This document shows, piece by piece, positions 1 to 42,605 of a DNA stretch of 42,605 nt (its first letter is position 1; every line of letters begins with the position of its first letter). The stretch spans positions 1 through 42,605 of IMG/VR virus record IMGVR_UViG_3300022074_000108; one strand, 5' to 3'. Source of the DNA: a virus. The position numbers and the translations under genes were made by a program. The notes below the pieces were generated by a model that worked only from the letters and a program-made list of their open reading frames with translations, was not told the DNA's origin and did no database searches.

Positions 1-1236
1 GGAGTTAGAGTAGACTTAGAAAAAGCAGAAATATTAAAGTTACAGATGGAAAAGCAAGAAAGGGAAGCACTAGAGTCTGTTGGTGGTGGCGATATTGATA
101 TCTGGGCGGCGACATCTATTGCGAAAGCTTTTGATAAAGAAGGTTTAAAGTATCCCCGAACTGCAAAGGTTGATGCCCCAAGTTTCACCAAAAACTTTTT
201 AGCTAACCATGAACATGCTTTACCTCGTGCAGTTGTCAGGGCAAGGGAACTTAATAAAGCTAGAACAACCTTTATTGATACAATATTAAAGCACCAACAT
301 AATGGTCGCATTTTTGCTGAAGCCCACCCTCTGCGTAGTGATGGTGGTGGCACAGTGACTGGCAGATTTAGTTATACTAATCCTAACCTTCAACAAGTTC
401 CTGCTAGGAATGCTGAGATTGGTCCTTTGATACGTGGGTTATTTTTACCTGAAGAGGGTGAGTTGTGGGGGGCTTTTGATTATAGTAGCCAAGAACCTCG
501 CCTAGTTGTTCATTATGCAGGATTGATGAACTTTACTGGAGCACAACAATTTGTAGGTGAGTATGCAAAAGATAAGATGACTGACTTTCACCAACTCGCC
601 GCAGATATTGTAGGAGTACCAAGAAAACAAGCAAAAGATATTAACTTGGGTCTGTTCTATGGAATGGGTAAGAATAAATTAGCAGAGCAGTTAGGTTTGG
701 AATATGAAGACGCACAAGAACTGTTCGCCACATACCATAAAAAAGTTCCTTTCGTACAAGAATTAGCGACCTTTGCTATGAACAAAGCAAGTAAAAAAGG
801 TGTAATAAGAACATTACTCGGTCGTAAGTGTAGGTTTGATAAGTGGGAGCCAAACATGTATGGAACGTTTAAACCATTATCATATGAAGATGCTTATGCC
901 GAACATGGTCCAGCTATCAAAAGGTGTTTTACTTATAAAGCCCTCAATAAACTTATACAAGGATCTGCCGCCGATCAAACAAAACAAGCGATGGTTGCCT
1001 TATATAAGGAAGGCATAGTGCCTATGATACAAGTACACGATGAACTGGACATAAGTGTAACGAGTGAAAAACAATGTAAAATGATCCAGGAAATAATGGA
1101 AGATTGTGTAACCTTAGAAGTACCAAGTGTAGTAGATGTAGAACTTGGGGCTAGTTGGGGTGAGGCAAAATTAACATTTGCAGATAAACCATGGACAAGG
1201 GGGTTAAAAGGTGGACACAGCGAGCAACAGAATTAA
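1..1236 (+). CDS. DNA polymerase, family A (C-terminal part, 5'-truncated by window edge)
   Basis: The frame is open from base 1, so this is the C-terminal polymerase domain of a longer protein that starts outside the window. Counting from the Met at 46, the family A motifs are all present: TGRFSYTNPNLQQVP near 105-119, motif A DYSSQEPR at 145-152 with catalytic Asp145, motif B with R193, K197, Y205 and G206, and motif C QVHDEL with catalytic Asp332. It replicates the phage genome. The residue matching E. coli Pol I Phe762 is Leu201 (in KDINLGLFYG). The 3'-5' exonuclease domain would lie upstream and cannot be assessed. The end overlaps the next gene by 26 bases, suggesting coupled translation. 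Confidence 0.95.
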   Translation, partial: GVRVDLEKAEILKLQMEKQEREALESVGGGDIDIWAATSIAKAFDKEGLKYPRTAKVDAPSFTKNFLANHEHALPRAVVRARELNKARTTFIDTILKHQHNGRIFAEAHPLRSDGGGTVTGRFSYTNPNLQQVPARNAEIGPLIRGLFLPEEGELWGAFDYSSQEPRLVVHYAGLMNFTGAQQFVGEYAKDKMTDFHQLAADIVGVPRKQAKDINLGLFYGMGKNKLAEQLGLEYEDAQELFATYHKKVPFVQELATFAMNKASKKGVIRTLLGRKCRFDKWEPNMYGTFKPLSYEDAYAEHGPAIKRCFTYKALNKLIQGSAADQTKQAMVALYKEGIVPMIQVHDELDISVTSEKQCKMIQEIMEDCVTLEVPSVVDVELGASWGEAKLTFADKPWTRGLKGGHSEQQN

Positions 1237-1732
1237 TTATGAAAAGATTGAAACTATATACGACGCACAGTTTATTAATCGTTATCACACCGTACCACTT
1301 GGCGGATTGAGGCAAACAGTGGGTGCTCATTCTTATGCTGTCGTAGTTCTATTAGACCAATTATGGGATAACTGCTCCAAGAGTCTGTTACTCTCTGCCC
1401 TCTACCACGACGTACCAGAGATAGTATTGGGTGATATCCCAGCGACGGCTAAGTGGGAATACCCAGAGTTAAAGAAAGCATTTAAAAAAGCAGAAGATAA
1501 AGTTGCTAAGGATCTTGGGATTGACTTTGTGCTTACAACTAAAGAACTAAACAGACTTAAGATGGCTGACATGTTAGAGTTAGTCATGTACTGTCATAAA
1601 CTTAATGATAGTAACCCTCGCATGAAAATAATAATGCAGACTGGAGTTAACTATCTTATGGAACATTACTCTTCACTCTCCGACTTTGAACCAGTCAGGC
1701 AGATACTTAGACAACTTAAACTAATCATTTGA
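1211..1732 (+). CDS. HD-domain 5'-deoxynucleotidase (YfbR-like)
   Basis: The 173-residue protein carries the metal-binding pattern of YfbR-type HD phosphohydrolases: His40 (GAHS), His66-Asp67 (YHD), Glu70, GD at 74-75 and Asp120 (KMADMLEL). Family members remove phosphate from deoxynucleoside monophosphates in the cytoplasm, so a role in adjusting the dNTP pool during phage replication is likely. The start is a GTG inside the polymerase gene. A downstream in-frame ATG at 1241 would remove some N-terminal residues but keep all the motifs, so the exact start is uncertain. Length fits the family. Confidence 0.85.
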   Translation: MDTASNRINYEKIETIYDAQFINRYHTVPLGGLRQTVGAHSYAVVVLLDQLWDNCSKSLLLSALYHDVPEIVLGDIPATAKWEYPELKKAFKKAEDKVAKDLGIDFVLTTKELNRLKMADMLELVMYCHKLNDSNPRMKIIMQTGVNYLMEHYSSLSDFEPVRQILRQLKLII

Positions 1733-1743
1733 GTAGTTAGGTG

Positions 1744-1773
1744 TTTACATTTTAAAACTCGTACCTTTATAAT
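1744..1773 (+). promoter_or_regulatory. Sigma70-type promoter
   Basis: TTTACA (1744-1749) and TATAAT (1768-1773) are separated by 18 bases in the 69-base gap between the HD gene and the zinc-ribbon gene. The upstream box sits in GTTAGGTGTTTACA, which recurs almost exactly at 8917-8931. It would drive the small-gene cluster beginning at 1802. Confidence 0.6.
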
Positions 1774-1801
1774 ATAACTATATTTTAATAAGGAGGTACT
1801 A

Positions 1802-2020
1802 ATGTTAGAATGTTGTATTTGCCATAAGCAAATCAAACCTAAGTATTTAGGCAAAGACAATGATGGTAATGACCATTATTGGGAAGAAGGTAATAACGCT
1901 TTACCTATACACGACGGTAGTTGTTGTGATTCTTGTAACGCAACTATTGTTATTCCTGCTCGTTTTACCGATATATCAATGAACACTGGAATAATTTACA
2001 AAAACCCCACGGAGGACTAA
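1802..2020 (+). CDS. Small zinc-ribbon protein
   Basis: This 72-residue protein has two cysteine clusters, CCICHK (C4, C5, C7, with H8) and CCDSCN (C41, C42, C45), the arrangement of a four-ligand zinc ribbon. The function is unknown; such proteins in phages often bind nucleic acid or host proteins. It has a strong AAGGAGG ribosome binding site and directly follows the promoter at 1744-1773. The next gene starts on the base after its stop. Confidence 0.75.
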   Translation: MLECCICHKQIKPKYLGKDNDGNDHYWEEGNNALPIHDGSCCDSCNATIVIPARFTDISMNTGIIYKNPTED

Positions 2021-2257
2021 ATGAAACATTTACAAGAACGTGAGTTGTATGAACAATACCTAAGAGACCACATACGTGAATATGCCGTAACAGAGTTTCT
2101 AGGTCGTGGTAAATATAACAAAACGTATTTCAATCTCAATGAAGGTTTTAAGGCTCAGCAGTTTGCTGACAAACTAAAGAAACAAGGTGGTAAAGTTATG
2201 TTGTATGGCGTCTCATTGCCACCTGACCGTACTGTACCTATTCAGGTGACGCTATGA
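2021..2257 (+). CDS. Hypothetical small protein
   Basis: The 78-residue protein is not recognised. The N-terminal half is charged and predicted helical; the C-terminal part (GGKVMLYGVSLPPDRT) looks like a short alpha/beta unit. A CGGAGG ribosome binding site precedes the ATG. It lies in an overlapping gene string (stop and next start share ATGA), so it is probably co-translated with its neighbours. Confidence 0.7.
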   Translation: MKHLQERELYEQYLRDHIREYAVTEFLGRGKYNKTYFNLNEGFKAQQFADKLKKQGGKVMLYGVSLPPDRTVPIQVTL

Positions 2258-2487
2258 GTAATGAATATAAAAAATATTTAGCTGATATTTTATATCAAGA
2301 TGCCTTGAGAACAAGTAGGGCAGAATTACAAGAAGTATCTTTTTTCCAAGAAGAAACAACTGATTCTTGGACGCTTGAACAATTACAAATTCAATATGTA
2401 AAAGATCAAATAAGTTTTTTTGAGGGTGGCAACCTTGATAAACAAGTTGCTGAAACATGGCAAAAAGTAGAAGGAGGTAACACGTGA
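2254..2487 (+). CDS. Hypothetical acidic small protein
   Basis: The 77-residue acidic protein is unrecognised, probably all-helical, with many Gln and Glu. It begins by an ATGA overlap with the gene upstream and ends in a GTGA overlap with the gene downstream. Coding status rests on this tight packing and an intact frame. Confidence 0.65.
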   Translation: MSNEYKKYLADILYQDALRTSRAELQEVSFFQEETTDSWTLEQLQIQYVKDQISFFEGGNLDKQVAETWQKVEGGNT

Positions 2488-2975
2488 ATATATTTATGCT
2501 TGATAGCAGTATGGATAAATGTGTTCAGTTCCACTGTGATAAACACATTGTCAAAATGCCGTTGGAAACCACACAAATGGTTTGCACGATTGCACACAAG
2601 TTAGGTCGCAATCCACCATACTTACCAGTCCATGCCAAGCATCCATGTACTCTGTGGGGTGGTATGAACAAGCGAAACTTTACTTGGTTATGGTGGTTTG
2701 GGATTGCATTATGTAATGAGTATGAATATCGGTATGGTCGTAGACATGCTTGTTTTGAGGTGTTGTACGATTTATCTACTCAGTGTTGGAATGATCTGCC
2801 TCCTGGAGATTATACCGACCCACCACAAGCCATGCCCGATGAGTACAAAAATCCTAATGTCATTGAGGCATACAGAAAATATTACTATTATGAAAAAAGT
2901 CGGTTTGCCAAATGGACAAAGCGACCTCAACCATTCTTTATGAAGGAGGATTACTATGAAGCCCTTAGAGCCTAA
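2484..2975 (+). CDS. Conserved phage protein (possible DNA-repair glycosylase-like family)
   Basis: The 163-residue protein starts at GTG 2484 behind a full AAGGAGG six bases upstream. It is rich in aromatic, His and Cys residues: CDKHIVKMPLETTQM near 18-32, HPCTLWGGMNKRNFTWLWW near 54-72, PPQAMPDEYK near 112-121 and a closing FAKWTKRPQPFF. This pattern matches a family I remember from marine T4-like and T7-like phages, sometimes labelled pyrimidine-dimer DNA glycosylase. I cannot confirm that activity from residues alone; conserved His23 and the WTKRP motif would be the parts to test. Confidence 0.7.
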   Translation: MNIFMLDSSMDKCVQFHCDKHIVKMPLETTQMVCTIAHKLGRNPPYLPVHAKHPCTLWGGMNKRNFTWLWWFGIALCNEYEYRYGRRHACFEVLYDLSTQCWNDLPPGDYTDPPQAMPDEYKNPNVIEAYRKYYYYEKSRFAKWTKRPQPFFMKEDYYEALRA

Positions 2976-3273
2976 ATTTGAAATATATGAACTAAACGGT
3001 AAGTTTCTTGTTAGATTCTATGCTGATGGTTTTAATGGTGTCACCATACAACAACATATGGCAGACACTATGGAAAACGCCTTGAGGTTTATACAATCAT
3101 TTTATACAAAAAGTAGAGAGCAGAAAGTGGTTCAGTTTAAAAAGTCTGATGCTGAAAAGCCACGCCACCCTTATGATCGTACTGATGAGTACTGGGAAAA
3201 CCAAGAAGGTATGACAACTCAAACACAATATGATTTTACATTGGAGGATAATAATGACAAAAATGACGGATGA
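2956..3273 (+). CDS. Hypothetical protein
   Basis: The 105-residue protein is not recognised. It overlaps the end of the preceding gene by 20 bases and has its own AAGGAGG site inside that gene, which fixes the ATG at 2956. The N-terminal half resembles a small beta-sheet domain (FEIYELNGKFLVRFYADGF); the C-terminal tail is charged and probably disordered. Confidence 0.7.
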   Translation: MKPLEPKFEIYELNGKFLVRFYADGFNGVTIQQHMADTMENALRFIQSFYTKSREQKVVQFKKSDAEKPRHPYDRTDEYWENQEGMTTQTQYDFTLEDNNDKNDG

Positions 3274-3598
3274 TGTATGGGAAGAGTTTACTTATACAGT
3301 GAGGGAAAATGCTCACATCATGCCTTTAACAAAATCTGAACTCGCTCAAAGGTTTCAGGTAAGTGTTAATACGATAACAAGATGGATTGATATGTATAAT
3401 TTAAAAGATTATATTCGTGATGGTAGGACTGGTATTCATGCTATGAATAAAGTAGATCGTAATTTGGAAATCTATGAAGAGTATTGGAAGCATGGAAAGA
3501 GCATGGCATCATTAGGAAAGAAGTTCAATATGTCTCGTCAACGTGTTCATGTTATCATAAAACGAACAGAACAGCACAGACTAAATGGACAACTTTAA
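3254..3598 (+). CDS. Helix-turn-helix protein, putative regulator
   Basis: The 114-residue protein carries two candidate HTH units: KSELAQRFQVSVNTITRWID in the N-terminal half and SMASLGKKFNMSRQRVHVII near the C-terminus, the latter resembling sigma-factor region 4. It is therefore likely to bind DNA, perhaps to switch among the promoter-like gaps of this region (inference). The start at 3254 is chosen over an in-frame ATG at 3230 because GGAGG lies six bases upstream of 3254. The gene overlaps the end of its neighbour by 20 bases. Confidence 0.75.
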   Translation: MTKMTDDVWEEFTYTVRENAHIMPLTKSELAQRFQVSVNTITRWIDMYNLKDYIRDGRTGIHAMNKVDRNLEIYEEYWKHGKSMASLGKKFNMSRQRVHVIIKRTEQHRLNGQL

Positions 3599-3600
3599 GC

Positions 3601-3631
3601 TTGTACTCGTTAAATCACTTGGTACTATATT
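3601..3631 (+). promoter_or_regulatory. Possible promoter
   Basis: The 74-base gap contains TTGTAC (3601-3606) and TATATT (3626-3631), spaced 19 bases, followed by an AT-rich start region and a leader ending in CTCGTAGAAAGGAG. The same leader wording, CTCGTAGAAAGG, recurs before the 8998 gene. The boxes are imperfect. Confidence 0.35.
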
Positions 3632-3672
3632 ATTATATTTAAATGTAAACATCTCGTAGAAAGGAGATAACA

Positions 3673-3939
3673 ATGCAAATCAAACCATTACCTCCCAAGG
3701 AAGACCAGTTAATAGAAGGTGATGTTAAAATACGTCAGCATTTACCTACTAAATTACAACTAGGTCCACTCGCATTAGCACAAGAGTGTATGGAATTAAG
3801 TACTAAAATTCAAATACTTACAGAGGATTACTTGTTCTGTACTATGTTTATGGAATACATTAGTATGAAGGATCCAGCATTATATCAGCAAGGCAAACTA
3901 ATCGCCGAGGCTACACTTAATAAGGATAAAACAAAATGA
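3673..3939 (+). CDS. Hypothetical protein
   Basis: This 88-residue protein is unrecognised and predicted mainly helical (LALAQECMELSTKIQ, DYLFCTMFMEYISMKD). A strong AAAGGAG site precedes the ATG and a promoter-like gap lies upstream, so it probably opens a two-gene unit with the overlapping gene at 3936. Confidence 0.7.
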   Translation: MQIKPLPPKEDQLIEGDVKIRQHLPTKLQLGPLALAQECMELSTKIQILTEDYLFCTMFMEYISMKDPALYQQGKLIAEATLNKDKTK

Positions 3940-4121
3940 AGCATACTTGGAAAGTTACCTATCCCGATGCGGATCAGGAGTATTGGCACATGTCAGTAGC
4001 TGAGGTTGTGCCTGAGCTGAAGCGTTTACAAAAGCTTCATAATGATAAAGTGCAAATTGATTTAGTCCCATGGATACCATCTTCTCCATGGGGTTATGAT
4101 AAACCAGTTATCAAAGTTTAG
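3936..4121 (+). CDS. Hypothetical small protein
   Basis: The 61-residue protein starts by ATGA overlap with the gene before it. It has no recognised domain; HTWKVTYPDADQEYWHMS suggests a small beta structure. It is the last gene before the 240-base non-coding gap at 4122-4361. Confidence 0.6.
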   Translation: MKHTWKVTYPDADQEYWHMSVAEVVPELKRLQKLHNDKVQIDLVPWIPSSPWGYDKPVIKV

Positions 4122-4152
4122 GGAGGAGGGGGACGCTCCTTTCAAACACGAC

Positions 4153-4329
4153 TGTGAGTAGCGTGTTAGATGGTGTGGATGCACATATAGTTTAGCTCCC
4201 AAGGGTTCTGGTTTTTGCCCGATTATTTACTGAACTATGTGTGGAAGTTTTTTTGATTGTAATTTGGGCTGACGGTCGATGTTCCCCTCGTTAAAAAAGG
4301 TTAACGACCTAATCCACACAATACTCACA
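4153..4329 (+). ncRNA. Candidate structured RNA in a 240-base gene-free gap
   Basis: No plausible gene fits 4122-4361. Nested complementary segments are present: TGTGAGTA (4153-4160) with TACTCACA (4322-4329); GTGTGGAT (4173-4180) with ATCCACAC (4312-4319); a 14-pair helix 4182-4195 with 4230-4243 (two G-U pairs); and GGTCG (4274-4278) with CGACC (4305-4309). GCCC (4217-4220) in a loop can pair with GGGC (4266-4269), which would form a pseudoknot. The order gives one closed, branched fold of about 177 nucleotides. Class unknown; no tRNA, tmRNA tag or known riboswitch is recognised. It could be a free RNA or the 5' leader of the 4362 gene. Confidence 0.45.
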
Positions 4330-4361
4330 CTTTTGACAACTTATTATAGAAAGGGAAAGTT

Positions 4362-4565
4362 ATGTCAGTTACAAAAACAAACGGTTATCGTGGTAGAACC
4401 GACCAACAACCACGACGTATTGTGTCTACTCGTATTATGATACAATGGAATGATTCACCTAAGGAAGAAGTAAGCCACCACGATATGCCTGAGGGAGTAG
4501 CCGAAAGTTATGACCATTGGTTAACTTTGATCGAGGATCAAGAAAATGCCAAGAGGGGCTTATGA
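4362..4565 (+). CDS. Hypothetical small protein
   Basis: The 67-residue protein follows the putative structured RNA and has an AAAGGG ribosome binding site. It is polar, starts with a basic RGRTDQQPRR stretch and is otherwise featureless. It shares an ATGA overlap with the next gene. Confidence 0.6.
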   Translation: MSVTKTNGYRGRTDQQPRRIVSTRIMIQWNDSPKEEVSHHDMPEGVAESYDHWLTLIEDQENAKRGL

Positions 4566-4777
4566 ACATCGTACTTGAAAAGAAAAGGCAAAGTTACATT
4601 TCCTTTTTTAAAGATGGTGTTGCGGATGGGTTACTTCATGGCACTATGGATGATGACAAACGTTCCTCTGCTTACTATAAACGAGGATATGATTTTGGAT
4701 TAACAATGTGGAGTCGTATCCTGGAAAACAACAGAGGAATTGACTACGAAAAGGAGTCGCAGGACAATGGAGAATAA
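4562..4777 (+). CDS. Hypothetical small protein
   Basis: The 71-residue protein is taken from ATG 4562, which overlaps the preceding stop (ATGA) and has AGAGGGG just upstream; an upstream in-frame ATG at 4517 is less likely because it runs deep inside the neighbour. The sequence is not recognised; two short motifs, FFKDGVADGL and YYKRGYDFGL, look like related helices. Confidence 0.6.
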   Translation: MNIVLEKKRQSYISFFKDGVADGLLHGTMDDDKRSSAYYKRGYDFGLTMWSRILENNRGIDYEKESQDNGE

Positions 4778-4783
4778 AACATT

Positions 4784-4834
4784 ATGATTTGTTGGGTCGT
4801 GCTAATCTTATTAGTCATTTGGATATTTAGTTAG
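4784..4834 (+). CDS. Possible 16-residue membrane micropeptide
   Basis: MICWVVLILLVIWIFS is one continuous hydrophobic segment. A GGAG lies about 11 bases upstream of the ATG, rather far. It fills most of the gap before the promoter at 4835. Such a short frame could be chance, and its 3' end overlaps the promoter-like box. Confidence 0.22.
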   Translation: MICWVVLILLVIWIFS

Positions 4835-4863
4835 TACCTCTTTGTAATGTCAGTTGGTATAAT
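4828..4863 (+). promoter_or_regulatory. Promoter-like element, TACCTC class
   Basis: TAGTTAGTACCTC (4828-4840) is followed after 17 bases by a perfect TATAAT (4858-4863). The TACCTC box recurs at the same distance from -10-like sequences at 6224 and 7020. It would drive the 4893-6226 operon. Confidence 0.5.
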
Positions 4864-4892
4864 TAATTATAGCAAACAACAAGGAGGTCGCT

Positions 4893-5159
4893 ATGAAAAA
4901 TCAATATCAAACACTAAAGGGTCAGGAGGCACCATTTAAGCCCGAAGCTCTTAGTAAACTATTTCCACAGAAAGAGGTCGCTATGGTTTATTTAATAGAA
5001 CATTATTTTGCTGATGGTTCACTTCGCGATAGCGTTGAGTTGAAAAGTATAAAAGCAACTCAACAATGGGTCGGTGAAATGTTGTTGGATGAACGTCAAA
5101 ATCGTACTGGTATGTCTATGCGTGTCAGCTTTAAGGAGGCAGAACATGGGCGTACCTAG
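4893..5159 (+). CDS. Hypothetical protein
   Basis: The 88-residue protein is unrecognised. A perfect AAGGAGG defines ATG 4893. The 12-base initiation region GAGGTCGCTATG recurs in frame at 4974-4985, so a shorter 58-residue form beginning MVYLIEHYFADG could also be made. The part after that second start looks like a compact alpha/beta domain, while the first 30 residues are polar. It overlaps the next gene by 14 bases. Confidence 0.65.
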   Translation: MKNQYQTLKGQEAPFKPEALSKLFPQKEVAMVYLIEHYFADGSLRDSVELKSIKATQQWVGEMLLDERQNRTGMSMRVSFKEAEHGRT

Positions 5160-5349
5160 TGAAAATGAAACGTACTTAGATGCGTTAGAAGGGCGTGACT
5201 TAATGTATCACTTACTTGACTTAGTGCAAAAAGGTGATATAGAGGGGGACAACTTCACACAGTTCTTAGTTGATAATTTAGGCGATGACACATTTAATAA
5301 GTCAAGTGATGATGTTGTTGTAGAATTTATTAAGGAGTGTGGGTTATGA
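5146..5349 (+). CDS. Hypothetical acidic small protein
   Basis: The 67-residue acidic, helical protein starts at ATG 5146, chosen because AAGGAGG lies just upstream; the frame is open from 5074 but earlier starts lie deep in the neighbour. Function unknown. The stop overlaps the MazG-like gene's start (ATGA). Confidence 0.65.
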   Translation: MGVPSENETYLDALEGRDLMYHLLDLVQKGDIEGDNFTQFLVDNLGDDTFNKSSDDVVVEFIKECGL

Positions 5350-5675
5350 AACTTCCTGATTTAGCTACCTTAGAACAAGCCGTGATTACATGGCACAAAC
5401 AAAGAAACCTGATTGATGGTAGCACCGATCAGGCACAACTAGCAAAGCTCACCGAAGAAGTCGGTGAGTTAGCAAGAGCAATGCGTAAAGAAGAACCATT
5501 GGCAAACTATCAAACTGCTGATGCTATTGGTGATATATTAGTGGTATTGATTAATATAGCAGAACGTAATGCTCTTGATTTAAGGGTATGTCTACACGGA
5601 GCATACAATGAAATAAAAGACCGTAAAGGTAAAGTCATGTTTGGCATTTTTGAAAAGGAGGAAGATCATGGGTAA
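5346..5675 (+). CDS. MazG-like nucleotide pyrophosphohydrolase
   Basis: The 109-residue all-helical protein has the metal-binding pattern of the MazG/all-alpha NTP pyrophosphatase superfamily: EEVGE at 37-41 and DAIGD at 59-63. The family cleaves (d)NTPs to monophosphate and pyrophosphate; phage versions are thought to sanitise nucleotides or alter alarmone levels. With the HD nucleotidase at 1211 this gives two nucleotide-pool enzymes in the early region. The ATG at 5346 is preferred over GTG 5337 because AAGGAG at 5331-5336 has correct spacing only for 5346. Confidence 0.85.
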   Translation: MKLPDLATLEQAVITWHKQRNLIDGSTDQAQLAKLTEEVGELARAMRKEEPLANYQTADAIGDILVVLINIAERNALDLRVCLHGAYNEIKDRKGKVMFGIFEKEEDHG

Positions 5676-5874
5676 CGTAAAAGAGTTACGGCAAGAAGAA
5701 ATAGATAGTGCCATAGAAGATTATAATGATGAAATTAGTCTGGACTATGGTTGGAAGGATGCTAAAAGTGTTGACACTTTGAAAAAAGCTAAAGTACGAT
5801 TAGTAAGTAAACTGTCTGCAAGTGGTTTAGACTTAGACCAGATTGAAGAGATAGTAGATGGCAACTGCGTCTAA
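5668..5874 (+). CDS. Hypothetical small protein
   Basis: The 68-residue helical, acidic protein is taken from ATG 5668, with AAGGAGG immediately upstream; an in-frame ATG at 5641 lies deeper inside the MazG-like gene. Unrecognised. It overlaps both neighbours by a few bases. Confidence 0.65.
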   Translation: MGNVKELRQEEIDSAIEDYNDEISLDYGWKDAKSVDTLKKAKVRLVSKLSASGLDLDQIEEIVDGNCV

Positions 5875-6226
5875 AAGGAAACGTAAGCCACGACCATATG
5901 TAAGGTCGCCAAGATTGCATGAAAGAAAAGGCAAGTCCGCAGAGTTTAAGATGTTTGATAACACGATTGATACTAGGATTGATACGTACCATCGTGAATC
6001 ATTCACTCATGCTCTGCTTCTTGCCGATGCTCCTCGGTGTCGTTTATGTGGACAGTTGCCCACGACTCTCGGCGATTATATATATTCACAGTTTCAATCT
6101 TTGTATAAGTGTGAGACATGTTTCAGTGTGTACCCTCATTTCCTCGCAACAGAAAAGTATTACAAAACTTGGATCCATATTAGTGCATATCCGTTCTCCA
6201 AATACCATAAACGTAAGACAAAATAG
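5858..6226 (+). CDS. Hypothetical protein with a CxxC-CxxC zinc ribbon
   Basis: The 122-residue protein begins with a very basic segment (SKRKRKPRPYVRSPR) and carries CRLCG near 61-65 and CETC near 85-88, spaced like a zinc ribbon. The basic N-terminus suggests nucleic-acid binding. The function is unknown. It starts within the end of the preceding gene without a strong ribosome binding site, so translation is probably coupled. Confidence 0.65.
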   Translation: MATASKRKRKPRPYVRSPRLHERKGKSAEFKMFDNTIDTRIDTYHRESFTHALLLADAPRCRLCGQLPTTLGDYIYSQFQSLYKCETCFSVYPHFLATEKYYKTWIHISAYPFSKYHKRKTK

Positions 6227-6257
6227 TACTACCTCTTACACTATCTTGCCTTATTAT
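6224..6257 (+). promoter_or_regulatory. Promoter-like element, TACCTC class
   Basis: TAGTACTACCTC (6224-6235) is followed after 16 bases by TATTAT (6252-6257). It closely matches the element at 7020-7031 and resembles that at 4828. It precedes the two-gene unit 6292-7013. Confidence 0.5.
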
Positions 6258-6291
6258 ATAAGCATGGTTAATTTATAGAAAGGAGTCAACC

Positions 6292-6633
6292 ATGTTTAAG
6301 CGAGCAACTAAATATTTTACAGAGCTCTACAACTCTGCAGAATACAAAAATAATGCAAAATGTTTTTCAGGAGGCGTCTTAGTTACAGAGGCTCAAGCAA
6401 TATGTCACCATGAAAATGTATGGACTTGGTCACCTAGTGATGTGGAAGAACTTACTATTGTTCGTATGCCACAACAACCTCTTCAGGGTGCCGAATCTAT
6501 TATGGTTGTATATGAAAAGTTTTTTCACACAGAAATCGGTGGTGTAAAACCTATTAAAGAAGTTTGGTATTGCGACTGCACACACAGTCTCGATTCTTGT
6601 TTAGCAACCATCACTAATAATTTTTTACTATAG
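6292..6633 (+). CDS. Hypothetical protein
   Basis: The 113-residue protein is not recognised. It has a strong AAAGGAG site and a promoter-like gap upstream. Cysteines occur as ICHHE and YCDCTHSLDSC, which could bind metal. It is followed after eight bases by another unknown gene with its own TAGGAG site; the two probably form one unit. Confidence 0.7.
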   Translation: MFKRATKYFTELYNSAEYKNNAKCFSGGVLVTEAQAICHHENVWTWSPSDVEELTIVRMPQQPLQGAESIMVVYEKFFHTEIGGVKPIKEVWYCDCTHSLDSCLATITNNFLL

Positions 6634-6641
6634 GAGCAACC

Positions 6642-7013
6642 ATGAAACATGAAATTAATGGGTGGGGTATCACTTATCATGAATACTTCACTAATGTATT
6701 ACACGTCTGGGCTTACAAACAAGGCAGACGTGCAGAACTCGGTCCTTTCATGGACAGACGTCAACCACAACAAGACTTCCCAGTTTACCATTATCAATGT
6801 TCTGAGGACGGTCGTGCTTTTACAACTGTTGCCGATTTATATGCAGAGAGTCTCATATGTACTTATTCGTACTGCGATGGTCATGGTAACGTTTGCAAAT
6901 CAATTATGCTTCACCATGAAGAAATACCTCTAGTAGAAGAAGACTTACAAAGTATTTTTTGGCAACTTGTCAAAGATGATGCCTATGGCTTTGTCAATCC
7001 AAAAGTCGCGTAG
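6642..7013 (+). CDS. Hypothetical protein
   Basis: The 123-residue protein is unrecognised. It is rich in Tyr, His and Asp (WGITYHEYFTNVLHVWAYKQG at the N-terminus, CTYSYCDGHGNVC in the middle), suggesting a beta-rich fold. It ends seven bases before the next promoter-like repeat. Confidence 0.7.
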   Translation: MKHEINGWGITYHEYFTNVLHVWAYKQGRRAELGPFMDRRQPQQDFPVYHYQCSEDGRAFTTVADLYAESLICTYSYCDGHGNVCKSIMLHHEEIPLVEEDLQSIFWQLVKDDAYGFVNPKVA

Positions 7014-7019
7014 ACAATT

Positions 7020-7053
7020 TAGTGCTACCTCATGAACTATCATGGGGTACACT
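7020..7053 (+). promoter_or_regulatory. Promoter-like element, TACCTC class
   Basis: TAGTGCTACCTC (7020-7031) is followed after 16 bases by TACACT (7048-7053), with a second TATATG/TATATT stretch beyond. Eleven of twelve bases of the upstream box match 6224-6235. It would drive the 7093-8234 cluster. Confidence 0.5.
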
Positions 7054-7092
7054 ATATGTATATTTAAACTTTAACTTCGTAAGGAGAAAACA

Positions 7093-7278
7093 ATGAAAAT
7101 AGACGCAATAGAAAATATTCTAAATGACATGCTACAGTCACTGTATGAATTTAAAAGTGGTGATGTTGTATATTATCAAAGACAAGTCAATAGAATTATC
7201 AACCATGTTAAAAACCAAGACAAATCAAATAAAGCATTGTTGATCGATAGAAAAACGCAAGATTATCACAATGCTTAA
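7093..7278 (+). CDS. Hypothetical small protein
   Basis: The 61-residue helical protein is unrecognised. TAAGGAG provides a strong ribosome binding site. It opens a tight cluster of five small genes behind the promoter at 7020. Confidence 0.65.
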   Translation: MKIDAIENILNDMLQSLYEFKSGDVVYYQRQVNRIINHVKNQDKSNKALLIDRKTQDYHNA

Positions 7279-7447
7279 ACACGAAAATTATATGCTAGTG
7301 CATCAAACACTAGATCTGGTTTTTGAACATTTCTTAAAAAATCAAAAACTGTTTATGACAACTCAAGAAGAAATGGATTTCACCAAAGTTGAAAAATATC
7401 TTCATAACCTAATCACAACCAAGCGGAGGAAAAATAATGAAAGTTAA
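7271..7447 (+). CDS. Hypothetical small protein (58 residues)
   Basis: An intact 58-residue frame from ATG 7271 fills what would otherwise be a 158-base hole between two genes, overlapping the upstream gene by 8 bases and the downstream gene by 11. The protein (MLKHENYMLVHQTLDLVFEH at its start) is predicted helical with a basic tail TTKRRKNNES. There is no clear ribosome binding site, so translation probably depends on coupling. Confidence 0.6.
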   Translation: MLKHENYMLVHQTLDLVFEHFLKNQKLFMTTQEEMDFTKVEKYLHNLITTKRRKNNES

Positions 7448-7667
7448 AAATTTCATCAAATGTCTTGAGTCTCTTGACGAAGAAGGTATAGACGATCCTT
7501 ACGAGCTAGAAATGGTTTTGCACCCCTCAGTCAACATGGGGGCAGACCTAATTTGGTTCGGTATGGGGTACAGTCATAATAAACATATGATATATTTTAC
7601 AACTAAAACGACTCTCCTACAAGAGGGCTATAGTGAAGAAGTTATAAAATCAATGGAGGAAGGCTAA
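7437..7667 (+). CDS. Hypothetical small protein
   Basis: The 76-residue protein has a GCGGAGG ribosome binding site. The N-terminal VKNFIKCLESLDEEG followed by DPYELEMVLHPS resembles small phage proteins of unknown role. The next gene starts on its stop codon (TAATG). Confidence 0.65.
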   Translation: MKVKNFIKCLESLDEEGIDDPYELEMVLHPSVNMGADLIWFGMGYSHNKHMIYFTTKTTLLQEGYSEEVIKSMEEG

Positions 7668-8065
7668 TGCAAATAGAAACGTGTGCTTTTATGCACGATA
7701 GGTACATTTTCGTAAATAATGTGCCTAGCGAATCATGGGAAGATATCATTAAAAGTAATTTTCACACAGCGATAGAAGAAATGTTGGATAAACCAATATT
7801 ATCTTACAATATTACTGTTCACTTTTGTCCACGCAGGGAAATACCAATCTCATATGACAGACGTAAAGTGTTAGGATATTACGATTTTATGGGTAACAAT
7901 ACTTGTATGATCTACGTTTATGATAAGATCAATCCAAAAAATATGTATCTTCTAACTTACGAAATGGTGTTGCGTATGAAAAAAGATTTTACTGATACTA
8001 CCTTACATTATAATCATGAGGGTAATCCTTGTCACTGTGAAAGGGGAAAAGAATATGCAATATGA
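7667..8065 (+). CDS. Hypothetical protein
   Basis: The 132-residue protein is unrecognised. It appears to be a single alpha/beta domain (LSYNITVHFCPRRE, TCMIYVYDKINPKNMYLLTY). It has a GGAGGAAGG site in the end of the preceding gene, and its own end overlaps the next gene by 11 bases. Confidence 0.65.
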   Translation: MQIETCAFMHDRYIFVNNVPSESWEDIIKSNFHTAIEEMLDKPILSYNITVHFCPRREIPISYDRRKVLGYYDFMGNNTCMIYVYDKINPKNMYLLTYEMVLRMKKDFTDTTLHYNHEGNPCHCERGKEYAI

Positions 8066-8234
8066 AGTAAGAACCATGCCCGATGGGGTCTATGTCGTAG
8101 TAGGCGACGGTAAACCAGTCACGACACATAGCTCTCACCTAGACGCACAAAGGGTCTCGGACCATATGAATAGGTTAGAGGAGCATAAACAAAAGCAGAG
8201 TTTGCTATATAGTACTGAAATGAAATCGGAATAA
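8055..8234 (+). CDS. Hypothetical small protein (59 residues)
   Basis: ATG 8055 is chosen because AAAGGGG lies upstream; the frame opens earlier at 8016. MQYEVRTMPDGVYVVVGDGK suggests a small beta-hairpin domain followed by a helix. Last gene of the early cluster. Confidence 0.6.
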   Translation: MQYEVRTMPDGVYVVVGDGKPVTTHSSHLDAQRVSDHMNRLEEHKQKQSLLYSTEMKSE

Positions 8235-8248
8235 AAAACAAAATCAGA

Positions 8249-8275
8249 TATTATAATATACGATATCTAATATCG
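8249..8275. repeat. AT-rich inverted repeats upstream of the terminase genes
   Basis: Two adjacent dyads lie in the 133-base gap: an AT-only palindrome around 8249-8260 and CGATAT/ATATCG (8261-8266 with 8270-8275, loop CTA). There is no T-run, so this is more like an operator or cruciform than a terminator. Nothing else in 8276-8330 stands out. Confidence 0.35.
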
Positions 8276-8330
8276 ATTATTTCCGTTTCGCGACAATGAG
8301 TGGGTTTAATTTCTAAGGATAAGAATTCAC

Positions 8331-8361
8331 TTGTTGCTTCTATTAAGCAGAGTTATATACT
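8331..8361 (+). promoter_or_regulatory. Possible promoter giving a leaderless terS transcript
   Basis: TTGTTG (8331-8336) and TATACT (8356-8361) are spaced 19 bases. The terS ATG begins at 8368, six bases past the -10 box and about where transcription should start, and no Shine-Dalgarno sequence lies close to the ATG. Confidence 0.4.
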
Positions 8362-8367
8362 ATAGAT

Positions 8368-8889
8368 ATGGCTAGAGCTAAAATTACACACCGTCCTAAA
8401 TTAGAAGTAGTTGCTAATCCTAAGATTGCTTTTGGATTGACGCCCAAGCAAGAAAAGTTTTGTAAAATCTATGCTACTCAGGAAGTTACTCAGACCGAGG
8501 CGGCGATTGAAGCAGGATATGCGATATCAAATGCACATGCGATTGCTAGTAAGATGCTTAATGGTAGAGACTTCCCCCAGATTTTGGATAGGATTCACCA
8601 ACTTAAGATTGAACTACAGCAGAAGTTTGAAGTCACTTTTGAAAGTCATGTTCGTAAACTATCACAGATTCGTGATGAATCATTAGCAAATCAAAACTTT
8701 GCATCTGCCGTCGCCGCAGAAAAAGCAAGAGGACAAGTTGCCGGATTATATATAGATAGAAAAGAAATACTCCATGGTAAGATTGACCAGATGGATCGTC
8801 AAGAAGTGATGGACGAAATAAAACGAATACAAGCAGAGTTCCCACAACTAGTCAATCATGTAGACTCTAAGGCAAAATCAAAAAATTAG
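8368..8889 (+). CDS. terS: Terminase small subunit
   Basis: The 173-residue protein begins with a basic stretch, then LTPKQEKFCKIYATQ followed by QTEAAIEAGY, the HTH opening of the Terminase_2 small-subunit family. A long helical oligomerisation region and an acidic/basic C-terminus follow. The protein recognises phage DNA and recruits the large subunit for packaging. Unusually, the large subunit gene lies about 2.8 kb downstream beyond an accessory island. Start chosen at the first ATG, with no ribosome binding site (see the leaderless promoter). Confidence 0.85.
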   Translation: MARAKITHRPKLEVVANPKIAFGLTPKQEKFCKIYATQEVTQTEAAIEAGYAISNAHAIASKMLNGRDFPQILDRIHQLKIELQQKFEVTFESHVRKLSQIRDESLANQNFASAVAAEKARGQVAGLYIDRKEILHGKIDQMDRQEVMDEIKRIQAEFPQLVNHVDSKAKSKN

Positions 8890-8912
8890 TAGATAAGAAA
8901 AGTAATCGTAAT

Positions 8913-8959
8913 GAGTAATTAGGTGTTTACAATGACGAACCTATGTAGTACTCTATAAC
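8913..8959 (+). promoter_or_regulatory. Promoter, GTGTTTACA class
   Basis: GAGTAATTAGGTGTTTACA (8913-8931) is followed after 14 bases by TAGTA (8946-8950) and then TCTATAAC, with the -10-like TATAAC at 8954-8959. The same boxes with identical spacing precede the 10969 gene, and the upstream 19 bases match 1731-1749 at 18 positions. The 22-base gap between TTTACA and TATAAC is long for plain sigma70, so an activator or another factor may be involved. Confidence 0.5.
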
Positions 8960-8997
8960 TAACTTAAACAACAAAACTCGTAGAAAGGGGTTTTATC

Positions 8998-9471
8998 ATG
9001 GCTAAATCAGCTTTAAAGGTTCAGGCACCTCAAAAGTCTAACACTACTATCTTCACTGGCATCAGTGGTTTATCTGCTGAGCGTATCAAATCACGTGAGG
9101 GTGTTACTCCAGCCGACATCACAGCTTTTGTTCAGCAACATGCTGGAGGCAATATTAACAATGTCGGTGTCAGGCTTACTGATACTGTTAATGTTAAGGA
9201 TGAGTTACCTTTTCCTTGGGAAAAGAAAAAAACTTTATATGAAGAAAATGGTACGGCAAAGTCCAGTCTTCGTGCAAAGGTCGTCTGGCAACTAATTAAT
9301 TCAGCTAAAGGCAAAGAGCCTCTTACTCTTGCAATGGTTGATCAGTTTCACAAATCAATTAAGGCACGTTCGTTTCATGCTTTACTTGATGCTCTTAATG
9401 GTGGACAATCCGCTAAGTCTACTTCCTGGGGTAAAAACTTCGTAGAGTTATACGTTATCCCTAAACAATAA
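8998..9471 (+). CDS. Hypothetical protein in a monocistronic unit
   Basis: The 157-residue protein is not recognised. It forms a single-gene unit with its own promoter (8913) and a strong terminator (9479). The leader ends in CTCGTAGAAAGGGG, a good ribosome binding site. The N-terminus is basic and Ser/Thr-rich, the centre has FPWEKKKTLYEENGTAKSSL, and the C-terminal half (LRAKVVWQLINSAKGK) looks helical. The strong isolated expression signals suggest an abundant product. Confidence 0.7.
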   Translation: MAKSALKVQAPQKSNTTIFTGISGLSAERIKSREGVTPADITAFVQQHAGGNINNVGVRLTDTVNVKDELPFPWEKKKTLYEENGTAKSSLRAKVVWQLINSAKGKEPLTLAMVDQFHKSIKARSFHALLDALNGGQSAKSTSWGKNFVELYVIPKQ

Positions 9472-9478
9472 TTATCAG

Positions 9479-9507
9479 CCCCCAGTTTTAGGACTGGGGG
9501 TTTTTTT
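9479..9507 (+). terminator. Rho-independent terminator
   Basis: CCCCCAGT (9479-9486) pairs with ACTGGGGG (9493-9500) around a TTTAGG loop, followed by seven T. It ends the 8998 unit. Confidence 0.95.
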
Positions 9508-9519
9508 AGACCTAGTATT

Positions 9520-9945
9520 ATGATTAAACCTGAAACTAAATTTTGGAATATAATTAAAAAACAGACCGAGGGAATCTGTCACTGGAGCCGTATAGAATCA
9601 TACACGGCAACTGGGATACCTGACTTGTCTGGATGTTATAAGGGGAACGAGGCTTGGTTTGAACTGAAAGTTTTAACAACAAGAAACGACAAGACGTACC
9701 CAGTATTTAGACCCCTCCAGATTGCATGGCAGACCTTAAGAACTCAGCACGGAGGTCGGGTTTATAACTTGGTTCATCATCCTTCGTCCGGGAGTCTATT
9801 AATTATTGATGGAAAAAACCTTGGACCGAGATTGATGGACCGTGACTTCAAGTACGATGGACGTCGACCGATCAACATGGATCAGGGGACGTGGCAAGTC
9901 TTATTTTCTCAAATGTTCTCGGGAGAGGATGGATGGATGGATTGA
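9520..9945 (+). CDS. PD-(D/E)XK endonuclease, VRR-NUC/resolvase-like
   Basis: The 141-residue protein shows the PD-(D/E)XK core: TATGIPDLSG with P34-D35, then WFELK with E48 and K50, followed by the RPLQIAWQTLR motif (64-74) typical of phage VRR-NUC or Holliday-junction resolvase-like nucleases. A role in recombination, branch removal before packaging, or host DNA attack is likely. The ATG lies only 13 bases past the terminator T-run, with no clear ribosome binding site or promoter, so its expression may depend on read-through. Confidence 0.75.
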   Translation: MIKPETKFWNIIKKQTEGICHWSRIESYTATGIPDLSGCYKGNEAWFELKVLTTRNDKTYPVFRPLQIAWQTLRTQHGGRVYNLVHHPSSGSLLIIDGKNLGPRLMDRDFKYDGRRPINMDQGTWQVLFSQMFSGEDGWMD

Positions 9946-10002
9946 CGATTCTATTTGAATCATATACATAGGCATAGTCATAAGTACAACAATATACTTG
10001 AT

Positions 10003-10066
10003 TCAAGTTGATTCACCTCCAGAAGTAGAAATCGTATGACACTTTTGTTATTGCTCTAATTAAATC
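10003..10066 (+). repeat. Duplicated intergenic control module, copy 1
   Basis: TCAAGTTGATTCAC (10003-10016) and TTATTGCTCTAATTAAATCA (from 10048) recur in the same order at 10535-10583, each time ending about 45 bases before a small gene. The 168-base gap 9946-10113 holds no gene. Likely a duplicated promoter or operator; no clean -35/-10 pair is seen. Confidence 0.55.
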
Positions 10067-10113
10067 ATGCCCCATACTATTTAAATAATTAAACAGCAAC
10101 TAAGGAGTTAACC

Positions 10114-10479
10114 ATGAGTACAAGAGCAGTTTATCAATTTATGGACCGTGCGACAAACGAAGTAATTTTATTCTACAAGCATCACGACGGATATCCACAC
10201 GGTTGGTTTGGAGCATTGGAGCGTATTAAAGCTGTCCTAGTGTTAGGTGCTTTTAACGATTTGCAAGTAATTAAGAAAGTTATGTTGGAGGTCGGTGCTA
10301 AAGAGCTCAAGGATCAAATGGAAGCAGACAGCAGTGACCAACAACACCGATACAATGTGGTTATGGACGACGGACAAGTGACACTTACCCATTACGATTG
10401 GCATCAGGACAAAGATAAATACCACTACATACTTGAGCACACTGGATGGAAACAAAGATGGATGGACGAAGCTGTTTAA
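10114..10479 (+). CDS. Conserved phage protein, 'MSTRA...DGYPxG' family
   Basis: The 121-residue protein starts MSTRAVYQFMDRATNEVILF and continues YKHHDGYPHGWFGALE, the hallmark of a small protein family found in many phages. The rest (VTLTHYDWHQDKDKYHYILE) fits the beta-strand half of that family. The function is not established. A TAAGGAG site precedes the ATG and a duplicated control module lies upstream. Confidence 0.75.
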   Translation: MSTRAVYQFMDRATNEVILFYKHHDGYPHGWFGALERIKAVLVLGAFNDLQVIKKVMLEVGAKELKDQMEADSSDQQHRYNVVMDDGQVTLTHYDWHQDKDKYHYILEHTGWKQRWMDEAV

Positions 10480-10495
10480 TCCATCACGGAAGGTA

Positions 10496-10510
10496 GGGGG
10501 CTCCGCCCTC
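10496..10510 (+). other. Short GC hairpin
   Basis: GGGGGC (10496-10501) and GCCCTC (10505-10510) can pair around TCC with one G-U pair. No T-run follows, so it is a weak or Rho-assisted terminator, or an mRNA 3' end stabiliser, for the 10114 gene. Confidence 0.35.
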
Positions 10511-10534
10511 AATCTTTCGACTGGGCGAACGGAG

Positions 10535-10583
10535 TCAAGTTGATTCACGACCAGATACTTTTTTTATTGCTCTATTTAAATCA
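10535..10583 (+). repeat. Duplicated intergenic control module, copy 2
   Basis: TCAAGTTGATTCAC (10535-10548) and TTATTGCTCTATTTAAATCA (10564-10583) repeat the module at 10003-10066, with 16 fewer bases between the two parts. It precedes the small membrane gene at 10630. Confidence 0.55.
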
Positions 10584-10629
10584 GGGAACATACTTAAAAC
10601 ATAAATTAACAAACTAATGGAGTTTAACT

Positions 10630-10788
10630 ATGGAAACCTTTAATTTTATTCTGTCATGGATATGTGTGCTACTTTCAATCGCCTTTCTTGCTATGTGTAT
10701 ATTCACAATGGAATGGCAATTGATCCTATGTGGCATGGCGATTACTTTCATAATGGTGTTAACATTACACAATCAGTTAAGCAAATGA
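10630..10788 (+). CDS. Small two-helix membrane protein (52 residues)
   Basis: An intact 52-residue frame begins at ATG 10630 with GGAG seven bases upstream. Almost the whole chain is hydrophobic: one segment from about 5 to 26 and another from about 29 to 46, separated by a short TMEWQ turn, ending LHNQLSK. This is the look of a small holin-like or inner-membrane accessory protein; the function is unproven. It has its own control module upstream and an ATGA overlap with a 17-residue hydrophobic frame. Confidence 0.6.
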   Translation: METFNFILSWICVLLSIAFLAMCIFTMEWQLILCGMAITFIMVLTLHNQLSK

Positions 10789-10838
10789 TCCTGCTTACAG
10801 CAATCGCAATCCTCATTGCAGTTTTCGTCATGGCTTAA
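10785..10838 (+). CDS. Possible 17-residue membrane micropeptide
   Basis: MILLTAIAILIAVFVMA starts on the stop of the preceding membrane gene (ATGA) and ends at TAA 10838. It is one uncharged hydrophobic helix. There is no separate ribosome binding site, so translation would need coupling. Too short to be sure. Confidence 0.3.
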   Translation: MILLTAIAILIAVFVMA

Positions 10839-10893
10839 TAGCTGTGGCGAAAATACCACACATAAATAAAAAAAAGTAAAAAAAGTAAAATAA

Positions 10894-10930
10894 GTGTTTA
10901 CAAACCTTTTTTAATTTAGTATTCTATAAT
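10894..10930 (+). promoter_or_regulatory. Promoter, GTGTTTACA class
   Basis: GTGTTTACA (10894-10902) is followed after exactly 14 bases by TAGTA (10917-10921) and TCTATAAT with TATAAT at 10925-10930. Arrangement and spacing are identical to 8923-8959. The TC at 10923-10924, inside the shared TCTATAA string, is one of only two GA/TC dinucleotides in 10850-11586. Confidence 0.6.
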
Positions 10931-10968
10931 TGCCACAACGGCTTAACCTTTAACATACGGAGTTTAAC

Positions 10969-11508
10969 ATGTTAAATACTTTTACAAATGTAACAAGTGC
11001 AGTTACACAAAAAAATGCACACACTGTAGCAAACCAAATGGTTGCTTTTATTAACGCCAATGGCGGTATTAATAAGTGGGCGTTGCTACTTAATAAAAAC
11101 GCTTTTACTGCTAACAACACTTTATTTGGTGGCGTTAATAGTAAGGGCTATTTATGGCAACCAATGCTAAAAGCACAAACCACACAAAATAGTGTGGCGG
11201 GTGCTATTTTGTGGGCTTGTGTAAATGGTGCAAATATAAACGCCATTAACAAGGTAGGTAAAACTACTTGCCCTAAAGCACACGCCAAGCTTGTTAACAT
11301 GGTTGTACCTACTGCACCTAAAGCAGTACCGTTAAACCAAATACAAGCTATACACCAACTTAGCGGTAGTAGTGTTTTAGCCAACGCCCAAAGCACACAA
11401 GGTTGTAGGCAAAACGCAGTTTGTGCCACTTTAATAGGTAGTTTTAGCTACCTTGCCAAAGGCACATACGGTACAAACTTTGCAACGCTTGTACCACTAG
11501 CTAGTTAA
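10969..11508 (+). CDS. Unknown protein encoded without GA or TC; no acidic residues
   Basis: The 179-residue protein is unrecognised. It contains no Asp or Glu and a single Arg (AGG), so it is strongly basic, with many Ala, Asn, Thr, Val and Lys. All Ser codons are AGT/AGC, Phe only TTT, Ile never ATC: all consequences of a reading frame without GA or TC. The pattern NQMVAFINANGGINKWALLL, GYLWQPMLKA and SVAGAILWACVNGANINAIN suggests a helical globular domain rather than random sequence. It is a monocistronic unit with a promoter (10894), GGAG site and terminator (11527). It is a real gene by signals and frame; its role is unknown. Confidence 0.8.
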   Translation: MLNTFTNVTSAVTQKNAHTVANQMVAFINANGGINKWALLLNKNAFTANNTLFGGVNSKGYLWQPMLKAQTTQNSVAGAILWACVNGANINAINKVGKTTCPKAHAKLVNMVVPTAPKAVPLNQIQAIHQLSGSSVLANAQSTQGCRQNAVCATLIGSFSYLAKGTYGTNFATLVPLAS

Positions 11509-11526
11509 AAACTAGCCCCACACATA

Positions 11527-11559
11527 GGGCTATGGCTTACAACCATAGCCCCTTTTTTT
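11527..11559 (+). terminator. Rho-independent terminator
   Basis: GGGCTATGG (11527-11535) pairs with CCATAGCCC (11543-11551) around a seven-base loop, followed by a T-run 11553-11559. It ends the 10969 unit and is itself free of GA and TC. Confidence 0.95.
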
Positions 11560-11582
11560 GGTGTAGTTGCTTAACATGTTAA

Positions 11583-11608
11583 GTATCCCCCCCGAGACGG
11601 GGAGATAC
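11583..11608 (+). other. GC-rich hairpin in the terS-terL island
   Basis: GTATC (11583-11587) pairs with GATAC (11604-11608) and CCCCG (11590-11594) with CGGGG (11598-11602), loop AGA. There is no T-run. It begins where the GA/TC-free tract ends. The remaining gap to the terminase start (11609-11736) shows no gene and no good Shine-Dalgarno before 11737. Confidence 0.5.
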
Positions 11609-11736
11609 ATGTATAGGTGTCAGGCTATACAGGTTCCAGACGAATCACACCATATCAGAAAATTATTTGTACATGACCCCCCTTTTGTGTATATATAGAA
11701 TCAGGTTCATGGTCCGTGGAAAAATTTTTATAAAAA

Positions 11737-13209
11737 ATGACAAAAGCCCCTTTAAACATACCTGAAGAAAAACTAAAGCATTACTTACGTTTGATAGAAA
11801 AACAGAAAGCGTTGACTACGTCTGAACAAGCTCGTGGTGATTTTATGCAATACGTTAAGTGTATATGGGAAGAGTTTATACAAGGCGAACACCATAAGAT
11901 AATGGCAAAAAAATTTAACGACTTGGCTACTGGAAAAATAAAACGACTTATTGTTAATATGCCACCGAGACATACTAAGTCTGAGTTTGCTAGTTTTTTG
12001 TTACCGTCTTGGTTGATGGGACGTAACCCAAAGTTAAAGATAATACAAGCTACGCACACTGGTGAACTTGCCGTGAGGTTTGGACGTAAGGTAAGAAACT
12101 TAATGGCGAGTGGCGAGTATAACCAAGTTTTCCCAGAAGTTAAGTTACGGTCAGACAGCCTCGCGGCTGGACGATGGGAAACAAATGATGGAGGTGAATA
12201 CTTCGCGGCTGGAGTAGGTGGAGCAATAACTGGTCGTGGTGCAGATTTAATGATAATAGATGACCCCCATTCTGAACAAGATGCGATGAGTCCATCCGCT
12301 TTGGAGAACGCATATGAATGGTACACCTCAGGTCCTCGCCAAAGACTTCAGCCTGGAGGAGCGATAGTTATCGTTATGACAAGGTGGAGTGAGATAGATT
12401 TAACTGGTAAATTAATGAAGCAACAAGCTAGAGATATTTTGGCTGACCAATGGGAGGTCGTTGAGTTCCCTGCTATTTTACCAGATGGAAAGGCAATGTG
12501 GTCTAACTTTTGGAAAGTGGAAGAACTGTTAAAGGTCAAGGCATCATTGTCCGTTGGTAAGTGGGAAGCTCAGTGGCAACAAAACCCTACGAGTGAAACA
12601 AGTGCTATACTAAAAAGAGAGTGGTGGAAAAAGTGGGAGAAAGAAGATATACCCCCATTGAATTATGTGATGCAGTCTTATGATACTGCGTTTAGTAAAA
12701 AAGAGACAGCGGACTTTTCAGCAATAACTACTTGGGGTGTTTTTTACCCAGATGAGGGTGGACCTCCCAACATTATTCTTTGTGATGCTAGGCGTGGCAG
12801 ATGGGACTTCCCCGAACTAAAAAAGATTGCGTATGAAGAATATAAATATTGGGATCCAGAATGTGTCTTGATTGAGGCGAAAGCATCAGGTATGCCATTG
12901 ACTCACGAACTAAGGCAGATGGGCATTCCTATACAAAATTATACACCGAGTAGAGGTAACGATAAATTTACAAGAGTTAATTCAGTTGCACCTTTATTAG
13001 AAAGTGGGTTAGTATGGTCACCAGATACTCGTTGGGCTGAAGAAGTTATTGAAGAGTGTGCGAGTTTTCCTGCTGGAGAGCATGATGACTTTGTTGATAC
13101 AGTAACCCAAGCGTTACGAAGATTTAGAGAAGGCGGATTTATAACCCACCCAGAGGATGAAGTTTATGAGCCAGAATATGTACCTAGAAATACAGTCTAC
13201 TACGGTTGA
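11737..13209 (+). CDS. terL: Terminase large subunit
   Basis: The 490-residue protein is a complete packaging motor and nuclease. Walker A-like PPRHTKS at 76-82, Walker B LMIIDD at 171-176, coupling motif MTRW at 214-217, then an RNase H-like nuclease with D316 (SYDTAF), E380 (LIEAK) and EHDDFVD at 448-454. It pumps DNA into the prohead using ATP and cuts the concatemer. Length is normal. No good ribosome binding site is seen before the ATG. Confidence 0.97.
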   Translation: MTKAPLNIPEEKLKHYLRLIEKQKALTTSEQARGDFMQYVKCIWEEFIQGEHHKIMAKKFNDLATGKIKRLIVNMPPRHTKSEFASFLLPSWLMGRNPKLKIIQATHTGELAVRFGRKVRNLMASGEYNQVFPEVKLRSDSLAAGRWETNDGGEYFAAGVGGAITGRGADLMIIDDPHSEQDAMSPSALENAYEWYTSGPRQRLQPGGAIVIVMTRWSEIDLTGKLMKQQARDILADQWEVVEFPAILPDGKAMWSNFWKVEELLKVKASLSVGKWEAQWQQNPTSETSAILKREWWKKWEKEDIPPLNYVMQSYDTAFSKKETADFSAITTWGVFYPDEGGPPNIILCDARRGRWDFPELKKIAYEEYKYWDPECVLIEAKASGMPLTHELRQMGIPIQNYTPSRGNDKFTRVNSVAPLLESGLVWSPDTRWAEEVIEECASFPAGEHDDFVDTVTQALRRFREGGFITHPEDEVYEPEYVPRNTVYYG

Positions 13210-13372
13210 GTTGACACCACAGCAATTATGTCATGAAATAGAAATGCTGTCTAGTGCGTGGGTTTTGAATGATCCTGAGTTTGAACCACTAAGTTCTAGC
13301 GATATAAGACAAAATGTGGCACAATTACTAAGAAGCAAATTTTTTGTAATAGAAGGAGGGTTGCGTGGCTGA
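13166..13372 (+). CDS. Hypothetical small protein between terminase and portal
   Basis: The 68-residue protein overlaps the end of terL by 44 bases and the portal start by 8. ATG 13166 is preferred because AGAGG (13152-13156) is nine bases upstream; ATG 13157 or 13178 are also possible. The core LTPQQLCHEIEMLSSAWVLN followed by IRQNVAQLLRSKF is helical. The position suggests a head-assembly accessory, but the family is not recognised. Confidence 0.6.
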   Translation: MSQNMYLEIQSTTVELTPQQLCHEIEMLSSAWVLNDPEFEPLSSSDIRQNVAQLLRSKFFVIEGGLRG

Positions 13373-15740
13373 ACGTCTAGACAAGAAAAACCCTTACAAC
13401 AATGTTGAAAGAGAGATGACATTAGTTGGCAATCCAATATTAGACCCCGACCCAATTGATGTAGAACTAGAAGAAGCCCCTATAGAAGAAGGTGTGGAAA
13501 TTACCGAACTTGAAGATGGGTCCGTGGAACTTGGCTCTCCAGAAGTAGAACCAGATGATACAAGTTTTATGGCAAACTTAGCCGAACAGTTAGATGATGA
13601 AGAATTAGCCGGAATCAGTGCTTATGTTTTAGAAAAAGTTGATGAAGATAAAAATGCAAGAAGTGAGTGGCTAGAAGCATACAGTCAAGGATTAAACCTA
13701 CTAGGTTTAAAGTATGAAAATAGATCAGAGCCTTTTGATGGTGCTACTGGTGTAGTCCATCCAATGTTAAACGAAGCTGTCACTCAGTTTCAAAGTCAAG
13801 CATACAAAGAGCTTCTTCCAGCGAAAGGTCCAGTACGCACACAAGTTATGGGGACAACAACCCCCGAATTAGAAAACCAAGCAGAACGTGTGCAGAATTA
13901 TATGAATTATACACTAATGCACACCATGAAAGAGTACGAATCTGAGTTTGACCAGATGTTATACTATTTGGGACTTGGTGGTAGTGCATTTAAAAAAGTT
14001 TATGTAGACCCACAACTAGGCAGACAAGTAAGTAAGTTTGTAGAAGCTAAAGATATGCTTGTACCCTTCAATGCTAGTGATTTAGATTCAGCAGATAGGG
14101 TTACACAAATAATTACAATGTCAGAAAACGAGTTGCGTAAGCTACAAGTTAGTAAACTTTACCGTGATATAGAGATACAATCAGGTAAAGCAGACCGTGA
14201 TGAGGTAGATGACACCAAAGAATCAATAACTGGTATATATGCACAAGGAGATTACGAAGAAGTACAACTTTTTGAGTGCCACTGCTACTTAGATTTGGAA
14301 CAATATGCCGACAAAGACGAAAAAGGTGAAGAAACTGGGATAAAACTACCCTATATTGTTACTGTAAGTGCCGATAATGGCGAAGTTTTGTCTGTTTATA
14401 GAAATTATGAGGAACAAGACACATTTAAAAACAAAAAACAGTATTTTGTTCACTATATGTTTACTCCTGGACTAGGTTTTTATGGTAATGGGCTTATACA
14501 TTTACTTGGAAACTTGTCAAGAGCGGCGACAGCTAACCTAAGACAGTTAATAGACTCAGGAACATTGGCAAATATGCCGTCTGGTTTTAAAGCTAGAGGG
14601 TTGCGTATTAAAAACGACGATGAACCGTTACGTCCTGGAGAATGGCGTGATGTAGACGTTGTTGGTGATCAACTTAAAAACTCATTTTTTAATCTCCCCT
14701 ACCAAGAACCAAGTAGCACACTATTTCAGCTACTTGGCTTCGTGGTTCAAGCCGCTCAGAAGTTTGTCGGTACGACCGATATGGGTACTGGCAATGTAAA
14801 TAATCAAGAAATGCCAGTTGGTACAACAATAGCTCTACTTGAACGTGGTAGTAGAATAATAAGTGCTGTTCATAAAAGAATATACAATAGTTTAAAACAA
14901 GAGTTTACCCTTTTAGCTGATTTGATTAGTCAAGAAGGGGGAGCTTACCCTTATACTGAAGAAGGTGATAAGTCACAAGATTTTAGCGAACGTATAGATA
15001 TACTGCCTATAGCTAATCCTAACATATTTAGTATGTCACAACGTATAAGTCTAGCTCAAGAACAATTAAAACTGGCAAGTAGCAAACCAGAGATGCACAA
15101 TTTGTATGAAGCATACCGAAGAGTGTATAATAGTTTGGGTGTTGATAATATAGAACAAATATTACCACCTCCAGCACAACCACAACCTATGAATGCAGTT
15201 ATAGAGAATGGTAAAGCTATGTCTGCATTAGGTGGACAAATGCAATTGAAGGCTTTTCCTGAACAAAACCATGATGCACATATTTCTACTCATTTAAGTT
15301 ATATGGGTAGTATGAATATAAAAGCTAATCCAGCTATGATAAATATATTACAACAACATATATTTGAGCATATTTCATTAAAGGCACAACAACAATTACA
15401 AATGCAAATGCAACAACAACCTATGGATGAGGTTACAGCACAAGCTCAACTTTCACAAATGGAAGCAGAACTTACTAAACAATATTTTGAAATGGAATCT
15501 CAGGTACTGGGCGGTGGACAGCAAGACCCATTAGTAGACTTAAAAGCTAAAGAGCTACAAATAAAAGAACAAGAAGCAATGCAGAACGCTGTTAATGAAC
15601 AAGAAAAATTAAAACTAAACAAAGATAAGCTACAAGCAAATACGGCAATACAAAAAGACCGTATTGACACAACCGAAGAGATTGCTAATATGAGAGCTCA
15701 AAATGCTAGGTTTATTACTGCACAAAGGAATAAAGGATGA
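13365..15740 (+). CDS. Portal protein
   Basis: The 791-residue protein starts at GTG behind AAGGAGGG. Position after terL, length, and the order of acidic N-terminus, compact alpha/beta core (LPAKGPVRTQVMG, YYLGLGGSAFKKVYVDP, FGYGNGLIHLLG-type motif near 370) and long Gln-rich helical C-terminus fit podovirus portals. It forms the dodecameric ring through which DNA enters and leaves the head. The C-terminal QQQ and MQMQQQ repeats probably form the barrel. No other candidate portal exists in the window. Confidence 0.85.
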   Translation: MAERLDKKNPYNNVEREMTLVGNPILDPDPIDVELEEAPIEEGVEITELEDGSVELGSPEVEPDDTSFMANLAEQLDDEELAGISAYVLEKVDEDKNARSEWLEAYSQGLNLLGLKYENRSEPFDGATGVVHPMLNEAVTQFQSQAYKELLPAKGPVRTQVMGTTTPELENQAERVQNYMNYTLMHTMKEYESEFDQMLYYLGLGGSAFKKVYVDPQLGRQVSKFVEAKDMLVPFNASDLDSADRVTQIITMSENELRKLQVSKLYRDIEIQSGKADRDEVDDTKESITGIYAQGDYEEVQLFECHCYLDLEQYADKDEKGEETGIKLPYIVTVSADNGEVLSVYRNYEEQDTFKNKKQYFVHYMFTPGLGFYGNGLIHLLGNLSRAATANLRQLIDSGTLANMPSGFKARGLRIKNDDEPLRPGEWRDVDVVGDQLKNSFFNLPYQEPSSTLFQLLGFVVQAAQKFVGTTDMGTGNVNNQEMPVGTTIALLERGSRIISAVHKRIYNSLKQEFTLLADLISQEGGAYPYTEEGDKSQDFSERIDILPIANPNIFSMSQRISLAQEQLKLASSKPEMHNLYEAYRRVYNSLGVDNIEQILPPPAQPQPMNAVIENGKAMSALGGQMQLKAFPEQNHDAHISTHLSYMGSMNIKANPAMINILQQHIFEHISLKAQQQLQMQMQQQPMDEVTAQAQLSQMEAELTKQYFEMESQVLGGGQQDPLVDLKAKELQIKEQEAMQNAVNEQEKLKLNKDKLQANTAIQKDRIDTTEEIANMRAQNARFITAQRNKG

Positions 15741-16609
15741 GCGAATTATTTGGCGGAGCTAGTGATTATGGTTCATCAGGAATTGATAGTTTAGCCCAAG
15801 CCCAAGATGCCTATAGTAATCAAGGTACTTCTTTTGGTCCGCCACAAAACACAGACCAACAAGCAGAACAAGTAATCCAAAATATTTTAGGTAACGTTGG
15901 TAATAGATCTAACGTAAGGGGCAGTACAAATTATAATCCAATATTTGCACAAGCTTTAAATATGAGTCGTGGTCTTCAGCCAGGAAATCGTGTAGCTGGA
16001 GATTACTATGGTGCAAGTGATTTTCAAGGCATTGCAGATTTAGCTAGACCCTCATACTTACAACCCCAAGTTCCTGGAGAAAAAGGTATGTACTTTTCTC
16101 CAGTGGAAAAAGGGATACAAGAAACATTACCTGAAATGATAAGAAGTTATCAAGAAAATTTTACTATTGGTGGCATATTAGATAAATTAATTAATAAAGG
16201 CGAAGATGTTTATGAAAAAGGTAAGAGTCTTTATGATAAAACTTTTGGTGATACTCCGTTTAGAAGATTTAATTATGACAATGAACAACAAAATAAAACA
16301 CCAGTAGGTATTATGGAAAACATGGATCGTGCTGAAGCAAACGATAATCTAAAAGCACTTATGTCTGGATACGACAATAACCCTTACTCTAGACCAGATT
16401 CAGCAACACAAACGGCTGGATTAAATTTAGATGACGTGCAAAAATTTGTTACTAGTCCAGGAGTGGTTGGTAAAGCGTTAGATTACGCTCAACCCTTTAT
16501 ACAAAACGTACTACCCGATAATGTAAAAGTTGATACTGGATTAATTTACAATCAAGAAAAACCAGAGGATTCATATACTGGGATAAAGTTTACAATACCA
16601 TTTAATTAA
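15737..16609 (+). CDS. Hypothetical structural-region protein
   Basis: The 290-residue protein starts by ATGA overlap with the portal gene. The N-terminal 100 residues are Gln/Ser/Asn-rich and probably disordered; a charged helical region follows (GEDVYEKGKSLYDKTFGDTP). Not recognised. Co-transcription with portal suggests a virion or assembly role. Confidence 0.65.
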   Translation: MSELFGGASDYGSSGIDSLAQAQDAYSNQGTSFGPPQNTDQQAEQVIQNILGNVGNRSNVRGSTNYNPIFAQALNMSRGLQPGNRVAGDYYGASDFQGIADLARPSYLQPQVPGEKGMYFSPVEKGIQETLPEMIRSYQENFTIGGILDKLINKGEDVYEKGKSLYDKTFGDTPFRRFNYDNEQQNKTPVGIMENMDRAEANDNLKALMSGYDNNPYSRPDSATQTAGLNLDDVQKFVTSPGVVGKALDYAQPFIQNVLPDNVKVDTGLIYNQEKPEDSYTGIKFTIPFN

Positions 16610-16621
16610 AGGAGAATAAAA

Positions 16622-16963
16622 ATGAGTAGGAAAAAACAATTAGATTCGTTATTAGAAGGATTAGATCCTGGAAGTGAAAAGTATGAAGAGTTAAAGGCAC
16701 TCTTAGATGCCGAAAATTTTCAAGCTGGAAACCTAACTAGTGATGAGATAGACTTCATAGAACAATCTGGGAAAAAACTTATGGCTGATGGTGGTATGGC
16801 AGTAAGACCAACCAATAAGCAAGTTAGAAAATTTGCTAATGGCGGAGCACTCATGGGGCAAATGAAAGCTAGAGATAATCGTGCTGATATGGAAGCAGGA
16901 GGCATGGTAAGTCGTGGTGCTAGAATGGCAAGACAAGGTATAAAATTCAAAGGGGTTAAGTGA
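16622..16963 (+). CDS. Hypothetical Gly/Met-rich protein
   Basis: The 113-residue protein has a helical N-terminal half (LDSLLEGLDPGSEKYEELKA) and a Gly/Met/Arg-rich C-terminal half with repeated GG-containing units (MADGGMAV, FANGGAL, EAGGMVSRG). Similar 'DGG' tails occur in the 24513 and 34289 products. AAAGGAG precedes the ATG. Function unknown. Confidence 0.65.
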   Translation: MSRKKQLDSLLEGLDPGSEKYEELKALLDAENFQAGNLTSDEIDFIEQSGKKLMADGGMAVRPTNKQVRKFANGGALMGQMKARDNRADMEAGGMVSRGARMARQGIKFKGVK

Positions 16964-17157
16964 GTCCAGCCTTTTTGTTAATGTGTTACTTAGGCGGAGT
17001 CCAAGCAGGAATGCTAAATTTTGAAAACGTAAATACTTGTAATTATTTTAAAAAAGCATTGACGGGACAAACAGTTTTCATTGGTAAGGATGAAAAAAGA
17101 TACTCATGTTACTGTAAACTGGTTAAGATCGATAAAGATAAAGTAGAGGTGTTCTAA
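16960..17157 (+). CDS. Small secreted or membrane-anchored protein
   Basis: The 65-residue protein starts at GTG (GTGA overlap with the gene before). Residues 3-16 form a hydrophobic signal-like segment, followed by a soluble part with Cys pairs (NTCNYFKK, YSCYCK). Export to the periplasm is likely. It lies directly before a holin, so a lysis accessory role is possible. Unrecognised family. Confidence 0.55.
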   Translation: MSPAFLLMCYLGGVQAGMLNFENVNTCNYFKKALTGQTVFIGKDEKRYSCYCKLVKIDKDKVEVF

Positions 17158-17564
17158 TGTTAACAGCGTTAATAGGTCCAGTCAGTAATCTACTTGGTAA
17201 ATTTATTGAAGACAAAGATGTTAAAAATAAATTAGCCCATGACCTTGCTACTATGGCACAAAAACATGCACAAGAATTATCCAAAGGTCAAATAGAAGCA
17301 AACACAGCACAAGCTAAACACCCTAGTCTTTTTGTAGCTGGAGCTCGTCCAGCAATAATGTGGATCTGTGCATTGGGTTTACTTACACAATTTTTTATTA
17401 TGCCTATCGCAGAATGGGCTACAAGTGTTTGGGCTCCTGAAGTAGTTTTGCCAGAACTAAATACTGGTGAGCTGATGACACTTACTTTATCCTTATTAGG
17501 TTTGGGAGGTATGCGTAGTTTTGAGAAATCCAAAGGTGTAGCCAGAGAAAACATGAAGAAATGA
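17157..17564 (+). CDS. Holin, three-TM/GTA-type family
   Basis: The 135-residue protein has an amphipathic helical N-terminus, then HPSLFVAGARPAIMWICALG with the ARP motif, a transmembrane segment near 66-84, another near 105-119 (LMTLTLSLLGLGG) and a charged tail. This is the layout of the GTA/3TM holin family. It would permeabilise the inner membrane and release the lysozyme encoded far downstream (42239). It overlaps both neighbours at stop/start codons. Confidence 0.8.
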   Translation: MLTALIGPVSNLLGKFIEDKDVKNKLAHDLATMAQKHAQELSKGQIEANTAQAKHPSLFVAGARPAIMWICALGLLTQFFIMPIAEWATSVWAPEVVLPELNTGELMTLTLSLLGLGGMRSFEKSKGVARENMKK

Positions 17565-17740
17565 TTGGAATGGCTTTTGTTAGAGCAATGGAGATAGACG
17601 GTATGAGTTTATATAAAAATATACATAAAAAGAGACAAAGAATTAAAGCAGGAAGTGGCGAAAAAATGAAGAAGCCTGGACAAAAAGGCAGACCCACAGC
17701 TAAACATTTTGCATCAGCAAAGAAAACAAAGAGGACATAA
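17561..17740 (+). CDS. Small basic protein (59 residues)
   Basis: An intact 59-residue frame starts on the holin stop (ATGA) and ends where the next gene begins (TAATG). The second half is dominated by Lys, Arg and Gly (KKPGQKGRPTAKHF). The first of several tiny very basic proteins in the head region; nucleic-acid binding is the simplest idea. Confidence 0.55.
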   Translation: MIGMAFVRAMEIDGMSLYKNIHKKRQRIKAGSGEKMKKPGQKGRPTAKHFASAKKTKRT

Positions 17741-17862
17741 TGAAAAAGAAAATTAAAAAAGTTATAAGTGGCTTAAAGAAAGCTTCAAAAACTCACGCAG
17801 GACAAGCTAAAACATTAGAAAGTTTAGTAAAAAATGGCAAAAAGAAAAGCAAAAGATCCTAA
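17740..17862 (+). CDS. Small basic protein (40 residues)
   Basis: A 40-residue frame, about 40 percent Lys, begins by TAATG overlap and overlaps the next gene by 29 bases. MKKKIKKVISGLKKASKTHA is an amphipathic basic helix. Supported only by packing and composition similar to its neighbours. Confidence 0.45.
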   Translation: MKKKIKKVISGLKKASKTHAGQAKTLESLVKNGKKKSKRS

Positions 17863-18139
17863 AGTCGGTACTGGAAAAAAACCTAAAGGTAGTGGAAGGA
17901 GATTATATACAGATGAAAATCCCAAAGATACTGTCAGCATTAAGTACGCAACTCCAGCAGATGCTAGAAAAACTGTGGCAAAAGTTAAAAAAATTAAAAA
18001 GCCCTATGCCAGAAAAATCCAAATCCTCACCGTTGTTGAGCAAAGGTCAAAGTTCGCAGGGAAGCCCCAACAAGCCAGTATTGCGAAAAAGGGGAAGACC
18101 GCCCTTAAAAAACAAAAAGACAAAAAAGTAAAAAAATAA
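17834..18139 (+). CDS. Lys-rich basic protein
   Basis: The 101-residue protein is extremely basic. DENPKDTVSIKYATPADARK in the middle is a short conserved-looking segment flanked by Lys/Arg/Gly-rich low-complexity ends (KKQKDKKVKK). A second open frame at 17892-18131 overlaps it but lacks its own ribosome binding site. Possibly a packaged DNA-binding protein. Confidence 0.65.
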   Translation: MAKRKAKDPKVGTGKKPKGSGRRLYTDENPKDTVSIKYATPADARKTVAKVKKIKKPYARKIQILTVVEQRSKFAGKPQQASIAKKGKTALKKQKDKKVKK

Positions 18140-18328
18140 ATGGATCTTTACATTTATGATAGAATAAGTAATATTCTAAAAGAGAGGCAACAAAGTCTAG
18201 AAGAACAGCTATTACATGGCAGTATTGATAGTTTTGATGCCTACAAGGAAGTGAGGGCTAGACTCTCTGAACTTGCAACGTTACAACAAGAGCTTAGACT
18301 CTTGCTAAAAAAGGTGGAACATGAGTAA
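18140..18328 (+). CDS. Small coiled-coil protein
   Basis: The 62-residue protein is one helical hairpin (NILKERQQSLEEQLLHGSID, then a YKEVRARLSELATLQQELRL repeat of heptads). Short proteins of this type accompany capsid genes in marine podoviruses. It overlaps the GroES-like gene by 8 bases. Confidence 0.65.
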   Translation: MDLYIYDRISNILKERQQSLEEQLLHGSIDSFDAYKEVRARLSELATLQQELRLLLKKVEHE

Positions 18329-18749
18329 ATTAATAATCCCTAAAAGATTACAGAAGAAATACGCACAACAAGAAACCCCCCAAGAACAAACCGAACCTAC
18401 CGAATCAGCCCTAAAAAAGATGCCTCAACCTACTGGATGGCGTATTTTGATATTACCTTATAAGGGTAAAGGGAAAACTGAAGGCGGTGTTTTCATACCC
18501 GATCAAGCAGTTGAAAGAGAAGCTTTAGCAACTGTATGTGGTTATGTTTTAAAGATGGGTCCTCTTGCATTTAAAGATAAAGAAAAATTTGGAGAAAGTT
18601 TTCATCCTTGGTGTAAGGAAAAAGACTGGGTCATATTTGGAAGATATGCAGGAAGCAGATTTAAAATAGATGGTGGTGAAGTACGGCTTTTAAATGACGA
18701 TGAAATATTAGCTACCATTAGTAACCCAGAAGACATTTTACACACATAG
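18321..18749 (+). CDS. GroES-like co-chaperonin
   Basis: The 142-residue protein has a polar N-terminal extension of about 38 residues, then a Cpn10 domain: WRILILPYKGKGKTEGGVFI containing the mobile-loop position, EALATVCGYVLKMG, a dome-loop replacement (FGESFHPWCKEKD), VIFGRYAGSRFKI and a terminal DDEILATI strand. It may replace GroES on the host GroEL to fold the capsid protein, as T4 gp31 does. Its place directly before scaffold and capsid fits that role. Confidence 0.85.
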   Translation: MSKLIIPKRLQKKYAQQETPQEQTEPTESALKKMPQPTGWRILILPYKGKGKTEGGVFIPDQAVEREALATVCGYVLKMGPLAFKDKEKFGESFHPWCKEKDWVIFGRYAGSRFKIDGGEVRLLNDDEILATISNPEDILHT

Positions 18750-18758
18750 GAGAATAAA

Positions 18759-19661
18759 ATGGCAGAAGCACAAAAAGAATTACCCCTTGAGCCTGAAAAA
18801 GATGAAGTAGAAGTTGATCTACAAGAGTCTAATGAAAATATTGAAGTGGTTGAAGACACAACGGAACCACAAGCTCCAGCAGAAACTGGTGATGATGACA
18901 AGCTAGACGGTTATAGTAAAAAAGTTAGAGACCGTATAGAAAGAATGACTTGGAAAGTAAGAGAAGCCGAACGTAGAGAAAAAGCGGCGATTGATTATGC
19001 TCAAGGGTTACAAAAAGAAAACAAGTCTTTGCAAGAAAGAACTAAAACAGTAGATGACTCTTATATAAAAGAGTATGATGCTAGGGTAGCTTCTGAAGAA
19101 GAAAGCTTAAAACGTAAACTAGCCGAAGCCATTGCTTCAGGCGATGTAGATACTCAAGTTACTGTAAATAAAGATTTAGCTAGACTAGCAGTAGAAGCGG
19201 GAGAACTTAACAAAGCTAAAGTTACTAGAGAACAACAAATCAAACAAGCTGAAGTTAAGCCTGAACAAGCACAAGCTCCTCAAGCCCCGAAACCAGTACA
19301 CCCAAAAGCTCAGGCTTGGGCTGAAAAGAATACATGGTTTGGATCTGATGACCCTATGACGCTTACTGCTTTTAGCATACATAATGATTTAATTAAGCAA
19401 TACGGTGAGCAATATGCTCTTACAGATGAGTATTATACCTTAATTGATCAAAAAATTAGAGATGCTTTTCCTCATAAATTTGATGAAAACGTTCCTAAAA
19501 CAACTTCTGTTAGTACTCCAGTTGCTGGAGTTTCCCGTACTGGATCAGCTAAAAATCCAAAAAGGGTGACATTAACGAAATCAGAGGTTGCAATCGCCAA
19601 GAAACTTGGTGTATCATTAGAAGCATACGCTAAACAGAAGCAAAAACAGAATTTAGCATAA
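18759..19661 (+). CDS. Head scaffolding protein
   Basis: The 300-residue protein has a very acidic N-terminus, a long charged coiled-coil (about 50-165), a Pro/Gln/Ala linker and a small basic C-terminal end (KNPKRVTLTKSEVAIAKKLG). Composition, length and position before the capsid genes match podovirus scaffolds, which bind capsid subunits through the basic C-terminus and leave before DNA packaging. Confidence 0.75.
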   Translation: MAEAQKELPLEPEKDEVEVDLQESNENIEVVEDTTEPQAPAETGDDDKLDGYSKKVRDRIERMTWKVREAERREKAAIDYAQGLQKENKSLQERTKTVDDSYIKEYDARVASEEESLKRKLAEAIASGDVDTQVTVNKDLARLAVEAGELNKAKVTREQQIKQAEVKPEQAQAPQAPKPVHPKAQAWAEKNTWFGSDDPMTLTAFSIHNDLIKQYGEQYALTDEYYTLIDQKIRDAFPHKFDENVPKTTSVSTPVAGVSRTGSAKNPKRVTLTKSEVAIAKKLGVSLEAYAKQKQKQNLA

Positions 19662-19676
19662 CGTGAAGGAGACAAT

Positions 19677-20138
19677 ATGTCAAACCGCCAAACACGCACC
19701 GAGGTAACTAGAGCAAAAGATACTCGAAGAACACCTTGGAAACCACCATCTACTTTAGATGCACCCCCAGCTCCAGAGGGTTTTGTGCATCGTTGGATCC
19801 GTACTTCTGTAATGGGTTTTGACGATGTAAAAAATTTATCTGCTCGAATCCGAGAAGGATTTGACTTAGTTAGAGCTGATGAGTACCCAGATTTTGAGGC
19901 ACCAACAATCCAGGATGGAAAACACGCTGGAGTGATAGGTGTGGGTGGTCTGGTACTTGCGAGATTTCCTCTTGAATCAAGGAAGGAACGACAAGAATAT
20001 TTTCAAGCAAAAACATCCGATCAAATGGATGCTGTCGATAATGATATGATGAGAGAACAACACCCAAGTATGCCAATCCTTAAACCGGAACGGCAAAGTC
20101 GTGTAACCTTTGGAGCTAAAGCAAGTGGCTCTAAATAA
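19677..20138 (+). CDS. Conserved head-region protein
   Basis: The 153-residue protein lies between scaffold and capsid. FVHRWIRTSVMGFDDVKNLS, DLVRADEYPDFEAPTIQDG and GVIGVGGLVLARFPLESRKE look like a family I associate with marine podoviruses, of unknown function. A GAAGGAG site is present. Likely head assembly. Confidence 0.7.
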   Translation: MSNRQTRTEVTRAKDTRRTPWKPPSTLDAPPAPEGFVHRWIRTSVMGFDDVKNLSARIREGFDLVRADEYPDFEAPTIQDGKHAGVIGVGGLVLARFPLESRKERQEYFQAKTSDQMDAVDNDMMREQHPSMPILKPERQSRVTFGAKASGSK

Positions 20139-20165
20139 TTTTAACTTATGAAGTAGGAGACAAAA

Positions 20166-20786
20166 ATGGCGACAAATATTGATGCCCCTTTTGGTTTACG
20201 TCCTCATAATTTATTAGGTTCTGCACCGAACTCAAATGGGCTGACAGAGTACAAAGTACAGACAGCGGCGACAACTGGATCAACTAGTAAAATATTTCAA
20301 GGTGATATGGTAATACCATTAACAAATGGTTTAGTCGACGTCTCAGCCGCAGATGGTGGAAGTGTAGCAATCCTAGGCGTTATGAATGGATGTAATTATA
20401 TTGATACTGACGGGAAACCTCGTTTCAGTAACTTTTATCCGGGAACAGCTCTAATTAAATCTGGTACAGAAGCAACGATTCTTGTCAATGACAATCCGTT
20501 CCAAGTGTATGAGATTCAAGCAGATGCTTCTCTCACAAATGCCGCGACCGCACAAGCTCTAGTACATTCTAATGCAGAAGGTACTGGATTTGGTTCAGAA
20601 AATGGTTCAACTGGTAAATCTATCGGTGAACTATCTGTAGCAAGTGCAGGAGCAACTACAGCAACAGATAACTTTAGAATCGTTGGTATCAAAGATGACT
20701 TTGAAGACATCAGCGTTACAACTGCTGGAGTTATCTTCTTGGTAAAACTTAATTTACCATTTCATACTGCAACAACTGGTCTATAG
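20166..20786 (+). CDS. Capsid decoration-like / head structural protein
   Basis: The 206-residue protein is Ala/Gly/Thr-rich and beta-strand rich, begins DAPFGLRPHNLLGSAPNSNG and contains VIPLTNGLVDVSAADGGSVA. Proteins of this kind sit directly upstream of the major capsid gene in many phages and decorate or line the shell. An AGTAGGAG site precedes the ATG. Confidence 0.65.
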   Translation: MATNIDAPFGLRPHNLLGSAPNSNGLTEYKVQTAATTGSTSKIFQGDMVIPLTNGLVDVSAADGGSVAILGVMNGCNYIDTDGKPRFSNFYPGTALIKSGTEATILVNDNPFQVYEIQADASLTNAATAQALVHSNAEGTGFGSENGSTGKSIGELSVASAGATTATDNFRIVGIKDDFEDISVTTAGVIFLVKLNLPFHTATTGL

Positions 20787-20798
20787 GGAGATATTGAT

Positions 20799-21707
20799 AT
20801 GGCTATTGCAAGATCCCAACTCCTTAAAGAATTAGAGCCTGGATTAAACGCTCTATTTGGCTTGGAGTATGATAGGTATGATAATGAACATGCCGAAATT
20901 TATGACACTGAAACTTCTGACAGAGCTTTTGAAGAAGAGGTAATGTTAGCAGGATTTGGTACTGCACCAGAAAAATCGGAAGGCGGAGCCGTCTCCTTTG
21001 ACACTGCGAATGAATCATTCACTGCTCGTTACACTCATGAAACAATCGCTTTAGCTTTTGCTATAACTGAAGAAGCTATCGAAGATAATCTCTACGATAG
21101 ACTTTCAAGTAGATATACAAGAGCGTTGGCAAGATCAATGTCCAACACAAAACAAGTCAAAGCGGCGAGTGTGTTAAACAACGCTTTTGATAGTACCTTC
21201 ACTTTTGGAGATGGTAAGGAGCTTTGTGCTACTGATCACCCAACTTCAGGAGGGGGTAACTTCAGAAACGAGTTAACGACAGCCGCCGATTTAAATGAAA
21301 CCTCATTGGAACAATCATTAATTGATATTTCAGGTTTCATTGATGAAAGAGGTTTAAAAATCGCTTTGATGGGACGTAAACTTATTATTCCAGTAAACTT
21401 ACAGTTTGTAGCTGAAAGATTAATGGCAAGTAACCTACGTCCAGGAACAGCAGACAATGATGTAAACGCAGTCAGAAACATGGGTATGTTACCTGAGGGA
21501 TATGTGGTAAATCACTTCCTTACAGATACAGACGCATTTTTCATTAAAACCGACTCACCAAACGGCTTTAAGCATTTTGAAAGAGCGGCGATTGCTACAT
21601 CAATGGAAGGCGATTTTGATACTGGTAACGTAAGATATAAAGCAAGAGAAAGATATAGCTTTGGCGTATCTGACCCTCGTTGTGTATTTGGTTCTCCAGG
21701 AGCTTAA
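20799..21707 (+). CDS. Major capsid protein (HK97 fold, Mu gpT-like)
   Basis: The 302-residue protein contains FTARYTHETIALAFAITEEA, a spine-like helix DRLSSRYTRALARSMSNTKQ, FGDGKELCATDHPTSGGG and a C-terminal FGVSDPRCVFGSPG, matching Mu gpT-type capsid proteins. It forms the icosahedral shell. A strong terminator follows, ending the head operon. Confidence 0.85.
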   Translation: MAIARSQLLKELEPGLNALFGLEYDRYDNEHAEIYDTETSDRAFEEEVMLAGFGTAPEKSEGGAVSFDTANESFTARYTHETIALAFAITEEAIEDNLYDRLSSRYTRALARSMSNTKQVKAASVLNNAFDSTFTFGDGKELCATDHPTSGGGNFRNELTTAADLNETSLEQSLIDISGFIDERGLKIALMGRKLIIPVNLQFVAERLMASNLRPGTADNDVNAVRNMGMLPEGYVVNHFLTDTDAFFIKTDSPNGFKHFERAAIATSMEGDFDTGNVRYKARERYSFGVSDPRCVFGSPGA

Positions 21708-21733
21708 TTTAAGGATCCCCTTAAAGGTGAAAG

Positions 21734-21760
21734 GAGCGACTTTACAGTCGCTCTTTTTTT
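21734..21760 (+). terminator. Rho-independent terminator after the capsid gene
   Basis: GAGCGACT (21734-21741) pairs with AGTCGCTC (21746-21753) around TTAC, followed by seven T. Confidence 0.95.
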
Positions 21761-21822
21761 ATGTTATAGTTTTAATACCTTGACGGGAATAGACCCGACA
21801 AAGCCAAGACAAGGAGATAGAT

Positions 21823-22329
21823 ATGGCTAATACTACATTCTCAGGTCCAATTAGATCTGAAAGCACACTCAAAACAATAAGTAAAAATGCAACAACTGGT
21901 ACAATCACAGAAATAACAACTCTTGGTGGAGCACCAGTAAGTTTAAATGATGCAGACCAAACTTTAGATAATGCTACTCATAGTGGAAGAGTTTTACTTG
22001 TACCAGACGGTACACAAGATAACACCTATACCCTTCCTGCACCAATAGCGGGATCAATGTTTAAATTTGTTTACGCAGGAGGAGCCGCAGATGCTACAGA
22101 TGCTATTATAGTAACTCCAGGAAATACTAATTTTTTCATTGGTGGCGTAACTTTCTTAGACAGTGACAATGCAATAAGTTCAGTATTTTCTGATGGTAAT
22201 TCAAACAGTAGTATTCAGATTAATGTTCCTGCTGGATTTGAGGTTACTATTATGGGTAAAGATTCAACTAACTACCAAATTTTTGGTAATGTAACTTCAG
22301 CGACTGCCCCAACTTTTGCTGATCAATAA
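21823..22329 (+). CDS. Hypothetical virion protein, beta-rich
   Basis: The 168-residue protein is beta-rich with many Thr, Ser, Gly and Asn (TQDNTYTLPAPIAGSMFKFV). It looks like a head fibre or decoration protein. An AAGGAG site lies upstream. No family is named. Confidence 0.65.
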   Translation: MANTTFSGPIRSESTLKTISKNATTGTITEITTLGGAPVSLNDADQTLDNATHSGRVLLVPDGTQDNTYTLPAPIAGSMFKFVYAGGAADATDAIIVTPGNTNFFIGGVTFLDSDNAISSVFSDGNSNSSIQINVPAGFEVTIMGKDSTNYQIFGNVTSATAPTFADQ

Positions 22330-22341
22330 TAGGAGGGCTTT

Positions 22342-22746
22342 ATGGCAGATGCAGTTGCTACACAAACCATAATTGATGGTAGTAAAACAGCAGTTTTAAA
22401 ATTCACTAACGTATCAGATGGTAGTGGTGAAAGTGCTGTTGTTAAAGTAGATGCTAGTGCCTTATCTAATAACTCTCTTGGACAAGCATGTACTGGAGCC
22501 ACTATTGAGAAAATATGGTGGCAATGTATAGGTATGAAAGTACAAGTTTTATTTGACGCAACGACTAATGTTTTTTGTATTGAACTAGGTGAAAACCAAA
22601 GTGGTCATCACGACTATACTGATTTTGGTGGATTACCTAACAATGCAGGATCTGGAAAAACTGGTGATATTGTATTCACAACAGTTGGTCATACTAGTGC
22701 AGATACTTATACTGTTATTATGCAAGTTAAAAAAGAGTTTGGTTAA
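22342..22746 (+). CDS. Hypothetical virion protein, beta-rich
   Basis: The 134-residue protein begins DAVATQTIIDGSKTAVLKFT and has alternating strands and loops. It resembles a family of phage structural proteins of unknown detailed role. It follows a TAGGAGG site and shares its stop with the start of the next gene (TAATG). Confidence 0.65.
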   Translation: MADAVATQTIIDGSKTAVLKFTNVSDGSGESAVVKVDASALSNNSLGQACTGATIEKIWWQCIGMKVQVLFDATTNVFCIELGENQSGHHDYTDFGGLPNNAGSGKTGDIVFTTVGHTSADTYTVIMQVKKEFG

Positions 22747-23030
22747 TGGCTACTACTAAAGACGTTAAAAGAACCCCCTCTGGTAAAATTACTTACCGAG
22801 GGGAATCTTTTCCCGGATTTAATAAACCTAAACGTACTCCTGGAGGTCCCAAAAAATCAGCAGTGTTAGCTAAAAAAGGGACTGCAATAAAATTAGTTAG
22901 GTTTGGAGATCCTAACATGTCTATTAAAAAAGATCAACCAGCAAGAAGAAAGTCTTTCCGTGCTCGCCACAAATGCGATACTGCCAAAGATAAGTTTAGT
23001 GCTAGGTATTGGTCTTGTAAGGCGTGGTAA
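22746..23030 (+). CDS. Conserved basic protein with RARHKCDTAKDK motif
   Basis: The 94-residue basic protein ends RRKSFRARHKCDTAKDK then SARYWSCKAW, a signature I recognise from many marine phages. The N-terminal half is Lys/Gly/Pro-rich. The two Cys and one His could bind metal. Function unknown; located among virion genes. Confidence 0.75.
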   Translation: MATTKDVKRTPSGKITYRGESFPGFNKPKRTPGGPKKSAVLAKKGTAIKLVRFGDPNMSIKKDQPARRKSFRARHKCDTAKDKFSARYWSCKAW

Positions 23031-23197
23031 TGAAAGCAGATGAAGTTTTAAAATTATTGGAAAAGCATGAGTCTGAATGTGCTGATAGATACAAACGTAT
23101 TGAACAACAACTTGATAGGTTTGATACAAAACTATGGGGGCTAGGTATTTTGATAATAGCTTCTGCATTTATACCAGAGGTGTTTAGATGGCTATAA
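23030..23197 (+). CDS. Small coiled-coil plus TM protein (XhlA-like)
   Basis: A 55-residue frame starts by TAATG overlap. The first 35 residues form a charged helix (EKHESECADRYKRIEQQLDR) and the last 20 a transmembrane segment (GLGILIIASAFIP). This helix-plus-TM plan is that of XhlA-type lysis accessories. It overlaps the next gene by 10 bases. Confidence 0.6.
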   Translation: MKADEVLKLLEKHESECADRYKRIEQQLDRFDTKLWGLGILIIASAFIPEVFRWL

Positions 23198-23463
23198 CAA
23201 GAGGTCAAATGTCAAAACAAATTAGTACACCTCCCGCCAAAAAGAAAACAAAACGTAAGATACCCCCAAAATATTTAAAAGGATTGTCTCCTGCTGACAA
23301 AGCAAAGCGTCGTAAAGAGATACAACGTAATGCACCAAAGGCAGATAATGATCCATCAGCTTATAAATTCAGTACAGATTTTAAAAAAGGCAAACGTATA
23401 AAAACTAAGGAATCCGTTTATACTAAAAAATTTAGAAAAATGTATGGAGGAAAAAAGAAATGA
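23188..23463 (+). CDS. Lys-rich conserved phage protein
   Basis: The 91-residue protein is strongly basic with a conserved-looking core PPKYLKGLSPADKAKRRKEI and PSAYKFSTDFKKGKRIKTKE. The family recurs in marine phages near structural genes and has no assigned function. Confidence 0.7.
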   Translation: MAITRGQMSKQISTPPAKKKTKRKIPPKYLKGLSPADKAKRRKEIQRNAPKADNDPSAYKFSTDFKKGKRIKTKESVYTKKFRKMYGGKKK

Positions 23464-23591
23464 CAAAAAAGCTTACACCTAAACAAAAGAAACTTGCTTC
23501 ATTAAGCCCCCCTTATAATAAAATAACTCGCGGTGATATTATTAAAGGTGCAACCATGAAGAAAGGAAAAAAGAATGTCAAACGTAAGTAA
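23460..23591 (+). CDS. Small basic protein (43 residues)
   Basis: A 43-residue frame starts by ATGA overlap and overlaps the next gene by 17 bases. LTPKQKKLASLSPPYNKITR followed by GDIIKGATMKKGKKN is a recognisable pattern of small marine-phage proteins. Function unknown. Confidence 0.55.
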   Translation: MTKKLTPKQKKLASLSPPYNKITRGDIIKGATMKKGKKNVKRK

Positions 23592-23838
23592 AACTTTAGC
23601 TGAAAAGGCTAAGAAAGCTAGAGCCAAAGGTAAAAAGGTTACAGCAGGACAGTTACGTCAAGTCTACAACAAAGGTCTCGCGGCTTATAAAACGGGACAC
23701 CGTCCTGGAACTACACCAAACCAATGGGCTATGGCACGAGTAAACTCTGTTTTAACTGGTGGAAAAGCTAAAGCTGTAGATGCTCATATCTTTGGTAAAG
23801 GCAAAAAACCTAAAAAGAAACCTACTAAGAAAGCTTAA
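23575..23838 (+). CDS. Conserved basic protein with HRPGTTPNQWAMARVNS motif
   Basis: The 87-residue protein contains RQVYNKGLAAYKTGHRPGTT then PNQWAMARVNSVLTGG, a motif I recognise from many marine phages, in a Lys-rich frame. An AAAGGAAAAAAG site lies upstream. Function unknown; probably nucleic-acid associated given the charge. Confidence 0.75.
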   Translation: MSNVSKTLAEKAKKARAKGKKVTAGQLRQVYNKGLAAYKTGHRPGTTPNQWAMARVNSVLTGGKAKAVDAHIFGKGKKPKKKPTKKA

Positions 23839-24516
23839 ATGTCATATTTAATTAGTAATATACCTTTCTTCAAATGTTGGGTACGCAAGGAATTTACACA
23901 CAATCACGAACAGTATAGGGGTGAGTTTATACATGCTCATGCTTTTGCAGTAACCACAATGCCTGATAGAACGTTAGGTTTTCAAGTTGTTTTTACTGGG
24001 TGTGAAGTTGATGGAACAGATGATCCTAATATACATGGTGGGGCTATGTGGGCTAGAATGCCTTTAACAGCGTTAGTTGCTGATATACCCTTGGATACCA
24101 TGCCTGATATTATGCACCCACGCTTTGCACAACCTTGGGATTGTAGTTCTCACCACCATAGTGTAGTTAAGTTAGACTATGTAAGTGTTAGTCCATGGGT
24201 ATGTAAAATAGATAATAAGTTGCATATTGGTAAATATTTATTTACTATAGATTACAGCGAGTCAGATTTAGCAGATGATCCAGCTCAACATAAGCAGAGT
24301 CATGTGATACAACTGTTAAAAGCTGATAACTGGACTGGTAACATTGTTGCGTTACCAAATAACAGAGTGAGAGTTACCTCACCTGCTTTATGGGAGACTG
24401 GTGAAGGTGCTCCCGATTTTAAACCGAGTCAGTGGACTCATAATGCAGAGGAACATGAACAGTATATGGATCCCGATGTAACTTTTAATAATCTTTATAA
24501 GGAGACGAAAGAATGA
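23839..24516 (+). CDS. Conserved hypothetical protein
   Basis: The 225-residue protein is rich in aromatics and His (CWVRKEFTHNHEQYRGEF, WDCSSHHHSVVKLDYV). Unlike its neighbours it is neutral to acidic. I recall similar proteins from marine podoviruses and myoviruses but no function. It starts one base after the previous stop. Confidence 0.65.
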   Translation: MSYLISNIPFFKCWVRKEFTHNHEQYRGEFIHAHAFAVTTMPDRTLGFQVVFTGCEVDGTDDPNIHGGAMWARMPLTALVADIPLDTMPDIMHPRFAQPWDCSSHHHSVVKLDYVSVSPWVCKIDNKLHIGKYLFTIDYSESDLADDPAQHKQSHVIQLLKADNWTGNIVALPNNRVRVTSPALWETGEGAPDFKPSQWTHNAEEHEQYMDPDVTFNNLYKETKE

Positions 24517-24671
24517 TGAAGAAGAAAAGCTATGCTATGGGCGGTGCTCCCAAGAAAGAAGCAATGATGGGCGGTGGTGCTATGAAAAAGAAAAGTTATG
24601 CTATGGGTGGCATGACAGATAAAAAGAAAATGTCAGGTGGTGGCAAAGTTGTAAAAGGTCCATATAGTTAA
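24513..24671 (+). CDS. Small Met/Gly/Lys-rich repeat protein (52 residues)
   Basis: A 52-residue frame with a strong AAGGAG upstream starts ATGATG on the previous stop. It holds two copies of KKKSYAMGG (from residues 3 and 26), low-complexity Met/Gly/Lys between them, and ends GGGKVVKGPYS. The adaptor gene begins on its stop (TAATG). Probably a virion minor component; function unknown. Confidence 0.55.
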   Translation: MMKKKSYAMGGAPKKEAMMGGGAMKKKSYAMGGMTDKKKMSGGGKVVKGPYS

Positions 24672-25339
24672 TGACAACTTCATCCTCTACTAATTTTGAG
24701 TTAGACGTAGCCGAATATATTGAGGAAGCCTTTGAGCGATGTGGCTTAGAGGTTAGAACTGGATATGATCTACAAACAGCAAAAAGGTCTATGAATATAC
24801 TTCTTGCTGATTGGGCTAATAGAGGATTGAATCAGTGGACTATTGAACAAAGAACACAAGCCTTAACTGCAGGAACGGCAGAATATGATTTTAGTACAGA
24901 TACAATTGATGTGTTAAATGCAGTAATACGCAGAGGTAGCACAGATTTTAGTCTTAGTAGAATAGGTAGGGATCAGTATTTGAATATACCCACTAAATCA
25001 ACAACTGGAAGACCAAGCCAATATTTCTTAGATAGGCAGATTACACCTAAATTAAGATTATGGGCTACACCAGAAAACAGCACAGATGTTTTTGTATATG
25101 ATGCTTTAACTCGTATACAAGATGCAGATACTGCAAAAGATACTATTGAAGTTCCTTTTAGGTTTTATCCATGTTTAACTGCGGGATTAGCTTATTACTT
25201 AGCAATGAAAAAAGCACCTGATAGAATACAACTTTTGAAAGCTATGTATGAAGAAGAGTTTGAAAGAGCTTCTGCAGAAGATAGGGATAGATCTAATCTA
25301 TCATTAACCCCTAGTAGTACATATTATGGTTTTGTATGA
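24671..25339 (+). CDS. Head-tail adaptor (tail tubular A/gp4-like)
   Basis: The 222-residue protein has the pattern of podovirus adaptors: N-terminal helices (VAEYIEEAFERCGLEVRTGY, MNILLADWANRGLNQWTIEQ), a central TAGTAEYDFSTDTIDVLNAV strand region and a C-terminal AYYLAMKK helix. It forms the ring joining portal and tail nozzle. Confidence 0.75.
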   Translation: MTTSSSTNFELDVAEYIEEAFERCGLEVRTGYDLQTAKRSMNILLADWANRGLNQWTIEQRTQALTAGTAEYDFSTDTIDVLNAVIRRGSTDFSLSRIGRDQYLNIPTKSTTGRPSQYFLDRQITPKLRLWATPENSTDVFVYDALTRIQDADTAKDTIEVPFRFYPCLTAGLAYYLAMKKAPDRIQLLKAMYEEEFERASAEDRDRSNLSLTPSSTYYGFV

Positions 25340-25653
25340 GTAGATTTGCTATTGGAAAAAGGTCTAAGTTTATATCCGATCGGTCTGGGTTTGCTTTTCC
25401 GTATAGGGAACGTGTTAAAGAGTGGAACGGTAATCTTGTCCATACTTCAGAATACGAACGCAAACACCCACAATTGACACCAAGAAAACCTCCTTTTGAG
25501 CCACAAGGATTACATCAACCAAGACCACAAGAAACAGATGATAACAAAAGGTTTATTGTATATACGAATGTTGGTTTAGGATTACTGGGTACTGAATTAA
25601 CTACGTTTAGTGCTACAACTTCTTTAGGAACTGTAACAGTGAGTGTATCATGA
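25336..25653 (+). CDS. Conserved tail-region protein
   Basis: The 105-residue protein starts by ATGA overlap. RSGFAFPYRERVKEWNGNLV and YERKHPQLTPRKPPFEPQGL are typical of a small protein seen between adaptor genes in marine podoviruses. Its C-terminus GTVTVSVS matches that of the 33945 product. Function unknown. Confidence 0.65.
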   Translation: MSRFAIGKRSKFISDRSGFAFPYRERVKEWNGNLVHTSEYERKHPQLTPRKPPFEPQGLHQPRPQETDDNKRFIVYTNVGLGLLGTELTTFSATTSLGTVTVSVS

Positions 25654-26294
25654 GCTTTACTTTAACAACATTAACACAATCAATACAAGACTGGACAGAA
25701 AACGATGAGTCCACTTTTGTAGCTGAAATACCTTTTTTCATTAAAAATGCAGAAGAACGAATATTTAAAACAGTAGACCTTGATTATTTTAGAAAAAACG
25801 TAGAGGGTACTGCAACTAGTGGAAATAAGTTTCTACAAAAGCCCACTGACTATATGGCTACTTTTTCTTTGTCTTTACAAAATAGTGGCAGTAGTGTTTT
25901 CCTCTTACAAAAAGATGTAAACTTTATACAAGAGTTTAACCCAGATCCTACTGTAACTGGAATACCAAAATACTATGCACAGTTTGATGTTTTGAATTTT
26001 ATATTAGCACCTACACCAAATGCTAATTTTGCTGTAGAATTGCATTATTATTATCGTCCAGCTTCTCTTACTACTGATGATAGTGGAACAACTTGGATTA
26101 GTACCAATGCTCCAGATGCTTTATTGTATGGTACATTAGTAGAGGCATATACTTTTATGAAGGGCGAAAAAGATATACTAGATTTATACAATGGTAGATT
26201 TCTAGAGTCACTTTCAAGATTAAAGAACTATGCAGAAGGTAGAAATTATTCTGATTCTTTTCGAGAAGGTTTGGTTAGACAAAGACAAACATGA
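25650..26294 (+). CDS. Second adaptor-like tail protein
   Basis: The 214-residue protein has helices (TLTQSIQDWTENDESTFVAE, FFIKNAEERIFKTVDLDYFR), a strand region about 55-120, and C-terminal helices (LVEAYTFMKGEKDILDLYNG). This matches phage adaptor/connector proteins. The gene starts by ATGA overlap. Confidence 0.7.
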   Translation: MSFTLTTLTQSIQDWTENDESTFVAEIPFFIKNAEERIFKTVDLDYFRKNVEGTATSGNKFLQKPTDYMATFSLSLQNSGSSVFLLQKDVNFIQEFNPDPTVTGIPKYYAQFDVLNFILAPTPNANFAVELHYYYRPASLTTDDSGTTWISTNAPDALLYGTLVEAYTFMKGEKDILDLYNGRFLESLSRLKNYAEGRNYSDSFREGLVRQRQT

Positions 26295-27004
26295 GTAAAC
26301 TTAAAAGCGTTGCTATTGTTGCTCTGGGTAATAGTTGTTCAGAGTTTTTAATGGCAAAAATTAGAAGTGAATCTTTTAATGAAGTATGGGCTATTAACTC
26401 AATAGCCTCTGCTATATTTCATGATAAAGTTTTTATGATGGATCCCCCCTCAAGGTTTTTAGATGGTAAGTTTGCGGGAAAACAAACAAATGCCATGAAA
26501 GAAAGATTAATCACTAAATTAGAAATACCTATTTTTTCATGTGTTTTAGATGAGCGATGTCCAGATGTAGTTGAATATCCTTTACAAGATGTGTTACAAA
26601 AAACCAAATATGCTTACTTAAATAATACTGTCGCATACGCTATAGCTTATGCCATAGCCTATGAAGCTACAGAACTGCACTTGTATGGTATTGACTTTAG
26701 TCATAAAAATGTACACTTTGCAGAATCAGGAAGAGCATGTTGTGAGTTTTGGTTAGCTATAGCTATTTCAAAAGGTATTAAAATAAACATAGCCTCAAGT
26801 TCCTCTTTATTGGATACTAACGTACCTGATGATGAAAAACTGTATGGTTATCATAGATTAGATGACCCAATAGTATCAACTACTACACAAGGTAGTATGT
26901 TAATCACTAAAAAATCTAAACTAGAGCCACCAGAGCCTTTAGATTTAGAATCCAATATTATAGGTAGAAAAGACATTAAAGGTTTAAGCTATGAGGAGAA
27001 ATAA
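26291..27004 (+). CDS. Rossmann-like protein, possible MptE/DUF115-type
   Basis: The 237-residue protein opens with a strand-loop-helix VAIVALGNSCSEFLMAKI, then EVWAINSIASAI, VFMMDPPSRFLDG, NNTVAYAIAYAIAYEA and LHLYGIDFSH. This order (nucleotide-binding-like loop, WAIN, D-rich strand, YGIDF) resembles the MptE-like/DUF115 superfamily, often linked to glycan or lipid-carrier pyrophosphate transfer. It sits in the tail module as an enzyme among structural genes. Assignment is tentative. Confidence 0.5.
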   Translation: MSKLKSVAIVALGNSCSEFLMAKIRSESFNEVWAINSIASAIFHDKVFMMDPPSRFLDGKFAGKQTNAMKERLITKLEIPIFSCVLDERCPDVVEYPLQDVLQKTKYAYLNNTVAYAIAYAIAYEATELHLYGIDFSHKNVHFAESGRACCEFWLAIAISKGIKINIASSSSLLDTNVPDDEKLYGYHRLDDPIVSTTTQGSMLITKKSKLEPPEPLDLESNIIGRKDIKGLSYEEK

Positions 27005-27292
27005 ATGTTTGAATTAGGTACTTCAAAGGTAGGTAGTGTTAACGTTTTTACTTCGGATAAGGGTGGGTTAACTAACGAACAAGTGGCAGATTTAGCTCTA
27101 GATAAGATAGTTAGTATTTCAGATCAAGCACCTGAACATGTAAGACAACAAGCAAATCAATTTAAAGAACATGTCAAAACAGTACTGTATCATTATTTAC
27201 TCTTGGCAAGGAAGGAAGAACGAGCTAGTATAGTTCATATTTTAAGATCTAATGGTCAAAAAGAAATGGCTGAATATATAAGGAGACTCTAA
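27005..27292 (+). CDS. Conserved small protein of the tail module
   Basis: The 95-residue helical protein contains GGLTNEQVADLALDKIVSIS and FKEHVKTVLYHYLLLARKEE. I associate this pattern with marine-phage structural regions but know no function. AGGAG lies upstream. Confidence 0.65.
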   Translation: MFELGTSKVGSVNVFTSDKGGLTNEQVADLALDKIVSISDQAPEHVRQQANQFKEHVKTVLYHYLLLARKEERASIVHILRSNGQKEMAEYIRRL

Positions 27293-27293
27293 T

Positions 27294-27746
27294 ATGGCTA
27301 TAGCACAAGCAATGTGTACTTCCTTCAAAACAGAGTTATTGACAGGTACACACAATTTTGCAACAAACGGAAACGCTTTTAAATTAGCACTTTATGCAGA
27401 AGGTGGTGGCGGTAAATCATCCACAACTGCTACGCTAGGAGCGGCGACTACTGCTTTTACCACAACTGGTGAAGTAGCAAATAGTGGTAGTTACACTTCT
27501 GGAGGTGGCACTTTAACAAAGGTTGCACCAACTAGTTCTGGAACAACTGCGTTTACTGATTTTGCAGATTTAAGTTTTACTACAGCAACCATAACTGCTA
27601 TGGGTGCGTTGATTTATAATGATACAAACAGTGATAAAGCTGTATGCGTTTTAGACTTTTCAACAAATAAAACTTCTACCTCTGGAACTTTTACAATACA
27701 GTTTCCTACTGCTGACGCATCAAATGCTATAATCCGTATAGCTTAA
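27294..27746 (+). CDS. Virion structural protein, Gly/Thr-rich
   Basis: The 150-residue protein starts with a short helix (AMCTSFKTELLTGTHNFATN) and continues as repeated strands rich in Thr, Gly and Ser. This is a common phage tail or fibre-associated protein of unknown exact role. Confidence 0.7.
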   Translation: MAIAQAMCTSFKTELLTGTHNFATNGNAFKLALYAEGGGGKSSTTATLGAATTAFTTTGEVANSGSYTSGGGTLTKVAPTSSGTTAFTDFADLSFTTATITAMGALIYNDTNSDKAVCVLDFSTNKTSTSGTFTIQFPTADASNAIIRIA

Positions 27747-27762
27747 CTGTCAAGGTTAAGCT

Positions 27763-29121
27763 ATGGCTACTAGTGGTTGGGGTGATGGTGCTTGGGGTGC
27801 CTCTTTTTGGGGAGGCTTTGTTGATGCTGATGTAAGTGTCACTGGAGTCGCAGGAACTACTGCCGTTGGTGAAGAAGGAGTAACTGGAACTAGTGTAGTT
27901 GTTGAAACTGGACTATCTGCAACTGGTGTTATTAATTCTGCTGGATTAGTTTTTAAGTTTGGTTATCTTGTATCAGGTGTTTCGTCAACTGGAGCTGTTG
28001 GTACTGTCACTTTTGATGGCGATAGTAATACTGGTACTACTGGAATATCTGCTACTTCTGCTGTAGGTACAGCAACAATAGGTGGTTCTACTAATGTTGT
28101 TGTGACTGGAGTTTCGTCAACTGGTGCTGTAGGAACTGTTACTCCTAGTATACCCATAACTTTTGCAGTCACTGGTGTGTCTGCAACAACTGGATTTATG
28201 ACTGGTTGGGGTAGTGGTCCATGGAGTGCTGGAGTATGGGGTGGAGGTGTTTTTGCTGATGTGGGTCAGGTTATTCCTGCATTAACAAATGTAGCTCAAG
28301 GTTTAATTCAAACGCCAACAATACTTGGAACTTGCACATTTAGTGTCACTGGAGTTGCAGGAACTACTGCTGTAGGCAATCCACTTGTTGGTGCTGGAGC
28401 AAGAGTTGTTGAAACTGGACTTACTGGTACAATAGGTTTTGGTGATGAATCTGTTGTTGGAACAGCACTTGTTTCACCTACTGGTGTTTCTGCATCTATC
28501 TTGATCAGTGGCTATGAAGCAAGTACAGTGACAAAAGTTGTTACTGTTCAAAGTGTAAGTGGTGCAAATAAATATTTTATAGACGGTGTGCAACAACAAA
28601 CACAAGAACTTTTTGAGGGTAATACATATTACTTTGATCAAAGTGATAGTAGTAATAGTGGTCATCCATTTAGATTCAGTACAACCTCTAATGGTACGCA
28701 TGGGGGTGGTTCAGAATACACAACTGGTGTAACAACAAGTGGTACTCCAGGAAGTAGTGGTGCATATACACAAATAACGATTGCTGATAAAGCTCCAACT
28801 CTTTACTATTATTGTAGCGTCCATTCAGGTATGGGTGGACAAGCTAATACTCCTGCTGTTTATACTATTCTTACCTCTACTGGTGCTCCAGTAACGAATG
28901 TTGTTGGAACTACCGCTTTAGGTAGCGAGTCAGTCACAGCAGACTCTAATACAGCAGTAACATTAGCAGGAATGACAATTTCTTTAGGAACACTTGCAAT
29001 CACTGGTGGTTCTGTGTTATCTTTAACTGGAATTAGTGCGACTGGTTCAACTGGAGAAGAACAAGTTTATAGCTTAATAGAGCCAGACCAACTGGCTAAC
29101 TGGATTGAAAGGGTGGCGTAA
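27763..29121 (+). CDS. Repeat-containing virion protein with a cupredoxin-like domain
   Basis: The 452-residue protein combines three parts. A Trp/Gly motif occurs twice (WGDGAWGASFWGG at 6-18; WGSGPWSAGVWGG at 149-161). Degenerate repeats VTGVSSTGAVGTV recur throughout. Around 260-370 a separate domain has HPF with His301 and YYYCSVHSGMGG with Cys351, His354 and Met357, resembling the copper ligands of plastocyanin-type cupredoxins, though the Cys-Met spacing is shorter than in plastocyanin. Similar domains occur in marine phage appendage proteins; metal binding is untested. Confidence 0.7.
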   Translation: MATSGWGDGAWGASFWGGFVDADVSVTGVAGTTAVGEEGVTGTSVVVETGLSATGVINSAGLVFKFGYLVSGVSSTGAVGTVTFDGDSNTGTTGISATSAVGTATIGGSTNVVVTGVSSTGAVGTVTPSIPITFAVTGVSATTGFMTGWGSGPWSAGVWGGGVFADVGQVIPALTNVAQGLIQTPTILGTCTFSVTGVAGTTAVGNPLVGAGARVVETGLTGTIGFGDESVVGTALVSPTGVSASILISGYEASTVTKVVTVQSVSGANKYFIDGVQQQTQELFEGNTYYFDQSDSSNSGHPFRFSTTSNGTHGGGSEYTTGVTTSGTPGSSGAYTQITIADKAPTLYYYCSVHSGMGGQANTPAVYTILTSTGAPVTNVVGTTALGSESVTADSNTAVTLAGMTISLGTLAITGGSVLSLTGISATGSTGEEQVYSLIEPDQLANWIERVA

Positions 29122-30086
29122 TGGCAACATATGTTAACAATCTTAGATTAAAAGAAATCGCGACTGGTGATGAATCGGGTACTTGGGGTACCTCTACAAA
29201 TACTAATTTAGAATTAGTAGGAGAGGCTCTAGGTTTTGGCACAGAAGGCATAACAACAAATGCTGATACTCACACAACTACTGTAGCAGATGGTTCCTCT
29301 GATGCAGGAAGAGCATTTTTTATAAAATATACTGGAACATTGGACTCAGCGTGTACAATAACTATAGGTCCCAACACAATGAAACGAGTGCATATTATTG
29401 AAAATGCAACTAGTGGTTCACAAAACATACTTATAAGCCAAGGCTCTGGTGCAAACGTAACTATACCAAATGGTCATACCAAAGCTGTTTATTTAGATGG
29501 AGCGGGAAGCGGAGCGGCTGTAGTAGATGCTTTTACAGATTTGAACATACCATCTTTATTTGCTGGAGGCTTAACTTATCCAACAAGTGATGGTTCTTCT
29601 GGACAGTTTATGAAAACAGATGGTAGTGGCACACTCTCTTTTGCTACTGTAGACACAACAACTAAATTAGATGATATTGCAACTGGAGATGCCGCGAGTA
29701 CATTAGCGACTTCAGCAGGAAACATAACTATTGATGCTCAAGGTAATGATACAGACATAATTTTAAAGGGTACTGATGGTAATGCAGACACAACCTTCTT
29801 AACAATAGATGGATCTGCGGCAGGATTGGCAACCTTCAATGCAGGAGCGGTTTTTGGAGGTTCTGTTTTACCATCCGCGGATGATACACATGATCTAGGT
29901 TCTTCTTCTAAGCAATGGCGAGACATATATACTGGTGATATAAATTTAAACAACACTAAAACAAGAGATAATGAAGTAGATGGAAGTAGAGGCTCTTGGA
30001 CTATACAAGAGGGTGCAGATGACTTATTTATTTTAAATAGGCTTAATGGTAAAAAATATAGATTTAAACTAGAGGAGATGGATTAA
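29121..30086 (+). CDS. Tail fibre-like protein
   Basis: The 321-residue protein begins YVNNLRLKEIATGDESGTWG followed by TSTNTNLELVGEALGFG, the conserved N-terminus of many marine-phage tail appendage proteins. Then come beta-rich repeats, a LPSADDTHDLGSSSKQWRDI segment and a terminal DLFILNRLNGKKYRFKL. The ADDTHDLGS unit is frequent in trimeric fibres. Probably contacts the host surface or links fibres to the tail. Confidence 0.75.
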   Translation: MATYVNNLRLKEIATGDESGTWGTSTNTNLELVGEALGFGTEGITTNADTHTTTVADGSSDAGRAFFIKYTGTLDSACTITIGPNTMKRVHIIENATSGSQNILISQGSGANVTIPNGHTKAVYLDGAGSGAAVVDAFTDLNIPSLFAGGLTYPTSDGSSGQFMKTDGSGTLSFATVDTTTKLDDIATGDAASTLATSAGNITIDAQGNDTDIILKGTDGNADTTFLTIDGSAAGLATFNAGAVFGGSVLPSADDTHDLGSSSKQWRDIYTGDINLNNTKTRDNEVDGSRGSWTIQEGADDLFILNRLNGKKYRFKLEEMD

Positions 30087-30568
30087 TGGCTTTAATTGTT
30101 GGTGGAACAACCGTTACTGGAACACAAACTTTAGATGCAACTAAATTAACGGGAAATCTTCCCGCAATAAGTGGTGCAAGTTTGACTTCTTTAAATGGTA
30201 GTAATGTATCGAGTGGTACATTAGGTACGGATAGAATACCTAATTTTAACGCTTCAAAAATTACAAGTGGTACAATGAGTGGTGCAAGAATATCAGGTGG
30301 TACTTTTGGATCTACAAATGGATCAAATTTAACAAGTTTACCAAGTGGAAGCTCTATTCCAGTTACGTCATATCAATCAGTAGGTATGTATGTAATGATG
30401 AACCATGACAATCAAGGTACTTTTAGTATAAATAGCACCTACTCAAATATGAAAGCTTCTGGAGTTACTAGTTCAAGAAGTAACAATCTCGCATTAAGTG
30501 GAACATATAGATCATATGGTTATGAACCAGCAGGTGCAACTGCAACACTTGGTCAAAGAATATCATAG
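30086..30568 (+). CDS. Fibre-like protein with Gly/Ser/Thr repeats
   Basis: The 160-residue protein is built of short repeats (GTLGTDRIPNFNASKITSGT, GTMSGARISGGTFGSTNGSN) typical of beta-helical fibre tips. It begins on the stop of the previous gene. The last 60 residues (YQSVGMYVMMNHDNQG) look globular and may bind a receptor. Divergent, function inferred from context. Confidence 0.65.
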   Translation: MALIVGGTTVTGTQTLDATKLTGNLPAISGASLTSLNGSNVSSGTLGTDRIPNFNASKITSGTMSGARISGGTFGSTNGSNLTSLPSGSSIPVTSYQSVGMYVMMNHDNQGTFSINSTYSNMKASGVTSSRSNNLALSGTYRSYGYEPAGATATLGQRIS

Positions 30569-30577
30569 GAGGATTAT

Positions 30578-30847
30578 ATGACTATAACTATAGCAAGTAA
30601 TGGAGCTACTTTAATAGGTGCAAGAAATCCCGTTTACGCTAATGCAGAAAAAACTATGGTCAATGTTGATGCTAAGTTTTCACATTACGAAAGTTTAGGT
30701 ATTACAGAAAATGATGGCTACTTACCATTTTTATGTAATCCAGATGATCCAGAGTCACATGGTCGTGAGATGTTAGCAAAAGCACTAGCTGGAGAATATG
30801 GAACTATTGGTGATTATGTTCCAGTAGTAGAAGAAGAAGAAGAATAA
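30578..30847 (+). CDS. Hypothetical protein with acidic tail
   Basis: The 89-residue protein ends in a run of Glu (EEEEE). The body (TIASNGATLIGARNPVYANA, YLPFLCNPDDPESHGREMLA) resembles small proteins located beside fibre genes, possibly assembly chaperones. TAGGAGG precedes the ATG. Confidence 0.6.
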   Translation: MTITIASNGATLIGARNPVYANAEKTMVNVDAKFSHYESLGITENDGYLPFLCNPDDPESHGREMLAKALAGEYGTIGDYVPVVEEEEE

Positions 30848-30863
30848 GAAAAAAGGATTAATT

Positions 30864-31439
30864 GTGAAACAAGAAAATTTTATTAATACAACACAATTAG
30901 ATACAAATACTTGTGATGAAATGGTAAATTTTTTTTGGTCAAATCATAATCAGCATATGAAAGGTTTAGTTGGAGCAGAGAAAGAAGATATGTCTATTAA
31001 AGATAGTACCGACTTACCAATTCAAATGGGCGATGTTTTACATATTCCATTTTTCAAAAACTATGACGATCATTTAATTAAAAGTGTGTTTCAATATTTA
31101 GATATTTATTCAGCAATAAACGACAACTGGAAGATGGGTATAACTGAACCTTTTATTATCCAACATTACAAAAAAGGTGGTGGATTTAAGGTAGAACATT
31201 GTGAAAGAACTGGTCATTTTGATAAAACAATAAAAAGAGCATTAGTTTTTACAACATATTTAAATGATGTTCCTGATGGTGGCACACATTTTAAATATTA
31301 CAACCACACAGAACAAGCTCAAAAAGGCAAGACTGTAATTTTTCCTAGTGATTGGACACATACTCATGTTGGTCAAATTACTCAAGATAATGAAAAGATT
31401 ATTAGTACTGGCTGGATAAGCCATAGATGGGATTTCTGA
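30864..31439 (+). CDS. 2OG-Fe(II) oxygenase, prolyl-4-hydroxylase-like (copy 1)
   Basis: The 191-residue protein starts at GTG. It has the double-stranded beta-helix signature of P4H-like oxygenases: HYKKGGGFKVEHCE with H112-C-E114, TTYLNDVPDGGTHF, then GKTVIFPSDWTHTHVG with H166/H168. These enzymes hydroxylate proteins or other targets using 2-oxoglutarate and iron. The iron triad would be HxE...H rather than the commoner HxD...H. A paralogue follows directly. Target unknown; fibre or host proteins are candidates. Confidence 0.8.
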   Translation: MKQENFINTTQLDTNTCDEMVNFFWSNHNQHMKGLVGAEKEDMSIKDSTDLPIQMGDVLHIPFFKNYDDHLIKSVFQYLDIYSAINDNWKMGITEPFIIQHYKKGGGFKVEHCERTGHFDKTIKRALVFTTYLNDVPDGGTHFKYYNHTEQAQKGKTVIFPSDWTHTHVGQITQDNEKIISTGWISHRWDF

Positions 31440-32065
31440 TGGATAGTACGATAAATAATTTTGTTGGTAATTATAATATAGATAAATTCATTGGTGTTTT
31501 TGATAATGTAATCACACATGAAGAATGTGATAATTTAATTTCTCTTTATGAAGAATCTGAAAGATTAAATTATACTATAGCTAGGCGAGATACTGGCTAC
31601 AGTCAGCAACAAGTAGATAATAAATTACTTGTAGTTAATAAACCTAATTTGGAAAAGTCAGTATTGTTTAATCAGCAACAAATTCATGTACAAAAATTTG
31701 TTGAAGCAACATTCAAATGTTATTTTGAATATGCAAAGAAATATGGTGTTTTAGAAAGTGTTGCTAAACATAGGTTTTATGATGATATTAAAATTCAAAA
31801 AACAAAACCCTCTGAAGGTTATCATGTATGGCATTGTGAACATGGTTCACGAACAGTAGGCTCAAGACTTTTATTAATAATGTTATATTTAAATGATGTC
31901 GCTGAAGGTGGCGAAACAGAATTTTTGTACCAGTCATTAAGAGTTCAACCAAAAAAAGGTACATTAGTAATTTGTCCATCAGGATTTACACACACCCATA
32001 GAGGTAATCCTCCTCTATCAGGTGATAAATATATGATTAATGGTTGGATAGAATATGAAGAATAA
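31439..32065 (+). CDS. 2OG-Fe(II) oxygenase, prolyl-4-hydroxylase-like (copy 2)
   Basis: The 208-residue protein begins by TGATG overlap; an ATG at 31427 would add four residues. Motifs parallel the first copy: EGYHVWHCEHG with H132-C-E134, LYLNDVAEGGETEF, and GTLVICPSGFTHTHRG with H185/H187. Shared HCE, YLNDV and THTHxG indicate a tandem duplication that then diverged. Cytosolic enzyme; substrate unknown. Confidence 0.8.
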   Translation: MDSTINNFVGNYNIDKFIGVFDNVITHEECDNLISLYEESERLNYTIARRDTGYSQQQVDNKLLVVNKPNLEKSVLFNQQQIHVQKFVEATFKCYFEYAKKYGVLESVAKHRFYDDIKIQKTKPSEGYHVWHCEHGSRTVGSRLLLIMLYLNDVAEGGETEFLYQSLRVQPKKGTLVICPSGFTHTHRGNPPLSGDKYMINGWIEYEE

Positions 32066-32079
32066 AGGATTGCTACTGT

Positions 32080-33945
32080 ATGCCATTAACGAGTTTGAAA
32101 TTTAGACCAGGAATAAATAGAGAAGTAACATCGTATTCAAATGAAGGTGGGTACTTTGATTGTGAAAAGGTAAGGTTTTATACTGGGTTTCCAGAAAAAA
32201 TAGGAGGCTGGGAAAAATATAGCACGGCACAATACTTAGGAACAGCAAGAGCTTTACATAACTATATTGCTTTAGATGGTTCTAACCTTATGGGTGTGGG
32301 GACACATTTAAAATATTATGTTGAAGAGGGTGGTACATATAATGATATTACACCTATAAGAAAAACATCTACAAATAGTATTACCTTTTCAGCTAGTGAT
32401 GGTTCTACTGAAATAACAGTAACTGATTCTACGCATGGTGCTGTACCAAATGACTTTGTTACTATTTCAGGTGCAGTAACTTTAGGAGGGCTTGTTACAG
32501 CATCAGTGCTTAATGCAGAACACCAAATAACCTCTGTTGTGAATGCTAACTCCTATAAAATTACGGTAAGTGTAACAGCTAATAGCTCTGATACTGGTAA
32601 TGGTGGTTCTGGTGTTGATGGTTCATATCAAGTAAATGTAGGATTAAACACTACTGTCGGTGGTAATGGTTGGGGTGCTGGAGGCTTTGGTGGTGTTAAT
32701 GCTGATTTATCTACTTTTGGTTGGGGTCAAGCCGCGTCCTCAGGAACATTAGCTACTATACGTTTATGGACACATGATAATTTTGGTGAAGATTTATTAA
32801 TAAATCCTCGTGACGGGGCTATCTTTTATTGGGATAAATCAGACGGTTTGACTTCAAGAGCAGTATTGTTATCCAGTGAAACTGGAGCATCTGACGTGCC
32901 TACTATTGCAAAACAAATAATGGTTTCTGATATAGATAGACATATTATAGTTTTTGGTGCAAACACTATAGGAACTACTACACAAGACCCATTGCTCATT
33001 CGCTTTGGTTCACAAGAATCTTTAACAAACTTTACGCCTGACACAACAAATACTGCTGGAGATTTAAGATTAAGTAGTGGTTCTGAGTTTATACAAGCTG
33101 TAGAAACTAAACAACAGATACTTGTGTTTACGGATAGAAGCCTTTTTAGTATGCGATTTATCGGTCCGCCTTTTACCTTTGGATTACAAGAACTGTCAAA
33201 AAATATTACTATAATGAGTCCAAATTCTGCTGTTGCTGTAGATGATGTGGTGTTTTGGATGGGTAAAGAAAACTTTTATATCTATACTGGAAGATCACAA
33301 CAAATAGCTTGTACTGTTAGAGATAAAGTTTTTCTTGATTTTAATTTATCTCAAAGCGATAAAGTAGTAGCTGGAGTTAATTCACAATGGTCAGAAGTGT
33401 GGTGGTTTTATCCTTCTGCTACATCAGAAGAAAACGATAAATACGTTGTTTATAATTATGCTAGTCAAATTTGGTACTACGGAACATTATCTAGAACGGC
33501 ATGGCATGATAGAGGTGTTAGACAATTTCCTATAGGAGCAGGATCTGAATATTTATTTAACCATGAAAGTGGCAACGATGATGATGGATCTGCAATGACG
33601 GCTTCTGTAGAATCTAGTCAAATGGATATTGGTGATGGTTATCAATATAGTTTTATTAGACAATTAATACCTGATGTAAGTTTTGATGGATCTACTGCAG
33701 GAGGCGTCAATCCTAATTTAACATTCACAATGCAATCCCGTACTGGTCCAGGAAGCACTTATGATAATAATTCAGGTGGTACAAGTACTAGAACAGCAAC
33801 TAGCCCAGTAGAACAATTTACAGATAAACTTAATATAAGACTTAGAGGTCGGTCTTTTAGTATGAAACTAGAATCTACTGATCAAGGTGTTGCTTGGAAG
33901 TTGGGTACACCACGAATAGATATAAGACCAGATGGACGAAAATAA
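32080..33945 (+). CDS. Tail nozzle / stabilisation-type protein
   Basis: The 621-residue beta-rich protein starts MPLTSLKFRPGINREVTSY and has FTDRSLFSMRFIGPPFTFGL, VVFWMGKENFYIYTGRSQQI and ASQIWYYGTLSRTAWHDRG, a pattern known from marine podovirus tail proteins analogous to P22 gp10 or T7 gp12. It would extend the adaptor ring and close the portal after packaging. A Gly-rich insertion lies near residues 165-220. Confidence 0.7.
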   Translation: MPLTSLKFRPGINREVTSYSNEGGYFDCEKVRFYTGFPEKIGGWEKYSTAQYLGTARALHNYIALDGSNLMGVGTHLKYYVEEGGTYNDITPIRKTSTNSITFSASDGSTEITVTDSTHGAVPNDFVTISGAVTLGGLVTASVLNAEHQITSVVNANSYKITVSVTANSSDTGNGGSGVDGSYQVNVGLNTTVGGNGWGAGGFGGVNADLSTFGWGQAASSGTLATIRLWTHDNFGEDLLINPRDGAIFYWDKSDGLTSRAVLLSSETGASDVPTIAKQIMVSDIDRHIIVFGANTIGTTTQDPLLIRFGSQESLTNFTPDTTNTAGDLRLSSGSEFIQAVETKQQILVFTDRSLFSMRFIGPPFTFGLQELSKNITIMSPNSAVAVDDVVFWMGKENFYIYTGRSQQIACTVRDKVFLDFNLSQSDKVVAGVNSQWSEVWWFYPSATSEENDKYVVYNYASQIWYYGTLSRTAWHDRGVRQFPIGAGSEYLFNHESGNDDDGSAMTASVESSQMDIGDGYQYSFIRQLIPDVSFDGSTAGGVNPNLTFTMQSRTGPGSTYDNNSGGTSTRTATSPVEQFTDKLNIRLRGRSFSMKLESTDQGVAWKLGTPRIDIRPDGRK

Positions 33946-34241
33946 TGTCAAGAAGTTTAGTTCCGCCAAGATTACCACAACCTAACGGTGGAATATCTGT
34001 TGAGTATATGTATGATTTGGTTACTACTTTGGATTTGTTTATACAACAACAAAACAATCCGGGAGAGGGTAGAAATACAAAAGTAGTTTTTACAGCTTTA
34101 CCAACTAGTGATGTTGGTTTAGAGCAAGGAACCTTGTACAGAATTGGAAATGATGTTAAGGTATCTTTATTGAATATCGCAGGAGTAAACGGTAATAGTG
34201 GTACTTCATCCGTTGGTTCTGTAACAGTTTCAGTTTCGTAA
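33945..34241 (+). CDS. Small tail-module protein
   Basis: ATG 33945 overlaps the preceding stop (TAATG), so the product is 98 residues. It starts RSLVPPRLPQPNGGISVEYM and ends SVGSVTVSVS, the ending shared with the 25336 product. LPTSDVGLEQGTLYRIGNDV resembles a small beta-sandwich. Function unknown. Confidence 0.6.
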   Translation: MSRSLVPPRLPQPNGGISVEYMYDLVTTLDLFIQQQNNPGEGRNTKVVFTALPTSDVGLEQGTLYRIGNDVKVSLLNIAGVNGNSGTSSVGSVTVSVS

Positions 34242-34253
34242 CTGACTGCACAC

Positions 34254-34282
34254 TTGTATAAAAGTTTTTTATCTGTTAAGAT
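34254..34282 (+). promoter_or_regulatory. Possible promoter for the ejection-protein operon
   Basis: TTGTAT (34254-34259) and TAAGAT (34277-34282) are spaced 17 bases in the 47-base gap. The ATG at 34289 follows the -10 box by only six bases and there is no Shine-Dalgarno sequence, as at terS. Confidence 0.45.
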
Positions 34283-34288
34283 GGTGAT

Positions 34289-35596
34289 ATGAGTATTGCA
34301 AGTCTGTCATATGATATAACAAATTCCACACCAATAGGTTTGGCAACTTTAGAGAATGCTTCTAAAGTATTGTCTGACTTTGGTCGTAATGGGGATACGT
34401 ATGTAGTTCACGCCAAAGAAGGTGAAACTGTTATACCTATGGAAGTGTTAGACAATAATCCTAAGTTAAAGGATATGTTGTTTGAACAAATGCGTGAATT
34501 AGATTTAGATCCTTACCGTTATATTGTTGGTAATGAACTAAACTCAATAAACCCTGATACTGGACAACCCGAGTTTTTTCTTAAAAAGTTATTTAAGGGT
34601 TTAAAGAAAACTGTTAAGAAATTAGCCCCTATTGTGTTACCAATCGCCGCTCCCTTCTTATTACCAACTATGCCTTTGTTTTTATCTACTGGTATTGGTA
34701 GTTTAGCAGGAGGTTTAATAGGTGGACAAAAACCACAAGATGCGTTGAAAAATGCAATCATATCAGGTGGTTTAGCTGGATTAGGCAATATGGCTATGGG
34801 TAGTGGAGGTTTTGGTGGTTCAGCGATAGATGCTGGAATAACAAAAGGTGATTATGATATAACTAAAATGTTTGGGGGTAGTTCACAACCTCCCGTTTCA
34901 GGTGGAAATGTTATTACACCTGAAAAATTTATTGGTCCACCAGAAGATACTGGCATATTATCAACAATTAAAAAAGGTGCGTCTGACATAGGCGACTCTG
35001 TTACTAATGTTTATGATAAATACTTATCACCAAGTCGTACAAGTATACAACCAAGTAGCAAAGAAATTGGTGAGGCTCTTGCAAAAGAAGCAACTACTTT
35101 TGCAGAATCAGAAAAGGTAAGAGAAGAAATATTTAAGAAAGCTGGACTTAAATTTAAACCATCTACTTTTACTCCTGATATAAAAGCAGTTACAAAAAGT
35201 CTTCAGCCTAGTGCTTTCCAAAAGTATGGTCCATTAGGTGGTATAGGTGCATTAGGTTTATATGGATTAGATAAAGCAGGATTGCCAATATTTACAGTAC
35301 CAGAACAAGATATGGGTCCAGGAATGCCAACTGGTTTAGATTTATTAAACCAAGATCCTGACCGATTTAAGTTTAAAGACTTTTATGGGGATAACCCTTA
35401 CTACCCAAGACAAGTAGCCGATGGTGGTGAAATAGTTGGTCCTGGAACAACAACCTCGGATTCTATTCCAGCTATGCTAAGTGATGGTGAGTTTGTTATG
35501 AATGCACGAGCAGTACAAGGTGCTGGAGGTGGTGATAGAAAACAAGGTGCAAAGCGTATGTACCAAATGATGAAAAAGTTTGAGAAGGTAGCGTAA
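34289..35596 (+). CDS. Internal virion/tail protein with SDGEFV motif
   Basis: The 435-residue protein opens with a domain containing GDTYVVHAKEGETVIPMEVL, has a Gly/Pro-rich hydrophobic centre (LPIAAPFLLPTMPLFL near 115-130) and ends DGGEIVGPGTTTSDSIPAML-SDGEFVMNARAVQGAGG, a C-terminal domain found in many podovirus virion proteins. It is the first gene of the four-gene internal protein operon. A role in DNA ejection or the internal core is inferred. Confidence 0.7.
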   Translation: MSIASLSYDITNSTPIGLATLENASKVLSDFGRNGDTYVVHAKEGETVIPMEVLDNNPKLKDMLFEQMRELDLDPYRYIVGNELNSINPDTGQPEFFLKKLFKGLKKTVKKLAPIVLPIAAPFLLPTMPLFLSTGIGSLAGGLIGGQKPQDALKNAIISGGLAGLGNMAMGSGGFGGSAIDAGITKGDYDITKMFGGSSQPPVSGGNVITPEKFIGPPEDTGILSTIKKGASDIGDSVTNVYDKYLSPSRTSIQPSSKEIGEALAKEATTFAESEKVREEIFKKAGLKFKPSTFTPDIKAVTKSLQPSAFQKYGPLGGIGALGLYGLDKAGLPIFTVPEQDMGPGMPTGLDLLNQDPDRFKFKDFYGDNPYYPRQVADGGEIVGPGTTTSDSIPAMLSDGEFVMNARAVQGAGGGDRKQGAKRMYQMMKKFEKVA

Positions 35597-36606
35597 TGGC
35601 AGAATCACAAACCGTAATACAAAGAGAAGCCCCTGAAATAGAAGCCTATAAACTGGGGTTAATGGAACAAGCTAAAGCTTTAGCAGGAGCTCCGCCTACT
35701 GCTGAGATGTTAGCTAATTTAAGCCCTAAACAATTAGGTCTTGCTGGATTACAACAAGACGCTATTGATATGGCTACTGAAGGTTTAGAAGGTGGTATTG
35801 GTGGCTATCAACAATATTTAGCAGATGCTGGAGCTGGATTTGATACAGCAGGAGGAACTCTTACTGGTGCTTTAGGCACACTAGATAGGGCAGAAACTTC
35901 TGGAGGTTTATCTACTGGTATATTTGACCCTAGTATGACAGAAAAGTTTATGAATCCTTATCAAAAAGCTGTTACCGAACAAGCCTTAGCCCAAATGAAT
36001 AAACAGTTTGCCGAGCAACAAGCAGGACGTTCAGCAGGAGCTATAGGTGCTGGAGCGTTTGGTGGTTCAAGGCAAGGTGTTTTGGAAGGTATTGCTCAAC
36101 GTGAATTAGGTGATGTAACTAGTAGACGAATATACGAAGATTTAGCAAGAAACTTTGGTCAAGCACAACAAGGAGCTATGTCTTCATTTGAAAATCAACA
36201 AAGAAGACAAGCAAACCAAGCTTCTTTATTAGGTCAATTGGCACAACAAGAAGCAGGAATAGGTGGACAACAAGCTCAACAAGCTATGCAACAAGCAGGA
36301 TTAGGTGAACTTGCACAAAACCAAGCCTTAAAAGATATTAACTTAGTATCACAATTAGGTGGACAGCAACAAGCACAAAGACAAGCTGATGAACAAGCTA
36401 GGTTGATAGGCGAAAGGTTTGCATTTAATGAGCCACAACAAAGACTTAGTTTTTACAGTGATATATTAAGAGGTGTACCAAGCACACAAATACAAACTCT
36501 TGTAGGTGGTGGACAACAACAAACACCGATGTTTCAACAAGCGTTAGGAGCAGGAATAACTGGTTTAGGCTTGTATGGAGCAGGGAATAAATTGGGAATA
36601 TTTTAA
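35596..36606 (+). CDS. Internal virion protein, Gln/Ala-rich
   Basis: The 336-residue protein is largely helical, very rich in Gln, Ala and Gly, with PYQKAVTEQALAQMNKQFAE and GAFGGSRQGVLEGIAQRELG near 125-185. This matches the gp14-like internal protein of marine podoviruses. Amphipathic segments could insert in the host envelope during ejection (inference). It begins on the previous stop (TAATG). Confidence 0.7.
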   Translation: MAESQTVIQREAPEIEAYKLGLMEQAKALAGAPPTAEMLANLSPKQLGLAGLQQDAIDMATEGLEGGIGGYQQYLADAGAGFDTAGGTLTGALGTLDRAETSGGLSTGIFDPSMTEKFMNPYQKAVTEQALAQMNKQFAEQQAGRSAGAIGAGAFGGSRQGVLEGIAQRELGDVTSRRIYEDLARNFGQAQQGAMSSFENQQRRQANQASLLGQLAQQEAGIGGQQAQQAMQQAGLGELAQNQALKDINLVSQLGGQQQAQRQADEQARLIGERFAFNEPQQRLSFYSDILRGVPSTQIQTLVGGGQQQTPMFQQALGAGITGLGLYGAGNKLGIF

Positions 36607-39281
36607 TGGATGTATTACAAAGACAAATGTTTAAAATGCCTCAACAAAATGAATCAATGGGTGGTATTACCTCTGGGCTTGATGAAGCTGAGGCTGTCGA
36701 ATCAACTGAGGCTCTCGGTGGCATCGCGTCTGGCATTGAAACACTTTTTCAAAATATCGATAATGCAGAAAATCCAAAAGAAATTATGGATGCTATCAGG
36801 GGCGATGAAGCGTCGGTGGAGGATCGTAGAACTGAGTTGGGTCAGTTGGTCGGTAAAGCAGATGCTGATAAAACTCCTGAATCGGTTTTAACTATAGTAC
36901 AACCTTTAATGACAGTAATAGAATCTACTGGTGGTATAGCTAGTATAGACTCTGAAGAATCACCAGTTGCACAAAACATTGGTGAAGATAAACAAATGGA
37001 AGCTATGGCTAAAATGATGCAAAATGAGCCTACAGCTATGTTAAGTATTGGTACTGGACGAGATGGCAACCCAACAAGTATGACTGGTGGTTTTGATGCT
37101 TTAAATCAATCATACGGTACTCCTTTAGGTGTTTTACAATTAGCTCAAAAATTAGCACCAAAGGCTCCAACATTAGCAAGTTTCCAAAAACAATATGAAG
37201 ATAAACCTAGTGCTTATGCAGATTATGCAAGTGTGCTTCCTTTTACACAACTAGCAAAACTTGGTCAAATTGTGGGTAGTAGTCCAACACTTTTTGATGC
37301 TTTTACTAGCCCTGAAACAGCTAAGTTAGCTGACCCTTTAATGCAACTATCTTTGTTAAAAGCTAAAGAAGAACAAGAACGTTCAACTAAAGCAACGGAT
37401 AAATTTATAGAAGCTAAAAAGTCAGCTGATGCTCAACAAGGTAAATTGTATAGTTCTATTTTACCCAAGCTCCTCGACCAAAAATCTACTTTTAAAGAAT
37501 TAAAAGATGGTACAGTTTTACAAATTAGTCCACAAGGTGAAGCCTCTGTGTTTCAAGAAGGTGATGCACCGACTGTAAAATTAGGTGATACTTTGTTAAA
37601 GTTAGATAGAACAACAGATAAATACAATGTAGCTTACTCCAAGCCTGGAGCTAATGTCCAAATGTATAGCACTGACAAAGGTCAGTTCGCTGTTGATTTT
37701 AGTAAAAAGGTAAACGGTGGCTATGCAACAGTTCCACTTGCAGGAGGTATGACGCAAGGTGAAATAGATTCAAAGTTCTTTAAATATATAGATACTGGTG
37801 ATGGTGGTGGTTTCGCTCTTGATACTAGAAAGCCTCTCATAGAAGGCAAAGATGGCTCAATGGTTCCAAACTACTTGTTTCAAAAGCAAGGTAAAGATAA
37901 AACCACTACTCAGCAAACACAAGCTGGATTGATGGTAGTAAATGAAACTAATCCTCAAAATTCATTCCTGCTACCAGATACAGCTAAGAAAGAATTTATA
38001 AAAGTAGGTACTGAAAAAACTGGTTTTAGAATGGTAGATAAGTTTACTGGTGTAGGTTTTAATATTCCAGGATTAAAAGAGTTTCAGCCTGAGTTTGAAC
38101 AAAAGTTACAAGCTTTTACTGATGCTTCAAAAGTTATAAATAATCCAGATAACTTTTCTCCAGCAAAAGTAAACGAAGCAAAGTTACGATATAGTGCTTT
38201 ATCAAATGAGTTACTTCCAGCAAGTACAGAGTTTGAAAAATTAAGAGATGATAATGCTAAAATATTTAGAAAAACATTATCAGAGTCCGCAGGAATAGAT
38301 GGTGATTCAGCTGATATTGATAGGCAAGTAGAACAATTTGTATTTAATTTGACTAATGATAGAATAGAAAAACTTACAACAAATGCAAGTACTTACGACA
38401 CACAAAAGAGTTTGAAAGATACTTATGCAAAAATGTTAGGTAAACTACAAGTAGATACAGCGGACAGAGCAACAAAGTCAGAATCTTTAGCAAAGTTGGG
38501 TAAACTACAATCTCTTGTTAGTGATAGTACAAGGACTGGTGCCACTGCTCCGTTTAGATTAGCTGTTGGTAAACTACTTGAAGATCTTGGTGTAAAAGAT
38601 TCTGTTATAAGTAAACTAGGTATTGATGCAAAATCTTATGATGATTTTATAGGTGGTAAATTAGCAAACCTTGAATTAGCAAGTAAGATAGGTAGTCAGT
38701 TCGCTGTTGAATTTGCATCTAGTTTTCCAGGAAACTTAAACCAGTCTGAAGTAGATTTAATCCAAAACGCTGGAATAAACCTTACTACAACAAAAGACGG
38801 TATTAAGGTTATGGAAGAAATATTCAAAGGAGCGGCTGAAAGAGACAAACAAGAACAAACTATAATTAATAATTATATGTCTAATACGACTAACAATAAC
38901 AAAACGCCGATGAAACAATATTCTGATATACAATCATTATTAATTAAAAACAGAGCAGATAACCCATTAGTAACTCCTGAAATAACAGAAAAGATTAAAG
39001 GTTTTACTGATGAAAAAGAAATGATGTTTCAAGTAGGGGGTGGTGATAGTAGTCAATCTTTTGTAGTTACACCAGATAGACAAAAGAAATTTAATTTAGT
39101 ACAAGCCTCAGGTGCTGAAACTTTTGATGAATTTTTAGCTAGATCCGGACCAATGCAAGATTACGCAAAAGAAATTAGTGGTAATGATAAAGCTAACTTT
39201 AGTAAGGATCAATTAAAACAAATTTTTAATTTATATAAACCTCTTACACTAGTAAGAAATCCTAACTTTAAGGCAAACTAA
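36606..39281 (+). CDS. Large internal virion protein
   Basis: The 891-residue protein is mostly helical and polar without recognised catalytic motifs. Length and position second to last before the lysozyme fit T7 gp15-like core proteins. The first 85 codons (36655-36860) use GC-ending codons much more than the rest, suggesting a recently acquired or recombined segment. Confidence 0.65.
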   Translation: MDVLQRQMFKMPQQNESMGGITSGLDEAEAVESTEALGGIASGIETLFQNIDNAENPKEIMDAIRGDEASVEDRRTELGQLVGKADADKTPESVLTIVQPLMTVIESTGGIASIDSEESPVAQNIGEDKQMEAMAKMMQNEPTAMLSIGTGRDGNPTSMTGGFDALNQSYGTPLGVLQLAQKLAPKAPTLASFQKQYEDKPSAYADYASVLPFTQLAKLGQIVGSSPTLFDAFTSPETAKLADPLMQLSLLKAKEEQERSTKATDKFIEAKKSADAQQGKLYSSILPKLLDQKSTFKELKDGTVLQISPQGEASVFQEGDAPTVKLGDTLLKLDRTTDKYNVAYSKPGANVQMYSTDKGQFAVDFSKKVNGGYATVPLAGGMTQGEIDSKFFKYIDTGDGGGFALDTRKPLIEGKDGSMVPNYLFQKQGKDKTTTQQTQAGLMVVNETNPQNSFLLPDTAKKEFIKVGTEKTGFRMVDKFTGVGFNIPGLKEFQPEFEQKLQAFTDASKVINNPDNFSPAKVNEAKLRYSALSNELLPASTEFEKLRDDNAKIFRKTLSESAGIDGDSADIDRQVEQFVFNLTNDRIEKLTTNASTYDTQKSLKDTYAKMLGKLQVDTADRATKSESLAKLGKLQSLVSDSTRTGATAPFRLAVGKLLEDLGVKDSVISKLGIDAKSYDDFIGGKLANLELASKIGSQFAVEFASSFPGNLNQSEVDLIQNAGINLTTTKDGIKVMEEIFKGAAERDKQEQTIINNYMSNTTNNNKTPMKQYSDIQSLLIKNRADNPLVTPEITEKIKGFTDEKEMMFQVGGGDSSQSFVVTPDRQKKFNLVQASGAETFDEFLARSGPMQDYAKEISGNDKANFSKDQLKQIFNLYKPLTLVRNPNFKAN

Positions 39282-42242
39282 ATGGCAGATTATTTCGCAA
39301 ATGACCCAACTCCAGGAGGTGGAACAGATGGTTCTGATTACTTTGCAAGTGATCCTACTCCAGGAAGTAGTTTAATAGAGGTAGCCCCAGAACTAACCAC
39401 GGATCAAGGCACTTCTTTAATTCCTATAGAGGGTGGTGATATTGGTGATGTATTATCAGATGCAGTAACAAAATTTGGTTTTACGCAAATGCCTCTTTTA
39501 TCACAAGCTAAAGGTTTAGCATTAGAGGGTGAGGATGGTCTTGCTAGTGAAGCTGATAGTTTATATAACAAAACATTAGAACTTTATAGCAAAGAAAATG
39601 CTCGCATAGATAATGTACTAAAAGATAAGTTTGGTGGTCGTTATGCAGGAGAAGACAGTGTAGGTGAGATATCTCTTAATGTCCGTGATGGATTAGCTAG
39701 ACGTAGAAAATTTGCAGACCGTATGGCTTATTTTAAAAGAATGTATCCTGATGGTAAATACTATAAAACGAATGTAGGTGGTAATAAGACTGAAGAGTTA
39801 TATCAATTAGAAAAAGATGGTGATGTTTTTAGAGTAGATCCTAATGGTGGGTTTAGTGATTTTGCAGGAGACTTTGGTGATTTTTTAGGAACAGTTGGTA
39901 CAGCTTCTACTGCTGGAGCTATATTAGGTTCTTTTTACTCTCCTTTTGTAGGTACAGCAGGAGGCTCATTAGTAGGGCAGATGCTAGATGAATACTTTAC
40001 TGATGAAGGTATAGAATATGAAGATGGTAAAGCGTTCTGGCAAACCTATTCTAATGATAAAGCTCTCATGGCTGGAGTAGAAGGTATTATTAATAAGGCA
40101 CTTCCAGGAATGGGAAGATACTTTATAGGTAAAATTAATAATGAAGGGGGTGTGCCTCTCAATTTTGCTACAAAAAAGACAGCGGCTGAAGCTTTAGATG
40201 CACAAAAGTTTGCACAAAAAGCGGGACTGCCTTTACTCAGTATTGCACAACTTACCGACAGTACAGTTATAAAAAAGTTAGCAAATCAGCTTACTGGAAC
40301 TTCTGACCTGATAACAAAAAAGATGAGTAAACAAAACCTTGCTCTTTTTAATAAACTAAAAACAGAAGTAGATAAAGATTATGATACTTTAAGTCAAGCT
40401 AGTCTTGTTAATTACTTAAACCTATATAAGAAAAAATTATTAGATGATACAGTAGATGCTGTAAAAACGGCTGACCCAAACAGTTTAGTTGGCAAGGTTG
40501 ATTTTGAAGATTTAGTAACAGATGTTAATAAATTTAAAGAAGGATATGACGTACTTATAGACAAAACTTTTAAACTGGCTATGCAAACTGCCAAGAAAGA
40601 TAAAGTTGTTTTTAATTTAAAAGATATAAAAGAAACAGCAGAGAACGTATTATCTGGTGTCCAGATTAAAATGGCTGAGAAAAGTGCAAAAGGTAATAAT
40701 ATATATCAACGTATTGGTGGTTCACTGCAAGGCGATATTGGGGCTTTATTACAACAACTTAGAAAAGCAGATCCTAACGTAGGTACTATACAAGTAGAAA
40801 CGTTTGGCACTAAAAGAACATTTGATTCTCTTAAACAAATGCTTTCTATTAGAAATAAACTATCAGAGATAGCTGGAGAGGCTGGAGATAGAAACGCAAT
40901 AGAAATGATAAAAGCTATTGATGCTACTTTAGAAAAGCCTTTGTCTGGTGGTACTAACTTTTTAAAACATTTGACTGATGCAAGAAAACTTACAAAAGAT
41001 AAAAGCGATATTGTGAATTTTACAAGCCTAGCTTCTTTGTTCAATAAAAGGGCTGGACTTAATGTTGAAAAAACTATGGATTCAATATTTAATGGTAAAA
41101 CAAATGCGACAGATATTAATTTATTAGCCAAGTTTATGCAAGTAGCTGATGGAGTGACAGACAAATCAGGTAAGCAGATTATACAAAAAAGTCAAGGTAA
41201 GGTCATGAAAGACTTACAAGATGGATTTGTGCAATACATACTTGAAAGCGGAGAAAATGCTGGAAAAGTATTATTTGATTTAAAAACGAATAAAAGTAAA
41301 TTGTATGAAAAGCTTGTTCCTCATGCACCGACTAGAGAAGCATTAGAAAAACTATCGTTAAAGTCTGCACAATTACAAAACAGTGGAGCTCAAAAAGCAT
41401 TAGCCCAAGAAATGAATAATGCAGAAGCTTCTTTCAGCTTACTGGCACAATCTACTGGTAAAGAAGTAGATAATATGATCGCCGCAAAAGGTGGTAAAAA
41501 CGGTAAGTTTGCAAGTGATATAAGAAGAGCAATACTTAATAAAATTATGGTTAAGAATAATATAGTAGACCAAGCAGAAGGTTCAGGCAGAATTGTTCTT
41601 AACTCACCAATGTTTGCAAAAGAATTAAGTAATCTAACTTCAGGTGTAGGTGAATTTTCACAATTTAAATCTTTGTTTCCAAAACAGTATACTAAAGCAT
41701 TAGAGGACAGACGTTTATACAGCTTCTTTATAGAGGGTGGGACAGACCCAGGAGCTTCTATCGCTACTGGTGCTGTTGTTGGTCAATTAAGACAAGGAAG
41801 ACCTATTGAGTTTGCTAAAACAATGTTCGTGAGTAATGTTCTTGCAGGATTTTTAGCTAAACCTCCTAGTGTTGTTCAACTACAAAAGATACATGACACA
41901 CAACCTTTGTTTGGTCGTCGTGATAAAGTGTTTGGTGCAATGACAGCTATGCTAACAAGTCTTGAAAGAGAGTTAGATCTTCCAGGAATACCTAGTCCAG
42001 CGACTGGGTCTGAAGAAACATTAGAAGAGGAAGTTGGAAGAACTGGTACAACACCTTTGTCTGGAGATAAAATATCTGTAAACACAATTACACCGAATAC
42101 ATTAAACCTGAATCTTCCCGAAGTGTCGGGTGGAGGTTCGTCTAGTACTCCTCCAAGAACCACGAACTTTGCCTCATTGTTTCCATTTGACACTACGGGA
42201 GGAGCAATACAAAGCAGAGCAGGAATAGGCGGATTAGTATGA
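39282..42242 (+). CDS. Large internal virion/ejection protein
   Basis: The 986-residue protein is likely the counterpart of T7 gp16. It begins with a tandem repeat DYFANDPTPG / DYFASDPTPG (residues 3-12 and 19-28). A Gly/Ala-rich hydrophobic stretch near 205-235 (GTVGTASTAGAILGSFYSPF) could span a membrane; long helices follow, and the C-terminus is Pro/Thr/Ser-rich. No transglycosylase motif was found. It ends by ATGA overlap with the lysozyme gene. Confidence 0.65.
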   Translation: MADYFANDPTPGGGTDGSDYFASDPTPGSSLIEVAPELTTDQGTSLIPIEGGDIGDVLSDAVTKFGFTQMPLLSQAKGLALEGEDGLASEADSLYNKTLELYSKENARIDNVLKDKFGGRYAGEDSVGEISLNVRDGLARRRKFADRMAYFKRMYPDGKYYKTNVGGNKTEELYQLEKDGDVFRVDPNGGFSDFAGDFGDFLGTVGTASTAGAILGSFYSPFVGTAGGSLVGQMLDEYFTDEGIEYEDGKAFWQTYSNDKALMAGVEGIINKALPGMGRYFIGKINNEGGVPLNFATKKTAAEALDAQKFAQKAGLPLLSIAQLTDSTVIKKLANQLTGTSDLITKKMSKQNLALFNKLKTEVDKDYDTLSQASLVNYLNLYKKKLLDDTVDAVKTADPNSLVGKVDFEDLVTDVNKFKEGYDVLIDKTFKLAMQTAKKDKVVFNLKDIKETAENVLSGVQIKMAEKSAKGNNIYQRIGGSLQGDIGALLQQLRKADPNVGTIQVETFGTKRTFDSLKQMLSIRNKLSEIAGEAGDRNAIEMIKAIDATLEKPLSGGTNFLKHLTDARKLTKDKSDIVNFTSLASLFNKRAGLNVEKTMDSIFNGKTNATDINLLAKFMQVADGVTDKSGKQIIQKSQGKVMKDLQDGFVQYILESGENAGKVLFDLKTNKSKLYEKLVPHAPTREALEKLSLKSAQLQNSGAQKALAQEMNNAEASFSLLAQSTGKEVDNMIAAKGGKNGKFASDIRRAILNKIMVKNNIVDQAEGSGRIVLNSPMFAKELSNLTSGVGEFSQFKSLFPKQYTKALEDRRLYSFFIEGGTDPGASIATGAVVGQLRQGRPIEFAKTMFVSNVLAGFLAKPPSVVQLQKIHDTQPLFGRRDKVFGAMTAMLTSLERELDLPGIPSPATGSEETLEEEVGRTGTTPLSGDKISVNTITPNTLNLNLPEVSGGGSSSTPPRTTNFASLFPFDTTGGAIQSRAGIGGLV

Positions 42243-42605
42243 ACATAGAACAATTACAAAAAGAATTAACTGAGGATGAAGGTTGTAAGCATGAGGTTTA
42301 CAATGATCATTTAGGATTACCGACTTTTGGTATTGGTCATTTAGTAACTGAGTGGGATGATGAGTATGGTAAACCAGTTGGTACAGAAGTATCTGAAGAA
42401 CGTGTAAATGAATGTTTTGCAAAAGATATAGAAACAACAATAGCTGATTGTAAAATACTATATTCTAATTTTGATAAATTACCCGAAGAAGCACAACTCA
42501 TACTTTGTAATATGATGTTTAATATGGGTAGACCTCGTTTAACTAAGTTTAGAAAAATGAATTTAGCTATTGCTGTTGAAGATTATATAGAAGCTTCAAT
42601 ACAAA
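42239..42605 (+). CDS. T4-type lysozyme (endolysin), 3'-truncated by window edge
   Basis: The first 122 residues are present. The GH24 catalytic triad matches T4 lysozyme in spacing: E14 (TEDEGC), D23 (VYND) and T29 (LPTFGIGH), i.e. E-9-D-6-T. The N-terminus MNIEQLQKEL has no signal peptide, so release would need the holin at 17157. It starts on the stop of the previous gene. The remaining C-terminal lobe lies outside the window. Confidence 0.9.
   Translation, partial: MNIEQLQKELTEDEGCKHEVYNDHLGLPTFGIGHLVTEWDDEYGKPVGTEVSEERVNECFAKDIETTIADCKILYSNFDKLPEEAQLILCNMMFNMGRPRLTKFRKMNLAIAVEDYIEASIQ

Follow-up and report, generated by a model that had tools for sequence, protein, structure and literature searches.

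A transcription unit cleared of GA and TC dinucleotides beside the terminase gene of kinase-carrying phages: a possible exemption from the phages' own DNA modification

Why should a virus remove two complementary dinucleotides, GA and TC, from one stretch of DNA while keeping them elsewhere in its genome? The question is raised by viral DNA of IMG/VR record IMGVR_UViG_3300022074_000108, positions 1 to 42,605 of which make up the window, the whole 42,605-nucleotide stretch analyzed here. A first-pass annotation had described 10961–11586 as free of GA and TC steps, with TC at 10923 and GA at 10960 as the only exceptions on going back to 10850. Machine counting bears this out, as there are zero such steps in 10961–11585 and, in the whole of 10850–11586, only TC 10923, GA 10960 and, at its very edge, TC 11586. 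The gap between GA 10960 and TC 11586 thus measures 626 bases, the second-longest GA/TC gap in 42.6 kb being 74 (10849–10923, adjoining the zone) and the third 51, and no other dinucleotide pair has a gap of comparable length in the window. A dinucleotide gap of a different kind was noted in a related phage contig, where positions 264–893 of L124 form 629 bases without GG (log10 p about −6.5).

The stretch contains a complete unit whose parts can be recognized, all of them on the plus strand. A sigma70-like promoter, TTTACA-17-TATTCT (10897–10925), is kept in relatives and has its sole TC, that at 10923, inside the −10 box. It is followed by a GGAG resembling a ribosome binding site, with GA 10960 just before the zone, by the purged gene of 179 codons (10969–11508), and by an intrinsic terminator consisting of a GGGCTATGG hairpin and a T run (11527–11559), which is also GA/TC-free. 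The earlier proposal that one complete transcription unit is covered is borne out. Elsewhere on the same strand are the C-terminal portion of a DNA polymerase A gene, with which the window opens on the left (46–1236), the terminase small subunit (8368–8889, PF03592), an unpurged paralogue of the purged gene (8998–9471), and the terminase large subunit, terL (11737–13209), with ordinary GA and TC. The purged protein belongs to no Pfam or PHROG family, and searches of phage records and of GTDB genome contigs gave no match for it. Its predicted structure (pLDDT 80), apparently a novel fold, has no match in BFVD, and neither this structure nor that of the paralogue (pLDDT 85) has one in the PDB.

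Chance, codon bias and protein composition were considered as causes and are ruled out by fixed-protein simulations under two codon-usage nulls. A fixed protein encoded with this phage's codon usage should give about 10 GA and about 20 TC in the purged gene; 0 and 0 are observed, and the zone is thus not a by-product of the protein. Codon junctions of the form G|A number 0 against about 6 expected when the null is taken from the codons of the paralogue, which is highly adapted. The protein itself has no Asp or Glu, against about 24 expected. Among the remaining dinucleotides of the gene, AA and TT are raised, GC and GG are common, and TG is ordinary.

Profile comparison (hhalign) of the purged family with the 8998–9471 family gave a probability of 92.5%, then 96.3% (E 1.6e-9, 108 columns), and on this sequence evidence the purged gene is a diverged duplicate of the family whose gene lies between the small terminase subunit and the unit. 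A second phage group has a purged copy that plainly belongs to that family. The possession of its own promoter and its own terminator gives the purged gene the layout of a moron; a foreign origin was rejected, as the gene duplicates the phage's own neighbor. The unpurged paralogue, with 13 acidic residues and abundant TC in the window, and 12 to 20 acidic residues and ordinary or raised TC across phages, provides a within-genome control. In all phages of the group the paralogue and its homologues are poor in GGA, AGA and CGA codons and rich in TTC and ATC. The paralogue is also low in sense GA outside acidic codons, and its codon usage looks like adaptation to very high expression.

The purge is conserved over considerable divergence. 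IMG/VR yielded 42 loci with the purged protein, amounting to about 28 distinct genes, down to 39–45% identity and with gene GC contents from 36 to 52%, and the purge was also found in copies more distant than these. Sense GA in the gene is 0 or 1 at every one of the 42 loci, against 10 to 17 expected given the protein in all lineages examined, so that the gene stays cleared while the protein diverges, as the first-pass annotation had suggested checking, down to 39% identity for GA. Sense TC varies, from 0 at most loci to 3 in L002, 8–10 in L026, L032 and L036–L039, 17 in L040–L043 and 29–30 in L003–L005, and it matches the expectation given the protein in L003, L005 and L040. These three are included among 16 genes in each of which G|A codon junctions number 0 against 6 to 9 expected (null from the paralogue's codon usage). 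The equal clearing of both strands, also proposed at first, accordingly holds for the window and most relatives and fails for L003–L005, L040 (G011), G050 and G072, in which sense TC is ordinary and sense GA almost nil. At L088, against this pattern, sense TC is 0 and sense GA 5, four of these five lying in acidic codons. Since GA is 0 or 1 throughout the 42 loci and TC is variable, the strict rule across relatives is the absence of TC from the template strand (read as sense GA), its removal from the other strand being common but optional.

The flanks of the gene locate the level at which the purge acts. Across 25 loci taken together, there are 6 GA and 9 TC in the 110 nt upstream, where composition predicts 163 and 111, and 3 GA and 8 TC in the 70 nt downstream, where it predicts 91 and 119. 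The stretch from −110 to the −35 box, which the unit's promoter does not transcribe, has zero GA and TC wherever measurable, with the exception of L009 (1 GA, 3 TC). The target of the purge is DNA, because the purge extends to untranscribed DNA lying before the promoter, and the early suggestion of something acting on DNA is thereby supported. Avoidance of an RNase cutting at GA or UC, or a ban on acidic residues acting purely on the protein, might have been thought of given that sense GA is kept out more strictly than TC and that the protein lacks Asp and Glu. An RNA-level target is ruled out by the upstream DNA just described, and both forms of this explanation are largely refuted by the purging of codon junctions and both flanks; the removal of TC, moreover, has no amino-acid meaning beyond the choice of serine codons. 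We regard this explanation as hardly credible.

The purged stretch can extend beyond the gene and can contain a different gene altogether. Zones in relatives measure 616 to 1000 bp, with clear runs of 973 bp in L025 and of 991 to at least 1000 bp in L261 and L262. The zone of L025 (8244–9217) takes in a second, unrelated open reading frame for a small two-helix membrane protein, the L026 homologue of which has ordinary GA and TC. In L092 an unrelated gene of 221 amino acids occupies the same position (838–1503) and is purged except for CGA (9 of 9 remaining GA) and TCG (7 of 7 remaining TC), as would be expected of an enzyme that reads TC and not TCG; G069, which stands closest to it on the terL tree, has the same tendency. 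This suggests that the context in the L092/G069 lineage is TCH rather than TC.

The zone also keeps its position in the genome. The long records scanned have exactly one purged zone each, always directly before terL, and the zone ends 30–40 bp before a hyphenated dyad that precedes terL (11606–11635 in the window). Three contigs (L015, L023 and L024) end at the center of the equivalent dyad and a fourth (L076) begins there, and because of these four breaks the dyad is probably cos, the genome end. In the kinase-free relative DSL-LC04 (L054, 4327–5040), the DNA before terL is a low-complexity repeat rich in GGCC and GTGG, unlike the dyad of the purged phages. The palindrome TTAACATGTTAA occurs in the window only at 10964–10975, spanning the start codon, and at 11571–11582, at the zone's right edge; the spacing of exactly 607 bases recurs in each of the six nearest relatives. 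The left copy of several clade-1 relatives stands upstream of the promoter, at the zone edge. The palindromes were considered as ends of a mobile element and rejected as such, as they bound the zone in clade 1 and are absent from clade 2. One could ask whether unmodified DNA is needed at the genome end for terminase, for cutting at cos or for some other DNA-binding process, the gene being there incidentally, a reading with which the invariable placement directly before cos and terL and the clade-1 palindromes would agree. GA steps are nevertheless present inside the probable cos itself, and the zone follows the unit from promoter to terminator and not a set distance, with a strand bias that tracks the reading direction; we hold a packaging requirement to be very unlikely.

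In long relatives, a module for thymidine hypermodification lies some distance away from the unit. The window begins inside polA, past the place where the relevant genes would stand, and the kinase and the thymidylate-synthase-like gene are therefore out of view. Long relative G002 encodes, just upstream of polA and about 14 kb upstream of the unit, a homologue of thymidylate synthase, a radical SAM protein of the SPASM type, a TAGT glycosyltransferase and a 5-hydroxymethyl-dU (5-hmdU) DNA kinase (PF18723, E 3.5e-49). Two possible nucleotide-pool enzymes, a YfbR-like HD nucleotidase (1211–1732) and a MazG-like pyrophosphohydrolase (5337–5675), are encoded in the window on the side of this module. 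All four genes, namely kinase, thymidylate-synthase-like dUMP hydroxymethylase, radical SAM and TAGT, are present in 8 of 8 long records with the purged unit, and the hydroxymethylase is also present in G021. A search with the kinase provided 30 long records to compare. Eight kinase records, all TAGT-positive and all purged (G050 and G072 for sense GA only), have the A3-type unit, which occurs in 0 of 19 TAGT-negative ones. The glycosyltransferase was nonetheless rejected as a required cause, because TAGT-negative kinase phages are purged too, with other members of the gene family: among the 14 whose locus is in view (counting G021), 12 show a single purged zone immediately before terL. Altogether, 28 of the 30 kinase-positive records with the locus in view are purged, several being near-copies of one another. 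The exceptions, G021 and G054, have the kinase and, at the locus, an unpurged gene of the purged family; ordinary GA and TC in relatives, which had been named in advance as evidence against the purge, are thus found in these two, and the GA rule holds at the 42 loci above. There is no purge around terL in five kinase-free relatives (HTVC027P, HTVC023P, DSL-LC04, 023Pt_psg01 and G035); the kinase phages Lydia and Sonora, however, also do without a purged zone. On the terL tree all kinase-positive phages fall into one supported clade (100/98), with G021 and G054 inside it, and since kinase and purge share this clade, their co-occurrence may reflect a single shared origin.

The two unpurged copies also bear on a mutational explanation, in which a process at the genome end only turns TC into TT, and GA into AA, by erosion. 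The raised AA and TT of the purged gene would be in keeping with such a process, yet serine codons alternate between AGY and TCN, the protein is under purifying selection with third-position changes dominating, ordinary copies exist at the same place in G021 and G054, and in a number of lineages one of the strands is neutral with respect to TC. We give erosion next to no weight.

We turn to the explanation that we favor and consider rather probable, that the zone is a self-exempted, modification-free transcription unit of phages that hypermodify thymidine. The phage pathway would place 5-hmdU in DNA and then, by way of the 5-hmdU DNA kinase, would hypermodify T in a TC context on either strand. 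With TC gone from both strands (GA and TC in the sense reading), the unit would remain unmodified in virion DNA. In lambda-type phages the cos end enters the cell first, and on this analogy we assume the unit, which lies beside the presumed cos end, to be the first DNA to enter. Host RNA polymerase could then transcribe it from the entering DNA, where the template strand would present no bulky T, and the duplicated phage protein would presumably be needed early or in quantity. The first-pass annotation had come close to this in suggesting that the unit may need to remain expressed when the genome around it is modified. Among the sites that resist restriction in phages M6, ViI and phiW-14, TG or TC is overrepresented, which the authors credit to the 5-hmdU DNA kinase (PMC6449724), and T7 RNA polymerase is inhibited when U in the template strand bears a bulky or charged 5-substituent, the non-template strand tolerating it (PMC11550810). 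Taken together, a TG/TC context and template-strand inhibition predict that TC should be avoided on both strands and most strictly on the template; the proposed block of RNA polymerase by a bulky template T would explain why template-strand TC is avoided everywhere and non-template TC tolerated in some lineages. The T7 enzyme is a phage polymerase, the effect concerns mainly promoter positions, and it is only an analogy for the host polymerase; the TC context in these phages is deduced from the purge, the very thing it should account for. Elsewhere the genome is rich in TC and has to be transcribed too, so that the effect would be one of degree, or would be relieved by the unit's product. A bolder version, in which dinucleotide-context modification hampers transcription genome-wide, one gene is kept readable by deletion of the dinucleotide, and its product lets the hypermodified remainder be expressed, is possible but appears to us somewhat doubtful.

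Self-exemption could also serve survival of the incoming DNA instead of its transcription. If the zone is unmodified, Type IV restriction could not cut the first-entering DNA before an anti-restriction product of the unit had been made. Type IV enzymes cut many phage base modifications, as reported for modified C (PMC13390438), and the unit adjoins the presumed cos end. Such a cutter should not distinguish strands, yet L003–L005, L040, G050 and G072 keep TC on one strand, and unmodified DNA would be exposed to ordinary restriction, so that we judge this purpose unlikely. Escape from a TC-context nuclease or deaminase, foreign or the phage's own, or the avoidance of a CRISPR protospacer-adjacent motif (PAM) close to the injected end, would suit a DNA-level, mostly double-stranded signal in the DNA that is most exposed on entry. 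No such enzyme was noticed among the annotated genes, and nothing there pointed to the TC deaminase or GA/TC nuclease first proposed for this locus. The remaining genome, moreover, is unpurged, the strand bias is unaccounted for, and the target of a PAM or host enzyme should not stay constant over such divergence; we consider escape of this kind most unlikely.

The preferred reading, exemption from the phage's own modification, has partial parallels among known systems. One likeness is to M6, ViI and phiW-14 (PMC6449724), with which the long relatives share a 5-hmdU DNA kinase and a homologue of the thymidylate-synthase-like dUMP hydroxymethylase, 45% identical to the M6 type. The present phages differ in having one transcription unit cleared of TC, and the context predicted for them is TC (TCH in L092/G069) and excludes the TG reported alongside TC in those phages, because TG is ordinary in the zone. 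The first-step-transfer region of T5 has no EcoRI sites, which resembles the present case, granted the assumed entry order, in that first-entering DNA lacks a motif harmful to early expression; here, however, a dinucleotide has been cleared from an entire gene, at the price of all its acidic residues, and probably in response to the phage's own modification rather than to a host enzyme. T7 shows a bias in the orientation of its EcoP15I sites, likewise a strand-specific avoidance, but the T7 bias is genome-wide, whereas the present one concerns one unit and follows the direction of transcription. Phage CAjan carries dPreQ0 in GA and GGC contexts, a dinucleotide-context modification such as is predicted here. 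The 7-deazaguanine that had been suggested from this likeness is not supported, in that no such gene was noticed in the annotation (DpdA and Que families not being among the names searched), GC and GG are common in the purged gene, and the module is for T, not G. We found no described precedent in the part of the literature that was covered.

If the favored explanation is correct, this would be, to our knowledge, the first virus seen to shield one gene from its own DNA modification by unit-wide removal of a motif, a protection bought even at the cost of every acidic residue in the protein. The sequence context of an uncharacterized DNA kinase would have been predicted from sequence alone, and the manner in which host RNA polymerase copes with hypermodified phage DNA would become testable. 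The purge would also provide a simple signature for finding such phages, together with the gene that they need unmodified.
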